Shown one piece after another: positions 1 to 64,000 of a DNA stretch of 64,000 nucleotides. The stretch is taken from NCBI RefSeq assembly GCF_900249755.1, contig NZ_LT976854.1, positions 2,223,709-2,287,708 of the forward strand, in the 5' to 3' direction. The notes below the pieces were generated by a model that was given only the letters and a program-made list of their open reading frames with translations, did no database searches and was not told where the DNA came from. The first letter of the stretch is position 1; every line of letters begins with the position of its first letter. Made by a program: the position numbers and the translations under genes. Origin of the DNA: Cupriavidus taiwanensis (GTDB lineage: Bacteria; Pseudomonadota; Gammaproteobacteria; Burkholderiales; Burkholderiaceae).

Positions 1-367
1 CCCCTCTCCCGCCTGCGGGAGAGGGGCCGGGGGGTGAGGGCAGGGAGCCTCAACGAAGTCAGGCCTTCCGCAGCGAAGCAGCCACGGCAGCCGCGGCCTG
101 CGGGCCTGCCAGCGCTAAGCGAGCGCAGCGACGCGTTCCGTGCCTGGGCCTCCGCCTCGCGATAGGACCGGCGGGGCCACTGCCACTGGTTTGCTCCCCT
201 CTCCCGCCTGCGGGAGAGGGGCCGGGGGTGAGGGCAGGGAGCCTCAACGAAGTCAGGCCTTCCGCAGCGAAGCAGCCACGGCAGCCGCGGCCTGCGGGCC
301 TGCCAGCGCCAAGCAAGCGCAGCGACGCGTTCCATGCCAGAGCCCACGCCCTGCGATAGGACCGGCG
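1..367. repeat. Direct duplication of a ~173-bp intergenic repeat
   Basis: Two near-identical units occupy 1-173 and 196-367. Each starts with the perfect palindrome CCCCTCTCCCGC-CT-GCGGGAGAGGGG (1-26 and 196-221), continues with a G-rich stretch and GGGAGCCTCAACGAAGT, and ends with GCGATAGGACCGGCG. They differ at a few positions only. The palindrome recurs between genes at 44.5, 50.7, 53.0 and 54.9 kb. No convincing coding sequence lies here. Confidence 0.85.
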
Positions 368-583
368 CGCAGCGCAGCCGAAGGCGTCCCCGCGTTGACG
401 CCAGCAGCAGGCTGCCTACACCCTAGTTTGGGATCGTTCAAAAGTGGGTTATCGCAGGCACCACCCCTGACTCACATAGCGTTAGCAGGCTCGAACGGGC
501 ACCCACGCCAAAGGGAAATCACCACCGCTGGAACCACCAACGCCGTGGAATTGATTGCCAGCCGCACAGGCGACGCGTTTTTT

Positions 584-616
584 GGTTACTTTTTGGCGCT
601 CGGCCAAAAAGTGACC
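584..616. repeat. Long hairpin between the repeat block and wzc
   Basis: GGTTACTTTTTGGC and GCCAAAAAGTGACC form a 14-bp stem with one T:G position around a 5-base loop. It lies about 85 bases past the stop of the leftward wzc gene and could end that transcript or be a dispersed repeat. The rest of 368-701 shows no coding signal. Confidence 0.6.
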
Positions 617-701
617 CGCCCAGCAGGGCGGAACCAGGCGGTTCAAGAGCCGACAGCATGTCACCAAAAGCGACATGCCGCGCCCACGCCAGACGACCCC
701 C

Positions 702-2951
702 TCATGCCCTCTTAGAACTAGCCCCCCCATACTGATTCATATACCGATACTTCCCAAAGTGATAATGCGCCCGATACCACCGCCCCTCCACCTTCAGGCC
801 ATTGAAGATCACGCCTTTGATATCACTGCCAGCCTGCACGATCGCACGCCGCGTCGCCTTGAGCTCTGATGCCGTACTGGCATCGGCCCGCGCCACTAGG
901 AACACCGCCCCAGCCTTGGTTGCCAGCACGCCGGCGTCGGAGGTGGCCAGTACCGGCGGGGTATCGAGCAGCACCACGTCGTAACGGTTCCTGAGCGTGG
1001 CCAGCAGCGTATCCATGCCGCGCGTCTGCAGCAGGTCGGCGGCCAGCGGCGGTTCGGAGCCGGTGGCGATGAAGTCCAGCCCGGGCACCACGTCGCGCTG
1101 CAGCACCTGCTCCAGCGGCGTGCCGGTCAGCAGCTCGGTCAGCCCCGGCACGCGCGGCTTGCCGAAATGGTGGTTGAGGCCGCCGCGCCGCAGGTCGGCG
1201 TCGACCAGCACCACGCGGCGCCCGGCGGTGGCCAGCACCGTGGCGAAGTTGGCCGAGATGAAGGACTTGCCGACTTCCGGTGCCGGCCCGGTGATCACCA
1301 CCACGTTGTTGCTGTCGCTGTTGAGCAGCGCAAACTGCAGCGAGGTGCGGAAGCTGCGCAGGCTCTCCACGGCCGGGTCGTCCGGCAGGCGCCGCGCCAG
1401 CAGCCGGTCGACATCGGGCCCGCCGCGCAGGCGCGACTGCGCCGCGCTGTAGGGCACCGTGGCGTACACCGTCATGCCGGTTTCGCGCTCGATCTCGTCG
1501 GCATCGGCGACGCCGCCGTCGAGCAGCCGGCGCAGCACCACCACCGCGGTGCCGGCCAGCAGGCCCAGCAGCACCGAGGCCGCGGCGATCAGCTTGCGGT
1601 TCGGCTTGACCGGGCGGATCGGCACCTCGGGCGGGTCCACCAGCCGCGCCGTGCCGATCTTGCTGGCCTTGACCAGCCTGAGCTGCTGCACGTCGTTCAG
1701 CAGCGACTGGTACATCTCGGTGCTGACCCGCACATCGCGCATCAGCCGCAGCACGTTCTGCTCGATGTCCGGCAGGCGCTGGATCTTGCCGCCGACGGTG
1801 CCGAGCTCGGCGTTCACGTCGGCGATCTGCTTGTCCATGATCTCGATCGCCGGATGGTTGGGCGTGAAGCGCGCAATCAGTTCCTGGCGCCGCTGGCGCA
1901 GGTCGGCCAGCTTGGTCTGTGCGGCTACCGATTGCGCCAGCACCAGCCGGGATTCTTCGTTCAGGTCGATGGTGCCGCGCTGGTTGCGCATGGCGTTGTA
2001 GCGCGACTCGGCGCTTTCCAGCTGCTGCTTGAGCTGCGGCAGCTGCGCCTCCAGGAAGGCCAGCGACTTCTCGGCCTCGGCGGCCTTGCGGCGCAGGTTC
2101 TGCTCGACATACTCGTTGCCGACCTCGTTCAGGATGGCGGCGGTCTTCTCGGCCGAGGTGCCTTCCAGCGCCACGCCGATCACGCCGCTCTGCTTGCCGC
2201 GCTCGGTGATCATCAGCTTGCTTTGCAGGTCGGCAATGGCCACCGCGCGCGGCACGCGCGAGACGTGGAACACCGCGCCGGCCCGGCCTTCGAGCTGGGT
2301 GATCTCGATCGTGACCTTGCCGCTGTGGGTCGCCACCGTCAGCGGCACGCCGACGCTGCCTTCGACCACGGCGTCGTCGCTGGCGAAGGCCAGCCGGTAC
2401 TTGCCGTTGCCCAGCGCGGTCACCGTGATCAGCCGGCGCTCCATCGCCGGCGGCACCTCCAGGCGCGAGACCGCGATCGCTTCGCTGCCCCACGCATAGC
2501 CGCCCTTGCCGAACAGGCCCGGCTGCGACAGCTCGCGGTTGAAGCCGGCCAGCGCCGCGCCGATCACCGGGAAGTAGTGCGGCGACGCGGACACGTCCAG
2601 CTGCAGCGCGTCGACCGCCTTGCCGACCACCATGCGCGAGCGCAGCAGCTCGATCTCCGCCGACGGGGCGGGCCTGACGTCATACACCGGCGACACGGTG
2701 GCGGTGGGCTTGTTGGGGTTGTTGGCGCTGGTGCTGTTCTGCTCCTCCACCTGCACCAGCATGTCGGCACGGTAGACCGGCTTGGTCAGCAGCGCGAACA
2801 GCAGGCCCACGGCCATGACCGCGGCAGCAACCCCGATAAAGGTCCAGCGATAGCGGATCAGCACGTCGACATACGAGGTCAGGTCAGACGACGGCTCATC
2901 GCCGTCGGTGGCCTGGGCCTCGTAGTCACGCAGGTTCTTGATGTTGCTCAT
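702..2951 (-). CDS. wzc: Wzc-type chain-length regulator and BY-kinase
   Basis: Inner-membrane bacterial tyrosine kinase (749 aa) that sets chain length in Wzy-dependent polysaccharide export. An N-terminal membrane segment (about residues 33-55) starts the Wzz domain. A periplasmic coiled-coil part follows, then a second membrane segment near 455 and a cytoplasmic P-loop kinase: Walker A GPAPEVGKS (about 555), Walker A' VVLVDADLR (about 580) and Walker B VVLLDTPP (about 659). The tail carries five tyrosines (about 726, 730, 735, 737, 741), the usual autophosphorylation cluster. The ATG at 2951 follows a strong GGGGAGG and overlaps the wzb stop as ATGA, so translation is probably coupled. Ralstonia calls the counterpart EpsB. 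Confidence 0.93.
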   Translation of the reverse strand: MSNIKNLRDYEAQATDGDEPSSDLTSYVDVLIRYRWTFIGVAAAVMAVGLLFALLTKPVYRADMLVQVEEQNSTSANNPNKPTATVSPVYDVRPAPSAEIELLRSRMVVGKAVDALQLDVSASPHYFPVIGAALAGFNRELSQPGLFGKGGYAWGSEAIAVSRLEVPPAMERRLITVTALGNGKYRLAFASDDAVVEGSVGVPLTVATHSGKVTIEITQLEGRAGAVFHVSRVPRAVAIADLQSKLMITERGKQSGVIGVALEGTSAEKTAAILNEVGNEYVEQNLRRKAAEAEKSLAFLEAQLPQLKQQLESAESRYNAMRNQRGTIDLNEESRLVLAQSVAAQTKLADLRQRRQELIARFTPNHPAIEIMDKQIADVNAELGTVGGKIQRLPDIEQNVLRLMRDVRVSTEMYQSLLNDVQQLRLVKASKIGTARLVDPPEVPIRPVKPNRKLIAAASVLLGLLAGTAVVVLRRLLDGGVADADEIERETGMTVYATVPYSAAQSRLRGGPDVDRLLARRLPDDPAVESLRSFRTSLQFALLNSDSNNVVVITGPAPEVGKSFISANFATVLATAGRRVVLVDADLRRGGLNHHFGKPRVPGLTELLTGTPLEQVLQRDVVPGLDFIATGSEPPLAADLLQTRGMDTLLATLRNRYDVVLLDTPPVLATSDAGVLATKAGAVFLVARADASTASELKATRRAIVQAGSDIKGVIFNGLKVEGRWYRAHYHFGKYRYMNQYGGASSKRA

Positions 2952-3412
2952 GTTGCCTCCCCGTAGCGGGTTGCCTGTGCTTCGGATTGAATCTGTGCGG
3001 TCCATGCCTGCACGCCCTCGCGGATCAGCCCCAGCACGATCAGGAACATCGCCTGCGAGCCGCCGTAGGGATCGGGAATATCCGCCTGCGCGGCCTCGCA
3101 CAGGCGGAAGGTCTTGCCGCGCGCCTGCGGGAAGCGCTGCTCCAGCCATTCGCGCTGCTCGCTGTCCATCACCAGCACCAGGTCGGCATCGTTCACCATG
3201 CCGTCGTCGAGTTCGCGCGTGCGGTGCGCCGCCAGGTCCAGCCCATCCTTGGCCAGCAGCCGGATCACGCGCGGATCGGCGCCGGCGTCGGGCGGCGGCG
3301 CCAGCCCCGCGGAGCTGATGCTGCAGTCGGGCAGGGCCTGGCGCAGCAGGTCGGCGGCCATCGGGCTGCGGCAACGGTTGCCCAGGCACACCACCAGGAT
3401 CGAGCGGATCAT
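2948..3412 (-). CDS. wzb: Low-molecular-weight protein tyrosine phosphatase
   Basis: Cytoplasmic phosphatase expected to remove phosphate from the Wzc tail. The N-terminus has the P-loop CLGNRCRSP (C-x5-R-S) right after the first strand, and the general-acid DPYG motif lies near residue 108. From the ATG at 3412 it is 154 aa, the usual family size, with the active site starting near residue 9 as in E. coli Wzb. An in-frame ATG at 3451, three bases after the wza stop, would add 13 residues and cannot be excluded. It sits between wza and wzc, the standard order. Confidence 0.9.
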   Translation of the reverse strand: MIRSILVVCLGNRCRSPMAADLLRQALPDCSISSAGLAPPPDAGADPRVIRLLAKDGLDLAAHRTRELDDGMVNDADLVLVMDSEQREWLEQRFPQARGKTFRLCEAAQADIPDPYGGSQAMFLIVLGLIREGVQAWTAQIQSEAQATRYGEAT

Positions 3413-3454
3413 CGCGGCTTCATCGGCTATCAGGGGCGGCGCGAGCAGCATGGT

Positions 3455-4639
3455 TCAGGGCCGCGTAGCGAGACTGTTGACGCCCACGATCGGGCTCACC
3501 AGCAGGGTCATGACGCGGCTCCACCGCACCACTTCGCGTGCATCCACGTAGACCACGTCCTTGGGCTCGAGCTCGAAGCCCTCGGCAATCGCCAGCGCCA
3601 CCGGCGAGGTGCCGTCGAGGTGGAATACCTTGGGCGTATCGCTGGCGGTCTTGCGGATCACGTAGATCTGCTCGGCGTTGGCGGAGTTGGGGTTCACGCC
3701 GCCGGCGTCGCCGAGCGCCTCGTTCAGCGTCATGCGGCCGTTGCGCATCAGCAGCGAGGCCGGCCGGACCACCTCGCCGGTGACGAAGATCTTGCTGTCC
3801 TCGCGCTGCTCGACGCGCACGATGTCGCCCGAGCGCAGCAGGATGCGCGACGGGTCGATGCCCTTGGCCAGCATCGCCGGGATATTCACGTACCAGCTGC
3901 GCTCGCCGCGGGTGACGCGCACGCGGCTGTTGTCGCCGGTGTTGTTGAGCACGCCGCCGGCGCGGTTCAGCGCCTCGACCAGCGTCATCGGCGCGTCGTC
4001 GATGGCGAGCATGCCGGGCGTGCGCACCTCGCCGTCGACATAGACGCGCTGGCTGCGAAAGCCCAGCACGCGCACCGTCATCTGCGGGTTGCGCACCACG
4101 CGCGAGAGCACGCGCGCCATTTCGTCGCGCACCTGGTTGGCGGTCTTGCCCGAGACCTTCATCACGCCGGCATACGGGAACTGGATATCGCCGTTGGGGC
4201 TGACCACATAGCCCGGCATGTTCGAGCCGCCGGTCGACGCCGGCACCTCGAAGCCCGCGCCGATGCTGTAGGTCTGCGTCGGGAACACCAGTTCCGGGTG
4301 GTCCCACACCACCACCGAGATGATGTCGCCGGGGCCGATCACATAGGGCTTGGGCGTGGCGAACAGTTCTTCGACGCGGTCATTGGTGGGCTTGCTCTTG
4401 GCGCGCAGCTCGCGCACCAGGTCCATGGTGATGGGCGTGATGTCCGGCTTGACGTCGGGGCCGACCGCGTCGACATTCGCGGTCGGGCTGAAGTGCATCC
4501 CCGGCGAGGCGGCGCAGCCGCCCAGCAGCAGGGCGGCGCCGAGTACGGCGCACAGTCCCGGCAGCGAGCGCGGGCGCGCATGGCCGGTGCGGTGGGTGCG
4601 GGGGATGAGGCAAGCGGTGCGGCATTGACTGGTTTCCAC
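3455..4639 (-). CDS. wza: Wza-type outer-membrane polysaccharide export lipoprotein
   Basis: Forms the outer-membrane channel for the exopolysaccharide. The precursor has a lipoprotein signal ending LLLGGC, a polysaccharide-export domain (around YVIGPGDIISVVVWDHPEL) and later SLBB-type segments (SQRVYVDGEVRTPGML, SKIFVTGEVVRPASLL). The start chosen is a GTG at 4639, because AGGAG stands seven bases before it; an in-frame ATG at 4657 lies upstream of that site. It is the first gene of the leftward wza-wzb-wzc set. Confidence 0.9.
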   Translation of the reverse strand: METSQCRTACLIPRTHRTGHARPRSLPGLCAVLGAALLLGGCAASPGMHFSPTANVDAVGPDVKPDITPITMDLVRELRAKSKPTNDRVEELFATPKPYVIGPGDIISVVVWDHPELVFPTQTYSIGAGFEVPASTGGSNMPGYVVSPNGDIQFPYAGVMKVSGKTANQVRDEMARVLSRVVRNPQMTVRVLGFRSQRVYVDGEVRTPGMLAIDDAPMTLVEALNRAGGVLNNTGDNSRVRVTRGERSWYVNIPAMLAKGIDPSRILLRSGDIVRVEQREDSKIFVTGEVVRPASLLMRNGRMTLNEALGDAGGVNPNSANAEQIYVIRKTASDTPKVFHLDGTSPVALAIAEGFELEPKDVVYVDAREVVRWSRVMTLLVSPIVGVNSLATRP

Positions 4640-4803
4640 GACATGACTCCTGCACATTTGGGGCTGGGCGCGCGTTGGGACGGCATGCCCCCGATGCTCC
4701 CAGCCTAGGGCTGCGGGTAGCGCGAATCGGTGCGCTCTCGCACACTGCCGCAAGCGCCTTGCGTGGCATGCCCCGCACTGGGCGCGCGGCGCTGCGGGCC
4801 GTT

Positions 4804-5358
4804 TCACGGCTGCGGGCGGCGCTGGCCGATGGGCCGCGCGGGCGTGCCGCCATACACCGTCCACGCTTCGCGCAGCGGCTTGGTGACCACCGTGCGCGGC
4901 GCAATCACCACGCCTTCGGGCAGCGTCACGCCCGGCGAGATGAAGGCTTCGGCGCACACCCACACATGGCGCTCCAGCGTGATCGGCGACGCGATCAGCT
5001 GGAACGTTTCGCTGTTGTAGTCGTGCGAGCCGGTGCACAGGTGCGAGCCCTGCGACACGGTGGCGTAGTCGCCAAGCGTGATCGGACTGATGTTGTAGAG
5101 CGTCACGCCGTCGGCGACGGCGGTGTGCTCGCCCATCACCAGGTTCCACGGCGCCCAGATGCGCGCGCCGGGGTAGACCCGCGCGTCGCGGCCCAGCCGT
5201 GCGCCGAACAACCGCAGCAGCGCGGCGCGCCAGGCATGCATCGGGCGCAGGCTGGGGCGGAACAGCCACAGCCATACCCAGTTCCATAGCTGCCGGCGCA
5301 CACGGTTGGACAGCGAAAACGACGGGCCGGAGGTGCGGTGGGTGTGCTGGATGATCAT
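4804..5358 (-). CDS. WcaF-like left-handed beta-helix acetyltransferase
   Basis: Putative sugar O-acetyltransferase (184 aa) acting on the exopolysaccharide repeat unit. It shows imperfect hexapeptide turns (VADGVTLYNISPITLGDYATVSQ; VCAEAFISPGVTLPEGVVIAP) typical of the LbH fold, and a motif with the likely catalytic histidine (HLCTGSHDYN). It ends with VYGGTPARPIG, usual for this family. Colanic-acid WcaF and rhizobial NodL-like enzymes are the nearest known group. The ATG at 5358 was chosen because the fold starts shortly after it. A 165-bp gap separates it from wza. Confidence 0.82.
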   Translation of the reverse strand: MIIQHTHRTSGPSFSLSNRVRRQLWNWVWLWLFRPSLRPMHAWRAALLRLFGARLGRDARVYPGARIWAPWNLVMGEHTAVADGVTLYNISPITLGDYATVSQGSHLCTGSHDYNSETFQLIASPITLERHVWVCAEAFISPGVTLPEGVVIAPRTVVTKPLREAWTVYGGTPARPIGQRRPQP

Positions 5359-5614
5359 ACGAAGCGTTCCGGGACGGCTGGCATTGCGGCGATGCTCGCG
5401 CGAAGGCGGCCGGCGCATCGGTGCGCCGCGCCACAGAAACAGGGCGAGAGCCTGCCAGGCCGGGTGCGTCGGCCATTGCGCCGCCCTCGCGCGACCATTG
5501 CGCTCCAGACAGGTGCGCCAGCGCACGGAGCGGCACCCGGTGCTGGCGCATGCTGCAGGCAGACGCAGCGTGCACAGGCGTGCTGACACGCTGCGCGACC
5601 GGAGCCATGACGCG

Positions 5615-6730
5615 ATGATGCAACCCTTGCGGCTGCACGAGACCCCTGCGCCGCTGCCAAGCATCCTGATCTACAGCGCCCCCTTCCATCCGGCGATCGG
5701 CGGCATGGAGCGGTTCGCCGAGGAACTGGCGCATGGCCTGGCGGAACTGGGCTACCCGGTGGAAGTGGCCACGCGCACGCCGGCCGCGCCCGGCGATGCC
5801 ACCACGTTCCCGTTCACCGTGACCCGGATCCGCGGCAAGCTGCAGCTGGCGCGGGCGCTGTTGCGCCACCGGCGCGTGCTGTTCGTTGGCCTGACCTTCT
5901 ACGACGTGATGCTGGCCAGCGTGCTGCGCCGGCGCATCGTGCTGACCCACCACGGCCCGTACGTGGTCCACGGCCACAAGCGCCGCGCCTGGGCCGGTGT
6001 CATCAAGCGCTGGCTGTCGCGCTTCTACCACGGCATCTGCGTCAGCCACTACCTGGCCGGCTGGCTGCCGGGCCAGCCGCTGGTGATCCACAACGGCTAT
6101 CGCGACGAACTGTTCGCGCACGCGGCGCCGGCCGATGCGCGGCCGGCGGGCAGCTTTATCTTCGTCGGGCGGCTGGTGTCGGAAAAAGGCGTGGATTTGC
6201 TGGTGCGCAGCTTCGCGCGCCTGCATGCGCGCCAGCCGCATGCGCGGCTGACCATCGTCGGCGACGGGCCCGAGCGCGAGGCGCTGGCGCGCCTCGCCGC
6301 CGCGCTTGGCTGCGCGGATGCGGTGCACTTTGCCGGCTGCCAGTGCGCCGCCGGCGTGGCGGCGATGCTGGGCCGGCATCGATGCCTGGTGGCGCCGTCG
6401 CTGGGCTATGAATCGTTCGGCATCGTCGCACTGGAAGGCCTGGCGGCGGGCTGCGAAGTGATCGTCAGCCAGCGCGGCGGCCTGCCTGAAGCGGTTGGCG
6501 ATTTCGGCTGGGTGGTCGAGCCGGCGCTCGAGCCATTGCACGCGGCCATGGCCGCCGTGCTGGCCGGCGCGTCACGCCGGGACGAAGCCGGCACGCGCCA
6601 GTTCCTGCACGAGCACGAACGCAAGGCGGTGGCGCAGCGCTACGCCGAGGCCATCGCGCGCTTCACCCGGCACCCCAGCGAGCCGGCACCGTTCAGCACC
6701 GACCGGCAGGGTTCCGAAGCCGGCCGCTAG
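5615..6730 (+). CDS. GT4-family glycosyltransferase
   Basis: GT-B fold enzyme (371 aa) that should add one sugar to the lipid-linked repeat unit. The N-terminal Rossmann half has HPAIGGMERFAEELA. The C-terminal half starts with FVGRLVSEKGVDLLV and carries the donor-binding region ending ESFGIVALEGLA (E-x7-E type). No membrane segment is visible. A GGAG lies ten bases before the ATG at 5615. It is read divergently from the acetyltransferase (257-bp gap) and its stop shares the CTAG at 6727-6730 with the convergent deacetylase. Donor and acceptor cannot be told from sequence. Confidence 0.85.
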   Translation: MMQPLRLHETPAPLPSILIYSAPFHPAIGGMERFAEELAHGLAELGYPVEVATRTPAAPGDATTFPFTVTRIRGKLQLARALLRHRRVLFVGLTFYDVMLASVLRRRIVLTHHGPYVVHGHKRRAWAGVIKRWLSRFYHGICVSHYLAGWLPGQPLVIHNGYRDELFAHAAPADARPAGSFIFVGRLVSEKGVDLLVRSFARLHARQPHARLTIVGDGPEREALARLAAALGCADAVHFAGCQCAAGVAAMLGRHRCLVAPSLGYESFGIVALEGLAAGCEVIVSQRGGLPEAVGDFGWVVEPALEPLHAAMAAVLAGASRRDEAGTRQFLHEHERKAVAQRYAEAIARFTRHPSEPAPFSTDRQGSEAGR

Positions 6731-7452
6731 GCTTCGCGCCAGCGGTCTTCGTGCGCGGTCAGGCATTTGCGCAGGAAGCCGAACAGGCCGGTGGCGCAAT
6801 ACACGCTCACGCGCGGCAGGCCGAACGGGTCGTCGCTGGCGCGGGCCAGGCCGCGCGCGGTAATGGTGGCGTTGGCGTAGCCCGCCTCGCGCACCATGTC
6901 CCGGTGCGCGGCGTCCTGGCTGCCGTAGGGATAGCAGAAGGCCGTCACCGGCACGCCGAGCCATTGCTCGAGCTCATCCTTGGACGCGGCGATCTGCCGG
7001 CGCGCCTCGTGCGGCGCCATGCGGCGCAGGTCGACATGGTCCAGCGTATGCGAGCCGACTTCATGGCCGCGCTGGTGCCAGGCGCGCATCTGCGCCACGC
7101 TCATCAGCGCCGCGGGCCGGATGCCCAGGTCACGGTCCCACACATTGCTGCCCGACAGCTGGCGCGAGACAAAGTAGTTGGTGGCGGTGAAACCCAGCGC
7201 ATCCAGCGCGGGCATGGCGTGCTCGAACACGTTGCGGAAGCCGTCGTCGAAGGTGATGCCGAACACCTTGCCGCTGCGCTCGCCGTGCAGGTACGGCATC
7301 AGGTCGCGCATGCTCAGGCCGCGATAGCCCAGCCGGTGCATCAGCCGCATCTGGCGCCGGAAGCGCGCGGGCGGCACCCACAGCCCGCGCCCGGGCGAGC
7401 GGCGTGGCGGCGGGGCGTCGATCTGGTGGTACATCAGGATCGGGATCGGCAT
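6727..7452 (-). CDS. Polysaccharide deacetylase (NodB homology domain)
   Basis: Metal-dependent CE4 deacetylase (241 aa). Motif 1 ITFDDGF gives the catalytic Asp and a metal Asp, motif 2 GSHTLDH gives the two metal histidines, and CYPYGS is motif 3. No signal peptide or membrane segment is evident from the chosen ATG at 7452, so it may act in the cytoplasm or on the lipid-linked intermediate. Paired with the acetyltransferase at 4804, it suggests that acetylation is adjusted. It is convergent with the preceding glycosyltransferase and divergent from the next. No clear ribosome site supports the start. Confidence 0.85.
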   Translation of the reverse strand: MPIPILMYHQIDAPPPRRSPGRGLWVPPARFRRQMRLMHRLGYRGLSMRDLMPYLHGERSGKVFGITFDDGFRNVFEHAMPALDALGFTATNYFVSRQLSGSNVWDRDLGIRPAALMSVAQMRAWHQRGHEVGSHTLDHVDLRRMAPHEARRQIAASKDELEQWLGVPVTAFCYPYGSQDAAHRDMVREAGYANATITARGLARASDDPFGLPRVSVYCATGLFGFLRKCLTAHEDRWREA

Positions 7453-7723
7453 GGCAGGAACAAGGTGCGCGCCATGCGGATGGCGCCGGATGCCAGCCAT
7501 TCTGGTGCGCCGCGGCGCGCGGCTCGGTGCGCTGGTCCACATTGGCCAGGCGGCGCCGGTGCTGGCCGTGCGGGTGTGTGGCAGCGAACAGAGCCCGCGG
7601 ACGGGCTGGCTCATGCTGCGGGCACGAGGACGTATGGCCCCGCTTGCCATTGGCGCCAGCCTGGGGACCAGAGCCTGCCGCAGAGCGGGCACGACGCGCG
7701 GAATCCGGAGATCGCCCTGCACC

Positions 7724-8932
7724 ATGAAATTGCTGCACGTCATACCCTCCATCGACCCCGCCGGGGGCGGCCCCATCGAGGGCATCCGCCAATTGCGCCA
7801 GCCGCTGCGCGAACGCGGCGCCGAGATCCATGTCTGCTGTGGCGACGCACCCGACGCGCCGTTCGTGCGTGCCAGCGAGATGAACGTAATCGCACTGGGC
7901 CCGGTTTCGTCCAAATACGGCTTCAACCCCAGGATGCTGGCGTGGCTGCGCGCCCATGCGGCCGACTATGACGCGGTGCTGGTCGAAGGCCTGTGGCAGT
8001 TCCATGCGCTGGCCACCTGCCTGGCGCTGCGCGGCGCCGAGGTGCCGTACTTCGTCTATACGCACGGCATGCTCGACCCGTGGTTCCGCGAGCGTTATCC
8101 GCTCAAGCACGTCAAGAAGAGCCTGTACTGGCTGCTCGGCGACTACTGGGTGTTGCGCGGCGCGCGCGGCGTGCTGTTCACCTGCGAGGAAGAGCAGCGG
8201 CGTTCGCGCAATGCGTTCTGGCCCTATCGCTGCCGCGAGCTGGTGGCCGGCTACGGCACCGCGCAGCCGCCCACCGCTGCCGCGCCGCTGCGCGAGACCT
8301 TCTTCGCCGCATTTCCGGCGCTGCGCGGCAAGCGCATCGTGCTGTTCCTCGGGCGCATCCACGAAAAGAAGGGCTGCGACCTGCTGGTCGAAGCCTTTGC
8401 CGGCGTGGCCGGTGCGGATCCGCGGCTGCAGCTGGTGCTGGCGGGCCCGGTCGAGGCGGCGCTGCGCGAACGCCTGGCGCGGCAGGCCGAGGGCCTGGGA
8501 CTGGCGCAGCGGCTGAGCTGGACCGGGATGCTGTCCGGCGACGTGAAATGGGGCGCCTATCACGCGGCGGAAGTCTTCAGCCTGCCGTCGCACCAGGAGA
8601 ACTTTGGCGTGGCCGTGGCCGAGGCGCTGGGCTGCGGCGTGCCGGTGCTGATTTCGGACAAGGTCAATATCTGGCGCGAGATCGTTGCCGACGGGGCCGG
8701 ACTGGCCGGTGCGGATACCGCCGAGGGCACCGGTGCGTGCCTGCGCCAGTGGCTGCAGGCAGGGCCCGACGCGCAGGCGCGCATGCGGGTGCAGGCGCAA
8801 GCCTGCTTCCTCCGACGCTTCGAGGTGCGCCAGAGCGCGCAGCGGCTGCTGGATATCGTCGGCCAGCGGCCGGCGCCGCAGCCCGCGCGCGGCGCCGCCG
8901 CCAGCAGCGCCACGCCGGGCGGCACGCCATGA
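7724..8932 (+). CDS. GT4-family glycosyltransferase
   Basis: Cytoplasmic GT-B glycosyltransferase (402 aa), first gene of a five-gene rightward run. It begins MKLLHVIPSIDPAGGGP, the usual first strand and Gly-rich loop, and has LFLGRIHEKKGCDLLVEAF at the start of the C-terminal half. The donor region reads LPSHQENFGVAVAEALGCG. The ATG at 7724 was chosen because the first strand begins there. Its stop overlaps the flippase start as ATGA, which implies translational coupling. Confidence 0.85.
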   Translation: MKLLHVIPSIDPAGGGPIEGIRQLRQPLRERGAEIHVCCGDAPDAPFVRASEMNVIALGPVSSKYGFNPRMLAWLRAHAADYDAVLVEGLWQFHALATCLALRGAEVPYFVYTHGMLDPWFRERYPLKHVKKSLYWLLGDYWVLRGARGVLFTCEEEQRRSRNAFWPYRCRELVAGYGTAQPPTAAAPLRETFFAAFPALRGKRIVLFLGRIHEKKGCDLLVEAFAGVAGADPRLQLVLAGPVEAALRERLARQAEGLGLAQRLSWTGMLSGDVKWGAYHAAEVFSLPSHQENFGVAVAEALGCGVPVLISDKVNIWREIVADGAGLAGADTAEGTGACLRQWLQAGPDAQARMRVQAQACFLRRFEVRQSAQRLLDIVGQRPAPQPARGAAASSATPGGTP

Positions 8933-10194
8933 AGGCGCTGCGCATCTTCATCTTCGCGGTGCTGTCGCAGGGGCTGGGCGCCATCACCGGCCTGCTGCTG
9001 GCGCATTGGCTCAGCGTGGGCGACTACGCCATCTATACGGTCACGGGGGCCATCGTCGGCGCGATGTCGATCATCACCAAGGGCGGCATCCATTTCGGGC
9101 TGAATGCGATCCTGGGGCGCACCTGGCCGGACCGCGCGCGCGCGGCGCAGGCCACGCGCGCCGCGCTGGCGCAGCGCAAGCGCATCTCGGCCTTCCTGCT
9201 GCCGCCGCTGCTGGTCGTCGCCGGCGTGCTGATGTACCGCAACCATGCGTCGCTGGCGTTGATTGCCGCGCTGCTGCTGACGCTGCTGACGATGTGGTAT
9301 TTCGACATGCAGTCGCGCGTGGTGGACCAGGTGCTGCTGTTCGCCAACCGCGCGCCGGCGCTGCAGGTGCTGGATGCCAGCCTGTCGGGCGCGCGGCTGG
9401 TGCTGTCGTGGGGGGTCTACCTGCTGGGGCTGCAGAGCGCGCTGGCCGCCAGCCTGGTCAACACGCTGTTCGCCGGGCTGCGCGTGCCGTTCGTGCGCCG
9501 CTGGCTGCGCCGCGAACTGCCGGCGACCGCGGCCGAGCCGATGCCCGAGGACCAGCGCTCGATCCGCGCCATCACGCGCCGCCAGATTCCCATGGACGCG
9601 TTCTACTGCATGCAGTCGCAGTTCGCCTTCGGCATCGTCGCGTTCTACGGCGCGGTCAGCCAGACCGCGGCGATCGGTGCGCTGTCGCGCATCGGCCAGC
9701 TGCTGGTGCCGGTCAGCATCGTGGTGGGCGCGTATGTCGTGCCGCGCTTCGCGCAGGCGCGCGAGCACGTGCTGCGCCAGTACCTGGGCTGGCTGCTGCT
9801 GGGTTCGCTGCCGGCCTGCACGCTGGTGCTGCTGGCGTGGCTGTGGCCCGCACTGCTGCTGCGCCTGGTCGGCGGCAACTACGCCGGGCTGACTTCGGAA
9901 CTGCTGATCGCGTGCCTGGGCGCGGGGGCCTACAGCATTGCCGGCGTGGCGTGGGAACTGCTGGCCAACCGGGGCCTGAACCACTTCAACTACATGCAGG
10001 TGCCGGTGGTGGTGGCGTGGTGCTTGATCGCGCCCCACCTGCTGGACCTGACCACGCTGCGCGGCGTGCTGTGGTTCGAGGCCGGGCTGGCCTCCGGGCT
10101 GGGCGCCGCGGTGCTGTGCGAACTGGCGGGCGCGATCCGCGCCGGGCGGCTGCTGCCGCCGCCGGTGCTGAGCGTCGACGGGAGCCGCCCATGA
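8929..10194 (+). CDS. Wzx-type polysaccharide flippase
   Basis: Integral membrane protein (421 aa) with about 10-12 hydrophobic segments over its full length and a MATE/MurJ-like layout. It is likely the flippase moving the undecaprenyl-linked repeat unit across the inner membrane. The first segment begins directly after the start (MKALRIFIFAVLSQGLGAI). A charged loop sits near residues 190-220. It is coupled to the glycosyltransferases on both sides by ATGA overlaps. The assignment rests on topology and context, since this family is poorly conserved. Confidence 0.8.
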   Translation: MKALRIFIFAVLSQGLGAITGLLLAHWLSVGDYAIYTVTGAIVGAMSIITKGGIHFGLNAILGRTWPDRARAAQATRAALAQRKRISAFLLPPLLVVAGVLMYRNHASLALIAALLLTLLTMWYFDMQSRVVDQVLLFANRAPALQVLDASLSGARLVLSWGVYLLGLQSALAASLVNTLFAGLRVPFVRRWLRRELPATAAEPMPEDQRSIRAITRRQIPMDAFYCMQSQFAFGIVAFYGAVSQTAAIGALSRIGQLLVPVSIVVGAYVVPRFAQAREHVLRQYLGWLLLGSLPACTLVLLAWLWPALLLRLVGGNYAGLTSELLIACLGAGAYSIAGVAWELLANRGLNHFNYMQVPVVVAWCLIAPHLLDLTTLRGVLWFEAGLASGLGAAVLCELAGAIRAGRLLPPPVLSVDGSRP

Positions 10195-11381
10195 AGGTCC
10201 TGGTCACCCACCCCGGCCTGCAGCATTCGCACCAGATGGCGCAGGCGCTGTACGAGCAGGGGCTGCTCTGCCAGTACTGGTCGGGCGTGCCGGTGCGCGG
10301 GCCGGGCGAGCCGGTGCCGTGGTGGCTGCCGCCGTCGCTCGGCGCCAAGGTGCGCGAGGTCGGCATCCCGCGCGCGCTGCGCCGCCATCCGCTGTGCTTC
10401 CCGGCCATGCTCAAGCTGGGGCTGCACCGCCGCGTCGGACTCAACCGCTACCTGGGCATGTCGCAGTCGGCCTATGCGCACCGCGTGTTCCACCTGTTCG
10501 ATGCGTGGGCCGCGCGGCGCGTCGAGGCGCTGCGCCCCGACGTGGTGGTGGCCTACGAGAACTCGGCGATGCAGACCTTCGAGGCGGCGCGCCGCATCGG
10601 CGCCCGCTGCGTGCTCGACGCGCCGGCGGTGCATCGCGCCACCGCGGCGGCGCTGCTGGGCCTGCAGCCCGACCCCTACCTGGCGTGCATCGACGCGCGC
10701 AAGGACCGCGAGGTGGAGCTGGCCGACCTGGTCATCACCTGTTCCGAGTTTGCCGCGCAGACCTACGCGCAGGCTGGCGTGCCGGACGCCAAGCTCAGGT
10801 CGATCCTGCTCGGCGCGAGCCTGCCGGGCCACGTGCAGCGCCGGCGCACGCGCGCCGGCACGCGCTTCCTGTATGCCGGCGGGCTGACCACGCTCAAGGC
10901 CGTCGACCTGCTGCAACAGGCCTTTGCCATGGTGCGCGCGCGCGTGCCGGAGGCCGAGCTGGCGGTGGCCGGCGGCGGTGCCGAGCCCGGGCTGGCCGCG
11001 GCGCTGGCGGCGACTCCCGGGGTCACGCTGCTCGGCGCCTTGCCGCAATCGGCGCTGTACCAGGAGCTGGCCGACGCCGATTGCCTGGTGCTGCCGTCGC
11101 GCTTCGATTCGTTCGGCATGGTGGTGGCCGAGGCGCTCGCCTGCGGCACGCCGGCGCTGGTGTCGGAGCGGGTCGGGGCCAAGGAGATTCTGCAGGAATT
11201 CCCGCGCGCGGGCTGGATCGTCCAGGTCAGCGCGCAATCGCTGTATGACCGCATGCTGGAGCTTGCCACGGTACGCGCCAGCCTGGACGAGGCGCGCCCG
11301 TACGCGAGCCTGGCCGGGGAGAAGTACACCTGGGCCAGGTATCGCCGCGCCGCGGTCGCAACCATCGCGACGCTATGCTGA
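10191..11381 (+). CDS. GT4-family glycosyltransferase
   Basis: 396-aa GT-B enzyme. The N-terminus begins MKVLVTHPGLQHSHQMAQAL. A segment with DLVITCSEFAAQTYAQAGV precedes the C-terminal half, where FLYAGGLTTLKAVDLLQQAF and LPSRFDSFGMVVAEALACG mark the donor site. GGGAG lies just upstream of the ATG at 10191, which overlaps the flippase stop. Its last seven bases overlap the next gene. Confidence 0.85.
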   Translation: MKVLVTHPGLQHSHQMAQALYEQGLLCQYWSGVPVRGPGEPVPWWLPPSLGAKVREVGIPRALRRHPLCFPAMLKLGLHRRVGLNRYLGMSQSAYAHRVFHLFDAWAARRVEALRPDVVVAYENSAMQTFEAARRIGARCVLDAPAVHRATAAALLGLQPDPYLACIDARKDREVELADLVITCSEFAAQTYAQAGVPDAKLRSILLGASLPGHVQRRRTRAGTRFLYAGGLTTLKAVDLLQQAFAMVRARVPEAELAVAGGGAEPGLAAALAATPGVTLLGALPQSALYQELADADCLVLPSRFDSFGMVVAEALACGTPALVSERVGAKEILQEFPRAGWIVQVSAQSLYDRMLELATVRASLDEARPYASLAGEKYTWARYRRAAVATIATLC

Positions 11382-12745
11382 GCCACTCCGCCGCACACCT
11401 GGCGCCGCCGGCGCGCTCGCGCATCCGCCGGCAGGCCCGCACCACCTTCGGCACGGTGTTCCTGCTGGTGTTCCTGGTCGCCGTGCTGGAAGGGGCGGCG
11501 CGCAAGTGGGTGGCGGGCTCGCTGAGCCTGCCGCTGGTGCTGCTGCGCGACCTGCTGGCGGTCTATGGCATCTACTACGCCATGCGCTACGGCGGCTTCA
11601 CGCCGGCACGGCCCGCGGTGCGGCTGCTGCTGCTGTGGAGCGCGCTGGTGCTGGCGTGGGGACTGGTGCAGACCATCGCCGGCGAGGGCAACCTCGCCAT
11701 CATGCTGGTCGGCCTGCGCTTCTGGCTGCTCTACCTGTGGTTCGGCGTGGCCGCGGCGCTGCTGCTCGAGCCCGACGACGTCGCCGCGATCTGCAAGACC
11801 ACGCTGGTGCTGATGGTGCTGATGGCGCCGCTGGTGGTGCTGCAGCACTACCTGCCGCCGGGCAGCTTCCTGAACCGGCAGGTCGACGGCGACGAGGACC
11901 GGGTCTTCATGATGGTCGGCGACATCGTGCGCACCACCGGCACGTTCTCGTTCACGCTGGGCTACACCACCTTCCTGGCGATCGCCATGCCGATGGCGCT
12001 GCACTACGTGCTCGGCGGCGACGGCAAGCGCCACTGGCTGTATGCGCTGGTGGTGCTGGGCAGCCTGCTGGTGAGCGTGCTGGTGAGCGGTTCGCGCGCG
12101 ACCGTGCTGTTGCTGCCGGGCCTGTTCGCGGTGGCGGCGCTGTGCACGCTGCTGTTCGGGCGCGCCGTGGCCAAGCGCCGCGTGCTGGTGTGGGCGGGCG
12201 CGGCGGTGCTGATCGGGGCGGTCGGCATGGCCGTGTTCAGCGAGTCGGTCGAAGGCACGGTCCAGCGCTTCCACGACGCGGCCGAGGACGAAGACTTCAG
12301 CGACCGCGTCGGCACCATGTTCCTGGGCGAGAGCGAGGCCTACGCCAAACCGAGCCTGCTGGGCGCGGGGCTCGGGCGCGGCAGCAACCTGGCCAGCTAC
12401 CTCGAGCGCGGCGAAATCACCTTCATGCTGTCGGAGACCGAGACCGGGCGCACCATCGAAGAGGCCGGCCTGCTCGGCTACCTGTACGTCGCGCTGAAGT
12501 TCACGGTCTGCGTGGCGGGGCTGTGGCTCGCCGTCGGCGCGGCGCGGCGCAGCGGCAACAGCTTTGCCATCCTGCTGTGGCTGGTGGCCACGCTGTGCCT
12601 GCTGACCTGGTCGCTGATCGGCCAGCTGACCGCCAACGTGCTGGGCTTTCTGTTTGTCGGCTTCACCATGGCGGTCACGCGGCTGGCGCGCCAGGGAAGG
12701 CTCGCGCGCACGGACGGGCGCGCGCGGCCGCGGCGCCCGCGCTAG
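11375..12745 (+). CDS. O-antigen ligase/Wzy-type polymerase membrane protein
   Basis: 456-aa polytopic membrane protein with about ten or more hydrophobic helices and one larger hydrophilic loop (roughly residues 285-365, containing SEAYAKPSLLGAGLGRGSN). This fits the O-antigen ligase/polymerase (Wzy_C) superfamily. In this locus a polymerase joining repeat units in the periplasm is the most likely role, because wza/wzc/wzx companions are present and no other Wzy candidate is visible. The start at 11375 overlaps the previous gene by 7 bp. Confidence 0.78.
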   Translation: MLSHSAAHLAPPARSRIRRQARTTFGTVFLLVFLVAVLEGAARKWVAGSLSLPLVLLRDLLAVYGIYYAMRYGGFTPARPAVRLLLLWSALVLAWGLVQTIAGEGNLAIMLVGLRFWLLYLWFGVAAALLLEPDDVAAICKTTLVLMVLMAPLVVLQHYLPPGSFLNRQVDGDEDRVFMMVGDIVRTTGTFSFTLGYTTFLAIAMPMALHYVLGGDGKRHWLYALVVLGSLLVSVLVSGSRATVLLLPGLFAVAALCTLLFGRAVAKRRVLVWAGAAVLIGAVGMAVFSESVEGTVQRFHDAAEDEDFSDRVGTMFLGESEAYAKPSLLGAGLGRGSNLASYLERGEITFMLSETETGRTIEEAGLLGYLYVALKFTVCVAGLWLAVGAARRSGNSFAILLWLVATLCLLTWSLIGQLTANVLGFLFVGFTMAVTRLARQGRLARTDGRARPRRPR

Positions 12746-12804
12746 CCACCAGCGCGGGGCCACGCACCCATATCAGACCTCAACATCGATCCGCGAAAGG
12801 CAAT

Positions 12805-14031
12805 ATGAGGCTCATCCTGTTCGGTCATCCCGTTTTTTTCGGCAGCCACAGCATGGACCGCTTCGCGGCCATGATTGTCGAAGGCATGCGCGAGCGCGGC
12901 CACGAGGCCCAGTTGTGGACGCCGCCCGCGGTGCTGGTGCGGCTGTCCACGCGCCCGGGCCCGCGCAAGTGGCTCGGCTATCTCGACCAGTACGTGCTGT
13001 TCCCGGCGTGGGCGTGGTGGCGGCTGCGGCGCGAGGGCGCGGGCGCGCTGGTGGTGCTGACCGATCATTCGCTGGGCATGTGGATGTGGCTGCTGCATCG
13101 CCGCCCGCATGTCATCCACTGCCACGACTTTATCGCCCAGCGCACCGCGGCGGGGGAGTTTCCCGGCCGCCAGCTGTCCGCCAGCGGGCGCCTGTACCAG
13201 GCGCTGATCCTGCGCGGCGTCGGCCTGGGCCGCAACTTCGTCGCGGTCTCGGACAAGACCGCGCAGGACCTGCTGCGCCTGCATCCGGGGCGGCCGCCGC
13301 GGGTGCGCGTGGTGCACAACGGCCTCAACTACCCGTTCCGCCCGCTCGCGCCCGATGTCGCCATGCGCCGGCTGCGCGCGGCCAGCATCGACGATATCCG
13401 GCCCGGCATGCTGGTCCATATCGGCGGCAACCAGTGGTACAAGAACCGCGAAGGCGTGCTGGCGCTCTACCAGGCCTATTGCGAGGCGCTTTGCACGGGC
13501 GCCGGCGGCGCCGCGCCGCGCCCGCTGTGGATGATCGGCCCCGAGCCGACCCCGGCCATGCGCGAGCTGGCCGCCGGCGCGGAGCAGCTGGGCGGCGAGG
13601 TGCGCTTCCTGGAGGGCATGTCCACCGCGGCCGTGCACGCTGCCTATGCGCTCGCGGCAGTGCTGCTGTTCCCGAGCCTGGAAGAGGGCTTCGGCTGGCC
13701 GGTGATCGAGGCCATGGCGTGCGGCATCCCGGTGCTGACCACGGCGCGCGCGCCGATGCAGGAGATCGGCGGCGGGCTGGCCTTGCTGATGGAGCCGATG
13801 GAGGCGATCGAGCCAGGCCAGGCGCAGGCCTGGGCCCGGCGCAACGTGGGCGTGCTGCTGGAGCTGCTGTCGTGGCCGCAGGCCCGGCTCGACCAGCTCT
13901 CGGCCGACTCGCTGGCGTGGGCGCGGCATTTCTCCGCGGAGCGGGCGCTGGACCAGTACGAGGCCATCTACCAGGCCGCATTGGCCCCGGCGTCAGCGGC
14001 CGAGACGGCGGAGGCCGGCACGGCCGGCTGA
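12805..14031 (+). CDS. GT4-family glycosyltransferase
   Basis: 408-aa glycosyltransferase, last gene of the rightward run. It begins MRLILFGHPVFFGSHSMDRF and contains VHIGGNQWYKNREGVLALY at the domain switch and FPSLEEGFGWPVIEAMACG at the donor site, the canonical E-x7-E region. AAAGG stands five bases before the ATG at 12805. It follows the polymerase by 59 bp. The last ten residues are Ala/Glu-rich and end in a degenerate DNA repeat that continues past the stop. Confidence 0.86.
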   Translation: MRLILFGHPVFFGSHSMDRFAAMIVEGMRERGHEAQLWTPPAVLVRLSTRPGPRKWLGYLDQYVLFPAWAWWRLRREGAGALVVLTDHSLGMWMWLLHRRPHVIHCHDFIAQRTAAGEFPGRQLSASGRLYQALILRGVGLGRNFVAVSDKTAQDLLRLHPGRPPRVRVVHNGLNYPFRPLAPDVAMRRLRAASIDDIRPGMLVHIGGNQWYKNREGVLALYQAYCEALCTGAGGAAPRPLWMIGPEPTPAMRELAAGAEQLGGEVRFLEGMSTAAVHAAYALAAVLLFPSLEEGFGWPVIEAMACGIPVLTTARAPMQEIGGGLALLMEPMEAIEPGQAQAWARRNVGVLLELLSWPQARLDQLSADSLAWARHFSAERALDQYEAIYQAALAPASAAETAEAGTAG

Positions 14032-14095
14032 GAGCGATAGAGAGCGGCTGAGAGCGGCGGAAGCCGGCTCAGGCCGGCTGAGGCCGACGGCCGCG
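14032..14095. repeat. Degenerate short tandem repeat after a glycosyltransferase
   Basis: Imperfect copies of a GAGAGCGG/GGCTGAG-like unit follow the stop codon directly (GAGAGCGATAGAGAGCGG, then GGCTGAGAGCGG, then CCGGCTCAGGCCGGCTGAGG). The last part forms a small inverted repeat. The convergent methyltransferase ends 34 bases further on. Confidence 0.5.
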
Positions 14096-14128
14096 CGGCA
14101 GGACCGCGGCCGTGGCGCGAACTTCGGC

Positions 14129-14908
14129 TCAATGCAGGGTGTAGGCGACGGTCTGGATCACGCCCGCGCCTTCGCGCACCTCGCACAACACGCGGCTGTG
14201 CACCGGCTTCAGGTTGAACGGCGGCGCGGTCAGCACCACGCCGCTCGGCACCATGCGCGCCAGCCGCGTCGACGCCCCCAGCCGCTTGGCCGCGTTGGGC
14301 GGGAAATCCGGCGCCAGCGGCAGGTGTTCGGTCAGCACCAGCACCTGGTAGCGGTGCAGCTTGGCCAGCACGCGCGCGATCCTGTCGTTGTCCAGGTGCT
14401 GCAGCACCTGGCGCAGGAACACCACGTCGCCGGCGGGCAGATCGTCGCCGGCAATGTCGAGGCAGCGGAATTCGACATCGAGGTGGCCGTAGCGCTCGCG
14501 GTTGGCCGCGATCAGCGGCGCCACCACGTCGCAGGCGACATAGCGCGCGCAGGCCGGGCGGATGCGGCTGCCGATATGGAAGTCGCCGCAGCCCAGGTCG
14601 ACCACGTCGGGCTTGCGCGGCAGTTCGCGCAGCAGCGCGGTGACGGCCTCGGTGTAGGGCTGGACGATGCGCGGGTCGTGCGAGCCGGTGCCGCTGAAGA
14701 AGCCCGGCTCTTCCGCCTCGCCCCACAGGCTGCTGTGGTAGATGTCTGAGAACACTTCGCCAGGCGGCTTGGCGCGGTAGCGTGCGTCATGCTGCTGCTC
14801 GCGGCGCACGTGGTAGTACGTGCGCAGCCAGGCGGGCACCAGGGGCTTGATGGTCTGCATCAGGCGTTGCGCCAGCGCGGCCTGCGTGGTGGCGGTGTTG
14901 TCGGTCAT
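14129..14908 (-). CDS. SAM-dependent methyltransferase
   Basis: 259-aa class I methyltransferase, probably modifying the glycan or its lipid carrier. SAM motif I is VVDLGCGDFHIGS near residue 102, followed by an acidic residue after the second strand (YVACDVVAPL) and the motif IV/post region DVVFLRQVLQHLDND. No membrane segment is seen. It is the distal gene of the leftward gmd-fcl-WcaI set, 42 bases after the glycosyltransferase, with a G-rich ribosome site before ATG 14908. The substrate is unknown. Confidence 0.82.
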   Translation of the reverse strand: MTDNTATTQAALAQRLMQTIKPLVPAWLRTYYHVRREQQHDARYRAKPPGEVFSDIYHSSLWGEAEEPGFFSGTGSHDPRIVQPYTEAVTALLRELPRKPDVVDLGCGDFHIGSRIRPACARYVACDVVAPLIAANRERYGHLDVEFRCLDIAGDDLPAGDVVFLRQVLQHLDNDRIARVLAKLHRYQVLVLTEHLPLAPDFPPNAAKRLGASTRLARMVPSGVVLTAPPFNLKPVHSRVLCEVREGAGVIQTVAYTLH

Positions 14909-14950
14909 GACGGGTTCCCCCTTCGATGTTGGGTGGGCCGCCGCGGCGCC

Positions 14951-16201
14951 TCAGGCAACCGCGGAGGCATCTTGCGCGGCAGGCGGCGATACCAGCGCCT
15001 GCAGCGCGGTTTCCAGTTGCGCCAGCACCGCGTCGCGGCCGAGATGGGCTTCGGCCCAGGCGCGGCCCGCGGCGGCATGCATGGCGCGCCGCTGCGGCTG
15101 GCAGGCGAGGGTGGCAATGGCGTGCGCCAGCGCGCTGCCATCGCCGGGCGGCACCAGCACGCCCACGCGCGCCACCAGGCGGCCCAGCTCGGTATCGGGC
15201 AGCGCGGTGGCAATCACCGCGCGCCGGCTCGCCAGCATGCCGGTGAGCTTGGACGGCATCACCAGGTCGGCCGCGTCGGCGCGCTGCGGCAGCAGATGGA
15301 TATCGGCGGCCGCCATCATCGCGTGGAACTGCGCCTGCGGCTGCAGCGGCAGGAAGTGCACGCGCGCCATGCCGGCGCAGCGCGCCTGCAGCGCGGCGCG
15401 GCCGCTGCCGTCGCCGCACAGCACCACGTGGATGCGCTGGTGGCCTTGCAGCGCCTGCGCGGCGTCGGCCAGCACTTCCAGGCCCTGCTTGTTGCCCATG
15501 TTGCCGGCATACAGCGCGACCACCGCATCGGCGGGAATGCCCAGCCCTTGCCGGAACGCCAGCGCCGCGTCGGCCGGGGCCTCGTGCAGGTCGGCCCAGT
15601 TGGGCAGCAGCGTCAGGCGCGCATTGCTGACGCCCTTGGCGCGCAACGCGTCGGCCATCGCGTGCGAGATGGTCGAGACGCGGTGGAAGCGCGTGGTCAG
15701 CGCGCGTTCGATGCGCGTGGCCAGCCGGCGCAGCAGCGGATGGCGCAGCACCCCCAGCGCGAACGCGGCATCGACCTCCAGGTCCTGCACATGCAGCCAG
15801 GTGCGGGCGCGCGTGCAGCTGCCCAGCAGCAGCGCCGCGGGGCTGCACATCAGCGTGGGCTCGACCGCGAAGATCACGTCGGGACGCCAGCGCAGCTGCG
15901 CCGCCATGCACGGCACGCTGCTCAGCGCAAAGCTCATCAGATGCAGGATGCGCAGCAGGCCGGAAGGCTTGCGCGGCACCCACACCGGCGCGCGGTAGAC
16001 GGTCACGCTGCCGTGCGTTTCGCGGCGATAGCGCCAGGCGCTGTAGCCCTCGCTGACGCGCCACGCCGGGTAGTACGGCGGCGCGCAGACCACGCGCACC
16101 TCGTGCCCGCGCGCGGCCAGCCATTGCGCCTGCTCGCCGGTGTACTTGCCGATGCCGGTCAGCTCGGGCGCGTAGTTCTGGCAGTAGATCAGGATCTTCA
16201 T
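14951..16201 (-). CDS. WcaI/WbuB-family glycosyltransferase
   Basis: 416-aa GT4 enzyme of the colanic-acid WcaI group, often a fucosyltransferase that uses GDP-L-fucose. It starts MKILIYCQNYAPELTGIGKY, the signature N-terminus of this group, followed by VVCAPPYYPAWRV. The C-terminal half has LYAGNMGNKQGLEVL and DLVMPSKLTGMLASRRAVIA. It lies 21 bases downstream of fcl in the same direction, so it is a natural user of the GDP-fucose made by gmd-fcl. That substrate is an inference. Confidence 0.87.
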   Translation of the reverse strand: MKILIYCQNYAPELTGIGKYTGEQAQWLAARGHEVRVVCAPPYYPAWRVSEGYSAWRYRRETHGSVTVYRAPVWVPRKPSGLLRILHLMSFALSSVPCMAAQLRWRPDVIFAVEPTLMCSPAALLLGSCTRARTWLHVQDLEVDAAFALGVLRHPLLRRLATRIERALTTRFHRVSTISHAMADALRAKGVSNARLTLLPNWADLHEAPADAALAFRQGLGIPADAVVALYAGNMGNKQGLEVLADAAQALQGHQRIHVVLCGDGSGRAALQARCAGMARVHFLPLQPQAQFHAMMAAADIHLLPQRADAADLVMPSKLTGMLASRRAVIATALPDTELGRLVARVGVLVPPGDGSALAHAIATLACQPQRRAMHAAAGRAWAEAHLGRDAVLAQLETALQALVSPPAAQDASAVA

Positions 16202-16222
16202 GGCCGCTCCGCGCGTTCGGGG

Positions 16223-17215
16223 TCAGGCCAGCGCGGCCGCGATGCCGCCGGGCAGCATGCCGGTGCGGCAGGCCTCGTCGTAGACGCCGCGCAGGCCGTC
16301 GCGCAGCGCAATGCGCGGGTGCCAGCCGGTGCGCATGATGGCGCTGCTGTCCAGCCGCTTGCGCGGGGTGCCGTCGGGCTTGCCGGCTTCGAAGACGATG
16401 GTGCCGCGATAGCCGGTGACCTGCGCCACCAATGCCGCCAGTTCGCCGATCGAGACCTCGTCGTCGCTGCCGACGTTGAGGAAGCCCGCGGGCGCGGCCT
16501 CGCGGTAGGCCGGCGCGGACAGCGCCATCACATGCAGGCAGGCGCGCGCCAGGTCGTCCGCATGCAGGAATTCCCGCAGGGGCTTGCCGGTGCCCCACAC
16601 CGGCACGCGTTCGCTGCCGGCCAGGCGCGCGTCATGGAAGCGGCGCACCAGTCCCGGTATCACGTGGCTGTTGTCGGGGTGGTAGTTGTCGCCGGGCCCA
16701 TAGAGATTGGTCGGCATCACGCAGCGATAATCGGTGCCGTACTGGCGGTTGTAGCTGTCGCACAGCATGATGCCGGCGATCTTGGCGATGGCGTAGGGCG
16801 CGTTGGTCGGCTCCAGCGCGCCGGTCAGCAGCGACGCTTCGCGGATCGGCTGCGGCGCCAGCCGCGGGTAGATGCAGCTCGAGCCCAGGAACAGCAGCCG
16901 CCGCACGCCGGCCTGCCAGGCGCCATGGATCACGTTGGTGGCGATGGCCAGGTTCTGGCGGATGAATTCGGCGGGGTAGGTGTTGTTGGCATGGATGCCC
17001 CCCACGCGCGCGGCGGCCAGGTAGACCGCGTCGATGCGCTCGCCGGCGAAGAACGCCTGCACCTGCGCCTGGTCGCACAGGTCCAGCTCGGCGTGCGTGC
17101 GCGTGACGAGGTCGGCGCCGCCCTGCGCGCGCAGGGCGCGCTCGATCGCCGAGCCCACCATGCCGCGGTGGCCGGCCACAAAGATGCGCGGGCGCGCTGC
17201 CAGGGCCTGGTTCAT
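16223..17215 (-). CDS. fcl: GDP-L-fucose synthase
   Basis: NADPH-dependent 3,5-epimerase/4-reductase making GDP-L-fucose from GDP-4-keto-6-deoxymannose. The N-terminal cofactor motif is [12 protein letters not shown], the substrate-binding Ser/Cys segment is GSSCIYP, and the catalytic Y-x3-K is in [10 protein letters not shown]. At 330 aa it has the normal family length. The ATG at 17215 was chosen because GAGG lies seven bases upstream; an in-frame ATG at 17251 would overlap gmd. It follows gmd by 28 bp. Confidence 0.95.
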
Positions 17216-17243
17216 GGGTGCCTCGCGTTGGCCGTGCCAGCGG

Positions 17244-18455
17244 CTACTCAAGATGGTTGAAGGCCTGGAAGCCGGCCAGCCTGACCAGCGCGTCGCGGCG
17301 CGCCGCGGCGTAGTCGGCCTCGATCATTTCGCGGACCAGTTCGGCGAAGCCGATGCGCGGGGTCCAGCCCAGGCGCTCGCGCGCGCGGCTGGCATCGCCG
17401 AGCAGCGTTTCCACCTCGGTCGGCCGGAAGTAGCGCGGATCGACCCGCACCACGATCTCGCCCGGCTTGCATGCCGGCGCGATCGCACCGGCGCGGGCGG
17501 GCGGATCGACCTGCTCGACGATGCCGACCTCGTCGACGCCGCTGCCATGGAAGGTGATGGTGATGCCCAGCTCGCGCGCCGCGCGCTGCACGAACTCGCG
17601 CACGCTGTGCTGCTCGCCGCTGGCGATGACGAAGTCTTCGGCCGCCGGCTGCTGCAGCATCAGCCACTGCATCTCGACGTAGTCGCGCGCATGGCCCCAG
17701 TCGCGCAGCGCCGACAGGTTGCCCAGGTACAGCGTTTCCTGCAGCCCCAGCGCGATGCGCGCGATCGCGCGCGTGATCTTGCGGGTGACGAAGGTCTCGC
17801 CGCGCACCGGGCTTTCATGGTTGAACAGGATGCCGTTGCAGGCGTACATGCCGTAGGCCTCGCGGTAGTTCACCGTGATCCAGTAGGCGTAGAGCTTGGC
17901 GGCGGCATACGGGCTGCGCGGGTAGAACGGCGTGGTTTCCTTCTGCGGGATTTCCTGCACCAGCCCGTAGAGTTCGGAGGTCGAGGCCTGGTAGAAGCGC
18001 GTGAGCTTCTCCATCCCCAGGATGCGGATCGCCTCGAGCAGGCGCAGCGTGCCGATGGCGTCGGTGTTGGCGGTGTACTCGGGCTCTTCGAACGAGACCT
18101 GCACGTGGCTCTGCGCGGCGAGGTTGTAGATCTCGTCGGGCTGCGACTGCTGCACCACGCGCACCAGGCTGGCGGTGTCGGTCATGTCGCCGTGGTGCAG
18201 GATCAGCCGGCGCTCCTGCGCCTGCGGGTCCTGGTACAGGTGGTCGATGCGCTCGGTGTTGAACAGCGAGCTGCGCCGCTTGATGCCGTGGACTTCATAG
18301 CCCTTGCCCAACAGCAGTTCGCACAGGTAGGCGCCGTCCTGCCCGGTGATGCCGGTAATCAGCGCGCGGCGGATGCCGTTGCGCCCGCGTGGCGGGGCCC
18401 GCTCCGGCCCGCTGGCAGTGATATGACCAAGAGTGTCCAGCTCGTTTGCGCCCAT
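17244..18455 (-). CDS. gmd: GDP-mannose 4,6-dehydratase
   Basis: First step from GDP-mannose to GDP-L-fucose. An SDR-extended enzyme with cofactor motif [29 protein letters not shown], catalytic Y-x3-K in [12 protein letters not shown] and [19 protein letters not shown], all hallmark Gmd segments. It is 403 aa, with about 28 extra residues before the first strand compared with E. coli Gmd; a later start is possible but no better ATG is close. No manA/manB/manC genes lie in the window, so GDP-mannose must come from elsewhere. Confidence 0.95.
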
Positions 18456-18562
18456 GGCTCTGATCCGTTAGCAAGTGGGGCGACTGTAGCGCCGCACTGC
18501 GGCAGCGCACCGTCTGCTACCCCACACAACGGCGGCTGGCGCTGTGGGCGCACCGCCACGGA

Positions 18563-19516
18563 TCAGGTGCGCGGCAGCGGCGCCGTCACCTCGGCGCGGG
18601 GGCGCGCTTCGGTGCCGTCATGCGCAGGCGCAAGCCGCAAGTGCTGCCACAGCAGGCGCGTGGTGGTGCAGAACGGCGCCACGCCGCGCCAGCCGCTGCG
18701 CTGCAGGTGCTGGCCGAGGTTGTGCGGCAGCGCCAGCATCAGGAACAGCGCGGCCTTGCCGTGGCGGTGCTGGCTGCGCCCGTAGCGGTGCAGCATGGTG
18801 GCCATGCGCGCGGCATCGGCGGCGGGGCTGCCCTCGCATGGCGCCGGCTGCTGCGCATCGAGCTGGTTCATCGCGCTCGGGACCAGCTCGATGCGGCAGC
18901 CGCAGCCATAGACCGCGCGCCCGGTCAGGTCGGCGACGTCGTAGCCGGCATCGAGGTGTTCATCGAACGGCAGCCGTTCCAGCAGCGCGCGCGGGAACAC
19001 CGTGCTCGCCAGCACCACCGCGCACAGCGGCCGCGCGCGCGCGTTGCCGCGCGGCGGCTGGCGCAACGGCTGCCCGAGGAAGTCCTGGCGCTGCGGACGC
19101 AGGCACTGGCCCGCGCACAGCGCCGTGCCGGTCAGCACCAGCGCGTCGGCGTTGCCGCCGGCGGCGACGCGGTAGATGAAGTCGTCGGCCAGGCGCTCGC
19201 CCATCTGCTGCAGGAAGGTTGGCCCGAGCGCGGCGTGGTCGTCGAGAAACAGCACATGGGTGCCGGTGGCTGCGCGCAGCAGCCGGTTGCGGCTGGCGGC
19301 GGCGCCGCGCCGGGGACCGTCCAGGCAGGGGATGTCGGGGTACGCGTCGCGCATCAGCGCGCGCGTGGCGTCGTCGCTGCTGTCATCGCAGACGATCAGC
19401 TGGTGGGGCGGCATGGTCGATGCCGCGATCGACTGCAGGGTCCGGCGCAGGCCCGCCGGATGGTCGCGCGTGCTGACGCACACGGAAAAGCTGGGCAAGA
19501 ACGTGCTGGCTTGCAT
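18563..19516 (-). CDS. GT2-family glycosyltransferase
   Basis: 317-aa GT-A fold enzyme. It opens FSVCVSTRDHPAGLRRTLQS, the usual GT2 nucleotide-binding start, with CDDSSDD after the second strand and a DxD-like LFLDDHAAL near residue 91. No membrane helix is visible, so it works at the cytoplasmic face. GGGAGGGG precedes ATG 19516. It lies 107 bases upstream of gmd in the same direction and may share that transcript. Confidence 0.83.
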   Translation of the reverse strand: MQASTFLPSFSVCVSTRDHPAGLRRTLQSIAASTMPPHQLIVCDDSSDDATRALMRDAYPDIPCLDGPRRGAAASRNRLLRAATGTHVLFLDDHAALGPTFLQQMGERLADDFIYRVAAGGNADALVLTGTALCAGQCLRPQRQDFLGQPLRQPPRGNARARPLCAVVLASTVFPRALLERLPFDEHLDAGYDVADLTGRAVYGCGCRIELVPSAMNQLDAQQPAPCEGSPAADAARMATMLHRYGRSQHRHGKAALFLMLALPHNLGQHLQRSGWRGVAPFCTTTRLLWQHLRLAPAHDGTEARPRAEVTAPLPRT

Positions 19517-19600
19517 GATGACCCCTCCCGTCCGGCAAGCGCCGGGTTTGCGCCGGCCCGTCTGTGCGGGCGCGGCGCGGCAAAGCTGGCGCAGCAGTGC

Positions 19601-20599
19601 TCAGACTGCTTGCCTGACCGCCTGGCACGGCGGTTCGCTGCGTCTCGTGGCCACCCCGGTGGCCACCCCGGTGGTCACCCCGGCGCCATTGGTTTCGCGC
19701 GTGATGCGTTCGTCGCCGCTGACCCATTCCAGCGTGGCGCCGCGCTGCAGGGCGGCGTAGACGGCCTCGCCCTTGTTGCGCACCTTGAGGCGCTGGTACA
19801 GCGTGCAGGCGTGGCTCTTCACCGTTGCCACCGAGATGTTGAGCATGCGGCTGACGGTCTTGATCGGATAGCCGCGCGCCAGCAGCACCAGCACTTCGTA
19901 CTGGCGCGGCGTGATCTTGAGCATCTCGGCCTCGTCGTAGCCGGGTTCTTCCTCGCTCAGCGGCATGGCAGCGGGCGTTGGCGACAGCGCCGCCGGCGCG
20001 GACAGCGGCTGGCCGGGCCGCAATTCGGTCAGGTCGCGCAAGGCCATGGTGGTACGCATGGCGGCGCGCGGGGTGCTGGCGCAGGACGCCAGCGCCAGCT
20101 GCTCCCCCGGCGCCTGGCCCGGATGCGCGGCGCTGAGCGGCAGCGGCGCCGCCGAGGCGAGTGACTGCGTGGCGGGCATCGCCGAGCGCGACGCCGACGG
20201 CAGGGTGCCGGTCTCGGCGCTGAACACCAGCCCCTGCACGCCCGACACGGCCATGCGGATGGCGGCCTCGATCACCGCCAGCGAGGCGGACTTGGGCAGG
20301 CAGCCGCAGATGCCGCGCGCGCTGTCCGCGCTTGGCACATGCAGGGGCAGGGTGTCGGCGAGGATCAGGATGCGTTGCGGCGCGAGCGTCTGCCGGGCTT
20401 GTTCCAGCAGCGCCCAGCCGGGCGCGGGGTCGGCGGGCATGCCAAATACCAGCAGGTCCGCGTTATGGTGCCGGGCGTCCAGCCTGGCCATTTCCGTTGG
20501 TGCTAGGGCCGCAACCTGCGCGGATTCGTGGATGTTCTCGAGCATCTGCAACAGCCCGAGCCGGAGCAGCGGATGCTCCTCGATCAGCAACGCATTCAT
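19601..20599 (-). CDS. LuxR-type regulator with a degenerate receiver domain
   Basis: 332-aa transcription factor, probably the local regulator of the polysaccharide genes. The N-terminal ~115 residues look like a receiver, but the acidic pair is EE (residues 7-8), the phosphoacceptor position is Val51 (VFGMP where D-x-x-MP is usual) and the conserved Thr/Ser is Ala; the Lys in CLPKSA is kept. A long Ala/Pro-rich linker leads to a GerE helix-turn-helix (about 230-295: ITPRQYEVLVLLARGY, ISVATVKSHACTLYQRLKV). A GGGGAG eight bases upstream supports ATG 20599. The tail is encoded partly by a 12-bp tandem repeat. Confidence 0.87.
   Translation of the reverse strand: MNALLIEEHPLLRLGLLQMLENIHESAQVAALAPTEMARLDARHHNADLLVFGMPADPAPGWALLEQARQTLAPQRILILADTLPLHVPSADSARGICGCLPKSASLAVIEAAIRMAVSGVQGLVFSAETGTLPSASRSAMPATQSLASAAPLPLSAAHPGQAPGEQLALASCASTPRAAMRTTMALRDLTELRPGQPLSAPAALSPTPAAMPLSEEEPGYDEAEMLKITPRQYEVLVLLARGYPIKTVSRMLNISVATVKSHACTLYQRLKVRNKGEAVYAALQRGATLEWVSGDERITRETNGAGVTTGVATGVATRRSEPPCQAVRQAV
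19647..19682. repeat. Three 12-bp tandem repeats inside the LuxR gene
   Basis: GTGGCCACCCCG occurs twice exactly (19647-19658, 19659-19670) and once with one change (19671-19682). The repeat stays in frame and encodes GV(A/T)T units near the C-terminus of the regulator, so copy number could vary without breaking the gene. Confidence 0.9.
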
Positions 20600-20948
20600 G
20601 GACTTCACTCCCCGTTTTTTACCCGGGCGGACTGTGGGGCACTTTTCGTATGGAGGACATGAGAGGACCGCAGTCACCGCGATGGCCGGTGGCTGGTGGT
20701 TGTCTCGTTGGCTGACCCCCATGCTTCCATGCCGGGCGGTTCCGTTGTTCTGGCAGGAACTTGCCCATGGCTGGAAGGATGAACCCGAACCCGAACCTGG
20801 GTACTTGCTTTGCTCCAAAATCAGTTGGAATTCATCTTATGGGCTGGGTGAGGGGAATGCAAGCCAGCGGGCTGGGGGTGGAATGAGGGAGGGAGTGAAA
20901 GGACCGTCATAATCCTTTCAAATAAATCGCATTTATGCCTGGCAGGTT

Positions 20949-20978
20949 CCGGGAACGGCGCGCTGGCGCCGTTCCCGG
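20949..20978. other. Perfect 12-bp-stem hairpin in the LuxR upstream region
   Basis: CCGGGAACGGCG and CGCCGTTCCCGG pair perfectly around the 6-base loop CGCTGG. No T-run follows on either strand, so it is not a standard intrinsic terminator. It may be a leader structure or a protein-binding palindrome. Confidence 0.6.
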
Positions 20979-20999
20979 CGGTTTCACGGATGTGACATA

Positions 21000-21024
21000 C
21001 AGAATTTAATTGGTTGCAATTCTG
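21000..21024. promoter_or_regulatory. Inverted repeat in an AT-rich segment, possible operator
   Basis: CAGAATT and AATTCTG are perfect 7-bp arms separated by 11 bases. The site is embedded in the only AT-rich block of the region. The binding protein is unknown; the LuxR product at 19601 is one candidate. Confidence 0.4.
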
Positions 21025-21325
21025 AAACAGTTTCTATTATCCATGGCACGATATGACGGCTTTATAACCCTATTGAGGGATGTCCGAAATACACGATCAG
21101 CGGCGCTGCTCCAATTATGAAACGCGCTCCGGAAAGGTTTGTTGTTTAATCAATTCAGCAGCTTTCCCGGCGGCTCGCGCGCATGGCCTAGTGCATAAGG
21201 ATGAGGCGCGGATACCACCATGGATGAGGGCTGCGGCGCCGGCGGCACCGGCCGCGCCGGGCTTGCCACCACCCATCGGTGGGGAGGCAGGCCGCGGTGC
21301 AGGATGATGGCGCCGGCTGCCTGGC

Positions 21326-21643
21326 TCAGCGTACCCAGCGGCCCGGGCGCATGACCCAGCCGTGCGGCCCGCGCACCCAGCGCTCGGGCACATAGCGGTA
21401 GCCGACGCGCTGCGGCTGCCAGTAGCCACCGCGCCAGGCGTATCGTGCGCCGCGGGCTTCCCAGTGGCCCGGGACCCAGACCTGGCCGCGGCGCGCGGCC
21501 GGGTGCGGCTCGTAGCGCGGCGGCGGCGGCGGGTGGCCGTAGCCGCGGGCGACGGGCGCCGTATGGGCTTCGGCGGGGGCGGTCAGTCCGAAGGCGCCGC
21601 CCGTGGCAAGGACGGCTGCTGCAAGCAGGAGTTGGCGTTTCAT
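21326..21643 (-). CDS. Exported YXWGXW-repeat-like protein
   Basis: 105-aa secreted protein. A signal peptide (MKRQLLLAAAVLATGGAFG, cleavage near AEA-H) is followed by a proline- and aromatic-rich domain with W-x-P-G-x-W repeats (VWVPGHWEARGARYAW, RYVPERWVRG, VMRPGRWVR). Such proteins are common in Burkholderiales envelopes but have no settled function. GGAG seven bases upstream supports ATG 21643. The lipoprotein gene at 21672 lies 28 bases upstream in the same direction, so the two are probably co-transcribed. Confidence 0.8.
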   Translation of the reverse strand: MKRQLLLAAAVLATGGAFGLTAPAEAHTAPVARGYGHPPPPPRYEPHPAARRGQVWVPGHWEARGARYAWRGGYWQPQRVGYRYVPERWVRGPHGWVMRPGRWVR

Positions 21644-21671
21644 GGGAGGGCTCCTTTGGGCGGTGGCGGAA

Positions 21672-21794
21672 TCAATAGTGGTGATGGTGGTGGTGGCGCG
21701 GCGGCGGGCCACCGCGCGGGGGCACCACGATGCAGGCGGAAAGCAGTGCGGCGGTGGTGGACAGCAGCACGACCAGGGAGAGGGCGCGTTTCAT
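21672..21794 (-). CDS. Tiny lipoprotein with a natural six-histidine tail
   Basis: A 40-aa precursor: a signal sequence ending LLSAC gives a lipid-anchored mature peptide of about 20 residues, IVVPPRGGPPP then R-H6-Y. AGGAG six bases before ATG 21794 gives strong support for translation. The histidine run suggests metal binding at the envelope, but this is an inference from composition. It heads the short unit containing the YXWGXW protein. Confidence 0.72.
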   Translation of the reverse strand: MKRALSLVVLLSTTAALLSACIVVPPRGGPPPRHHHHHHY

Positions 21795-22201
21795 CAGGGC
21801 TCCTGGCGGGATCGCGTTGGACATGGCCCCAATGTAGCGGCCGGGCCCCGCGCTGCGCGCTTGCACTTGTAAGCCTGTCTCACAAGGGGGATGGCGCGGA
21901 CCAGCTGCCGCTGCGCCGGCGTGCCCCGCCGGAAGTCCTTGCCAGGCAAGGCCTGGCGGGCGCGGTGGCGGCCACGGCGAGCGGCGCCGGGGCAGAACGT
22001 CGAACGTAATGTGACGTTACATGGGAAATAATTCTCGCAAGGCTGGCGGTCCCGGCGGCGCCGCTGCCGTGGTCCCGGCCGGCCCGGCAGGCGCGCAGAA
22101 ACGGGTACGCCGGGGCGCGCCAGCGGCGCTGCATTTGGCGCCACCGGGGCGCGATGGGCTATACCAGTGGGAAGTGGCCATGTATGCGGGAAGGAGGCGC
22201 C
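21795..22201. other. 407-bp gap between divergent small genes
   Basis: No gene is supported here. The one notable element is an inverted repeat at 22003-22018, AACGT-AATGTG-ACGTT, inside a locally less GC-rich stretch, which could be an operator or promoter element for either flanking small gene. Confidence 0.4.
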
Positions 22202-22339
22202 ATGCCGGTCATGCTTATCGTGCTTGCCTTGCAATGGTTGCAGGGCCTGTCGCCGCCCGCCGCGGCATTGTTCGCACTGCCGCAGGCGCAGGTGCCGGCG
22301 GATGCCACCGCCGTGGTGGAGGCCGCGCCGGCCCGCTGA
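22202..22339 (+). CDS. Small hydrophobic exported peptide (hypothetical)
   Basis: A 45-aa frame starting MPVMLIVLALQWLQGLSPPA. The first 25 residues look like a signal sequence or single membrane helix, and the rest is Ala/Pro/Val-rich. The main support is a near-ideal ribosome site, AAGGAGG five bases before the ATG, followed by a short clean frame. No family is recognised. It stands alone between the lipoprotein gene and the convergent transporter. Confidence 0.45.
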   Translation: MPVMLIVLALQWLQGLSPPAAALFALPQAQVPADATAVVEAAPAR

Positions 22340-22412
22340 GCTTGCCAACCGGTCGTCAGGCTGATGCCCGGACTGGTATCAACCGTGCGCCGTCATCGCG
22401 GCCAGGCCGGTT

Positions 22413-23690
22413 TCATCCAGCCTTTGCGCTGCCGGCGGGCGCCGGCAACGCAAAGGATGCGCCGTAGCGCGCCGGGTCCAGCCGCATGGTCAGCACGCCG
22501 ACCAGCGCCGCGCACGCCAGGTGGTACCACCAGCCCGCGGCGAAGCTGCCGGTGCGCGCCTGCAGCATGGCGGTGATCCACGGCGCCAGCGACGCCAGCA
22601 GGAAGCCGCCGCCCTGCATCACCGCGCTCAGCGCGCCGGCGCTGTCGGCGTCGGGCAGGTGGTCGAGCGCCACCACCAGGTACAGCGCAAAGCAGCCGCC
22701 CAGGCCGGCGCCGCCGATCACGGCCCAGGCGTGCGGGGCCGCGTCCGGCCACAGCGCCAGCCCGGCAAAGCCGGCAACCTGCAGGGCCAGCGCCAGCGCC
22801 ATCCACGCGCGCCGGTCCAGGCGGCGCGCCGCCAGCGCCGGCAGCAGCAGCGCGGCGGCGGCCTGCGCCACCGCCATCAGCGCCACTAGCGAACCGCTCG
22901 CCGGCGCGCTCCAGCCGTGGCTCTGGTAGAACGGCGCCAGCCACGCCACCAGCGACGCATAGCCGCCGTTCATCACGCCAAAGCAGGCCATCAGCAGCCA
23001 CGTGCGCGGGCGCCGCAACAGCGCGCGGGTCTTGCCGGCGCCGATGGCCGGGGCGGCCGCCAAGGCCGGCGTGCCGGCCGCGCCGCGCGGCAGCGCCCAC
23101 CACGCCAGTGCCAGCGCGGCCAGCGCGGGCACGGCCCACAACGCCAGCGCCTCGCGCCAGCTGCCGGCCAGCCCGGACACATAGGGCGACAACTGCGCGC
23201 CCAGCGCGCCGCCCCCCATCAGCGCCGCCGAATACAAGCCCATCACCGGCGCCACGCGCGCCGGGAATTCCTGCTTGACCAGCCCCGGGCACGCCGCCTG
23301 CACCACCGCCACGCCCAGCCCGCACAGCGCCGCCGAGGCGATCAGCCAGGTCCCGCCGGCCACGCCCAGCCGCAGCGCGCAGCCGGCGCCAAGCAAGGCC
23401 AGCGCGCCCAGCACCGCGGTGCGCGCGCCCAGCCGCGCGCGGATGGCCGGGCCGAAGAACGCGCCCACCCCCATCAGCAGCATCGGCAGCAGCGTCAGCC
23501 AGGCCATGCCCTGGTAGGTGAGGCCGGTGCCGCCGCGGATGGCGGGCGCCAGCGGCCCCACCGCGGTCAGGAACGGCCGCAGGTTCAGGCCGATGCCGGC
23601 CACGGCCGCCAGCACCAGCCAGCGCGGGGGCGCGCGGTGCGCGCGGTGCGCGGGCTTGGCGCCCTCAGCCACGGCGCGCGCGCATGCCAT
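22413..23690 (-). CDS. CynX/NimT-family MFS transporter
   Basis: 425-aa inner-membrane transporter with about 12 hydrophobic helices split by a central loop (around residues 195-215). The N-terminal helix has GIGLNLRPFLTAVGPL, the characteristic start of the cyanate/nitroimidazole (CynX/NimT) branch of the MFS. The ATG at 23690 overlaps the deaminase stop by 26 bp; a GTG at 23672 is an alternative. Co-transcription with the deaminase suggests uptake or efflux of a purine- or pyrimidine-like compound, as an inference. Confidence 0.83.
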   Translation of the reverse strand: MACARAVAEGAKPAHRAHRAPPRWLVLAAVAGIGLNLRPFLTAVGPLAPAIRGGTGLTYQGMAWLTLLPMLLMGVGAFFGPAIRARLGARTAVLGALALLGAGCALRLGVAGGTWLIASAALCGLGVAVVQAACPGLVKQEFPARVAPVMGLYSAALMGGGALGAQLSPYVSGLAGSWREALALWAVPALAALALAWWALPRGAAGTPALAAAPAIGAGKTRALLRRPRTWLLMACFGVMNGGYASLVAWLAPFYQSHGWSAPASGSLVALMAVAQAAAALLLPALAARRLDRRAWMALALALQVAGFAGLALWPDAAPHAWAVIGGAGLGGCFALYLVVALDHLPDADSAGALSAVMQGGGFLLASLAPWITAMLQARTGSFAAGWWYHLACAALVGVLTMRLDPARYGASFALPAPAGSAKAG

Positions 23691-24123
23691 AGAGCTGCGC
23701 GGCGGAGAGGTCGACCGGCACCCGCGTGAGCGGCAGCGGCGGCGGGTCGAGCGGCAGGCGCAGCGCCTGGTAGGCGGCCTCGCTCGACATGCCGTAGGGC
23801 GCGGCATCGTCGTTGTCGAAGGCGTAGTAGACCGCCTGCACCCCGGCCATGGTCATCGCCGCCAGGCACATCGGGCACGGGTGGCCGCTGGCATAGACCA
23901 CGCTGCCGCGCAGGTCGGGCCGCCCCAGCTTGCGCGCGGCGGCGCGCACCGCCTCCATCTCGGCATGGGTGGTGGGGTCGTGGCTGTGGACGATGTCGTT
24001 GACGCCGGTGGCAACGGCTTCGCCGTCGAGCACCAGCACGGCGCCGAAGGGACGCGCGCCGCGGTCGCGGTTGGCCACCGCGAGGCGGACCGCCTCGCGC
24101 ATGAATTCCTGGTGAGTCGTCAT
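23665..24123 (-). CDS. Nucleoside/guanine deaminase of the CDA fold
   Basis: 152-aa zinc-dependent deaminase. HAE (residues 54-56, within DPTTHAEMEAV) supplies the zinc His and the proton-shuttle Glu, and PCPMC supplies the two zinc Cys. The overall pattern is nearest to guanine deaminase (GuaD type) or a tRNA-adenosine-deaminase relative; the length and C-terminal tail favour GuaD. It is the first gene of a two-gene unit with the transporter and is divergent from the LysR at 24301, a likely regulator. Confidence 0.82.
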   Translation of the reverse strand: MTTHQEFMREAVRLAVANRDRGARPFGAVLVLDGEAVATGVNDIVHSHDPTTHAEMEAVRAAARKLGRPDLRGSVVYASGHPCPMCLAAMTMAGVQAVYYAFDNDDAAPYGMSSEAAYQALRLPLDPPPLPLTRVPVDLSAAQLYGMRARRG

Positions 24124-24300
24124 GGTTGGCAGAAAAGTGGGTACATGCTCGCGTGCGACGCGGCATGAAGCTTGAGATTTGGGGGCGATGGCACCCGGAC
24201 GCGGGCCGGGGCATCGTGCCGAACTGTACGCCGGGCCTTGGTAATTGGGAAATTAAATGATGAAATCGCCGGCAGTGGAAAAACCAATGGATAAGCCGCC

Positions 24301-25677
24301 ATGCAGGACCCCCATCTCGACCCCGTGCTGCTGCAGAGCTTTGTCGCCGTCGCCGAGAGCGGCAGCTTTACCCGCGCCGCCCAGCGCGTGCACCTGACCC
24401 AGTCCACCGTCAGCCAGCAGGTGCGCCGGCTGGAAGAGCAGCTCGGCTGCGTGCTGCTGGACCGCGGCGGGCGCTATGTCACCACCACGCCGGAAGGCGA
24501 GCGCCTGCTGGGCTATGCGCGCCGGCTGCAGCAGCTGATGGCCGAGGCGGTGGGGCAATTGCGCCAGAGCGCCGGCCAGGGCGAGATCCGGCTGGGCGTG
24601 CCCGAGGACTTTGCCGCGCGGCCGCTGACCCCGGTGCTGGCCGGGTTTGCCGATGACTGGCCGGGCATGCGGCTGGAGGTGACCAGCGGCATGAGCCACG
24701 AGCTGTGGCAGCGCTTCCAGGACCGCGAGCTGGACCTGGTGCTGGTCAAGCAGCGCACCGGCCAGGCGCAGGGGCTGGCCAGCTGGCCCGAACCGCTGTG
24801 CTGGATCGACAGCCGCAGCCGCCCGGCGGTGGCGCGCGACCCGGTGCCGCTGGTGGCGTTCCCGGTGGGCGGTTTGTATCGCGGCGAGATGACGCACGCG
24901 CTCGACGCCGGCGGCCGGCGCTGGCGCGTGGCCTTTGTCAGCGCCAGCCTGGCCAGCATCCTGGCGGCGGTGGCCGATGGCCTGGGCGTAACGCTGCTGC
25001 CGCGGCGGCTGGCCACGGCGCATCACACCGTGCTGGAGCATGGCTGGCCCGCCGCGGTGCCGGATATCGAACTGAGCCTGCACGCGCAGCCCGACCTGCC
25101 GGCCGCCGCGCGCGACATGGCGGCGCGGCTGGCGGCGCGGGCGGCAGCGGCGGCGATGCCAACGGCCGTGGCGCGGATGCCGGCGGTGCCGGCGGCGCCG
25201 GTGGCGGATCCGGCGCGACCGGGACCAACACGGCGGGCGCGGGTACCGGCACGGGCGGCGGCGCGGGTGCCTCCGGCGGTGCGGGCGGTTCCGGCAGCTC
25301 CGGCTCGGCCGCGACCGGCGGCGCCGGCAGCGGCACGGGCGGCGCGGGCGGCTCGAGCGGCGCGGGCTCGACGGCGACGGCTGGCAACGGCACGGCGACC
25401 GGCGGTGCCGGCGGCGCGCAGAGCAGCACCGGCGGTGCCGGCGGCGCGGGCGCGGCGGCTACCTCGGGCGCGGCCAACGCGCTGGCGTCGAACGGCAGCG
25501 CCACCGCCGGTGACGGCGGCGACGGCGGCAACGGCGGCAACGGCGGCAGCGGCGGCGCGGCCACCGGCGGCACCGGCGGCGTGGGTGGCGTGGGCAACGG
25601 CGGCGCTGGCGGTACCGGCGGTGCTGGCGGCTACAACCTCGTCGACGCAGGCACCTTCAACATGTCCAACACCATGA
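24301..25677 (+). CDS. LysR-type regulator with an abnormal out-of-frame extension
   Basis: A normal LysR occupies residues 1 to about 290: winged HTH (SFTRAAQRVHLTQSTVSQQV, then LEEQLGCVLLDRG) and a substrate-binding domain ending around PDLPAAARDMAARLAAR. There is no stop at the expected place. The frame runs on for about 170 Ala/Pro/Arg-rich residues that are plainly an alternate-frame reading of a Gly-rich coding repeat (frame at 25119-25793). A deletion removing the LysR stop and the next gene's start, or a frameshift, would explain this. Its natural target is probably the divergent deaminase-transporter unit. Confidence 0.8.
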   Translation: MQDPHLDPVLLQSFVAVAESGSFTRAAQRVHLTQSTVSQQVRRLEEQLGCVLLDRGGRYVTTTPEGERLLGYARRLQQLMAEAVGQLRQSAGQGEIRLGVPEDFAARPLTPVLAGFADDWPGMRLEVTSGMSHELWQRFQDRELDLVLVKQRTGQAQGLASWPEPLCWIDSRSRPAVARDPVPLVAFPVGGLYRGEMTHALDAGGRRWRVAFVSASLASILAAVADGLGVTLLPRRLATAHHTVLEHGWPAAVPDIELSLHAQPDLPAAARDMAARLAARAAAAAMPTAVARMPAVPAAPVADPARPGPTRRARVPARAAARVPPAVRAVPAAPARPRPAAPAAARAARAARAARARRRRLATARRPAVPAARRAAPAVPAARARRLPRARPTRWRRTAAPPPVTAATAATAATAAAAARPPAAPAAWVAWATAALAVPAVLAATTSSTQAPSTCPTP

Positions 25678-25793
25678 CCAGCGTCGGTCAGACGGCGGCG
25701 GGCATCATGATGGCCAGCCAGAACAGCGGCGTGGCTTCGCTGGTGCAGCAAAGCGTGAACGTGCAGGCCAACCTCAACGTGGGCGGCAGGTAA
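25119..25793 (+). pseudogene. Glycine-rich repeat protein lacking a start
   Basis: This frame encodes about 224 residues: a long low-complexity GGAGG/GTGG/GNGG region (PGRS-like in look only) and an ordered C-terminal end, YNLVDAGTFNMSNTM through QNSGVASLVQQSVNVQ to NVGGR. No ATG, GTG or TTG in this frame can start it without running far into LysR, so the N-terminal signal region appears lost. The end resembles that of the next gene's product (QNSGSNVLIQNATIVNVQ), which suggests it was a substrate of the same export system. A programmed frameshift from LysR is possible but less likely. Confidence 0.65.
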
Positions 25794-25977
25794 GACGCGC
25801 AACGCGGCCGGATTCCCGGGGCCTGCCTCGGGGCCGGCCGGCGGTTTCGCAGTCATGCCGGCAGGACCGGCGCCCGCATCCTGTGTGCGGGCGCCCGGGC
25901 CCTGTCATGCCTACGCAAGCCAAGTTGCCATGCAGCCGGCTGCAGAAAGCCGGCGCATCGGCAGGGGGGGAGATACC

Positions 25978-26415
25978 ATGCAACCGGTCCGCTTCGCCGT
26001 CGGCGCCTTTGCCGCGGCATTACTTGCCTGGCCAGCCTTGGCCCACGCGGAGCCGCCAGGGCTGGAGGCCGCCATGGCCGCTGCGCGCGCGGAGTCTGCC
26101 GCGGCCATCCGGGCGGCGCCAGGCGACACCGCGACAGAGGCCACGCGCACACCGGCCACCTCGTTCGCCGGCGTGGCGAAAGCCGTGCCCGTGTCCCGGC
26201 TCAATGATGTCCGCGGCGGTGCCGAAGTCACCGTCAACGATATGCGCCTGCACGGCACCGTGGCCGACAACGCCGCGGTCAATACCTTGTCCGGCGCGAA
26301 CCACATCACCGAAGGCGCGTTCTCGAATGCGGCGGGGATCCCCACCGCGATCCAGAACTCGGGATCGAACGTGCTGATCCAGAACGCCACCATCGTCAAC
26401 GTCCAGTTCAGATGA
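25978..26415 (+). CDS. Exported protein with double-glycine processing motif
   Basis: 145-aa protein. Residues 1-24 are a Sec signal ending AHA. A spacer of about 45 residues leads to VPVSRLNDVRGG, with GG at residues 80-81. The mature 64-residue part is rich in Asn, Thr, Val and Ile and ends QNSGSNVLIQNATIVNVQ-FR, a beta-prone tail. Leu at -7, Val at -4 and Gly at -2/-1 match the rules for C39 peptidase sites. A G-rich ribosome site precedes ATG 25978, and the stop overlaps the peptidase start (ATGA). No known family was recognised. Confidence 0.75.
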   Translation: MQPVRFAVGAFAAALLAWPALAHAEPPGLEAAMAAARAESAAAIRAAPGDTATEATRTPATSFAGVAKAVPVSRLNDVRGGAEVTVNDMRLHGTVADNAAVNTLSGANHITEGAFSNAAGIPTAIQNSGSNVLIQNATIVNVQFR

Positions 26416-27113
26416 TGAAGCCGCTGCGAATCCTGCTGGCGTGCGTGCCGTGGCTGCTGGCCGGGGCGCACGTGCCCGGCGCGCAGGCCGCGGACGTCGC
26501 GATGTACGGCCCGGTCGGCGAACCCTACAGCGTGCGCGTCACCAGCATTCGCGAGGCGCGCTTCAAGTCCACCATTCGCCAGCAGTTCGACTTCAGCTGC
26601 GGCTCGGCCGCGGTGGCCACGCTGCTGACGTACCAGTACGGCCATCCGATCAACGAGGCCACGGTGTTCCGCAACATGTACCTCAACGGCGACCAGCAGA
26701 AGATCCGCGCCGAGGGGTTCTCGCTGCTGGACATGAAGCGCTTCCTGGCGGCGCTGGGCTATGAGGCCGATGGCTTCGAGCTGCCGCTGTCCAAGCTGGA
26801 GGAAACGCAGGTGCCGGCGATCGTGCTGATCGTCGAGAACGGCTACCACCATTTCGTGGTGGTCAAGGGGGTGAAGGGCGACCGCGTGCTGGTCGGCGAT
26901 CCGGCGCGCGGCACGCGCGCGATGTCGCGAGAACAGTTCGAGCGCATCTGGGACAGCCAGCTGCTGTTCGTGATCCACAACCGCGCCGACCGCGCGCGCT
27001 TCAACGTCGCCGCGGACTGGCGCGTCGCGCCCAGCGGTCCTTACTGGATGGGCGTCAACCGGGACAACCTGTTCTTCACGGTCATGCCCCGGCATGGCGC
27101 CGGGGATTTTTGA
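26412..27113 (+). CDS. Periplasmic C39-type cysteine peptidase (FapD-like)
   Basis: 233-aa protein. A signal peptide (cleavage near AQA, residue 27) is followed by a C39 fold without any ABC transporter: oxyanion Gln57 and nucleophile Cys63 in QQFDFSCGSAA, His146/147 in YHHFVVVKG and Asp163 in VGDPARG, spaced as in C39 domains. Bacteriocin exporters carry C39 on the cytoplasmic side, whereas stand-alone exported forms are known from Fap amyloid operons (FapD). It is flanked on both sides by exported proteins with GG motifs, its likely substrates. Starts at 26412 or 26415 (two ATGs in a row) are equivalent. Confidence 0.85.
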   Translation: MMKPLRILLACVPWLLAGAHVPGAQAADVAMYGPVGEPYSVRVTSIREARFKSTIRQQFDFSCGSAAVATLLTYQYGHPINEATVFRNMYLNGDQQKIRAEGFSLLDMKRFLAALGYEADGFELPLSKLEETQVPAIVLIVENGYHHFVVVKGVKGDRVLVGDPARGTRAMSREQFERIWDSQLLFVIHNRADRARFNVAADWRVAPSGPYWMGVNRDNLFFTVMPRHGAGDF

Positions 27114-27123
27114 GGAACGCATC

Positions 27124-28044
27124 ATGTTGCAGACTTCCTTGCCGGCCCCGGCCGTGCCACGCAGCGCCGCCTCCGCGGCCGCGGCGATGGTGCTGGGCGC
27201 AGGCCTGGCGTGCGCCGGCACGGCACAGGCCGGCATGCCGCCGCAGCCCGGGCCGCCCGATGCCTCGGCGCTGCCGTCGCAGGCAGCGATGGCCGCGCGC
27301 GAGCGTGCCGACCCTCATCCCCTGGCCGCCGCGCGCGGCGGCATGGCCGGCTGGAAACCGGTGGCGCACGACAAGCTCGACGACATGCGCGGCGGCTTCG
27401 AGATGTCCGGGCTGCAGGTTTCGTTCGGTATCGAACGCGCGGTGTACATCAACGGTGACCTGGTGGTCGCCACCAGCATTAACATCCCAGACATCAGCCG
27501 CATCACTGCCGACCAGGCCGCGCGGCTCGCCGCGACGCTGGGGCCGGCCATCGCAGCCAGCACCAATGCCGCGGTGGCCAACGCGCTGGCGGGCAACCCG
27601 GTCACGGCCGACGCTGCCGCGGCGATGGGCGCCAACGGCGCCGGCGCGGCGGCATCGGCTTCGGGCGGCGCAGGGGCGGGCGGTACGGCTTCGGCAGCGG
27701 CCAATGGCGGCGCCGCCGCCAGCGCCGGTGCGGCGGGCGGCAGTAGCGCCGCTGCCGGTGCGGCAGGCGCGGCGGGCCTGCCCGGCACCGTCGTCAGTAC
27801 CGCCACGGGCCAGGTCGTGACCAACGGCTTGCTGAACGTGATCCAGAACGGCCCGGGCAATGCCGCATCGGTGGGGGCGCTGGCGGGAACGCCGGTGACC
27901 GTGATCCAGAACACATTGAACAACCAGAGCATCCGGAGCCTGATGACAATCGACGCAAGCGTCAATACGCTGCAGGCCTTCCGGTCGCAACTGGCCAACA
28001 CGGCGCTGAACGATGCGCTGCTGCGGGCCGCGAGCATGAGATAG
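27124..28044 (+). CDS. Exported Ala/Gly-rich protein with double-glycine motif
   Basis: 306-aa protein. A signal peptide covers residues 1 to about 36 (cleavage near AQA). VAHDKLDDMRGG follows, with GG at residues 90-91, matching the motif in the product at 25978. The mature part starts with an ordered segment (FEMSGLQVSFGIERAVYING), then a low-complexity Ala/Gly/Ser region (about 175-235), then a conserved-looking end with VIQNGPGNAASV and VIQNTLNNQSI. GAGG eight bases before ATG 27124 and a 10-bp gap from the peptidase stop place it in the same operon. It may be a surface or fibre subunit; that is inference. Confidence 0.78.
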   Translation: MLQTSLPAPAVPRSAASAAAAMVLGAGLACAGTAQAGMPPQPGPPDASALPSQAAMAARERADPHPLAAARGGMAGWKPVAHDKLDDMRGGFEMSGLQVSFGIERAVYINGDLVVATSINIPDISRITADQAARLAATLGPAIAASTNAAVANALAGNPVTADAAAAMGANGAGAAASASGGAGAGGTASAAANGGAAASAGAAGGSSAAAGAAGAAGLPGTVVSTATGQVVTNGLLNVIQNGPGNAASVGALAGTPVTVIQNTLNNQSIRSLMTIDASVNTLQAFRSQLANTALNDALLRAASMR

Positions 28045-28119
28045 CCGTTAGCGAGGTAGCTGGCAGTACAGGTCGCAGGCTCCTGCAGAACAGCCTGTCG
28101 TCCGGGGGAGGAAGACGTG

Positions 28120-29550
28120 ATGAAGAAGCGGTCGATGCAGGGCATCCGCAATGCGGGATGCTCGACGTTGCTGTTGCTCGGCGGACTGGCGCAGGCACAG
28201 ACGCCGCCGGAGGCGGGGCCACCCGCGGCGGGACTGGAGTCCCTGCAGAGGGAGCTCGCCGACCAGGCCACCCAGCTCGACGCCATGAAGCGCGCGCTGG
28301 CCGAACAGGAGGCCGTGATCCGCGAACTGCGCAGCGTGATCGGCACCGAGGTGCTGGCCACCAAGCGCGGCGGGCAGCGCACCGGCCCCGGCGTGATGCC
28401 GGCCGACAACGCCACCAACGCCGCCACCGCGGCAGCGGCGGCCAGTGCCACGCAGGGCGCGCCGGGTCTGGGCAGCAGCCCGCAGCAGGTCATGGCCCAG
28501 GGGCCGCAGCCCGGCGCACAGCAGGGCGAGTCCGCCAGCCCGCAGACGGTGGCGATGGACGAGCCCGTGGGCCGTCCGCCCGAGAGCGACCAGCGCCCGC
28601 CCGAGGTGGCGCCGCTGATCGACCAGCCCGGGGTGCTCACCGGCGAGGGCAAGTTCGTGGTCGAGCCGGGCTTCCAGTACGGCTATTCGTCGAACAACCG
28701 CGTCGCGCTGGTCGGCTACTCGATCATCCCGGCCATCCTGATCGGGCTGATCGATGTGCGCGAAGTCAAGACCTCGACCTATATCGAATCGATCGCGCTG
28801 CGCTACGGCGTGACCAAGCGGCTCGAGATCGAGGCCAAGGTGCCGTACGTGCAGACCTCGGGCTCGACCATCAGCCGCGAGGTCTTCACCGGCACCGCCT
28901 TCGACAACGTGTTCAATTCCAGCGGCAAGGGCATGGGCGATGTCGAGGCCACGGTGCGCTACCAGCTCAACTACGGCAATGAGCGCATCCCGTACTTCGT
29001 CGGCTGGCTGCGCTACAAGTCCGCCACCGGCAAGGACCCGTTCGAGGTGGTCACCGATTGCGTGACGCGCTGCGTGGGCAATGCCACCGGCACCGGCCTG
29101 CCGCTGGGGCTGCCCACCGGCACCGGCTTCCAGGCGATCCAGCCCGGCATCACGTGGCTGCTGCCGACCGATCCGGCGGTGTTCTTCGGCACCTTCAGCT
29201 ACCTGCACAACTTCGCGCGCAACAACGTCAGCCGCACCGTGCTGAACGGCGAGAAGGAGAACCTTGGCAAGATCGCGCCGGGGGACATCTTCGAGTTCAG
29301 CTTCGGCATGGGGCTGTCGCTCAACGAGAAGGCGTCGTTCAGTATCGGCTACGACCAGGCCATCATCTGGCCGACCAAGCAGAACGGCCAGACCGTGCCG
29401 GGCTCGGTGCGCGTGACGCAGGGCACCTTGCTGGTGGGGTATTCGTACCGCTTCAACAACCGCTACACGCTGAACCTTTCGGTGGGCGCAGGGCTGACGC
29501 GCGATACCCCGGACCTGCAGGTCAACGTGCGCCTCCCGATCACTTTCTGA
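28120..29550 (+). CDS. Outer-membrane beta-barrel exporter with coiled coil (FapF-like)
   Basis: 476-aa protein. A signal peptide ends near AQAQ. A heptad coiled coil covers about residues 38-72 (LESLQRELADQATQLDAMK). A disordered Gln/Pro/Ala linker follows, then from about residue 165 a predicted beta-barrel with alternating strands and a terminal Phe (LPITF), typical of outer-membrane proteins. Coiled coil plus small barrel is the layout of FapF, the Fap secretion channel, and the barrel resembles the phenol-degradation MetA-like family. GGAGG stands upstream; GTG 28117 directly precedes ATG 28120. It is likely the last gene of the export operon. Confidence 0.82.
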   Translation: MKKRSMQGIRNAGCSTLLLLGGLAQAQTPPEAGPPAAGLESLQRELADQATQLDAMKRALAEQEAVIRELRSVIGTEVLATKRGGQRTGPGVMPADNATNAATAAAAASATQGAPGLGSSPQQVMAQGPQPGAQQGESASPQTVAMDEPVGRPPESDQRPPEVAPLIDQPGVLTGEGKFVVEPGFQYGYSSNNRVALVGYSIIPAILIGLIDVREVKTSTYIESIALRYGVTKRLEIEAKVPYVQTSGSTISREVFTGTAFDNVFNSSGKGMGDVEATVRYQLNYGNERIPYFVGWLRYKSATGKDPFEVVTDCVTRCVGNATGTGLPLGLPTGTGFQAIQPGITWLLPTDPAVFFGTFSYLHNFARNNVSRTVLNGEKENLGKIAPGDIFEFSFGMGLSLNEKASFSIGYDQAIIWPTKQNGQTVPGSVRVTQGTLLVGYSYRFNNRYTLNLSVGAGLTRDTPDLQVNVRLPITF

Positions 29551-29582
29551 AGCGCCGGCGCGGCGCGCTGCGCCGACGTAAT

Positions 29583-29609
29583 GCGTGCCCCGCTCCGCGC
29601 GGGGCACGC
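29583..29609. terminator. Hairpin after the export operon
   Basis: GCGTGCCCCGC and GCGGGGCACGC form a perfect 11-bp stem with a 5-base loop, 33 bases after the barrel gene stop. No T-run follows, so it may be a Rho-assisted end or a stabilising 3' structure. Confidence 0.45.
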
Positions 29610-29765
29610 GTGCGCGTCACATCTTCCGGCACCGTGCGCCAGCGCCGAAACGCGCCTTGCGCTGGCCCCGTGAACGGCGTACAAAGAAATAACCCCGCGC
29701 CGCCAGCGGTACTTTCCGACCTGCTTCAACCTCACCGGTAGTGCGGCCTGAACAAGGAGAGAGAC

Positions 29766-30278
29766 ATGCGCAAACGCATCTTCTGGTTGTTGCCCGACCT
29801 GTCGAGTGCCCGACGCACCATGGATGACCTGCTGCTGGCTCGCGTCGAGAACCGCCACATCCACTTCGTGGCGCGCGACGGTGCCGACATGACCGGCCTG
29901 CATGAAGCCAACCTGTTCCAGACTTCCGATATCGTCCATGCGGCCGAAATGGGCCTGATGGTCGGCGGCGGCGTGGGCGTGGTGGCCGGCGTGGTGGTGG
30001 CGATGTTCCCCATCGTCAGCGACACCCCGCAGTGGGGGCTGGTCGGCGTGCTCGCGGTGCTGGGCGCGGTGTTCGGGGCCTGGGCCGCGAGCATGATCGG
30101 CAGCTCCGCGCCCAACAGCCGGCTGCGCGCGTTCGAGAAGGACATCGAGGCGGGCAAGATCCTGCTGATGGTGGACGTGCCGCGCACGCGCGTCGAAGAA
30201 ATCGAAACCCTGCTGCGCAACGCGCATCCGGAAGCCAGCTTCGCCGGCGTCGATCCGGCCATCCCGGCCTTCCCCTGA
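29766..30278 (+). CDS. DUF1269-type membrane protein
   Basis: 170-aa protein with a soluble N-terminal part, a Gly-rich hydrophobic hairpin (about residues 62-113: GLMVGGGVGVVAGVVVA, then GLVGVLAVLGAVFGAWAAS) and a soluble C-terminal ferredoxin-like part (KILLMVDVPRTRVEEIETLL). This matches the DUF1269 group; function unknown, often linked to envelope stress. AAGGAG precedes ATG 29766. It is probably a single-gene unit, as hairpins stand on both sides. Confidence 0.82.
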   Translation: MRKRIFWLLPDLSSARRTMDDLLLARVENRHIHFVARDGADMTGLHEANLFQTSDIVHAAEMGLMVGGGVGVVAGVVVAMFPIVSDTPQWGLVGVLAVLGAVFGAWAASMIGSSAPNSRLRAFEKDIEAGKILLMVDVPRTRVEEIETLLRNAHPEASFAGVDPAIPAFP

Positions 30279-30363
30279 TATTCCCCTGATCCGGCGCCTG
30301 TGTTCGTAGCGCGGCGCTGCGTGTCTTGTCTCCTGGCGCGCCATGCATGCGCGCCGCGGCCCG

Positions 30364-30388
30364 CACCGGAACCGCCCCGGTTCCGGTG
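30364..30388. terminator. Perfect hairpin after the DUF1269 gene
   Basis: CACCGGAACCG and CGGTTCCGGTG pair over 11 bp with a CCC loop. There is no T-run. It could end the DUF1269 transcript. Confidence 0.45.
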
Positions 30389-30529
30389 TGATGCCGCTGC
30401 AACACCCCCTGCTTTCCCGGTTTGCCCACGTCACACGCATGCGGTAACTTGCGTGACGGCGCGCGGGCCATGCCTGCTGCGCCGCCACAAAACAATGAAA
30501 GCAGCCGTCCAGGCGGAGGGGTCGAGACA

Positions 30530-31666
30530 ATGAAGGCGAAATGGATCGCGTGCGGCGTGCTGGCCGCCACGCTGGGGTGGGCCGCGCACACGGCCCGGGC
30601 AGAGCCGGGCGTGACCCGCAACACCATCCGCATCGGCCAGTCGGCCGGCATCACGGGGCCGGTGGCGGGCTCGGTCAAGGAGCAGATCGCCGGCGCGCAG
30701 GTGTACCTGCGCACGGTCAATGCCAGCGGCGGCGTGGCGGGCCGGCGCATCGAGCTGGTCACCTACGACGACGGCTTCGATGCCAAGCGCACGCCCGACA
30801 ACGTGCGCAAGCTGCTCGACGAAGACAAGGTGTTCGCGCTGTTCATGGTGCGCGGCACGCCGCAGAACGAAAGCATCCTGCCCATCATCGCCGCGCAGAA
30901 GGTGCCGCTGGTGGCGCCGCTGACCGGCGCGATCACGCTGCACCGGCCGGTGAACCGCTACGTCTTCAACGTGCGCGCCAAGTACCAGGACGAAGTGGCG
31001 CGCGCCATCAATCACCTGGCCACGTCCGGCATGAGCCGCATCGGCATCTTCTACGCCAACGACGGCTTCGGCCAGGACGTGCTGGAGGGCTACAGCACCG
31101 CGCTGCAGGCACGCGGCGTGCAGCCCGCGGCGACGGTCAACTTCGCCCGCCCGATGGGCGACATCGGCCAGGGCGTGGCCGCCATGCACAAGGCCAACCC
31201 GCAGGCGGTGCTGGTGATCGGCTCCGGCTCGGAAGCGGCGCGCATCATCCGCGAACTGCGCCGGGCCGGCAGCGAGGCGCAGTTCGTCACGCTGTCCAAC
31301 AATGCCGCCGACGCCTTTATCCGCGAACTGGGCGACGACGCGCGCGGCCTGATCATCACGCAGGTGGTGCCGGGCACCAACTCCAGCCAGATGACGCTGG
31401 CCAGCGAATACCGCAGCCTGGCCAAGCAGCAGGGCGTGGAGCCGTCCAACGCCGGCATGGAGGGCTTCATGTCGGCCAAGGTGCTGGTCGAAGGCCTGCG
31501 CCGCGCCGGACCCGACCTGACCCGCGAGCGGCTGGTCGCGGCGCTGGAGGGGATGCGCGACTTCGACCTCGGCGGCATCCTGATCAGCTACAGCGCCGCG
31601 CGCCACACCGGCTCGTCGTTCGTCGAAATGTCGATCGTGTCGTCGACCGGCAAGCTGATCCGCTAG
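30530..31666 (+). CDS. Branched-chain-type ABC transporter solute-binding protein
   Basis: 378-aa periplasmic receptor of the Peripla_BP_6 (LivJ/leucine-binding) family. A signal peptide ends near ARA (residue 24). The mature start reads EPGVTRNTIRIGQSAGITGP, then TYDDGFDAKRTPDNVRKLL, both family hallmarks. GGAGG upstream supports ATG 30530. No permease or ATPase genes lie beside it, so it either serves a transporter elsewhere or acts as a stand-alone sensor. The ligand cannot be read from the sequence. Confidence 0.88.
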   Translation: MKAKWIACGVLAATLGWAAHTARAEPGVTRNTIRIGQSAGITGPVAGSVKEQIAGAQVYLRTVNASGGVAGRRIELVTYDDGFDAKRTPDNVRKLLDEDKVFALFMVRGTPQNESILPIIAAQKVPLVAPLTGAITLHRPVNRYVFNVRAKYQDEVARAINHLATSGMSRIGIFYANDGFGQDVLEGYSTALQARGVQPAATVNFARPMGDIGQGVAAMHKANPQAVLVIGSGSEAARIIRELRRAGSEAQFVTLSNNAADAFIRELGDDARGLIITQVVPGTNSSQMTLASEYRSLAKQQGVEPSNAGMEGFMSAKVLVEGLRRAGPDLTRERLVAALEGMRDFDLGGILISYSAARHTGSSFVEMSIVSSTGKLIR

Positions 31667-31714
31667 CGCGCGGCCACCGGTGCGGGGGCCGGTGGCTGCG
31701 GTATAGTCGCCCGC

Positions 31715-32506
31715 ATGGCTATTCCGATCCCTTCCCCCGATTCCCGTACCCCGTTCGCGCTGCATGGCCGCGTCGCGCTGGTGACCGGCGCCGCGCAGGG
31801 CCTGGGCCTGGCGATCGCCGCCGGGCTGGCCGATGCCGGCGCCCATGTGCTGGTGGTGGCCCGCAATGCGCCGCGCGTGCACGAGGCCGTCGCCACGCTG
31901 GCAGCGCGCGGCGGCAGCGCCGAGGCGCTGGTGCTCGACATCACCGACGAGGCCGCGGTGGCGGCGGCGTTCGACCGCATCGACGCCGATCATGGCCGGC
32001 TCGACATCCTGGTGAACAACGCCGGCGCGCGCAACCGCAGCAACATGGCGCAGCTCGATGCCGGCGACCTGCGCGCCATGCTCGAGACCAACCTGGTGGC
32101 CCCTTACGCGCTGTGCCGGCTGGCCGCGCAGCGCATGCGCCACGGCGGCTACGGGCGTATCGTCAATGTCAGCTCGATCGCGGGCCAGGTGGCGCGCGCC
32201 GGCGACGTGCTCTATCCCGCCACCAAGGGCGGCCTGGACGCGCTCACGCGCGCCATGGCCGCCGACCTGGGCCGCCACGGCGTCACGGTCAATGCGGTCG
32301 CCCCCGGCTACTTCGCCACCGAACCGAACCAGCCGATGGTCGAGGACGAGAGCGTGGCCGAGTGGCTGCGCCAGCGGACGTCACTGGGCCGCTGGGGCCA
32401 GCCGCAGGAGGTGGCGGGCGCGGTGGTGTTCCTGGCATCGCCGGCGGCGTCCTACGTCACCGGGCAGGTGCTGGCGGTCGACGGCGGCTATCTCGGGCAC
32501 TTCTGA
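31715..32506 (+). CDS. Short-chain dehydrogenase/reductase
   Basis: 263-aa classical SDR. Cofactor motif TGAAQGLG, structural NNAG, catalytic Ser in NVSSIAG and Y-x3-K in YPATKGG are all present, and the C-terminal VDGGYLGHF is typical. It resembles gluconate 5-dehydrogenase/3-oxoacyl reductase types; the substrate is unknown. A TATAGT box at 31702-31707 ends eight bases before ATG 31715 and no Shine-Dalgarno is visible, so the message may be leaderless. It stands alone. Confidence 0.88.
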   Translation: MAIPIPSPDSRTPFALHGRVALVTGAAQGLGLAIAAGLADAGAHVLVVARNAPRVHEAVATLAARGGSAEALVLDITDEAAVAAAFDRIDADHGRLDILVNNAGARNRSNMAQLDAGDLRAMLETNLVAPYALCRLAAQRMRHGGYGRIVNVSSIAGQVARAGDVLYPATKGGLDALTRAMAADLGRHGVTVNAVAPGYFATEPNQPMVEDESVAEWLRQRTSLGRWGQPQEVAGAVVFLASPAASYVTGQVLAVDGGYLGHF

Positions 32507-32545
32507 ACCGGGCACTGCAGGCGCGCCGCGCCCTGCCTTTTCGCC

Positions 32546-32569
32546 AAAGCGTACCCAATTCTGCGTGCC
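32546..32569 (+). repeat. Dispersed 24-bp repeat, AAAGCGTACCC type
   Basis: AAAGCGTACCCAATTCTGCG-TGCC. Copies or variants also lie at 36393-36414 (reverse strand), 44711-44734, 44776-44799 and 44915-44933, all between genes. This copy sits between the stop of the SDR and the convergent LysR stop. Confidence 0.8.
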
Positions 32570-32584
32570 GATCCTGCCCGTGGA

Positions 32585-33490
32585 TCAGCGCCGCGCCGGC
32601 GCCTTGCCGCCGCGGTAGAACGCCTGCAGGGCCTCGATCATCGCCGCGGCCGCGGCCGAGTCGCCGCGGTCCCTGAGCCGCACCAGGCTGATATCGCGCA
32701 CCAGCGAAGGCAGCTGCAGCGGCCGGATCGCCAGCCCCTCGCGGCGGAACTGGAACAGCGCCAGTGACGGCACCGCGCTGATGCCCAGCCCCGCCTGCAC
32801 CAGCGCCGCCACCGTCGCCAGGTGCTCCACCTCCATCACGCTGGCCAGGCGCAACGGATGCAGCGCCGCGTCCAGGTGCTGGCGCACGCTGGTCGTGCGC
32901 GACAGCTGGATGAACGGCAGCCCCGCCAGCATCTCGGGGGTGATGCGCCGCTTGCGCGCCAGCGCATGGTCCGCCGGGCAAACCAGGTGGAAGGTGTCGC
33001 GCACCAGCGGCTCGACGCGCAGGTCGTCGTCCTGCGCCGGCGCGGGCGCCAGCGCAAAGTCGGCGCGGCCCTGCCGGACCAGCTCGATGCAGCCGTCGGC
33101 AAGCTGGTCGAACAGCTCCAGCACGATGCCCGGATAGCGCGCGCGAAACCGCGCCAGCAGCGGCGGCAGGTCGCCGCCGGCGAGCGAGGGCAGCGCGGCG
33201 ATCGAGACCCGGCCCTTGCGCCGCTCGGCGTGCGCGCGCAGGTCTTCGAACGCGCTCTCGAAGTCGGCCAGCAGCCGGCGTGCGGTCTGCTCGAAGCGCA
33301 CGCCGTCCGTGCTCAGCTCCACATGGCGCGTGGTGCGTTCGAACAGCCGGCTGCCGGCCTGCTCTTCCAGCGTCTGCACCAGCGCGCTGAAGGCCGACTG
33401 CGACAGGTGGCAGGCACGCGCCGCGCGCGTGAAATTGCGATAGGTGGCCAGCGCCACGAAGGCGCGCAGGTGCTTGACCGAGAGGTTCAT
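32585..33490 (-). CDS. LysR-type transcriptional regulator
   Basis: 301-aa LTTR with an N-terminal winged HTH (NFTRAARACHLSQSAFSALV, LEEQAGSRLFERTTRHVEL) and a LysR substrate-binding domain (GRVSIAALPSLAGGDLPPLL onward). It is read divergently from the AtuA pair, 111 bases apart, with an AT-rich stretch (TTAATCCAAATAATCC) between them that should hold both promoters and its operator. It is therefore the probable regulator of the 33602-36335 unit; the inducer is unknown. Confidence 0.9.
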   Translation of the reverse strand: MNLSVKHLRAFVALATYRNFTRAARACHLSQSAFSALVQTLEEQAGSRLFERTTRHVELSTDGVRFEQTARRLLADFESAFEDLRAHAERRKGRVSIAALPSLAGGDLPPLLARFRARYPGIVLELFDQLADGCIELVRQGRADFALAPAPAQDDDLRVEPLVRDTFHLVCPADHALARKRRITPEMLAGLPFIQLSRTTSVRQHLDAALHPLRLASVMEVEHLATVAALVQAGLGISAVPSLALFQFRREGLAIRPLQLPSLVRDISLVRLRDRGDSAAAAAMIEALQAFYRGGKAPARR

Positions 33491-33601
33491 GGCGCCGGCG
33501 GATATATTCAGGAAGTCGATAGATTAATCCAAATAATCCGTTTTTTGGCTCGGCGCGCCGCCCCTAGAATGGGATCGACCTGCCAACCCTTGCTCCCAAC
33601 C

Positions 33602-34963
33602 ATGACTGCTCCCTTGCTGATCGGCTCCGGCGCCGGCTTTTCCGGCGACCGCACCGACGCCGCGCTGCCGGTGGTGCGCACGCTGATCGCCGCGGCGCAG
33701 CCGGCCGCGCTGATCTTCGAGACCCTGGCCGAGCGCACGCTGGCGCTGGCGCAGCTGGCGCGGCGCAACGATCCCGCGCAGGGCTACGAGCCGCTGCTCG
33801 ATGCGCTGCTGGCGCCGGTGCTGGTCCTGTGCCTGCAGCACCGCATTCCCATCGTCGGCAATTTCGGCGCCGCCAACCCGCGCGCGGCCGCGCGGCGCGT
33901 GCGGCAGCTGGCGCGGGAACTGGGCCTGACGGCGCCGCGCGTGGCGGTGGTGGAGGGCGATGACCTGTCCGATGAAGGGGGGCGCGCGCGCCTGCACGGC
34001 ATCCTGGGCGACGCCTTCGACGCCGAACGCTTTGTCTGCGCCAACGCATATATCGGCGCGCAAGGCATTGCCGATGCCCTTGCCGCCGGGGCCCAGGTGG
34101 TGGTGTGCGGGCGCGTGGCCGACCCGGCGCTGGCGGTGGGGCCGGCGATGGCGCACTTCGGCTGGGCGTGGGACGACTGGGACCGGCTCGCCGCCGCCAC
34201 CATGGCCGGGCACCTGCTGGAATGCGGGGCGCAGGTCACCGGCGGCTACTTTGCCGATCCGGGGCGCAAGGAGGTGCCGGACGTGCACGCGCTGGGCTTC
34301 CCGATCGCGCAGCTCGATGCCGACGGCGGCATCGAGATCTTCAAGGCCGCCGATACCGGCGGCTGCGTCGACCTGCGCACGGTCAAGGAACAGCTGCTGT
34401 ACGAGGTGCACGACCCGTGCGCGTACCTGACGCCGGACGTGGTGGCCGATATCGGCGCCGTCACCGTGGCGCAGCTGGGGCCGGACCGCGTGTCGGTGCG
34501 CAATGTGCGCGGCCACCCGCGCCCGGCGCAGCTCAAGGCCAATGTGTTCAGCCACGGCGGCTGGCTGGCCGAGGGCGAGATCTCCTACGCCGGCCCCAAT
34601 GCCGCGGCGCGCGCGCGGCTGGCCGCCGATATCCTGCGCCGGCGCATGCGGATGCTGGGCCACGACGCGCCGATCCGCTTCGACCTTATCGGCGTGCTCA
34701 GCGTGCTGGCCGACGATGCCGGCGCCATGCTCGCGCAGCCCCAGCCGCACGAGGCGCAGGCGCAGGACGTGCGCCTGCGCGCCGCGCTGGCGCATGACGA
34801 CCTGGCCGTGGCGCAGGCGCTGCAGCGCGAGGTCAACGCGCTCTACACGTGCGGCCCCGCCGGCGGCGGCGGCGTGCGCACCGCGCAGCGCGCGCGGCTG
34901 AACGCGGTGTCGTGCCTGGTGCCGCGCGCAGCGGTCACGCCCACCCACACCTTCATCGACTGA
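33602..34963 (+). CDS. AtuA family protein (DUF1446)
   Basis: 453-aa protein of the acyclic-terpene-utilisation AtuA family, of unsettled biochemistry. It begins LIGSGAGFSGDRTDAALPVV, has IVGNFGAANPRAAARRV and VVCGRVADPALAVGPAMA, and ends with a Gly-rich CGPAGGGGVRTA stretch. Family members are found in acyclic terpene and related acid degradation clusters. The start at 33602 places the first strand at residue 4. The companion C-terminal domain is a separate gene 11 bases downstream, whereas some relatives fuse the two. Confidence 0.87.
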   Translation: MTAPLLIGSGAGFSGDRTDAALPVVRTLIAAAQPAALIFETLAERTLALAQLARRNDPAQGYEPLLDALLAPVLVLCLQHRIPIVGNFGAANPRAAARRVRQLARELGLTAPRVAVVEGDDLSDEGGRARLHGILGDAFDAERFVCANAYIGAQGIADALAAGAQVVVCGRVADPALAVGPAMAHFGWAWDDWDRLAAATMAGHLLECGAQVTGGYFADPGRKEVPDVHALGFPIAQLDADGGIEIFKAADTGGCVDLRTVKEQLLYEVHDPCAYLTPDVVADIGAVTVAQLGPDRVSVRNVRGHPRPAQLKANVFSHGGWLAEGEISYAGPNAAARARLAADILRRRMRMLGHDAPIRFDLIGVLSVLADDAGAMLAQPQPHEAQAQDVRLRAALAHDDLAVAQALQREVNALYTCGPAGGGGVRTAQRARLNAVSCLVPRAAVTPTHTFID

Positions 34964-34974
34964 GGAAGTCCGCC

Positions 34975-35328
34975 ATGACCGCCACCGCAACGCTCTACCA
35001 GTTCGCCCATGGCCGTACCGGCGACAAGGGCGACCGCTCCAACATCAGCGTGATCGCCTACGACCCGCGCGACTTCGACCACCTGGTGGCGCACGTGACC
35101 GAAGACGCGGTGCGCGAGCTGTTCCGCGCGCGCCGGCCCGCTGCGGTCACGCGCTACCTGGTGCCGTCGCTGCATGCGATGAACTTCGTCCTCGACGGCG
35201 TGCTCGATGGCGGCGTCAACGATGCGCTCAACCTCGACACCCACGGCAAGGCGCTGTCGTTCCGCCTGCTGCAGCTCGAGATCCCGCTGCCGCCGCGGCT
35301 CGCGCCGGGCGCTGCGGACCACCGCTGA
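34975..35328 (+). CDS. AtuA C-terminal-like ferredoxin-fold protein
   Basis: 117-aa protein matching the domain fused to the C-terminus of longer AtuA proteins: LYQFAHGRTGDKGDRSNISV at the start, then LVPSLHAMNFVLDGVLDGG. GAGG lies upstream of ATG 34975. It should form a complex with the preceding AtuA protein; the two are translated from the same message with an 11-bp gap. Confidence 0.86.
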   Translation: MTATATLYQFAHGRTGDKGDRSNISVIAYDPRDFDHLVAHVTEDAVRELFRARRPAAVTRYLVPSLHAMNFVLDGVLDGGVNDALNLDTHGKALSFRLLQLEIPLPPRLAPGAADHR

Positions 35329-35369
35329 ACCCTGCCTTCACCCGATAACGATTTCAACAGGAGACCTCC

Positions 35370-36335
35370 ATGCATCCGTTCTTCAAGCCACTGGCCGTTG
35401 CCGCGCTCGCGCTGATCCTTCCCGCCGGCCAGGCCTGGGCCGAGTTTCCCGACAAGCCGATCCGCTTCGTGGTGCCGTTCGCCGCGGGCAGCGCCACCGA
35501 CCAGCTCGCGCGCGCCATCGGCCAGGCCATCACCGTGGACAGCAAGGTCACCGTGGTGGTCGACAACAAGCCGGGCGCGAACGGCTTTATCGCCGCGTCC
35601 GACGTGGCCAAGGCGGCGCCGGACGGCTACACCGTGCTGATCAGCACCAACACCACGCATGCGGCCAACGAGCACCTGTTCAAGAAGCTGCCCTACGACC
35701 CGGTCAAGGACTACACGCCGGTCACGGCGCTCGGGCGCGGCGGCCAGATCATGGTGGTCAACCCGCAGGTGCCGGCCAAGACCGTGGGCGAGTTCATCGC
35801 GCTGGCGCGGCAGCAGCCCGGCAAGCTCAGCTTCGGCAGCGGCAGCTCGTCGTCGCGCATTGCCGGCGAGCTGTTCCAGCAGATGGCGCAGGTGCAGCTG
35901 CTGCACGTGCCGTACAAGAGCAACCCGCTCGCCATCACCGACCTGCTCGGCAACCAGATCCAGATGATGATCACCGACACCGCCACCGGGCTGCCGCAGG
36001 TCAAGAGCGGCAAGCTGCGCGCGCTGGGCGTGTCGGGCAAGGCGCGCTCGCCGCTGGCGCCGGAGGTGCCCACCATCGACGAGGCCGGCGTCAAGGGCTA
36101 CGAGATGAGCTACTGGTTCGCCGCCTACGCGCCCGCGGGTACGCCGCAGCCTGTGGTCGCCAGGCTCAACGCGATGATGGTGAAGGCCGCGCGCAGCGAG
36201 ACCGCCGCCGGCTTCTACAAGTCCACCGGCACGGAAGTCTTCACCAGCACGCCCGCGGAGCTGGCGAAGTTCCAGTTGCAGGAGTCCGGCAAGTGGGGCC
36301 GCATCATCAAGGCGGCGAATATCCAGCCAGAGTGA
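35370..36335 (+). CDS. Bug/TctC-family periplasmic solute receptor
   Basis: 321-aa tripartite-tricarboxylate-type receptor. The signal peptide ends near AWA (residue 24). The mature start is EFPDKPIRFVVPFAAGSATD, followed by DNKPGANGFIAA and LPYDPVKDYTPVT, all Bug hallmarks. CAGGAG precedes ATG 35370. It follows the AtuA pair by 41 bp, so it likely binds the substrate of that pathway. No TctA/TctB membrane genes are present, as is common for Bug receptors. A strong terminator follows. Confidence 0.9.
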   Translation: MHPFFKPLAVAALALILPAGQAWAEFPDKPIRFVVPFAAGSATDQLARAIGQAITVDSKVTVVVDNKPGANGFIAASDVAKAAPDGYTVLISTNTTHAANEHLFKKLPYDPVKDYTPVTALGRGGQIMVVNPQVPAKTVGEFIALARQQPGKLSFGSGSSSSRIAGELFQQMAQVQLLHVPYKSNPLAITDLLGNQIQMMITDTATGLPQVKSGKLRALGVSGKARSPLAPEVPTIDEAGVKGYEMSYWFAAYAPAGTPQPVVARLNAMMVKAARSETAAGFYKSTGTEVFTSTPAELAKFQLQESGKWGRIIKAANIQPE

Positions 36336-36365
36336 AACGCGGGCGGCGCAAGCTCCCATGCATGG

Positions 36366-36393
36366 AAAACGGGGCCACGTTGCCCCGTTTTTT
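36366..36393 (+). terminator. Intrinsic terminator after the Bug receptor
   Basis: AAAACGGGGC and GCCCCGTTTT pair around CACGTT and are followed by a run of T. It ends the rightward AtuA-Bug transcript. A reverse-strand variant of the AAAGCGTACCC repeat starts at its edge (36393-36414). Confidence 0.93.
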
Positions 36394-36522
36394 ACGCAGA
36401 AGTAGGTACGCTTTGACCCTTGCGGCCTTGTCGGGCAAGGCGCGGCTAAGATATGCGCTGGCCGCGCGCCCGCTCGCGCCGGCCTGCTCCTCCGATAACA
36501 CCAACCAGAACAGGATCAGGAT

Positions 36523-37572
36523 ATGAAGCTGCAGTCCGTGGTGCGCCATGCAACCTCCAGCCATCGCCAGCGCCCGACGCTGCGCCGGGCCCTATCGGCT
36601 GCCGTCATTGCCATCGCCATGGGCGGCGCCGTGCTGTCCGGCGGCGTTGCCAGCGCGCAGACCGCCACGCCGCCGGCGCAGCAGAAGACCCAGGTGCCGG
36701 GCTACTACCGCATGATGATCGGCCAGCTGGAAGTCACCGCGCTCTATGACGGCTACATCGACCTGGACCCCAAGCTCTTCAAGTACACCAGCGCGCGCGA
36801 AGTGCAGAGCCTGCTGGCGCGCATGTTCGTGGCTTCGACCCCGGGCATGCAGACCGCGGTCAACGCCTACCTGATCCATACCGGCAGCCGCCTGGTGCTG
36901 GTCGATACCGGCGCGGCGGGCTGCTTCGGGCCGACGCTGGGGCGCATCGGCGAGAACCTGCGCGCCGCCGGCTATGCGCCCGAGCAGGTCGATACCGTGC
37001 TGCTGACGCACCTGCATGGCGACCATGCCTGCGGCCTGGCCACGGACGGCAAGGCTGCGTTCCCGAATGCGACGGTCTATGTCGACAAGGCCGACCTCGA
37101 CTACTGGCTCAGCGATGCCAACGCCGCCGCCGCGCCGAAGGCAGCGCAGGGCCTGTTCGCCATGGCGCGTGCCGCGGTGGCGCCGTACCAGGCGGCGCAG
37201 CGCTTGCAGACCTTCAACGGCGCGGCCGCCACCGAACCCATTGCCGGCGTGCGCGTGGTGCAGGCCAACGGCCACACCCCCGGCCACAGCGGCTACCTGT
37301 TCACCTCGGGCAACGACAGCCTGCTGCTGTGGGGCGACATCGTGCACAACCACGCGCTGCAGCTGCGCCGGCCGCAGGTGGCGATCGAGTTCGACGTGGA
37401 CAGCAACCAGGCCGTGATCACGCGCAAGCGCATCCTGGAGCAGGCCGCCCGGGGGCGGTTGTGGGTGGGCGGCGCGCACATGCCGTTCCCGGGGCTGGGC
37501 CATGTGCGCCGCGAGACCGCGGGCTATGCGTGGGTGCCGGCCGAGTACGGCCCGATCCGCGGCGACCGCTAG
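36523..37572 (+). CDS. Exported metallo-beta-lactamase-fold hydrolase
   Basis: 349-aa periplasmic enzyme. A long signal region (residues 1-46, ending ASA-Q) precedes an MBL fold with LTHLHGDHACGL (HxHxDH), a later metal His in NGHTPGHSGY and Asp in LLWGDIVHNHAL. It groups by look with lactonase-like or class-B-related MBL proteins; the substrate is unknown. AGGAT before ATG 36523 supports the start. It stands alone, after a terminator and convergent with the GNAT gene. Confidence 0.86.
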   Translation: MKLQSVVRHATSSHRQRPTLRRALSAAVIAIAMGGAVLSGGVASAQTATPPAQQKTQVPGYYRMMIGQLEVTALYDGYIDLDPKLFKYTSAREVQSLLARMFVASTPGMQTAVNAYLIHTGSRLVLVDTGAAGCFGPTLGRIGENLRAAGYAPEQVDTVLLTHLHGDHACGLATDGKAAFPNATVYVDKADLDYWLSDANAAAAPKAAQGLFAMARAAVAPYQAAQRLQTFNGAAATEPIAGVRVVQANGHTPGHSGYLFTSGNDSLLLWGDIVHNHALQLRRPQVAIEFDVDSNQAVITRKRILEQAARGRLWVGGAHMPFPGLGHVRRETAGYAWVPAEYGPIRGDR

Positions 37573-37653
37573 CCACGCGCGGTGGCTCAGGCGTTCCAGC
37601 GGAGGAAGTGGGAGACGCTGATGCTGCGCCGGGGTGGCGCTGGCCGGGGAAGC

Positions 37654-38043
37654 TCAGGGCCGGCGCCGCTCCATCGCGACCATCGAGGGGGTAAAGCCGA
37701 GCTGGCCGAAGAAGGCGGCCTCGGACGAGCGCGCCGCGCGCAGCATCCAGCTGATATCGGGATCGCTGCCGACGATATGCCGCACCAGCGCGCGGCCGAT
37801 GCCGTGACGGCGGTGGCCGGGCGCCACCACCACCATCGACAGGAAGCCGTCGCAGACGTCGTCGCACAGCGCGCGGGCAAAGCCGATGACCTCGCCATGC
37901 TCGACCGCCACGGCCACGCGCTGCGAGTTGGCCACCAGCCGCGCGAATTTCTCGGGTCCGCCCACCCGGTGAGCCCAGCCATTGGCGATCAGTAGTTGTC
38001 TGGCTGCCTCGAGGTCGTCGGGCAACAGGTTACGGATTTCCAT
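37654..38043 (-). CDS. GNAT-family N-acetyltransferase
   Basis: 129-aa acetyltransferase of the GNAT fold. The acetyl-CoA pyrophosphate-binding motif A reads VVVAPGHRRHGIGRALV (R-x2-G-x-G/A), with the preceding strand FLSMVVV and a C-terminal AAFFGQLGFTPSMVAMERR. GGGAG stands nine bases before ATG 38043. The substrate is unknown. It is divergent from amn with about 200 bases between. Confidence 0.85.
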   Translation of the reverse strand: MEIRNLLPDDLEAARQLLIANGWAHRVGGPEKFARLVANSQRVAVAVEHGEVIGFARALCDDVCDGFLSMVVVAPGHRRHGIGRALVRHIVGSDPDISWMLRAARSSEAAFFGQLGFTPSMVAMERRRP

Positions 38044-38240
38044 TGGCGGCTCTCCCAGCAAAGCGTGTACGGCCCCCTCGCCGCCCCTTGCCACCAGGGA
38101 CGCCGCGAGTCGAGAACGGCACGGCAAGCCGTGCTGTGCAATTGGCGGAGTGTAGCGAGCGTGCGCTGGCGCGTCAATTTGGCTTCCGGCGGGGTGGGGC
38201 ACCGCTCACGGTGGCGCGCCGGCGCGGTATCATCGCTTCC

Positions 38241-39719
38241 ATGAACGCCCCCGTCTTTTCCTCCGCGCATCCGGCCGACCAGCTTGCCGAGTTCACTGAC
38301 GCGGATGCGGCGGTCGCCCGCATCCGCGAGATCTACGAGGCATCGGTCGGCGCCGTGCGCGCGCGCTTCGATGCCTTCGCCAGCGGCAAGCCGCTGCCCT
38401 CGGCCGCGCATGCGTGCTATCCGTACCTGGGCATCTCGGTCAATATCGAGACCATGGTCACCGACAGCCGCCCCTCCTGGGGCACGGTGGCGTACCCCGG
38501 CGTCTACGGCACCACGGTGACGCGCCCCGACCTGCTGGCCGACTACTACCGCGACCAGATCGAGCGGCTGATGCGCTATCACCGCGTGCCGGTGGTGGTG
38601 GGCCTGAGCCGGCGCCCGATCCCGCTGCCGTTCGTGATCGAGGCCTCGACCACCGACATCAGCTACACCCAGGCGCGCGAGCTGGAAGCGTCGTTCGTGC
38701 TGCCCGAACTGAACCGCATCGACGACGGCATCGCCAACGGCACCTACGAGCCGGTGCCCGGCGAAGCCTGGCCGCTGTCGCTGTTCCCCGCCGAGCGCGT
38801 GGACCTGGCATTGCAGCGGCTCTACCACTACACCGGCACCGCGCCGCAGCACTTCCAGCGCTTCGTGCTGTTCACCAACTACCAGCGCTATGTCGATGAA
38901 TTCGTCGCGCTGGGCCGCGCGCTGATGAGCGACGGCGACGGCGGCGGCTACACCCGCTTCGTCGAGCCTGGCGACGTGGTGCAGGACCTGGGCGCGCCCG
39001 AGCCCGACGACGCCACGCGTCCGCGCGTGCTGCCGCAGATGCCGGCCTACCACCTGGTGCGCGGCGACAAGCTGGGCGTGACGCTGGTGAATATCGGGGT
39101 GGGGCCGTCCAACGCCAAGACCATGACCGACCACCTCGCCGTGCTGCGCCCGCACTGCTGGCTGATGGTGGGCCACTGCGGCGGCCTGCGCCGCTCGCAG
39201 CAGCTGGGCGACTACGTGCTCGCGCACGCGTACGTGCGCGACGACCACGTGCTCGACCACGACCTGCCGCCCTGGGTGCCGGTGCCGCCCATCGCCGAGA
39301 TCCAGGTGGCGCTGCAAGAGGCCGTGGCGCGCGTGACCGGGCTGTCGGGCAACGAGATGAAGACCCGCATGCGCACCGGCACGGTGGTATCGACCGACGA
39401 CCGCAACTGGGAACTGAAGTCCAAGTCGCTGTACGCGCGCTTCAACCAGTCGCGCGCGATCGCCATCGACATGGAGAGCGCCGCGGTGGCCGCCAACGGC
39501 TTCCGGCTGCGCGTGCCGTATGGCACGCTGCTGTGCGTGTCGGACAAGCCGCTGCATGGCGAACTGAAGCTGCGCGGCATGGCCAACGCGTTCTACCGCC
39601 AGCGCGTCAGCCAGCATATGACCATCGGCCTGGAGGCGATCCGCATCCTGCGCGAGAACGGTGTCGAGCAGCTGCATTCGCGCAAGCTGCGCAGCTTTGA
39701 CGAGCCGGCGTTCCGGTAG
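38241..39719 (+). CDS. amn: AMP nucleosidase
   Basis: 492-aa cytosolic enzyme splitting AMP to adenine and ribose 5-phosphate, used in purine salvage. An Amn-specific N-terminal domain (SVNIETMVTDSRPSWGTVAY) is followed by a phosphorylase-like C-terminal domain with VNIGVGPSNAKTMTDHLAVL, MVGHCGGLRRSQQLGDY and DMESAAVAANGFRLRVPYG. The ATG at 38241 has no clear ribosome site; a TATCAT box ends seven bases before it, so a leaderless message is possible. A strong bidirectional terminator follows. Confidence 0.94.
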   Translation: MNAPVFSSAHPADQLAEFTDADAAVARIREIYEASVGAVRARFDAFASGKPLPSAAHACYPYLGISVNIETMVTDSRPSWGTVAYPGVYGTTVTRPDLLADYYRDQIERLMRYHRVPVVVGLSRRPIPLPFVIEASTTDISYTQARELEASFVLPELNRIDDGIANGTYEPVPGEAWPLSLFPAERVDLALQRLYHYTGTAPQHFQRFVLFTNYQRYVDEFVALGRALMSDGDGGGYTRFVEPGDVVQDLGAPEPDDATRPRVLPQMPAYHLVRGDKLGVTLVNIGVGPSNAKTMTDHLAVLRPHCWLMVGHCGGLRRSQQLGDYVLAHAYVRDDHVLDHDLPPWVPVPPIAEIQVALQEAVARVTGLSGNEMKTRMRTGTVVSTDDRNWELKSKSLYARFNQSRAIAIDMESAAVAANGFRLRVPYGTLLCVSDKPLHGELKLRGMANAFYRQRVSQHMTIGLEAIRILRENGVEQLHSRKLRSFDEPAFR

Positions 39720-39747
39720 CGGTCCGCAACGCATTCCCCTGAAATGC

Positions 39748-39781
39748 AAAAGGCCGGCGCCCATCGGACGCCGGCCTTTTT
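39748..39781. terminator. Bidirectional terminator between amn and ompW
   Basis: AAAAGGCCGGCG and CGCCGGCCTTTTT form a long stem flanked by A on one side and T on the other, so it works in both directions. It separates convergent amn and ompW. Confidence 0.95.
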
Positions 39782-39796
39782 CATGAGGTAGCGGGA

Positions 39797-40438
39797 TCAG
39801 AACCGATACCCGACGCCAACGCTGAACAGCCACGGATCCAGGCTTACCTTGGAGACCTTGACGTCCCCCGCCTTGACGTCGCTCGACAGCCAGATCTTCT
39901 TGATGTCGGCGTTCAGGAACCAGTTCTTGGTCAGCTTGTAGTCCATGCCGACCTGCAGCGCGGGCCCCACGCTCCAGCTATCGAGCTGCAACGCATTGTT
40001 GGCGATGTTCTCGCCCCAGATGCGGGTGAAGTTCAGGCCCGCGCCGATATACGGGCGGAAGGTGCCGTTGGGAATGAAGTGGTATTGCACCAGCAGCGTC
40101 GGTGGCAGGTGCTTGAAGGTGCCGACCTTATTGCCGTCGAGGTAGACGTTCTGCTTCTGCGGCACCGTCAGCACCAGTTCGGCGGCAATGTTCGGTGTGA
40201 AGAAGTAGGTGACGTCGAGCTCGGGGATCCACTTGTTGTTGACCGTGATGCGGTCCGACGGGCCGACGCCGCCGACCGGGTCGGAGCTGTTGGCCATGTC
40301 GAGGTAGGTGCCGCGCAGCCGCACCATCCAGTTGCCTTGCGCGTCGTCCGCGGCGGCGGCGGGCGTGGTGAACGCGCCGAGCATGGCGCAGGCGGCGATG
40401 GCCGAACAGGTGGCGGTGCGAAGAGACAGTGTTTTCAT
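39797..40438 (-). CDS. ompW: OmpW-family outer-membrane protein
   Basis: 213-aa eight-strand barrel. A signal peptide ends AAA-DD (about residue 29). Then come NWMVRLRGTYLDMA, a middle strand VTYFFTPNIAAELVLT, FRPYIGAGLNFTR and the final strand SLDPWLFSVGVGYRF ending in Phe, all OmpW features. OmpW forms a narrow hydrophobic channel. The ATG at 40438 was chosen for its signal peptide. It is convergent with amn and shares its terminator. Confidence 0.92.
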   Translation of the reverse strand: MKTLSLRTATCSAIAACAMLGAFTTPAAAADDAQGNWMVRLRGTYLDMANSSDPVGGVGPSDRITVNNKWIPELDVTYFFTPNIAAELVLTVPQKQNVYLDGNKVGTFKHLPPTLLVQYHFIPNGTFRPYIGAGLNFTRIWGENIANNALQLDSWSVGPALQVGMDYKLTKNWFLNADIKKIWLSSDVKAGDVKVSKVSLDPWLFSVGVGYRF

Positions 40439-40794
40439 GGGTCTGCTTGGTTTGTGATCGAATCCGGCGCCCAGTGTGGCGGAGCGCGCCAGCGCGGGTC
40501 TTGACACAAAACAAGCGGAACCAAATGGTGCGTGCGGCGTCGCGAGGGCGCTACAGCGTGGCCACGCGCGGCGTGGCTTCGGACGCCGCTTCTAACCACA
40601 TGCGAAATGATTCGTAGCGCGGCAGGATCCTGCCGCTTACGCTGTGCGAAAGATCCGAGCACGCGCAACGCGTTGTGCGGATCGGCACCAGGCATGTCGT
40701 GGGCGTCCGCAAGGGCGTCTTTCCGGGTGTGCCCCGTGGGGGCGGGGCACACCGGTTTTCTTGCGGGACTTCAGGCGTCAGGCTGCGTCGGTCG
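40439..40794. other. 356-bp intergenic region with several hairpins
   Basis: No gene is supported. It holds GCCACGC-GCG-GCGTGGC (40561-40577), an 18-bp perfect palindrome GCGGCAGGATCCTGCCGC (40619-40636) and a terminator-like hairpin (40723-40759). The ompW promoter should lie near 40450-40540. Confidence 0.6.
40723..40759 (+). terminator. Hairpin with T-run downstream of leuA
   Basis: CCGGGTGTGCCCC and GGGGCACACCGG pair with one bulged G and are followed by TTTTC on the + strand. Being about 40 bases past the leftward leuA stop, it may also mark the end of that transcript, although the T-run fits the other direction. Confidence 0.6.
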
Positions 40795-42504
40795 TCAAGC
40801 CTCGGCGGCCACGCCGGCCGGTGCGGTACGTGCCGTTTGAGCGCTGGCACCAAAGCCCGCCTGCAGGTGCCGGTTCACGCCCGAGAGCACCGCGCGCAGC
40901 GAAGCGCTGACGAGGCTGGCATCGATGCCCGCGCCGAAGCCGGTCGGCGAATCGCCCACGCGCAATTCCACGTAGCAAGCTGCGCGCGCATCGGCGCCGG
41001 CGGTCATCGCATGCTCGTGGTAGTCCATCACGCGTACCGGCAGGTCCAGCGCATCAATGAAGGCGTCGATGGGGCCGTTGCCGCTGCCGCGCACGCTGCA
41101 GGGCCGGCCGTCGCGCACCATCTGCACCGTGATCACGGTGGCGCCGGTACTGTCGGATGCCAGCTGGTGCGAGACATATTGCAGCGGCGTTTCGCGCGCG
41201 AGGTACTCGCGCTGGAACAGGCCATACAGGTCGTCCGCGCTCGCCTCCAGCCCGGTGCCGTCGGTCATGGCCTGCACCGCGCGGCTGAACTCGATCTGCA
41301 GGCGGCGCGGCAGGTAGAGGCCGTGCACCTGCTCCAGCAGGTAAGCCATGCCGCCCTTGCCCGACTGGCTGTTGACGCGGATCACCGCGTCGTAGCTGCG
41401 GCCCAGGTCGGCCGGGTCGATCGGCAGGTAGGGCACTTCCCAGATGCGGTCCGGCTGCTGCTGCGCGAAGCCCTTGCGGATCGCATCCTGGTGCGAACCC
41501 GAGAACGCGGTGAACACCAGGTCGCCCACATACGGATGGCGCGGATGCACCGGCAACTGGTTGCAGTGCTCCACGCACTGGCGCACCGCATCGATATCGG
41601 AGAAGTCCAGCCCCGGCGCCACGCCCTGCGTATAGAGGTTCAGCGCCAGTGTCACCAGGTCGACGTTGCCGGTGCGCTCGCCGTTGCCGAAGAGGCAGCC
41701 CTCGACGCGGTCGGCGCCCGCCATCAGCGCCAGCTCGGCGGCCGCCACCGCGGTGCCGCGGTCATTGTGCGGATGCACCGACAGCGCGATATGCGCGCGC
41801 CGCGCGAGGCGGCGGTGCATCCATTCGATCTGGTCGGCGAACACGTTGGGCGTGCTGCATTCCACCGTGGTCGGCAGGTTCAGGATCATCGGGCGGTCCG
41901 GGCCGGCCTGCCACGCGGCCGACACCGCGTCGCTGACTTCCAGCGAGAAATCGAGCTCGGCCAGGCTGAAGGTCTCGGGCGAATACTCGTAGGTCCAGGC
42001 GGTCCCGGGCATGGCGTCGGTCAGCGACTTGATCAGGCGCGTGCCCGCTACCGCGACTTCGCGGATCTCGTCGCGCGAGGCATTGAAGACGATGCGCCGC
42101 CACGCCGGTGCGATCGGGTTGTACAGGTGCACGATGGCGCGGGCCGCGCCGCGCACCGATTCGACGGTACGGCGGATCAGGTCCTCGCGCGACTGCGTCA
42201 GCACGACGATGGTGACGTCGTCGGGGATGCGGCGTTCTTCGATCAGCATGCGCACGAAATCGAAGTCGGTCTGCGACGCGGCGGGGAACGCCACTTCGAT
42301 TTCCTTCAGGCCGATCTTCACCAGCTGTTCGAAGAAGCGCAGCTTGCGCGCCGGGTTCATCGGCTCGATCAGGGCCTGGTTGCCGTCGCGCAGGTCGGTG
42401 CTCATCCAGCGCGGCGCGCGCGTGATGGTGCGGCCGGGCCAGGTGCGGTCAGGGAGGTCGACGGTGGCGGCGGGGCGGTACTTGGTGGCGGGATTGCCGA
42501 GCAT
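40795..42504 (-). CDS. leuA: 2-isopropylmalate synthase, long (LeuA2) type
   Basis: 569-aa enzyme condensing acetyl-CoA with 2-oxoisovalerate, the first committed step of leucine synthesis. The TIM-barrel part has [17 protein letters not shown] and the metal/active-site motif [17 protein letters not shown] followed by [14 protein letters not shown]. The C-terminal ~150 residues are the LeuA dimer/allosteric domain where leucine inhibits. AAGGAG eight bases before ATG 42504 supports the start. It is preceded by a leucine-codon leader and terminator, indicating attenuation, and stands apart from leuBCD. Confidence 0.95.
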
Positions 42505-42550
42505 ACGGGGTCTCCTTCCTCGCAAGGGAAGATGAAAGATGGAACAAGGG

Positions 42551-42584
42551 AAAAAGCGTGGCGAAAGGCTGCCGAACTGCCACG
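42551..42584 (-). terminator. Candidate leuA attenuator terminator
   Basis: On the minus strand CGTGGC and GCCACG pair around a 16-base loop and are followed by CTTTTT, about 45 bases before the leuA start and just after the leader-peptide stop. This placement is that of an attenuator. The stem is short (6 bp), so strength is uncertain. Confidence 0.6.
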
Positions 42585-42589
42585 GGGCC

Positions 42590-42736
42590 CTAGGCCCGGC
42601 AACCGATCGGTAGGCTTAGCAGTAGCGAGGAAGCGCGCAGGGCGCGGCCCGATGCCAGCACAGCCAGCACGCGTGCGCGGGCGGCGATGCGGGACGCATC
42701 GGCAGCCTGGCAGTGAGTGCTGGAGTAACGGTTCAT
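42590..42736 (-). CDS. Candidate leucine leader peptide upstream of leuA
   Basis: A 48-aa frame whose end reads [14 protein letters not shown]. The leucines are written CTA CTG CTA AGC CTA: three of four are CTA, normally among the rarest codons in such GC-rich genomes, so ribosomes should stall there when Leu-tRNA is short. The frame ends two codons past the start of a GGGCC/GGCCC pairing region and just before the terminator at 42551-42584. The start is unsure (ATG 42736, no clear ribosome site; ATG 42796 is in frame). It is a regulatory peptide rather than a functional protein. Confidence 0.6.
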
Positions 42737-43115
42737 CGTGGCAGGAGAGAGGGGGCCGCAGCCGCTCCGGTGGGTGCGCACGCAGCGCAAGTCCATATGA
42801 CCGGGCAAGGTTAGTCGACAAGCCCGGACCCGGTCAAGCGCGGGGCGCGTGCCGCTGTGCGCAGCGATCGATCGTGGCCCGATCGGGGGAGCGGCCGCAA
42901 CGGCTTGCGCCAAATGGCTGGGACCTGCGCGCCGCAGCGCGTGGCGAGCTGTCTTTGCCTCGCCCGTATGGCGCTGTCACTGCGCTGCCACTGCGCTGAA
43001 TGGATGAATCGCGGCGATGTTCTGTGCGCTGCACCTCAGTCGTCTGGCTGGTACTGCGCGGGCCGCTTTGTGCCTAGGCTGATAGCGCGGGAAAAACACG
43101 ACTGGGGGGAACATC
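42737..43115. other. 379-bp divergent region, leuA leader side and lipoprotein side
   Basis: No gene is supported. It must hold the leuA promoter (reading left) and the promoter of the Ig-like lipoprotein (reading right). No clear sigma-70 boxes could be picked by eye. Confidence 0.4.
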
Positions 43116-44474
43116 ATGAGACTGAGAATGTGGGCATCCTGGCTGGCGGGTCCGGCCGCGGCCTTGTTGATGGCGGCATGCGGCGGTGGCGGCGGCGGCA
43201 GCGCACCCGCCGCGCCGGCATCGGGCGGCACGGCCACGCCGCTGACCTATACCGCGAAGATGAGCGTGACCTCGGGCGAGGTCGGCGTCGGCCGCACGCT
43301 GACCATCAGCGCGCTGGCCGTCGACAGCAACGGCGTCGACGTATCGGGCAGCACGACCTTCAACTGGACCAGCACCGACAGCGCCGTCGCCACCGTCGAG
43401 CCAAGCGCCGGCACGCCGGGCAGCGCCGTGGTCAAGGGCGTGGCGCCGGGCACCACCACCGTGCAGGTGGTCGCCACCGTGCGCGGCACCGACAACAGCA
43501 CCGTGCAGCTGCCCGCGCAGTCGGCCACCATCACCGTGGTGGCGGCGTCGGCCCAGAGCTACACGCTGTCGATGCCGGCCACCAGCCTGTCGATGAGCGA
43601 CGGCCAGGAACTGCCGCTCAAGGTGACGCTGCTCGACAGCAACGGCAGCGATGTGTCGGCCAGCGTCAACAGCTGGGCCTGGTCCAGCAGCGGCACCGCG
43701 GTCCAGGTCACGGCCAGCCAGAACAGCGCCACGCTGAAGGCCAGCAACGGCTCGCCCTCGACCGCGGCGACGGCCAGCGTGTCGGTGTCGGTGACTGCGC
43801 CTGACGGCCATGCGCTGGCCGGCGTGATCGCCGTGATGGTGCAGAAGAACGGCGCCGCGGCCTATCGCGTGGTGACCACCAAGGGCGGACGCGAAGTCAA
43901 CGCGCTGCAGGTGTTCAGCAATCGTCCGGACACCTTCACCGCGCGCGTGCTGCGCCACGACGGCCAGGACGTGACCGCGGACTTCGACGGCAGCTGGAGC
44001 TACACCGCAAGCTCGGCCACGCTGTCCGCCACGGAAGCGCCGGGTACGCATGACGCCACGGTACGCACCAGCCTGGCCGGCGACACTGGTCCGGTACAGA
44101 GCAGCCTGACGGTGACCGCGGTCAGCAGCAAGCTTGGCGAGCGCCGCAGCGCCACGCTGACGGTGACGGAGAACCCGCTGTGGGCACTGGTGGGCGACAA
44201 CCAGGATCCGATGACACTGCTGCTGCTGGCGCCGATGCCAATCGAGGTGACCGCGCGCATGAAGCACCTGGGCGAGGATGCGCAGTTCACCGCGTGCAAG
44301 GACTGGGCATGGTCCAGCACCGGGCCGGTGTCGCTGAGCCCGAGCATGGTGATGCTGCCCAACCAGGTGCGCGCCAGCGGCACCGGGCCCGGCGACTTCA
44401 CCATCACCGCGACGTGCACCGCGGTCGCGGACAATACGCCGCTGAAGGTGGTTTTCCATGGGACGGTGAAGTAA
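43116..44474 (+). CDS. Lipoprotein with bacterial Ig-like (Big) domains
   Basis: 452-aa surface lipoprotein. Lipobox LLMAAC at residues 17-22 is followed by a Gly6 linker, then beta-rich Ig-like modules: residues about 45-142 (ISALAVDSNGVDVSGSTTFNW, TVEPSAGTPGSAVVKGVAPG fits Big_2), 150-230 and weaker ones to the end. Thr, Ser and Val dominate. A G-rich ribosome site lies before ATG 43116 and a strong terminator follows. An adhesive or structural role is likely but not shown; no catalytic domain is visible. Confidence 0.83.
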   Translation: MRLRMWASWLAGPAAALLMAACGGGGGGSAPAAPASGGTATPLTYTAKMSVTSGEVGVGRTLTISALAVDSNGVDVSGSTTFNWTSTDSAVATVEPSAGTPGSAVVKGVAPGTTTVQVVATVRGTDNSTVQLPAQSATITVVAASAQSYTLSMPATSLSMSDGQELPLKVTLLDSNGSDVSASVNSWAWSSSGTAVQVTASQNSATLKASNGSPSTAATASVSVSVTAPDGHALAGVIAVMVQKNGAAAYRVVTTKGGREVNALQVFSNRPDTFTARVLRHDGQDVTADFDGSWSYTASSATLSATEAPGTHDATVRTSLAGDTGPVQSSLTVTAVSSKLGERRSATLTVTENPLWALVGDNQDPMTLLLLAPMPIEVTARMKHLGEDAQFTACKDWAWSSTGPVSLSPSMVMLPNQVRASGTGPGDFTITATCTAVADNTPLKVVFHGTVK

Positions 44475-44497
44475 GGGCTGGTATCCCGCGGCTGGTG

Positions 44498-44524
44498 AAA
44501 CGCCCTCCGGATGGAGGGCGTTTT
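44498..44524 (+). terminator. Intrinsic terminator after the Ig-like lipoprotein
   Basis: AAACGCCCTCC and GGAGGGCGTTTT pair around GGAT with a T-run. Confidence 0.93.
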
Positions 44525-44547
44525 GCATTGCGGAGACACCGATGGTT

Positions 44548-44676
44548 TGCTCCCCTCTCCCGCTTGCAGGAGAGGGGCCGGGGGAGAGGGCGGGCGCGTG
44601 CCATAGCGACAGCCTTCACTTCGTCGAGACTCCCGGCCCTCACCCCAACCCTCTCCCGCAAGCGGGAGAGGGAGCA
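44548..44676. repeat. Composite palindromic repeat element, copy 1
   Basis: Two CCCTCTCCCGC-NN-GCGGGAGAGGG palindromes (44552-44577, one mismatch, and 44649-44672) bracket a core with GACAGCCTTCACTTCGTCGA. The same arrangement, with a related core, is at 50712-50839, which implies one spreading unit rather than chance hairpins. No coding capacity. Confidence 0.8.
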
Positions 44677-44710
44677 CACAAACGGCAAGCCAGAGACCAT
44701 CGATCAAGGC

Positions 44711-44933
44711 AAAGCGTACCCGTTTCTGCGTGCCCGCTTTCGCTCCTTTCCAGCCTGCGCAGCGGCCGAGCGCGCAAAGCGTACCCAATTCTGCGTGCCA
44801 GTGCGCAAGGCTTGCCAGAGGCTGTATCAACGAGCACCAAGGCCTGCGCCGACGCTTGCGGCCAGGCCCGCACGCGCGCCATCCGCCGCTTGCCGCGCCA
44901 TGCGGCAGCAGCGGGCGTACCCGTTTCTGCGTG
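44711..44933 (+). repeat. Three clustered AAAGCGTACCC repeats
   Basis: Copies at 44711-44734, 44776-44799 and 44915-44933 share GCGTACCC-NN-TTCTGCGTG. They lie between the palindromic element and the end of the leftward feo operon. The interval 44475-44960 therefore holds only repeats and a terminator. Confidence 0.8.
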
Positions 44934-44960
44934 GAAAATGAGGAAGGAGAAAAGCGCGCT

Positions 44961-45272
44961 TCAGCGCTTGCGCACGAAGCGCACCACCTGCTCGGCAGGC
45001 TTGTCCTGGCTGGCGGGCGTACTGGTATTGGCGCCGCAGGTATTGCAGCCACCGTCATCGCAGCCGCTGGCGCAGCCCGCCGCGGCTTGCGGTGCCAGCC
45101 AGCGTGCCATCCGGCCGCGCCAGCCGGCGGCACCGGGGCCGCCCAGGCGCGTTGCCAGCGCCGCCTTGACGCGCTCGCGCGTGCGCGGCGCGTAGCGTGC
45201 CACCACCGACACCGCGCAAGCCAGCACGATCAGCGGGACCAGCAGGGTTTCGATGGCGTGGTAGAGGGTCAT
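44961..45272 (-). CDS. Cys-rich FeoB-associated small membrane protein
   Basis: 103-aa protein: one N-terminal membrane helix (LLVPLIVLACAVSVVARY), a basic stretch, then a Cys cluster CASGCDDGGCNTCG and a polar tail. Small proteins of this kind stand next to feoB in many beta-proteobacteria in place of FeoC (DUF6587-like) and may bind iron or an Fe-S cluster. It follows feoB by 14 bp. The start ATG 45272 has no clear ribosome site and may depend on read-on from feoB. Confidence 0.78.
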   Translation of the reverse strand: MTLYHAIETLLVPLIVLACAVSVVARYAPRTRERVKAALATRLGGPGAAGWRGRMARWLAPQAAAGCASGCDDGGCNTCGANTSTPASQDKPAEQVVRFVRKR

Positions 45273-45286
45273 GGCGGCGGCCGGCC

Positions 45287-47140
45287 TCAGCTGAACATCA
45301 GCGCGACGCGGTAGGTCACGAACGCGGCCAGGTAGGCCAGCCCGGTCAGGTAGGCGGCCGACAGCGCCATCACCTTCCACGAGGCGGTCTCGCGCCGGAT
45401 CACCGCCAGCGTGGAGATGCACTGCGGCGCGAACACGTACCACGCCAGCAGCGACAGCGCGGTGGCCAGCGACCATTGCGCCGCGATCATCGGCGCCAGC
45501 TGCGTGGCCACGGTTTCCTCGCTGCCCGACAGCGCGTAGACGGTGGCCAGCGCCCCCACGGCGACTTCGCGCGCGGCCAGGCCCGGCACCAGCGCAATGC
45601 AGATCTGCCAGTTGAAGCCCACCGGCGCGAACACCTTCTGCAGCGCATGGCCGATCATGCCGGCAAAGCTGTAGTCGATGGCCGGCGCGGTCGCGCCCTC
45701 GGGCGCGGACGGAAAGGTCGACAGGAACCACAGCAGCACGGTCAGCGCCAGGATCACCTTGCCCACGCGCGACAGGAAGATGCGGGCCCGCTCCCACAGG
45801 CCGATGGCCACGTCGCGCGGGTTCGGGATGCGGTACGAGGGCAGCTCCATCAGCAGCGGATGGTCGGTGCGGTCGCGGCGCAGGAACTTGAGCGCGTAGG
45901 CCACCACCAGCGCGCTGACGATGCCGGCCACGTACAGCGCGAACAGCACCAGCCCCTGCAGGTTGAACAGGCCCATCACGGTGCGCTCGGGGATGAAGGC
46001 GCCGATCAGCAGCGCATACACCGGCAGCCGTGCCGAGCACGTCATCAGCGGCGCCACCAGGATGGTGGTGAGCCGGTCGCGCGGGTCCTGGATGGTGCGC
46101 GTGGCCATGATGCCGGGGATGGCGCAGGCAAAGCTGGACAGCAGCGGGATGAACGAGCGCCCCGACAGCCCCGCGCCCATCATCAGGCGGTCGAGCAGGA
46201 ACGCGGCGCGCGGCAGGTAGCCGGATTCTTCCAGCGTCAGGATGAACAGAAACAGGATCAGGATCTGCGGCAGGAACACCACCACGCTGCCCAGCCCGGC
46301 GACCAGCCCATCGACCAGCAGGCTCTTGAGCATGCCGTCGGGCAGCCACGCGCCCAGCATCTCGCCGGCCCAGTGCACGCCGCCCTCGATGCCGTCCATC
46401 AGCGGCTCGGCCCACGAGAACACCGCCTGGAACATCAGGAACAGCAGCACCGCCAGCAGCAGCAGGCCGAACACCGGGTGCAGCACGATGCGGTCGATGC
46501 GGTCGTCCAGCGCGGCGGTGCGCGCCGGCATGGTCACGGCGGCCGCCAGCAGGCGGTTGACTTCGGCATGCACGTCGAAGTCGCCGGCTTGCGCAGCTGC
46601 CGGCGGTGCCGGCGGCAGCGTCGCGTCGAGCAGGCTCACCAGCGCCGCGGCACCGTCGCGCCGGACCGCGACGGTGCTGACCACCGGCACGCCGAGCGCG
46701 GCCGACAGCTGCTCGCGGTCGATCTGGATGCCGCGCCGCGCGGCCGCGTCGCTCATATTGAGCACCACCACCATCGGCAGCCCCAGCTGGCGCAGTTCCA
46801 GCACGAAGCGCAGGTGCAGGCGCAGGTTGGTGGCGTCGACCACCGATACCAGCAGGTCCGGGCGCGCTTCGCCGGGGCGCTGGCCCAGGCAGACATCGCG
46901 CGTGATGGCTTCATCCAGGCTGGCCGCATGCAGGCTGTAGGCGCCGGGCAGGTCCAGGATGCGCACCTGGCGCCCGGCCGGCGAGACGAAATAGCCTTCC
47001 TTGCGCTCGACGGTGACGCCCGCGTAGTTGGCCACCTTCTGGCGGCTGCCGGTCAGGCGGTTGAACAGTGCGGTCTTGCCGCAATTGGGATTGCCGACCA
47101 GCGCAATGCGCAGGGCCGAAGGGGAAGCAGCTGCAGACAT
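45287..47140 (-). CDS. feoB: Ferrous iron transporter FeoB
   Basis: 617-aa inner-membrane Fe(II) transporter. The N-terminal G domain has G1 GNPNCGKT, G3 DLPG and G4 NMSD. A GTPase-linked helical part follows, and from about residue 220 two Gate-type membrane modules with LSSFACAIPGIMATRTI and, later, ALVPGLAAREVAVGAL. It is shorter than the 770-aa E. coli protein, as in other short FeoB types. It is 14 bp downstream of feoA and under the same Fur box, so iron starvation should induce it. Confidence 0.95.
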   Translation of the reverse strand: MSAAASPSALRIALVGNPNCGKTALFNRLTGSRQKVANYAGVTVERKEGYFVSPAGRQVRILDLPGAYSLHAASLDEAITRDVCLGQRPGEARPDLLVSVVDATNLRLHLRFVLELRQLGLPMVVVLNMSDAAARRGIQIDREQLSAALGVPVVSTVAVRRDGAAALVSLLDATLPPAPPAAAQAGDFDVHAEVNRLLAAAVTMPARTAALDDRIDRIVLHPVFGLLLLAVLLFLMFQAVFSWAEPLMDGIEGGVHWAGEMLGAWLPDGMLKSLLVDGLVAGLGSVVVFLPQILILFLFILTLEESGYLPRAAFLLDRLMMGAGLSGRSFIPLLSSFACAIPGIMATRTIQDPRDRLTTILVAPLMTCSARLPVYALLIGAFIPERTVMGLFNLQGLVLFALYVAGIVSALVVAYALKFLRRDRTDHPLLMELPSYRIPNPRDVAIGLWERARIFLSRVGKVILALTVLLWFLSTFPSAPEGATAPAIDYSFAGMIGHALQKVFAPVGFNWQICIALVPGLAAREVAVGALATVYALSGSEETVATQLAPMIAAQWSLATALSLLAWYVFAPQCISTLAVIRRETASWKVMALSAAYLTGLAYLAAFVTYRVALMFS

Positions 47141-47154
47141 AATCCGGGGAAGGC

Positions 47155-47466
47155 TCAGGCGGTCCGCTTGGCGGACGGTTGGGCAGTCTCGTCGCCCTGC
47201 GCGGCGGGGGCGATGCGGGTGACCGAGGCGCTGGCGATTGCCACGCCGATGCGCGCCGCCTCCGCGCGGCGCAGCGCAAAGCGGGTGAAGCCCACCTGCG
47301 CCACCAGCGGGTCCATGCCGAACGGCCCGTAGGCGATGATCTGCACGGCTTCGCCGGGAACGAAGCCCAGTTCGCGCAGGCGGCGCGCGACCGGATCCCC
47401 GGGGGTGGCGTCGTCCACCGATTGCACTACGGCGGGCGTGCGCCGTGGAAGTTCAGACAACCGCAT
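47155..47466 (-). CDS. feoA: FeoA domain protein
   Basis: 103-aa cytosolic SH3-like partner of FeoB. MRLSELPRRTPAVVQSV, RRLRELGFVPGEAVQII and a final strand segment FALRRAEAARIGV are FeoA features. A second ATG at 47469 directly precedes; 47466 has the better distance from GGAAG. The C-terminal 25 residues are a polar Ala/Gln-rich tail. It is the first gene of feoA-feoB-Cys-rich, with a perfect Fur box about 65 bases upstream. Confidence 0.92.
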   Translation of the reverse strand: MRLSELPRRTPAVVQSVDDATPGDPVARRLRELGFVPGEAVQIIAYGPFGMDPLVAQVGFTRFALRRAEAARIGVAIASASVTRIAPAAQGDETAQPSAKRTA

Positions 47467-47834
47467 CATGCTTCCAGTCCGTGGCGCGGCCTGCCGCCAA
47501 GCGGTCGGTGCGACCGCGCCGGGGTATGTAAATGAAAATCGTTTTCATTGTATCGCAAATGAGGCGTTGCGTTGCCCCCTCAAAGGGCGGGCACGCCAGC
47601 CTTGCCGCGCGCCGGGCACGGCAGGAGGCGAATGATAACCGCTAAGGGGGCGTCGCTGAGCGCGTGTCGACGCTGGCGCGCCGCTATCCAGCCGACGCAG
47701 CGGCGGTTCGGCAATGCAACACCGAATCCGCGCGCTTCCGGCAATCGCGCGCAATTACTGCATTTGCGTTATGGCTGCCGTAAGCCGGCGGCGTTAAGCT
47801 CACTGCACGCTGAACACCCCGTTCCACGCGTACT
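47467..47834. other. 368-bp gap between feoA and the LysR gene
   Basis: Only the Fur box (47531-47549) was recognised. No gene is supported, though the + strand ends in an intrinsic-terminator-like hairpin at 47840-47869, so a small + strand transcript is possible. Confidence 0.5.
47531..47549. promoter_or_regulatory. Fur box of the feo operon
   Basis: AATGAAAA-TCG-TTTTCATT is a perfect 8-bp-arm palindrome close to the Fur consensus, about 65 bases upstream of feoA. Fe(II)-Fur binding here would shut off the operon when iron is plentiful. Confidence 0.88.
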
Positions 47835-48773
47835 TCACAAGCCATCGGTCCCTGGACCGGTGGCTTTTTCTATATGGCTGCGCTTCAGGTCCGCCGCCGC
47901 CGTCCCCGCCACCATGGCGACGAAGTGGTCGCGCGCCGGATGGTCCGGCGCCGTCTTCCAGGCGCAATAGACTTCCGATCGCACCGCCGCGTCCGCCAGC
48001 GGCCGGAACGCCGCGCCGGCCATGCCCGAGCGCGCCAGCGCCGCCGGCACCACCGCCACCCCCATGCCCTGCGACACCAGCGACACCACCGACAGCCAGT
48101 GCCGCACCTCATGCCGGATCTGCGGCGAGAAGCCTTGCGCGGCGCACATGTCGAAGATGCGGCTGTAATAGTCCGGCGAGGCCTTGCGCGAGAACAGCAC
48201 GAAGGGCTCGCCGCGCAAGGCCGTCAATGGCACCTCCGCCAGCGCGGCCAGCGGGTGTTCGGCCGGCAGGCAGCAGACGAAGGGCTCGCTGTGCACCAGC
48301 GTGGCCTGCAGCGTGTCCGGTACCCGGCCGGTGTGGATGAAGGCGGCGTCGAGTTCGTCATGCAGCAGCGCGTCGATCTGCTCCTGCGAGTTCAGTTCGG
48401 TCAGCGCCACGTGAATGCCGGGGTAGGCGGCCTGGAACTCGCGCAGCGTCTGCGGCAGACCGCGGTACAGCATCGAGCCGACAAAGCCCACGCGCAGGCG
48501 CCCGATCGCGCCGGCTTCGATCTCGCGCGCCAGCACCCGCGCGGCCTCGGCCTGCGCCAGCAGCGCCGTGGCGGATTCCCGGAAGGCGCGCCCGGCCGCG
48601 GTCAGCCGCACGCCGCGGCTGTCGCGGTCGAACAGCCGCGCCCCGACCGAGGCCTCGAGCTGCTGGATATTGAGCGACAGCGGCGGCTGCGAAATGGCCA
48701 GCCGGCGCGCGGCGCGGCCGAAGTGCAGTTCCTCGGCCAGCACGAGGAAGTAACGCAGGTGGCGGAATTCCAT
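47835..48773 (-). CDS. LysR-type transcriptional regulator
   Basis: 312-aa LTTR of the BenM/CatM-like group by its N-terminus, MEFRHLRYFLVLAEELHFGR, then AISQPPLSLNIQQLEASVGARLFDR. The effector domain begins GRLRVGFVGSMLYRGLP. It is divergent from the acyl-CoA dehydrogenase at 48894 (120 bp), so it probably controls that group. The last ten codons lie inside a strong hairpin (47840-47869). Confidence 0.9.
   Translation of the reverse strand: MEFRHLRYFLVLAEELHFGRAARRLAISQPPLSLNIQQLEASVGARLFDRDSRGVRLTAAGRAFRESATALLAQAEAARVLAREIEAGAIGRLRVGFVGSMLYRGLPQTLREFQAAYPGIHVALTELNSQEQIDALLHDELDAAFIHTGRVPDTLQATLVHSEPFVCCLPAEHPLAALAEVPLTALRGEPFVLFSRKASPDYYSRIFDMCAAQGFSPQIRHEVRHWLSVVSLVSQGMGVAVVPAALARSGMAGAAFRPLADAAVRSEVYCAWKTAPDHPARDHFVAMVAGTAAADLKRSHIEKATGPGTDGL
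47840..47869 (+). terminator. Intrinsic terminator (+ strand) inside the LysR 3' end
   Basis: AGCCATCGGTCC and GGACCGGTGGCT form a 12-bp stem (one G:T) followed by TTTTTC on the + strand. No + strand gene precedes it within 370 bases, so what it terminates is unclear. Confidence 0.7.
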
Positions 48774-48893
48774 GGCGATACAGAAATTATATGGATCAAG
48801 CCAATTTTAGAATTAGACGCGAATCCATGGGGTTTGAATAATGGAGGCCAAAGGGGCCGCAGGCCGGCACCCGCCCAAACCAGGAGACCAGCC

Positions 48894-50687
48894 ATGCCAT
48901 CCAGCGCCGTGCGCGACATCCCCCAACAGCATCAGGCCGCGGCCGCCGTTCACCCGGTGCCCGACCGCCAGGGCGGCAGCCTGTTCGCCGCCGACCCCGA
49001 CCTGCGCGCGCTGCTGCCGCTGTACCTGCCGCCCGACCTGTTCAACCACCTGTTGCCGCACCTCGAGCGCATGGGCGCACTGGCCGGCGGCGTGCTCGAC
49101 GAACTGGCCGGCGTGGCCGACCGCAACCCGCCTGAACTCACCTACCGCACCCGCGCCGGCGTCGATGCGCAGCGCATCGACAAGCACCCGGCCTATGTGC
49201 AGATGGAGCGCGTGGCCTTTGCCGAATTCGGCCTTGCCGCGGCGTCGCACCGCGGCGGCGTGCTGGGCTGGGACAAGCCCATGCCGCCGGCGGCCAAGTA
49301 CGCGCTCACCTATCTGTTCGTGCAGGCGGAGTTCGCCCTGTGCTGCCCGCTGTCGATGACCGATTCGCTGACGCGCACGCTGCGCAAGTTCGGCGACCCG
49401 GCGCTGGTCGAACGCTTCCTGCCCAACCTGACCACGCAGGTCTTTGACGACCTGTACCAGGGCGCGATGTTCATGACCGAGCAGGGCGCCGGCTCCGACG
49501 TGGCCGCCACCGCCACGCGCGCGGTGCGCGATCCGTCCGCCGAAGGCGGCTGGCGCCTGCTCGGCGACAAGTGGTTCTGCTCCAACCCCGATGCCGCGCT
49601 GGCGATGGTGCTGGCGCGCGTGGAGGACGAGGCCGGCAACGCCGTGCCCGGCCACAAGGGCGTGTCGCTGTTCCTGCTGCCGCGCACGCTGGCCGACGGC
49701 AGCGCCAACCACTACCGCATCATCCGGCTCAAGGACAAGCTGGGCACGCGCTCGATGGCCAGCGGCGAGATCCGGCTGGAGGGTGCGCACGCTTACCTGG
49801 TCGGCGAGCCCGGCCGCGGCTTCGTGCAGATGGCCGACATGATCAACAACTCGCGCCTGTCCAACGGCGTGCGCGCCGCCGGGCTGATGCGCCGCGCGCT
49901 GACCGAAGGCCTGTTTATCGCGCGCGCGCGCCAGGCCTTCGGCAAGCGCCTGCAGGACATGCCGCTGATGCGCCGCCAGCTGCTCAAGCTGACGCTGCCC
50001 ACCGAGCAGGCCCGCACCATGGTGTTCCAGACCGCCGAGGCGCTGCGCCGCGCCGACGCCGGCGAGCCCGACGCCTACCCGCTGATGCGCATCCTGACCC
50101 CGCTGATCAAGTTCCGCGCCTGCCGCGACGCGCGCAAGGTCACCGGCGATGCGATGGAAATCCGCGGCGGCTGCGGCTATATCGAGGAATGGAGCGACCC
50201 GCGCCTGGTGCGCGACGCCCACCTCGGCTCGATCTGGGAAGGCACCAGCAATATCGTCGCGCTCGACGTGCTGCGCGCGGTGCGGCGCGAAGGCGCGCTG
50301 CCGGTGCTGCAGGCGCACCTGGCCGCGCTGCTGGCCGATACCCCGATGCATGCCGGTGCCCGCGCCGTGTTCGACGGCGCCATCGCCACCGCCGCGAAGC
50401 TGGCCGCGCAGGCCGCCGCGGCCGGCGCCGAGGGCGAGCTGCTGGCGCGCCAGGCAGCCTCGGCGCTGTACCACGTGACCAGCGCGGTGGCGATGGCCTG
50501 GGAAGCCGGACGCATCGGCTCGGTGCGCCGCATGCGGCTGGCGCAGCTAGTGCTGCGCCACCGCGTACTGCCGCAGGACCCGCTGGCGGCAAGCGCCGAA
50601 CCGGAGTGGCTGGCGGAAACGGTGGCGCCAGCTGCTGACGGCGTGGTGCGCGCAGCCGGCGCGGTGGCAGACGTCAGCGTGTTCTGA
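48894..50687 (+). CDS. Acyl-CoA dehydrogenase, AidB/ACAD11-like long form
   Basis: 597-aa flavoprotein. The extended N-terminal region (residues 1 to about 150) is followed by the ACAD middle-domain motif MFMTEQGAGSDVAATATRAV, the strand GDKWFCSNPDA and the C-terminal helical domain with RQAFGKRLQDMPLMRRQL and IRGGCGYIEEWSDPRLVRDA. This long form is nearer to AidB-type than to short-chain enzymes. AGGAG precedes ATG 48894. It is first in a group with a Bug receptor and a CoA transferase, suggesting import, CoA activation and oxidation of an organic acid. Confidence 0.9.
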   Translation: MPSSAVRDIPQQHQAAAAVHPVPDRQGGSLFAADPDLRALLPLYLPPDLFNHLLPHLERMGALAGGVLDELAGVADRNPPELTYRTRAGVDAQRIDKHPAYVQMERVAFAEFGLAAASHRGGVLGWDKPMPPAAKYALTYLFVQAEFALCCPLSMTDSLTRTLRKFGDPALVERFLPNLTTQVFDDLYQGAMFMTEQGAGSDVAATATRAVRDPSAEGGWRLLGDKWFCSNPDAALAMVLARVEDEAGNAVPGHKGVSLFLLPRTLADGSANHYRIIRLKDKLGTRSMASGEIRLEGAHAYLVGEPGRGFVQMADMINNSRLSNGVRAAGLMRRALTEGLFIARARQAFGKRLQDMPLMRRQLLKLTLPTEQARTMVFQTAEALRRADAGEPDAYPLMRILTPLIKFRACRDARKVTGDAMEIRGGCGYIEEWSDPRLVRDAHLGSIWEGTSNIVALDVLRAVRREGALPVLQAHLAALLADTPMHAGARAVFDGAIATAAKLAAQAAAAGAEGELLARQAASALYHVTSAVAMAWEAGRIGSVRRMRLAQLVLRHRVLPQDPLAASAEPEWLAETVAPAADGVVRAAGAVADVSVF

Positions 50688-50711
50688 CACCGCCAACCCG
50701 AACCCACGGTC

Positions 50712-50839
50712 TGCTCCCCTCTCCCGCTTGCGGGAGAGGGGCCGGGGGTGAAGGCAGGCGCTGGCATACCGACAGCATGAACTTCGTTTGACGCTCCCGC
50801 CCTCAACCCAACCCTCTCCCGCAAGCGGGAGAGGGAGCA
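50712..50839. repeat. Composite palindromic repeat element, copy 2
   Basis: Palindromes at 50716-50741 and 50812-50835 bracket a core with GACAGCATGAACTTCGTTTGA, related to that of the copy at 44548. It lies between the acyl-CoA dehydrogenase and the Bug gene and may cut transcription between them. Confidence 0.8.
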
Positions 50840-50910
50840 CCCCCACCACGAGAAGACGCCCCAACCCATCCCGCCCCCGCGGGAGACGTCCTACACCAGG
50901 AGACAACGCC

Positions 50911-51885
50911 ATGAAACTCTGGCACCGCGTCGCGGCCATCGCCGCGTGTTCGCTGTTTATCGCCCCCGCCTTCGCGCAGAAAGACTTCCCGTCCAAGCCG
51001 ATCATGATGGTGGTCACCTACCCGCCGGGCGGCCCCACCGATGCCATGGCGCGCACGCTGGCCGCCGCGCTCAAGACCAGCCTGGGCCAGCCGGTTGTCG
51101 TGGAGAACCGCGCCGGCGCCGGCGGCAATATCGGCGCCGAGGCCGTGGCGCGCGCCGAGCCCGACGGCTACACGCTGATGTTCGGCACCTCGGCGCCGCT
51201 GGCGATCAACGTCAGCCTGTACCGCAAGATCAATTACGACCCGGTCAAGAGCTTCGCCCCGGTGATCCAGATCGGGCAGCTGCCCAACGTGCTGGTGGTC
51301 AATCCGTCGGTGCCGGCGAAGAACGTCAATGAGCTGATCGCCTATGGCAAGGCCAACCCGGGCAAGCTGACCTATGCCTCGTCCGGCAATGGCGCTTCGT
51401 CTCACCTGGCGGGCGTGCTGTTCAACAACGTCACCGGCACCGATTTCCAGCACATCCCGTACAAGGGCACCGGCCCCGCGCTGAACGACCTGCTGGGCGG
51501 CCAAGTCAGCATGACCTTTACCGACGTGCTGACCGCGATGCCCTTCATCAAGAGCGGCAAGGTGCGCGCGCTGGGCGTGACCACCAAGGCGCGCTCGCAG
51601 GCGCTGCCGGAGGTGCCGACCGTGGCCGAGCAGGGCGTGCCGGGATTCGATGTATCGGTGTTCTTCGGCGTGGTCGCGCCGGCCGGCACGCCGCCAGAGG
51701 TGATCGGCAAGCTCAACCGCGCCTTTGCCGATGCGCTGAAGCAGCCCGACGTGCGCAAGACGCTGCAGGCGCAAGGGCTGGAATTCGCGCCGTCGACCAC
51801 GCCGGAACAGCTTGGCGGCTTCGTCAAGGCCGAGGTCGGCAAGTGGCGCGCCGTGGTGCAGAAGTCCGGCGCCCAGCTCGACTGA
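50911..51885 (+). CDS. Bug/TctC-family periplasmic solute receptor
   Basis: 324-aa receptor. The signal peptide ends AFA-Q (about residue 22). The mature start is KDFPSKPIMMVVTYPPGGPTD, then VVVENRAGAGGNIGAEAVA and INYDPVKSFAPVIQIG, all standard Bug segments. AGGAGACAACGCC precedes ATG 50911. It is 22 bp upstream of the CoA transferase. The ligand is probably a carboxylate, and no TctAB permease is nearby. Confidence 0.9.
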   Translation: MKLWHRVAAIAACSLFIAPAFAQKDFPSKPIMMVVTYPPGGPTDAMARTLAAALKTSLGQPVVVENRAGAGGNIGAEAVARAEPDGYTLMFGTSAPLAINVSLYRKINYDPVKSFAPVIQIGQLPNVLVVNPSVPAKNVNELIAYGKANPGKLTYASSGNGASSHLAGVLFNNVTGTDFQHIPYKGTGPALNDLLGGQVSMTFTDVLTAMPFIKSGKVRALGVTTKARSQALPEVPTVAEQGVPGFDVSVFFGVVAPAGTPPEVIGKLNRAFADALKQPDVRKTLQAQGLEFAPSTTPEQLGGFVKAEVGKWRAVVQKSGAQLD

Positions 51886-51907
51886 CAACGCTCAAGGGAA
51901 AACAGCC

Positions 51908-53029
51908 ATGACCCAAACCAGCCCCGGCGCGCTTGCCGGCATCCGCGTGGTCGACCTGTCGCGCATCCTGGGCGGCCCGTACTGCGGCCAGATCCTGGGC
52001 GACCACGGCGCCGACGTGCTCAAGATCGAACCGCCGCAGGGCGACGACACCCGTACCTGGGGGCCGCCGTTCAAGGACGGCGTGGCGTCCTACTACTTCG
52101 GCCTGAACCGCAACAAGCGCGTGATGCGGCTGGACCTGGCCGCCGCGGCCGACCGCGAGGTGCTGCTGGCCCTGCTGGCCGAGGCCGACGTGCTGGTCGA
52201 GAATTTCAAGACCGGCACGCTGGAGAAGTGGGGACTGGGCTATGACGCGCTGTCCGAGCGCTTCCCGCGGCTGGTGCATTGCCGCGTGTCGGGCTTCGGC
52301 GCCGACGGCCCGCTGGGCGGCCTGCCCGGCTACGATGCCGCGATCCAGGCCATGTCCGGCATCCTCAGCATCAACGGCGAGGCCGATGGCGATCCGCTGC
52401 GCGTGGGTTTGCCGGTGGTCGACATGGTGACCGGCCTCAACGCCGTGATCGGCGTGCTGCTGGCGCTGCAGGAGCGCGCGCGCAGCGGCCGCGGGCAGTT
52501 CGTCGAAGCCGCGCTGTATGACTCGGGACTGTCGCTGCTGCATCCGCATGCGGCCAACTGGTTCATGAGCGGCAAGACGCCGCAGCGCACCGGCAACGCG
52601 CATCCCAACATCTATCCGTACGACACCGTCGCCACCGCCACCGACCCGGTCTTCCTGGCGGTCGGCAATGACCGGCAGTTTCGCATCCTGTGCGATCACC
52701 TGCAGCTGCCGGCGCTGGCCGACGACGCGCGCTACGCCACCGCCGGCGCGCGTTCGGTCAATCGCGTGGCGCTGAAGGCCGAGCTGGAAGCCAGCATGCG
52801 CACGCTCGACGGCAAGGCGCTGGCGGATGCGCTGGTGGCTGCCGGCGTGCCATGCGCGCCGGTGCTGTCGGTGGCCGATGCCTTGCAGCATCCGCATACG
52901 CGGCATCGCGGGATGGTGGTGGAGATGGAGGGCGGGTACCAGGGCCTGGGCGCGCCGGTGAAGCTGAGCCGGACGCCGGCGACGTACCGGCATGCGCCGC
53001 TCAGCGAGGGCGACGCATTCCTCGAGTAG
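51908..53029 (+). CDS. CaiB/BaiF family (class III) CoA transferase
   Basis: 373-aa enzyme moving CoA between acyl donors and a carboxylic acid. It starts AGIRVVDLSRILGGPYCGQIL, has HGADVLKIEPPQGDDTR and FGLNRNKRVMRLDL, and the catalytic Asp most likely lies in GLPVVDMVTGLNAVIG. With the Bug receptor upstream and the acyl-CoA dehydrogenase beyond it, it should activate the imported acid. The actual substrate is unknown. Confidence 0.92.
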   Translation: MTQTSPGALAGIRVVDLSRILGGPYCGQILGDHGADVLKIEPPQGDDTRTWGPPFKDGVASYYFGLNRNKRVMRLDLAAAADREVLLALLAEADVLVENFKTGTLEKWGLGYDALSERFPRLVHCRVSGFGADGPLGGLPGYDAAIQAMSGILSINGEADGDPLRVGLPVVDMVTGLNAVIGVLLALQERARSGRGQFVEAALYDSGLSLLHPHAANWFMSGKTPQRTGNAHPNIYPYDTVATATDPVFLAVGNDRQFRILCDHLQLPALADDARYATAGARSVNRVALKAELEASMRTLDGKALADALVAAGVPCAPVLSVADALQHPHTRHRGMVVEMEGGYQGLGAPVKLSRTPATYRHAPLSEGDAFLE

Positions 53030-53050
53030 CTGCAACCGCGCTGGTTTGCT

Positions 53051-53075
53051 CCCCTCTCCCGCAAGCGGGAGAGGG
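53051..53075. repeat. Single palindromic repeat, CCCTCTCCCGC type
   Basis: CCCCTCTCCCGC-AA-GCGGGAGAGGG between the convergent CoA transferase and lldP stops. It may act as a transcription end for both genes. Confidence 0.75.
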
Positions 53076-53100
53076 AGCACGCGATCGGTGAGGTTCAGTG

Positions 53101-54810
53101 TCACCCCGGAATCATCCCCGGCAACCAATACGCCTGCACCATCGTCATCACCCCGATGATCACCGCGAACAGCAGGCTGTGTTTCACGGTGAAGCGGAAC
53201 AGCTCCGATTCCTTGCCCACCAGCCCGGTCGCCGCGCAGGCGACCGCGATCGATTGCGGCGAGATCATCTTGGCGGTGACGCCGCCGGTGGTGTTGGCCG
53301 CGACCATCAGCGTGTCGGACACGCCGATCTGGTGCGCGGTGGTGTTCTGCAGCGCGCAGAAGAGCGCATTGGACGAGGTGTCGGAGCCCGTCAGGAACAC
53401 GCCCAGCCAGCCCAGGAACGGCGAGAAGAACGGGAACGCCGCACCGGTGCCGGCCAGCAGCAGCGCCAGCGTCGACGACATGCCGGAGTAGTTGGCGACA
53501 AAGGCGAACGCCAGCACCAGCCCGATCGACAGCACCGGGCGCGCCAGTTCCACCAGCGTTTCCCCGAACGTGGCCAGCAGGTCGCGCGGCTTCATGCGCA
53601 GCAGCACGGCCGAGACCAGCGCGGTCAGCAGGATCGCGGTGCCGACCGCGGAGAGCAGGTCGATCTTCAGCACCGCGTCATAGGCCTTGGGCGTGGCGAC
53701 GATCGGCGCGGCCTTGATCACCAGCTGGTCCAGCCCCGGGATCCTGAACTTCAGCACGGTGCCGGCCAGCGCGCCGTTGGCGGCGAACAGCGCCTTGAAC
53801 GGCTGCAGGCTCCACACCGTGACGATCGCGGTCAGGATGCCGAACGGCGCCCACGCGCGCAGCGTTTGCGCCAGCGTGTAGGGCGAAGCCTTGCGGCTCG
53901 GCATCGCGCCTCCGAAGCCGCCGCCAAAACCTGCCAGCGCGACCGTGCCGCCGCTGACGTTGCCAGCGCTGCCGCCGGCGCGTTGCGATGCGCTGCGCGG
54001 CTGCCACACCTTCAGGAACGCCGCCAGCGATACCAGGCTGACCAGCGCCGAGGTGATGTCCGGCAGTTCCGGCCCGATATGGTTGGAGGTGAAGTACTGC
54101 GTCACGGCGAAGCTGCCGCCGCATACCAGCGCCGCCGGCCAGGTTTCGCGCACGCCCTTGGCGCCGTCCATCATGAACACCAGCCAGAACGGCACCAGCA
54201 GCGACAGCAGCGGCAGCTGGCGCCCGGCCATGGCACCGATATGGAAGGGATCGATGCCCGTCACCTGCCCGGCGACGATGATGGGAATGCCCATCGCGCC
54301 GAACGCCACCGGCGCGGTATTGGCGATCAGGCACAGCCCGGCCGCGTACAGCGGGTTGAAGCCCAGCCCCACCAGCAGCGCCGCGGTGATCGCCACCGGC
54401 GCGCCGAATCCCGCCGCACCCTCCAGGAAGGCGCCGAAGGCAAAGCCGATCAGCAGCATCTGCAGGCGCTGGTCGTCGGTGATCGACAGCACCGAGGCGC
54501 GGATCACGTCGAACTGGCCGGTCTTGACCACGATCTTGTAGAGGAACACCGCGGTCACGATGATCCACGCAATCGGCCACAGCCCGTAGGCAAAGCCGAA
54601 GCCGGCCGAGGCCAGCGCCTGCTGCACGGGCATGCCGTAGGCAAACACCGCCACCGCCAGCGCCAGCAGCAGCGTCACCGCCGCGGCGACGTGGCCCTTT
54701 ATGCGCCACACCGCGAGCGCGATGAAGAAGAACAGGATGGGGATGGCTGCCGCCAGCGACGACAGCCACAGGCTGCCTAGTGGTGTGTAGAGTTGGGTCC
54801 AGGGTTGCAA
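53101..54810 (-). CDS. lldP: L-lactate permease
   Basis: 569-aa LctP-family transporter with about 12-14 membrane helices. Signature parts include [41 protein letters not shown] and [17 protein letters not shown]. The start is a TTG at 54810, supported by AGGAG seven bases upstream and by full alignment of the first helix; no ATG fits. It follows lutB by about 160 bp, with a palindromic repeat between, and should import lactate for LutABC. Confidence 0.92.
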
Positions 54811-54897
54811 GGTGGGTCTCCTGATTTGGTGGTGGTTCGGGATAGCTTTGTTGTCTTGGGAAAAGCGTGAGGGCGTCGACTCGCGCGCTTGTGTACT

Positions 54898-54921
54898 CCC
54901 TCTCCCGCAAGCGGGAGAGGG
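54898..54921. repeat. Single palindromic repeat between lutB and lldP
   Basis: CCCTCTCCCGC-AA-GCGGGAGAGGG, the eighth copy of this palindrome in the window. It sits inside the lut-lldP unit and could lower lldP expression relative to lutABC. Confidence 0.75.
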
Positions 54922-54968
54922 GAGCAAACAAGCGGGTGTGGGCAGGCGTTGGCGCGTTGAGAAGCGCC

Positions 54969-56414
54969 CTACTCCGGCTGCCCCTTTTCCTTCAGCAAAT
55001 CCGCCAGGCTCTTCGCCGCCGGCTTCAGCGGTGTGCGGTGCTGCGTCCATCCCATCTGCTTCGACGGTGTCAGCGCGCGCAGCCGCGTCGCGGCCCAGCG
55101 GAACAGCCGGTATGCCGCCGGGTGCGAGTACGCGCCGCTCCAGAAACGCCACACCAGGTGCTCGCCCTTGCTGTACTTGGCCCCCTGGCCGCGCAGGGGG
55201 TTGGCCACCCGTTCGTCCGGATCGCGGTTGGCCTCGGTGCGCAGGCGCACCAGCAGTTGCGGGATCGGGATGCGCACCGGGCAGACCTCGCCGCAGGCGC
55301 CGCACAGGCTCGATGCGGTGGCCAGGTCGGCGGTGGCGTCCAGCCCCAGCAGATGCGGCGAGATGATCTTGCCGATCGGGCCGGGATAGGTGGTGCCGTA
55401 GGCGTGGCCGCCGATGCGGGTGTAGACCGGGCAGTGGTTCATGCACGCGCCGCAGCGGATGCATTGCAGCGTCGCGCGCAGCTGCGCGTCGGCATAAGCC
55501 TGGGTGCGGCCATTGTCGAGCAGCACCAGGTGCACTTCGCGCGGGCCGTCGCGCTCGCCCGCGCGGCGCGGGCCCGAGATCAGGTTGAAATACGTGGTGA
55601 TGGCCTGGCCCGTGGCCGAGCGCGTCAGCAGCGTCGACAGCGGCACGATGTGCTCGAGTCTGGCCACCACCTTCTCCATGCCCATGATGGCGATATGCAC
55701 GTCCGGCACGGTGGTGGACAGCCGGCCGTTGCCCTCGTTCTCCACCAGCCACAGCGTGCCGGTGTCGGCCGCGGCGAAGTTCACGCCGGACAGGCCGATG
55801 TCGGCCTCGACAAAGGCCTGCCGCAGCGCGCGCCGGCCGGTCTGGATCAGCGCGTCGACGTCCTCGGTATAGGACGTGTCGGGGATATGCTCGGTGAACA
55901 GCTGCGCGATATCGCCCTTGGTCTTGTGGATCGCCGGCATCACGATATGCGACGGCTTCTCGCCGGCGAGCTGGACGATGTATTCGCCCATGTCGGACTC
56001 GATGCAGGCCACGCCGCGCTCGGCCAGGTAATGGTTGAGCTCGATCTCCTCGCTCGCCATCGACTTGCCCTTGATCACGCGCTGCGCCTGCTTCGATGCC
56101 GCGATGCGATGGATGATGGCGTTGGCCTCGTCGGCGGTCTCGGCCCAGTGCACCTGTACGCCGGCCGCGGTGAGTTTGTCTTCGAGCTGCACCAGCAGGT
56201 CCGGCAGGTTGGCCAGCGCGTGCTGGCGCACCGCCTCGCCCAGGTCGCGCAGGCGTTCCAGCTCATCGGCGTCGGGGAACTGCGCCAGGCGCTTGCCTTG
56301 CAGGAAGTCCATCGCGCCGCGGAAGCTCTGGCGCAGCTTGGGGTCGTCCAGCGCCTCGCGGGCGCGCGCCTTGAAGTCCTGCGGTGGAACGAAATTCAGC
56401 GTGTGCTGGCTCAT
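54969..56414 (-). CDS. lutB: Lactate utilisation iron-sulfur protein LutB
   Basis: 481-aa subunit of the LutABC L-lactate oxidising complex. The N-terminal LUD domain has [16 protein letters not shown] and [19 protein letters not shown]. Two 4Fe-4S motifs follow: [14 protein letters not shown] and [13 protein letters not shown]. The ATG at 56414 overlaps the lutC stop as ATGA. Bacillus studies show that LutABC converts L-lactate to pyruvate and passes electrons onward; this role is transferred by homology. Confidence 0.95.
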
Positions 56415-57112
56415 CGCACGGCCTCCGCGGTGTCGGTCTCGATCACCACCCACAGCCGGCGCGGACCATGCGCGCCGTAGGCCAGGGTCTGCTGGATGTC
56501 CGAGGTCTTGGACGGGCCGGAGACCAGCACCAGGTTGGTCGGCATGCCGTCGGCCCAGCGCTCGGCGCGCGCGGCCATGTGCAGGTCGTCATGCAGCGTC
56601 GAGGCGCGCACCAGCGCCACGTGCAGCGGCGGCACCAGCGACACCGTGCGCGGCGAGCCAGCGTCCGGCGCCAGCACCAGCGTGCCGGTGGCGGCGATGC
56701 CGGAGCGCGCCACGGTGAAGCCGGCGTCGACGGTGTCGAACAGCTCGGCCTTCCACGCTTCGATCGGGCGGTCGTAGCCGATGGCTTCGACTCCGGCCGG
56801 CAACGCGGCAGCCAGCGCGGCGCCGGCCGGGCTGGCCGGATCGAGCAGCAGGCGCCTGACGCCTGCGCTAGCCAGTTCCGCGCCGATCAATGCGGGCCAG
56901 GCGCCGGCGTCGGCGCACCAGACCTCGGCATGCAGGCCTTGCAATGCGGCCTGCATGGCGGCGACGCGTTCGCCGGTGGTTGGCGTGCCATGGCGGCGCG
57001 CTGCGAAATGGCTGTCGATGCGGCGGTCGAGTTCAGTGGTGTGCGGCGACGGCGCGGGCGCGGCGGCGCGCAGCCGGCCCAGCATGCGTTCGCGGGCGCC
57101 GGGCGTGCTCAT
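56411..57112 (-). CDS. lutC: Lactate utilisation protein LutC
   Basis: 233-aa LUD-domain protein. ARSGIAATGTLVLAPDAGSPRT and the C-terminal VSGPSKTSDIQQTLAYGAHG with GPRRL are the LutC/YkgG hallmarks. GGAGG lies before ATG 57112, which overlaps the lutA stop. It is the middle gene in lutA-lutC-lutB; in Bacillus the order is lutA-lutB-lutC, so the order differs here. Confidence 0.93.
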   Translation of the reverse strand: MSTPGARERMLGRLRAAAPAPSPHTTELDRRIDSHFAARRHGTPTTGERVAAMQAALQGLHAEVWCADAGAWPALIGAELASAGVRRLLLDPASPAGAALAAALPAGVEAIGYDRPIEAWKAELFDTVDAGFTVARSGIAATGTLVLAPDAGSPRTVSLVPPLHVALVRASTLHDDLHMAARAERWADGMPTNLVLVSGPSKTSDIQQTLAYGAHGPRRLWVVIETDTAEAVR

Positions 57113-57891
57113 GCGGCACCTCCGGTGCGGCGCCACAGGAAGCTGGCCAGGTGTTCCACCTGCAGCGGCGCGCGGTCGTGCGCGGCGGTGTGGCCGATAT
57201 TGAGCAGGCAGCCGCAGTCGGCCGAAACCAGCCGGTCGCAGCCGGTGGCGCAGGCCGAGGCGACCTTGTCGCGCACCATGGCGCCGGAGATGTCGGGATG
57301 CTTGAGCGAGAAGGTGCCGCCGAACCCGCAGCATTCGGACTCGCGCGCATGCTCGACGCGGGTCACGCCCGGCAGCGCATCGACCAGCGCCACACCGTGC
57401 TGGCGCGTACCCATTTCGCGGCGCGCGCCGCACGAGGTATGCAGCACGATGCGCTCGGGCGGCTGGGCCGCTGCCGATGCCGCGCCGAAGTCCACCTTCA
57501 GCACGTGCAGCAGGAACTCGCCCAGCTCATAGACGCGCGCGGCCAGTTCGCGCGCCTTCGGGCCGGCGTCGGCATCGTCGGCAAACAGTTGCGGCCAGTG
57601 GTGGCGCATCATGCCGGCGCACGAGCCGGACGGCACGATCACCGGCCACGGCTGGCGGAACAGGTCCAGCTGGGCGCGCGCCACCGCGCGGGCGGCGTCG
57701 GGGTTGCCGCTGCTGTAGGCGGGCTGGCCGCAGCAGCTCTGGCCGCGCGGGAAATGCACGGTCAGGCCTTCGCGCTCGAGCAGCCGCACGGCGTCGAGGC
57801 CGGCCTGCGGCACGAACATGTCGACCAGGCAGGTGGCAAACAGGTAGGCCTGCGTGGGGGCAGGGCCGCTGGGGTACTGACGATCCTTCAT
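57109..57891 (-). CDS. lutA: Lactate utilisation protein LutA
   Basis: 260-aa protein with two CCG (heterodisulfide-reductase-type) domains: SCCGQPAYSSGNPDAAR with PSGSCAGMM, and HTSCGARREMG with ESECCGFGGTFSLKHP. These Cys sets hold an Fe-S cluster in the electron-transfer path. The ATG at 57891 is supported by GGAG six bases upstream; an in-frame GTG lies at 57903. It is the first gene of the unit, 65 bases from the LldR operator. Confidence 0.94.
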   Translation of the reverse strand: MKDRQYPSGPAPTQAYLFATCLVDMFVPQAGLDAVRLLEREGLTVHFPRGQSCCGQPAYSSGNPDAARAVARAQLDLFRQPWPVIVPSGSCAGMMRHHWPQLFADDADAGPKARELAARVYELGEFLLHVLKVDFGAASAAAQPPERIVLHTSCGARREMGTRQHGVALVDALPGVTRVEHARESECCGFGGTFSLKHPDISGAMVRDKVASACATGCDRLVSADCGCLLNIGHTAAHDRAPLQVEHLASFLWRRTGGAA

Positions 57892-57956
57892 GTCTCGCTC
57901 CACACGTGCTGGGTCGCACGTTTGGGCGCATAATTCCCGCTTCCGCGCGGCGGTTC

Positions 57957-57975
57957 AAATTGGTCGGACCAATTT
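57957..57975. promoter_or_regulatory. LldR operator in the lutA-lldR divergent promoter
   Basis: AAATTGGTC-G-GACCAATTT is a perfect 9-bp-arm palindrome. It contains the T-G-G-T-N3-A-C-C-A core of the FadR-type GntR sites and matches the E. coli LldR operator form. It lies midway between lutA and lldR, so one dimer could control both. Confidence 0.88.
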
Positions 57976-58016
57976 TTCAGGAGCGCCGCGCCAGATCAGG
58001 AGCGAGGAAACACGGC

Positions 58017-58736
58017 ATGACGGCAGCCAGGCACGGGCAGGCGCGCGGACGCGTGGAGTCGGTGATGCGGCGCATGGAGACCGCGCTGCTCGACGGCACC
58101 TGGCCGCCCGGCACGCGGCTGCCGGCCGAGCGCTTGCTGGCCGCGCAATACGCGGTGGCGCGCAACACCGTGCGCGAGGCGATCCAGCGCCTGGCCGCGC
58201 GCGGCCTGCTGCAGAGCCGGCGCGGCGCGGGCGTCTATGCCACCGACCAGCTGCGCGCCGGCATTGCCTCGCCGTGGGGGCAGCTGGTGGCGGACCATCC
58301 CGCGCTGCGTGAAGACATCCTGGAATTCCGCCGCGTGCTGGAGGGGGCCACGGCTTACTTCGCCGCGTTGCGCGCCGATGCCGCCGACGTGAAGCGGATC
58401 CGCGCGCTGATGGCCGAGCTGGAACGCGCGCGCGGCGCCGACGACAAGCAGGCCGAGGCCGATGCCGACGCGCAGCTGCATGACGCCATCGCGCAGGCCT
58501 CGCACAACACCATGTTCCTGCACCTGCATACCAGCGTGATCGGCATGCTGCGCGAGCACATCACCATCAACGGCACCGGCCTGCGCGAACAGGATGACGA
58601 TGCCTCGGACCTGCTGCTGCTGCAGCACCGCACGCTGTGCGAGGCCATCTGCGCGCGCCGCCCCGAAGAGGCGCGCACGGCGATGCAGACCCATATCGAT
58701 TTCGTGCGCAGCCGGGTGGAGCAGGACGGCGGCTAG
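58017..58736 (+). CDS. lldR: FadR-subfamily GntR regulator of lactate use (LldR)
   Basis: 239-aa repressor. A winged HTH (LPAERLLAAQYAVARNTVREAIQRLAARGLLQSRRG region, residues about 35-75) is followed by an all-alpha FCD ligand domain with metal-type His (DADAQLHDAIAQASHNTMFL, ending ARTAMQTHIDFVRSRV). GAGGAAA lies before ATG 58017. Divergent from lutA and facing the perfect operator, it should repress lutACB-lldP until lactate binds. Confidence 0.9.
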   Translation: MTAARHGQARGRVESVMRRMETALLDGTWPPGTRLPAERLLAAQYAVARNTVREAIQRLAARGLLQSRRGAGVYATDQLRAGIASPWGQLVADHPALREDILEFRRVLEGATAYFAALRADAADVKRIRALMAELERARGADDKQAEADADAQLHDAIAQASHNTMFLHLHTSVIGMLREHITINGTGLREQDDDASDLLLLQHRTLCEAICARRPEEARTAMQTHIDFVRSRVEQDGG

Positions 58737-58795
58737 GGAGCGTCCGTGAGCCGGTCTTTGGTCCAACCACCGCGCCGGCGTGCCGGCCGCGGCAT

Positions 58796-59833
58796 TCAGA
58801 TCAGCCCGGCACCGGCCAGCTCGCGCTTCAGGTACGCATAAAAAATCGGCCCGGCGATCACGCCCGGGATGCCGAACAGCGTTTCCATCAGCAGCATCAC
58901 CATCAGCAGTTCCCACGCCGCCGCCTGGATGCGCGCGCCGATGATGCGCGCGTTCAGGAAGTACTCGAGCTTGTGGATCACCACCAGGAACACCAGCGAG
59001 GCCACCGCGATCGGCAGCGACACCGACAGCGACGCGACCACGATGGCCGTGTTCGAGATCAGGTTGCCCAGCACCGGCAGCAGGCCCGCGACGAAGGTGA
59101 TCACCACCAGCGTCTTGCTCAGCGGCAGGTGAACACCAAAGAGCGGCAGCACCAGCAGCAGGTAGATCGCCGTCAGCACGGTGTTGATGGTGGAGATCTG
59201 GATCTGCGCGAAGATGAATTGCGAGAAGGCCTGCTGCAGCGTGCGCGCACGCGCCACCAGCGCCGCTGCCAGCGGGCGCCGGTTGGGGCGCGCCACCGCG
59301 CGGTACAGCGCCACCATCGCGCCGATCACCAGCCCGATCAGGATATGCACCAGCGTGCGCAGCACTTCGGCGCCCAGCTTCTGCGCCGTCGCGGCATGCT
59401 CGCGCAGCGTGTCGATCAGCGTGTTGGCCAGTTCGTCGACGCCGTTGGGCAGCGCGTCGCTGACCCAGGGCGGCAATTGCCCGCGCGAGCGGTCGATGAT
59501 GTCGGCGACGTGGTTGAGCAGGCCGTCGAGCGTATTGCCCTCGCCGCTGACGAAGCGCACCAGCAGCCAGCCCGCCAGCGTCAGCCCCAGCAGGATCAGC
59601 GCGGAAAGGATCGCCACGGCGAGCGCGTCGTGGCTCTGGTGCAGGCGCTTCAGGCGCGGCGCCAGCACGTCCACCAGCGAGTACAGCAGCAGCCCGGACA
59701 GCAGCGCCGCGACCAGGTTGGCATGCAGCACGGTCCAGAGCGCCAGCGCGGTCAGCAGGTAGGCGACGGTGCCGACGCTGTACCACGCGGCCGGCGGCAG
59801 GCGCGGGGTGGCGGTCGGTTCGGGGTCTTTCAT
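58796..59833 (-). CDS. AI-2E family (PerM-like) membrane protein
   Basis: 345-aa protein with about 7-8 hydrophobic segments: an N-terminal pair (AYLLTALALWTVLHANLVAALLSG, 62-100), one near ALAVAILSALILLG, a periplasmic helical part, and a C-terminal set ending GIPGVIAGPIFYAYLKREL. This is the AI-2E/UPF0118 family, which includes Na+/H+ antiporters as well as the AI-2 exporter TqsA, so the substrate is open. GGAG six bases upstream supports ATG 59833. Confidence 0.87.
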   Translation of the reverse strand: MKDPEPTATPRLPPAAWYSVGTVAYLLTALALWTVLHANLVAALLSGLLLYSLVDVLAPRLKRLHQSHDALAVAILSALILLGLTLAGWLLVRFVSGEGNTLDGLLNHVADIIDRSRGQLPPWVSDALPNGVDELANTLIDTLREHAATAQKLGAEVLRTLVHILIGLVIGAMVALYRAVARPNRRPLAAALVARARTLQQAFSQFIFAQIQISTINTVLTAIYLLLVLPLFGVHLPLSKTLVVITFVAGLLPVLGNLISNTAIVVASLSVSLPIAVASLVFLVVIHKLEYFLNARIIGARIQAAAWELLMVMLLMETLFGIPGVIAGPIFYAYLKRELAGAGLI

Positions 59834-60087
59834 CGGTGTCTCCGGCATGCAATTTGCTGAAATGCTGAAATAAGTCCTGGATTCTCGCCGATCCAGATGT
59901 AATGACGGCGTCAGCCGCCCGAGCGGCCCCATGTGCCGCCGCAGCATGGCTTCGATGTTGGCATATCGGCACACGCAAAGGGTGTCTATATTAGGGGGAA
60001 TCGGGCTCGGCCAGTCGTGCGCCGCGCTGTCTTTCCGCTGTCTCGCCGCTGTCTCTCGTCCATCGCCACGCCCAGGGAACGCAACGC

Positions 60088-61470
60088 ATGGCCTACACCC
60101 ATATCATCGGCAACCACCGCCACGTCTTTGCCGACCTGCGCGCGCTGCTGGCCAAGGCCAGCCCGGCGCGCTCCGGCGACGCGCTGGCGGGCCTTGCCGC
60201 ACACAGCGAGCAGGAACGGATGGCGGCAAGGCTGGCGCTGGCCGAGGTGCCGCTGACGCGCTTTCTCAACGAGGCGCTGGTCCCCTATGAAGACGACGAG
60301 GTCACGCGCCTGATCCAGGACCGCCACGACGCCGCCGCCTTTGCCGCGATCGGCGCCACCACCGTGGGCGACCTGCGCAACTGGCTGCTGTGGCACGACA
60401 CCGACAGCGCGCTGCTGGCGCGGGTGGCGCCCGGGATCACGCCGGAGATGGCGGCAGCGGTCAGCAAGCTGATGCGCAACCAGGACCTGGTCGCGGTGGC
60501 GCGCAAGTGCCAGGTGGTCACGCGCTTTCGCAGCACGGTGGGCTTGCCGGGCCGGCTGGCGGTGCGGCTGCAGCCCAACCACCCCACCGACGACCCCAAG
60601 GGCATCGCCGCGTCGATCATCGACGGCCTGCTCTATGGCTGCGGCGATGCCACCATCGGCGTCAACCCGGCGTCGGACAACCTGGGCACCATCGTTTCGC
60701 TGCTGCGCATGATCGACGAGCTGCGCAGCCGCTTCGACATCCCCACGCAGTCTTGCGTGCTGACCCATGTCACCAACACGCTGCGCGCGATCGGGCAGGG
60801 CGCGCCGGTGGACCTGGTGTTCCAGTCGGTGGCCGGCAGCGAGCGCGCCAACGCGGCCTTCGGCATCAGCCTGTCGCTGCTGGCCGAGGCGCACGACGCG
60901 GCGCAGGCGCTGACGCGCGGCACCGTGGGCGACAACCTGATGTATTTCGAAACCGGGCAGGGCAGCGCGCTGTCGGCCGACGCGCACCACGGCGTCGACC
61001 AGCAGACCATGGAGGCGCGCGCCTATGCGGTGGCGCGCGCGTTCTCGCCGCTGCTGGTCAATACCGTGGTGGGCTTTATCGGGCCGGAGTACCTGTACGA
61101 CGGCAAGCAGATCATCCGCGCCGGGCTGGAGGACCACTTCTGCGGCAAGCTGATGGGCGTGCCGATGGGCTGCGACGTCTGCTACACCAACCATGCCGAG
61201 GCCGACCAGGACGACATGGATACGCTGCTGACGCTGTTCGGCGTGGCCGGCATCAACTTCATCATGGGGGTGCCGGGCGCCGACGACATCATGCTGAACT
61301 ACCAGAGCACCTCGTTCCACGACGCGCTGTACCTGCGCGAAGTGCTGGGGCTGCGCCCGGCGCCGGAGTTCGAGGACTGGCTGCAGCGCATGGGCATTGC
61401 CGACGCCGCCGGCCGGCTGCTGGAACCCGCCGCGCGCCAGCCGCTGCTGCAGATGGCGCACAGCTTGTAA
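60088..61470 (+). CDS. eutB: Ethanolamine ammonia-lyase large subunit
   Basis: 460-aa subunit of the B12-dependent enzyme turning ethanolamine into acetaldehyde and ammonia. Family segments include VARKCQVVTRFRSTVGLPGR, RLQPNHPTDDPKGIAASI, VFQSVAGSERANAAFGISL and CDVCYTNHAEADQDDMD. It is near the 453 aa of E. coli EutB. No carboxysome-like shell, eutD/eutE or EutR genes lie nearby, so this is the minimal soluble pathway. It is 9 bp upstream of eutC. Confidence 0.96.
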   Translation: MAYTHIIGNHRHVFADLRALLAKASPARSGDALAGLAAHSEQERMAARLALAEVPLTRFLNEALVPYEDDEVTRLIQDRHDAAAFAAIGATTVGDLRNWLLWHDTDSALLARVAPGITPEMAAAVSKLMRNQDLVAVARKCQVVTRFRSTVGLPGRLAVRLQPNHPTDDPKGIAASIIDGLLYGCGDATIGVNPASDNLGTIVSLLRMIDELRSRFDIPTQSCVLTHVTNTLRAIGQGAPVDLVFQSVAGSERANAAFGISLSLLAEAHDAAQALTRGTVGDNLMYFETGQGSALSADAHHGVDQQTMEARAYAVARAFSPLLVNTVVGFIGPEYLYDGKQIIRAGLEDHFCGKLMGVPMGCDVCYTNHAEADQDDMDTLLTLFGVAGINFIMGVPGADDIMLNYQSTSFHDALYLREVLGLRPAPEFEDWLQRMGIADAAGRLLEPAARQPLLQMAHSL

Positions 61471-61479
61471 GGAGCCGCG

Positions 61480-62298
61480 ATGACGGTCGAACCCCAGACT
61501 CCCGCCAGTCCGGACCGCGCCGCGCCCGAAGCCGACCCGTGGCAACGGCTGCGCCGCTTCACGCGCGCGCGCATCGCGCTGGGCCGCACCGGCCACAGCC
61601 AGCCCACCGATGCGGTGCTGGCGTTCGGGCTGGCCCATGCGCAGGCGCGCGATGCGGTGCACCTGGCGCTGGAGGTGGGCGCCGTCACCGCGGCGCTGGA
61701 TGCGGCGGGGCTGGCGCACGTGGCGGTGCACAGCGCCGCGCCGGACCGCGCGCACTACCTGCGCCGCCCCGACCTGGGCCGGCGCCTGGACGAAGCCAGC
61801 GGCGCGCGGCTGGACGCGGCGCGGCCGCAGCAGGCGCCGGATGTGGTGTTCGTGATTGCCGATGGCCTGTCCGCGCTGGCCACGCAGCGCCATGCGCTGC
61901 CGCTGCTCGAAGCGGCGCGCCAGCGCCTGCCGCAAGGCTGGCACATCGGTCCGGTGGTGGTGGCCGAGCAGTCGCGCGTGGCGCTGGGCGACGAGATCGG
62001 CGCGCGGCTGGGCGCGCGCCAGGTGGTGATGCTGATCGGAGAGCGGCCCGGGCTGAGTTCGCCGGACAGCCTCGGCATCTACCTGACCTATGCGCCGCGC
62101 CCCGGCCGTACCGATGCCGAGCGCAACTGCATCTCCAACGTGCGCCCGGAAGGGCTGCCCTGTGCGCACGCCGCCGAGCGGCTGGTGTTTCTGCTGCGCG
62201 GCGCCGCGGCGCTGGGGCGCTCCGGCGTGGACCTGAAGGACGACAGCGCGCCGGCGTTGCCCGAGGGCAGCGCCGAGCCGGCGCCGCAGGTCCGCTGA
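61480..62298 (+). CDS. eutC: Ethanolamine ammonia-lyase small subunit
   Basis: 272-aa partner of EutB that completes the adenosylcobalamin site. RIALGRTGHSQPTDAVLAFG near the start, VFVIADGLSALATQRHALPL in the middle and NCISNVRPEGLPCAHAAERL at the end are conserved EutC parts. AAGGAG before ATG 61480 gives strong support. A long GC hairpin follows the stop. Confidence 0.95.
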   Translation: MTVEPQTPASPDRAAPEADPWQRLRRFTRARIALGRTGHSQPTDAVLAFGLAHAQARDAVHLALEVGAVTAALDAAGLAHVAVHSAAPDRAHYLRRPDLGRRLDEASGARLDAARPQQAPDVVFVIADGLSALATQRHALPLLEAARQRLPQGWHIGPVVVAEQSRVALGDEIGARLGARQVVMLIGERPGLSSPDSLGIYLTYAPRPGRTDAERNCISNVRPEGLPCAHAAERLVFLLRGAAALGRSGVDLKDDSAPALPEGSAEPAPQVR

Positions 62299-62306
62299 AA
62301 ACGCAA

Positions 62307-62346
62307 AACGGCCACCACGCGGGCCGCAACCCGCGTGGTGGCCGTT
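62307..62346. terminator. Long hairpin between convergent eutC and the YbaK gene
   Basis: AACGGCCACCACGCGGG and CCCGCGTGGTGGCCGTT form a 17-bp perfect stem with a CCGCAA loop, nine bases past the eutC stop and 13 before the YbaK stop. It lacks a T-run but has A's on the left side. Confidence 0.65.
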
Positions 62347-62359
62347 GCCGCCGCACCGC

Positions 62360-62833
62360 TTACATCATGCGGCGCGAGAACTGCCCGTGTCCCGCATCCG
62401 ACATCAGCTGCCTGAACTGGTCGCCGCTCATGTGCACCAGGTCCTGGTGGTCGCCGCCCTCGAAATACACTTCGGGCTGCTGCATCAGGCTGTCGTCCAC
62501 ATAAGTCTGCATGCCGTATGCCATTGCCACCGGCGGAATCGCGCCGAGGTCGCAATCCTTGAATATCTCGCGGATCTCGTCCTCGTGCGCCAGCACCAGG
62601 TTGCGCCCGGTCTGTTCGCAGATGGCGGCCATCTGCAGGTGATGGCTCGAAGGGATCACAGCGGCAACGTAGCCGCGTTCATCCTCCAGCAACAGCGTCT
62701 TGGCCAGCCGGTCCCCGGGCACGTGCGCGGCCTCTGCCGTGGCCATGCTGCTCAGGGTGTAGGGGTGGCGGATGATGTCGTAGCGGGTGTTCTTGCTGCT
62801 CAGGCAGTTTGCGAGCGTGCTGGCCAGGGCCAT
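62360..62833 (-). CDS. YbaK/EbsC-domain aminoacyl-tRNA deacylase-like protein
   Basis: 157-aa protein of the editing-domain family that removes wrong amino acids from tRNA. The conserved Lys is in LAKTLLLEDERGYVAAV, PSSHHLQ follows, and the Gly-rich end of the pocket reads DCDLGAIPPVAMAYG. The subclass (YbaK, ProXp-ala or other) is not decided. AAGGAG six bases upstream supports ATG 62833. A TATAGT box at 62882-62887 may be its -10 element. It is convergent with eutC. Confidence 0.82.
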   Translation of the reverse strand: MALASTLANCLSSKNTRYDIIRHPYTLSSMATAEAAHVPGDRLAKTLLLEDERGYVAAVIPSSHHLQMAAICEQTGRNLVLAHEDEIREIFKDCDLGAIPPVAMAYGMQTYVDDSLMQQPEVYFEGGDHQDLVHMSGDQFRQLMSDAGHGQFSRRMM

Positions 62834-62917
62834 GGTTGCTCCTTGGTTACCGATGCGCCGACGGTTATCCTTGTGCTCCTACTATAGTGCGCCGGCACCC
62901 GGCCTGAAGGGCCGCGG

Positions 62918-63841
62918 CTAACGGTGCAGCCGCGGCCACACCGCCTGCAGTTCGGTCTTCAGGAAATTCAGCAGGTAGCGCGTGGCCAGGGTCTGGTAGC
63001 GGTTGGGCAGGGTCAGCATGTAGAGCTTGCTGCCGAACACGCTGATGCGGTAGTCGGACAGCAGCGGCACCAGCGCCCCGCTTTCCAGTTCCGCGCCGAT
63101 CGCATAGATCGGGAAGATGCCGACACCCAGGCCGGCCAGCACCGCCTCCTTCAGGAAGGCGAAGTTCTCCGAGCTCAGCGTGGGCTCGAGCACCACCTGC
63201 TCGCGCACCTCGTCGCCGCTGCCGCCCTCGCGCGAACCCGATGCCTTGAGCTTTTGCCCCACCGGCGACGCGCACACGATCGCATGCGCCTGCAGCCCGG
63301 CCAGCGCCTGCGGCGCCGGGTGCCCGGCCAGGTACCCCGGCGACGCGCACACGATCCAGTCGACCGCGCCGATCTCGGTGGCCACCACCGAATCCGGCGG
63401 GGTGGAGATGATGCGCAGCGCCACCTCCACGTCTTCCGACACCAGGTTGTGCACGCGGTTGTCGAACACCACGTCGAGGGTGATGTCCGGGTAGCGCTGC
63501 TTGAACTGCACCAGCAGCGGCGACAGCAGCGAATGGCCAAGCCCGGTCGGCACCGACAGCCGCACATGGCCTTGCAGGCTCTTGCCCATATTGCTGATCA
63601 GCGCATTGGCCGCCGCGACCTCGCCCAGGATATTGCGGCCGTGCTCGTACAGCCCGGCGCCGACCGGGGTGGGCTCGACATGGCGCGTGGTCCGGCGCAG
63701 CAGCTGCACGCCCAGCTCTTCCTCCAGCGCCTTGAGCCGGTAGCTGACGTTGGCGCGCGTCATCTTGAGCTTGCGCGCGGCCGCGCTCAGGTTGCCGGCG
63801 TCGACGATGTCGACGAACAGGCGCAGGGCGTTCAGGTCCAT
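62918..63841 (-). CDS. LysR-type transcriptional regulator
   Basis: 307-aa LTTR. HTH region AGNLSAAARKLKMTRANVSYR, LEEELGVQLLRRTTRHVEPT, then a CrgA-like effector domain (GHVRLSVPTGLGHSLLSPLL, GYLAGHPAPQALAGLQAH). The Cys/Ser-containing middle and the downstream RISVFGSKLYMLT are typical. Its partner genes may lie to the right: the next gene, cut by the window end, runs in the same direction 78 bases upstream. Confidence 0.9.
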   Translation of the reverse strand: MDLNALRLFVDIVDAGNLSAAARKLKMTRANVSYRLKALEEELGVQLLRRTTRHVEPTPVGAGLYEHGRNILGEVAAANALISNMGKSLQGHVRLSVPTGLGHSLLSPLLVQFKQRYPDITLDVVFDNRVHNLVSEDVEVALRIISTPPDSVVATEIGAVDWIVCASPGYLAGHPAPQALAGLQAHAIVCASPVGQKLKASGSREGGSGDEVREQVVLEPTLSSENFAFLKEAVLAGLGVGIFPIYAIGAELESGALVPLLSDYRISVFGSKLYMLTLPNRYQTLATRYLLNFLKTELQAVWPRLHR

Positions 63842-63919
63842 GGGGTGATCGAAGAAAGGCGGAGGCGGATGGGGGCATCAAAGCCCCCGTATATTGCCAT
63901 GCCGGCGAGACGCCGCGCC

Positions 63920-64000
63920 TCAGTGCTCGTGGTGCAGGTATTTGGCCTGGCGCGGCAGGCGCAGGCTGACGCAGAAGGCAATCGCCATCATCGCGCTCAC
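63920..64000 (-). CDS. C-terminal end of a membrane protein, cut by the window edge
   Basis: Only the last 26 codons are in view. They start in a hydrophobic stretch (SAMMAIAFCVSLRLP) and end with a short His/Lys tail (RQAKYLHHEH) and TGA. The form is that of the last helix and cytoplasmic tail of a transporter, perhaps MFS. It reads left, toward the LysR at 62918. Confidence 0.55.
   Translation of the reverse strand: MSAMMAIAFCVSLRLPRQAKYLHHEH

Follow-up and report, generated by a model that had tools for sequence, protein, structure and literature searches.

A Fap-like operon of Cupriavidus carries a conserved RGG box, a candidate site for its periplasmic C39 peptidase

Genes and features of the locus

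The window, a 64,000-nucleotide stretch of Cupriavidus taiwanensis DNA, contains four tightly spaced genes on the forward strand, encoding two exported proteins (sub1 and sub2), a C39 peptidase and a barrel protein. They were described in an earlier note made from the sequence alone, and their arrangement was borne out by our analysis. The sub1 and peptidase genes overlap by 4 bases, and the gaps thereafter measure 10 and 72 bases. All four proteins begin with a Sec-type signal (basic start, hydrophobic stretch and AxA, judged by eye). The remnant of a fifth, fibre-type gene lies immediately upstream. The features, in window coordinates, are as follows.

25126..25137, from the alignment to a sister genome: junction, 12 bases common to both sides
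25138..25793, + strand: Gly/Asn-rich fibre-type gene, 3' remnant of about 218 codons
25978..26415, + strand: sub1 (protein 1), 145 aa; Sec signal, variable spacer, box, conserved 64-aa C-terminal part
26200..26220, + strand: box LNDVRGG, sub1 residues 75-81
26412..27113, + strand: FapD-like periplasmic C39 peptidase, 233 aa; Gln57, Cys63, His147, Asp163
27124..28044, + strand: sub2 (protein 3), 306 aa, FapE-like; Sec signal, variable spacer, box, conserved part
27376..27396, + strand: box LDDMRGG, sub2 residues 85-91, then Phe
28117..29550, + strand: FapF-like barrel with N-terminal coiled coil, 477 aa; start GTG at 28117 or ATG at 28120
28354..28374, + strand: box LATKRGG, barrel residues 80-86, at the end of the coiled coil

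The peptidase belongs to the Pfam C39 family (E 4e-24). Its top NCBIfam match is FapD, at 145 bits against an equivalog cut-off of 330, which makes it a homologue that is not called an equivalog. The second-best match, FilB (131 bits), points to the putative FilA-F pilus system of Acinetobacter, whereas FilC of that system matches the window barrel only weakly (38 bits). Gln57 (presumed to form the oxyanion hole), Cys63, His147 and Asp163 are invariant in a 36-row alignment; the Sec-exported C39 peptidase proposed earlier thus stands, with His147 rather than His146 in the catalytic set. An AlphaFold2 model (mean pLDDT 80, at least 90 over residues 51-200) matches the C39 domains of PCAT1, ComA and 6mpz, the last being a double-glycine protease solved with its leader. 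The protein therefore shares fold and catalytic set with the PCAT/ComA exporters of type 1 secretion, but it has no fused ABC transporter domain; it is a stand-alone protein with a signal sequence, as is FapD.

The barrel protein has FapF as its top NCBIfam match (144 bits, below the FapF cut-off of 700) and shows the FapF architecture of a coiled coil followed by a 12-strand barrel pore. Residues 158-476 match the solved FapF structures 5o67, 5o65 and 5o68 (E 2.7e-28). Its own L-x3-RGG box, at residues 80-86, had been overlooked in the earlier note. Profile scores, FapF structures and the C39 fold match together identify machinery of the FapD/FapF type. The new export system that the note had envisaged was overstated: a wholly new system is ruled out by the FapD and FapF matches, including 5o67, and with a FapE-like sub2 and a fibre-type gene the operon is completed as a Fap-like one. 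The novelty is in the site, not in the machinery.

In intact relatives within the genus, the gene just upstream of sub1 encodes a Gly/Asn-rich protein of roughly 480-620 codons, with a signal peptide and a terminal segment resembling GTFNMSNTMTSVGQ-AAGIM-A-QNSG-ASLVQQSVNVQANL. No leader box was seen in this protein by eye, a conserved start following directly upon its signal peptide. Against sister genome G008, the window can be aligned as far as 25137, which falls inside the end of a LysR-type gene, and the alignment resumes from 25126; about 6.6 kb between both alignment blocks is missing from the window, and with it the 5' part of the fibre-type gene. A protein search, run without a positive control, found no match to the missing part elsewhere in this genome. 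The gap may be a real deletion, or a misassembly or collapse on GC-rich sequence.

The earlier note had reported neither FapB/C-like repeats nor a CXXC motif in the two substrates. The upstream gene gave no FapB/C profile match and lacks the classical Fap repeats (GNxGxN..AGxxNQQxN), the CXXC of the major subunit was not found, and the Cupriavidus fibre proteins inspected contain no Cys. However, a fibre-type gene does exist just upstream and is cut in the window, so that a damaged neighbour accounts in part for the reported lack of repeats. We rejected the idea that the operon has no fibre-type gene, the gene being present in the genus relatives and its terminal segment being matched at 79 of 80 named loci (the best of at least 586). 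The Gly-rich subunit may be the fibre former.

Distribution of the operon and conservation of the box

A peptidase of more than 70% identity is found in 34 of 36 genomes of the genus. Peptidase relatives in named genomes number at least 586, and the best 80 of these come from Cupriavidus, Paraburkholderia, Burkholderia, Pandoraea, Ralstonia, Variovorax, Polaromonas, Massilia and others, as well as from Lysobacter, Dyella, Luteibacter and Pseudoxanthomonas. The operon thus ranges over Burkholderiales and Xanthomonadales (80 named species, the best of at least 586). Conserved co-occurrence in Burkholderiales, which the earlier note had named as a check, was observed: the order sub1-peptidase-sub2-barrel is kept in 27/27 genus loci examined with flanks and across the 80 named species of both orders (best of at least 586), where the partner genes are present. 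The barrel was found at 76 of these 80, some loci being interrupted by contig ends. We conclude that the operon is related to the one for Fap amyloid secretion in Pseudomonas, and that it is widespread but has gone unannotated.

Translation confirms the GG pairs previously placed at residues 80-81 of sub1 and 90-91 of sub2. The chance of L-x3-RGG in a shuffled protein is 0.23% for sub1, 1.5% for sub2 and 2.6% for the barrel protein, which already makes a shared box unlikely. Far stronger evidence comes from conservation, and this settles the reality of the box. Inside proteins recruited by profile from the best 80 of at least 586 named relatives, L-x3-[RST]-GG is present in 79/80 sub1 sequences, the exception being one Rugamonas sub1 with RAG, and L-x3-R-GG in 80/80 sub2 sequences. 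A box-blind test gave the same picture. Here, a sub2 profile covering only the part that follows the box was searched against 300 Burkholderiales genomes and matched in 23; in all 23, L-x3-[RQ]GG precedes the match or stands where it begins, and a C39 gene lies within a short flank in 22. Sub2 homologues lacking RGG beside a retained peptidase, which by the earlier note would have spoken against its reading, were not found inside the clade (23/23 box-blind). The proteins are Ala/Gly-rich, and Gly/Arg-rich linkers could in principle contain L-x3-RGG by accident, at the 0.2-2.6% seen for single shuffled proteins; with an identical box kept amid unrelated flanks over 80 species (the best of at least 586) and in every box-blind match, such a coincidence of composition has a negligible probability.

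The flanks of the box differ sharply in conservation. Genus members share 17-30% identity over residues -60 to -21, against 73-75% in the box itself and 60-83% downstream of it, and the length of the sub2 stretch ahead of the box varies greatly between species. Two or even three boxes occur in some sub2 proteins (loci L053 and L138). The double-glycine leader rule asks for a hydrophobic residue at -12, Leu at -7, a hydrophobic residue at -4, Gly at -2 and Gly, Ala or Ser at -1, and window sub1 and sub2 agree with it at every position. Across loci, position -12 is mostly A, I, L or V, -7 is L, and -2 and -1 are G. The C39 site rules invoked in the earlier note (Leu -7, hydrophobic -4, GG) hold in the window, but position -4 varies over the 80 loci (best of at least 586): it is mostly hydrophobic in sub2, and looser and often non-hydrophobic in sub1. 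Sub1 of distant RGG-type systems has drifted to RGR, RGT, RAK or RGQ, whereas sub2 stays RGG.

A related box, L-x3-R-[GA]-[GATR]-like, stands at the end of the barrel coiled coil in 41 of 43 Cupriavidus proteins (2.6 expected from shuffles) and in 50 of 74 other RGG-type barrels (5.6 expected). Missing peptides and GG/GA motifs were reported in the FapF linker by Rouse et al (PMC5557850). These observations would fit a model in which the pore is the main processing target, with the peptidase opening or closing it by a cut that separates the barrel from the coiled coil, and with sub1 and sub2 acting as competitive regulators or timing substrates. We regard this model as improbable, since the pore box is less strict than that of sub2 and occurs as such in only 1/16 classical FapF proteins.

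Comparison with Fap and other C39 systems

The likeness to the Fap system of Pseudomonas goes beyond the homology of the peptidase and the barrel to FapD and FapF. In both, a fibre-type gene lies upstream, and a FapE-like protein with the same L-x3-R-G-x box is encoded after the peptidase gene. Family searches returned no Pseudomonas genome above the FapD or FapE cut-offs; the classical FapE box is therefore taken from other Fap operons, tied to FapE by the NCBIfam profile, and from Aeromonas caviae, where it is LAHLRGRY. The ORF between fapD and fapF carries [LM]-x3-R-G-[RK]-[YF] in 16/16 classical-type FapD loci, plus two more; three of these ORFs were tested, and all match the NCBIfam FapE profile. 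The box is placed as in sub2, after signal and spacer and before the conserved segment. Profile-profile comparison of sub2 with FapE aligns 178 columns with modest support (P 4e-6, probability 73%), and the NCBIfam FapE profile itself does not match sub2. FapA-like ORFs, recognized by position and an LW[DE] segment, have a looser form, L-x2-[VI]-x-G-[RKL], in 4/4 cases, and 1/21 FapB/C proteins matches a similar pattern.

Several features set the window-type operon apart. Its box ends in GG, whereas that of classical FapE ends in G-R/K. Its fibre subunit is Gly-rich and lacks the FapB/C repeats and CXXC, and FapA is not recognizable in the operon (no FapA profile among the NCBIfam matches, no candidate by inspection). 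Sub1 has no clear Fap equivalent, its C-terminal part weakly resembling one FapB/C repeat (P 2e-4), and the pore carries a box. Because GG becomes G-R or G-K in more distant FapD systems, we consider it specific to this clade; and since classical FapE and FapA-like proteins share the box while distant sub1 sequences drift from it, the box is older than the window clade, with GG as its local form. Window-type and classical peptidases differ at many positions (S65/A, D120/R, and V or N141/D, residue 141 lying six residues before His147). As these groups differ by ancestry too, we do not assign a pocket to box position -1 (G versus R/K).

The PCAT/ComA exporters follow the same leader rule (-12, -7, -4, GG), but in the window the candidate leader comes after a Sec signal and spacer. 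Similar in layout is the nap island of Neisseria, which combines NapP, a C39 peptidase without an ABC transporter, with the FapF-like pore NapF and GG motifs in the NapA-C cargo, and for which periplasmic cleavage of GG peptides was proposed (PMC11798529). As described there, the nap cargo consists of small cationic peptides linked to autolysis, whereas the window cargo comprises larger, Asn/Gln-rich exported proteins and a fibre-type subunit.

A candidate second leader in Fap-type secretion

The explanation that we favor, with a probability of roughly 0.7, is that a divergent operon of the Fap type secretes fibres and that its periplasmic C39 peptidase cleaves a second leader off two accessory proteins, sub1 and sub2, at RGG. 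The homology to Fap is established by the matches above, and cleavage at RGG is suggested by the sequences. The gene order would read fibre subunit, sub1, FapD-like peptidase, FapE-like sub2 and FapF-like pore. All products would reach the periplasm by Sec, as their signal sequences indicate, and the peptidase would act there, recognizing a second leader with a hydrophobic -12, Leu -7, an often hydrophobic -4, Arg -3, Gly -2 and Gly -1. Cleavage after GG would yield a mature sub1 of 64 aa and a mature sub2 of 215 aa here, or about 120 aa in many relatives. The mature proteins might then join the Gly-rich subunit in acting at the trimeric pore or through it, in the role of nucleator, anchor or gate; the pore box might itself be cut, or it might recruit the peptidase to the pore by docking.

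The second-leader explanation draws on the FapD/FapF homology, the intact catalytic set, the kept gene order and the box counts, and on the contrast between a poorly conserved spacer and a conserved box and downstream part. It also draws on the presence of the same box in classical FapE, taken together with two findings from Pseudomonas: secretion there depends on periplasmic FapD whose catalytic Cys is intact, and FapE is the sole Fap protein giving no peptides from its mature N-terminal region (PMC5557850). Counting against it are the non-GG boxes of distant sub1 and classical FapE, which would suit a binding site, the often non-hydrophobic -4 of sub1, the failure of the FapE profile to match sub2 together with the modest profile-profile alignment, and the lack of classical repeats in the fibre subunit.

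Inactive C39-like domains occur in some type 1 exporters and provide a model for a different role, in which the box is a docking motif rather than a cut site and the C39 protein serves as a periplasmic chaperone or adaptor that keeps sub1, sub2 and the pore together. A binding site is conceivable because the boxes of distant sub1 and of classical FapE are not GG, position -1 being R, T, K or Q in the former and R/K in the latter, and the sharing of the box by three proteins including the pore, as well as the tandem boxes of some sub2 proteins, point the same way. Yet Cys63, His147, Asp163 and Gln57 are invariant, the catalytic Cys of Pseudomonas FapD is needed for secretion (PMC5557850), and a variable spacer ahead of a conserved part resembles a removable leader. 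We therefore consider docking without cleavage unlikely, though less so than the pore model.

What the periplasmic protease cuts is a question still open for Fap in the openly licensed papers searched, which included no preprints; Fap proteins are said to lack a canonical C39 site, and a late-2025 review still uses the wording "thought to" (PMC12822426). The box points to an answer. In this clade, a canonical double-glycine site occupies the same place in the FapE-like protein and recurs in the pore and in another exported protein, and the second-leader explanation, if right, would name the likely FapD site in FapE. It is conceivable, at slightly less than even odds, that the whole FapD family recognizes and cuts its substrates at L-x3-R-G-x, and that Pseudomonas-type FapD cleaves FapE at L-x3-RG[R/K] and probably does the same with FapA. 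As the classical FapE box differs at one residue, this is an exact and cheap prediction. If it is true, a Sec signal followed by a second, C39-removed leader would constitute a general two-leader route, with periplasmic control of fibre secretion. The operon itself has the look of a fibre system that has escaped annotation in many Burkholderiales and Xanthomonadales, and its Gly-rich subunit does not resemble known functional amyloids; C. metallidurans CH34 is among its carriers.

Coexistence of the two box types

Three Cupriavidus genomes (L060, L061 and L062) additionally contain a second locus with fapD and fapF of the classical type, whose FapE box ends in RGK. Thus, both box types, RGG and RG[R/K], coexist within single genomes. 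Most Cupriavidus genomes searched for the peptidase also feature a further, weak C39 match, which lies within an open frame of ~1040 codons that probably encodes a peptidase-containing exporter.

Junction upstream of the operon

The fibre gene in the window lacks its 5' part and abuts a LysR-type gene:

24301-25793: LysR-type gene joined to the Gly-rich fibre gene, of which the 3' part is present

Compared with the window, sister genomes carry ~6.6 kb of extra sequence between these two genes; its absence from the window reflects either a real deletion or a misassembly.

Fibre genes and boxes in relatives

In the Paraburkholderia loci L144, L146, L150, L152, L157 and L165, two Gly-rich fibre genes lie in tandem, in place of a single one. 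In the Photobacterium sp. DA100 locus (L109), sub1, here with SRGG, is flanked by two additional fibre-like ORFs (3066-4853); these ORFs have a CC pair, and their C-terminal part resembles the Gly-rich subunit. Finally, sub2 of the L053 and L138 loci comprises two or three successive L-x3-RGG boxes within one protein.
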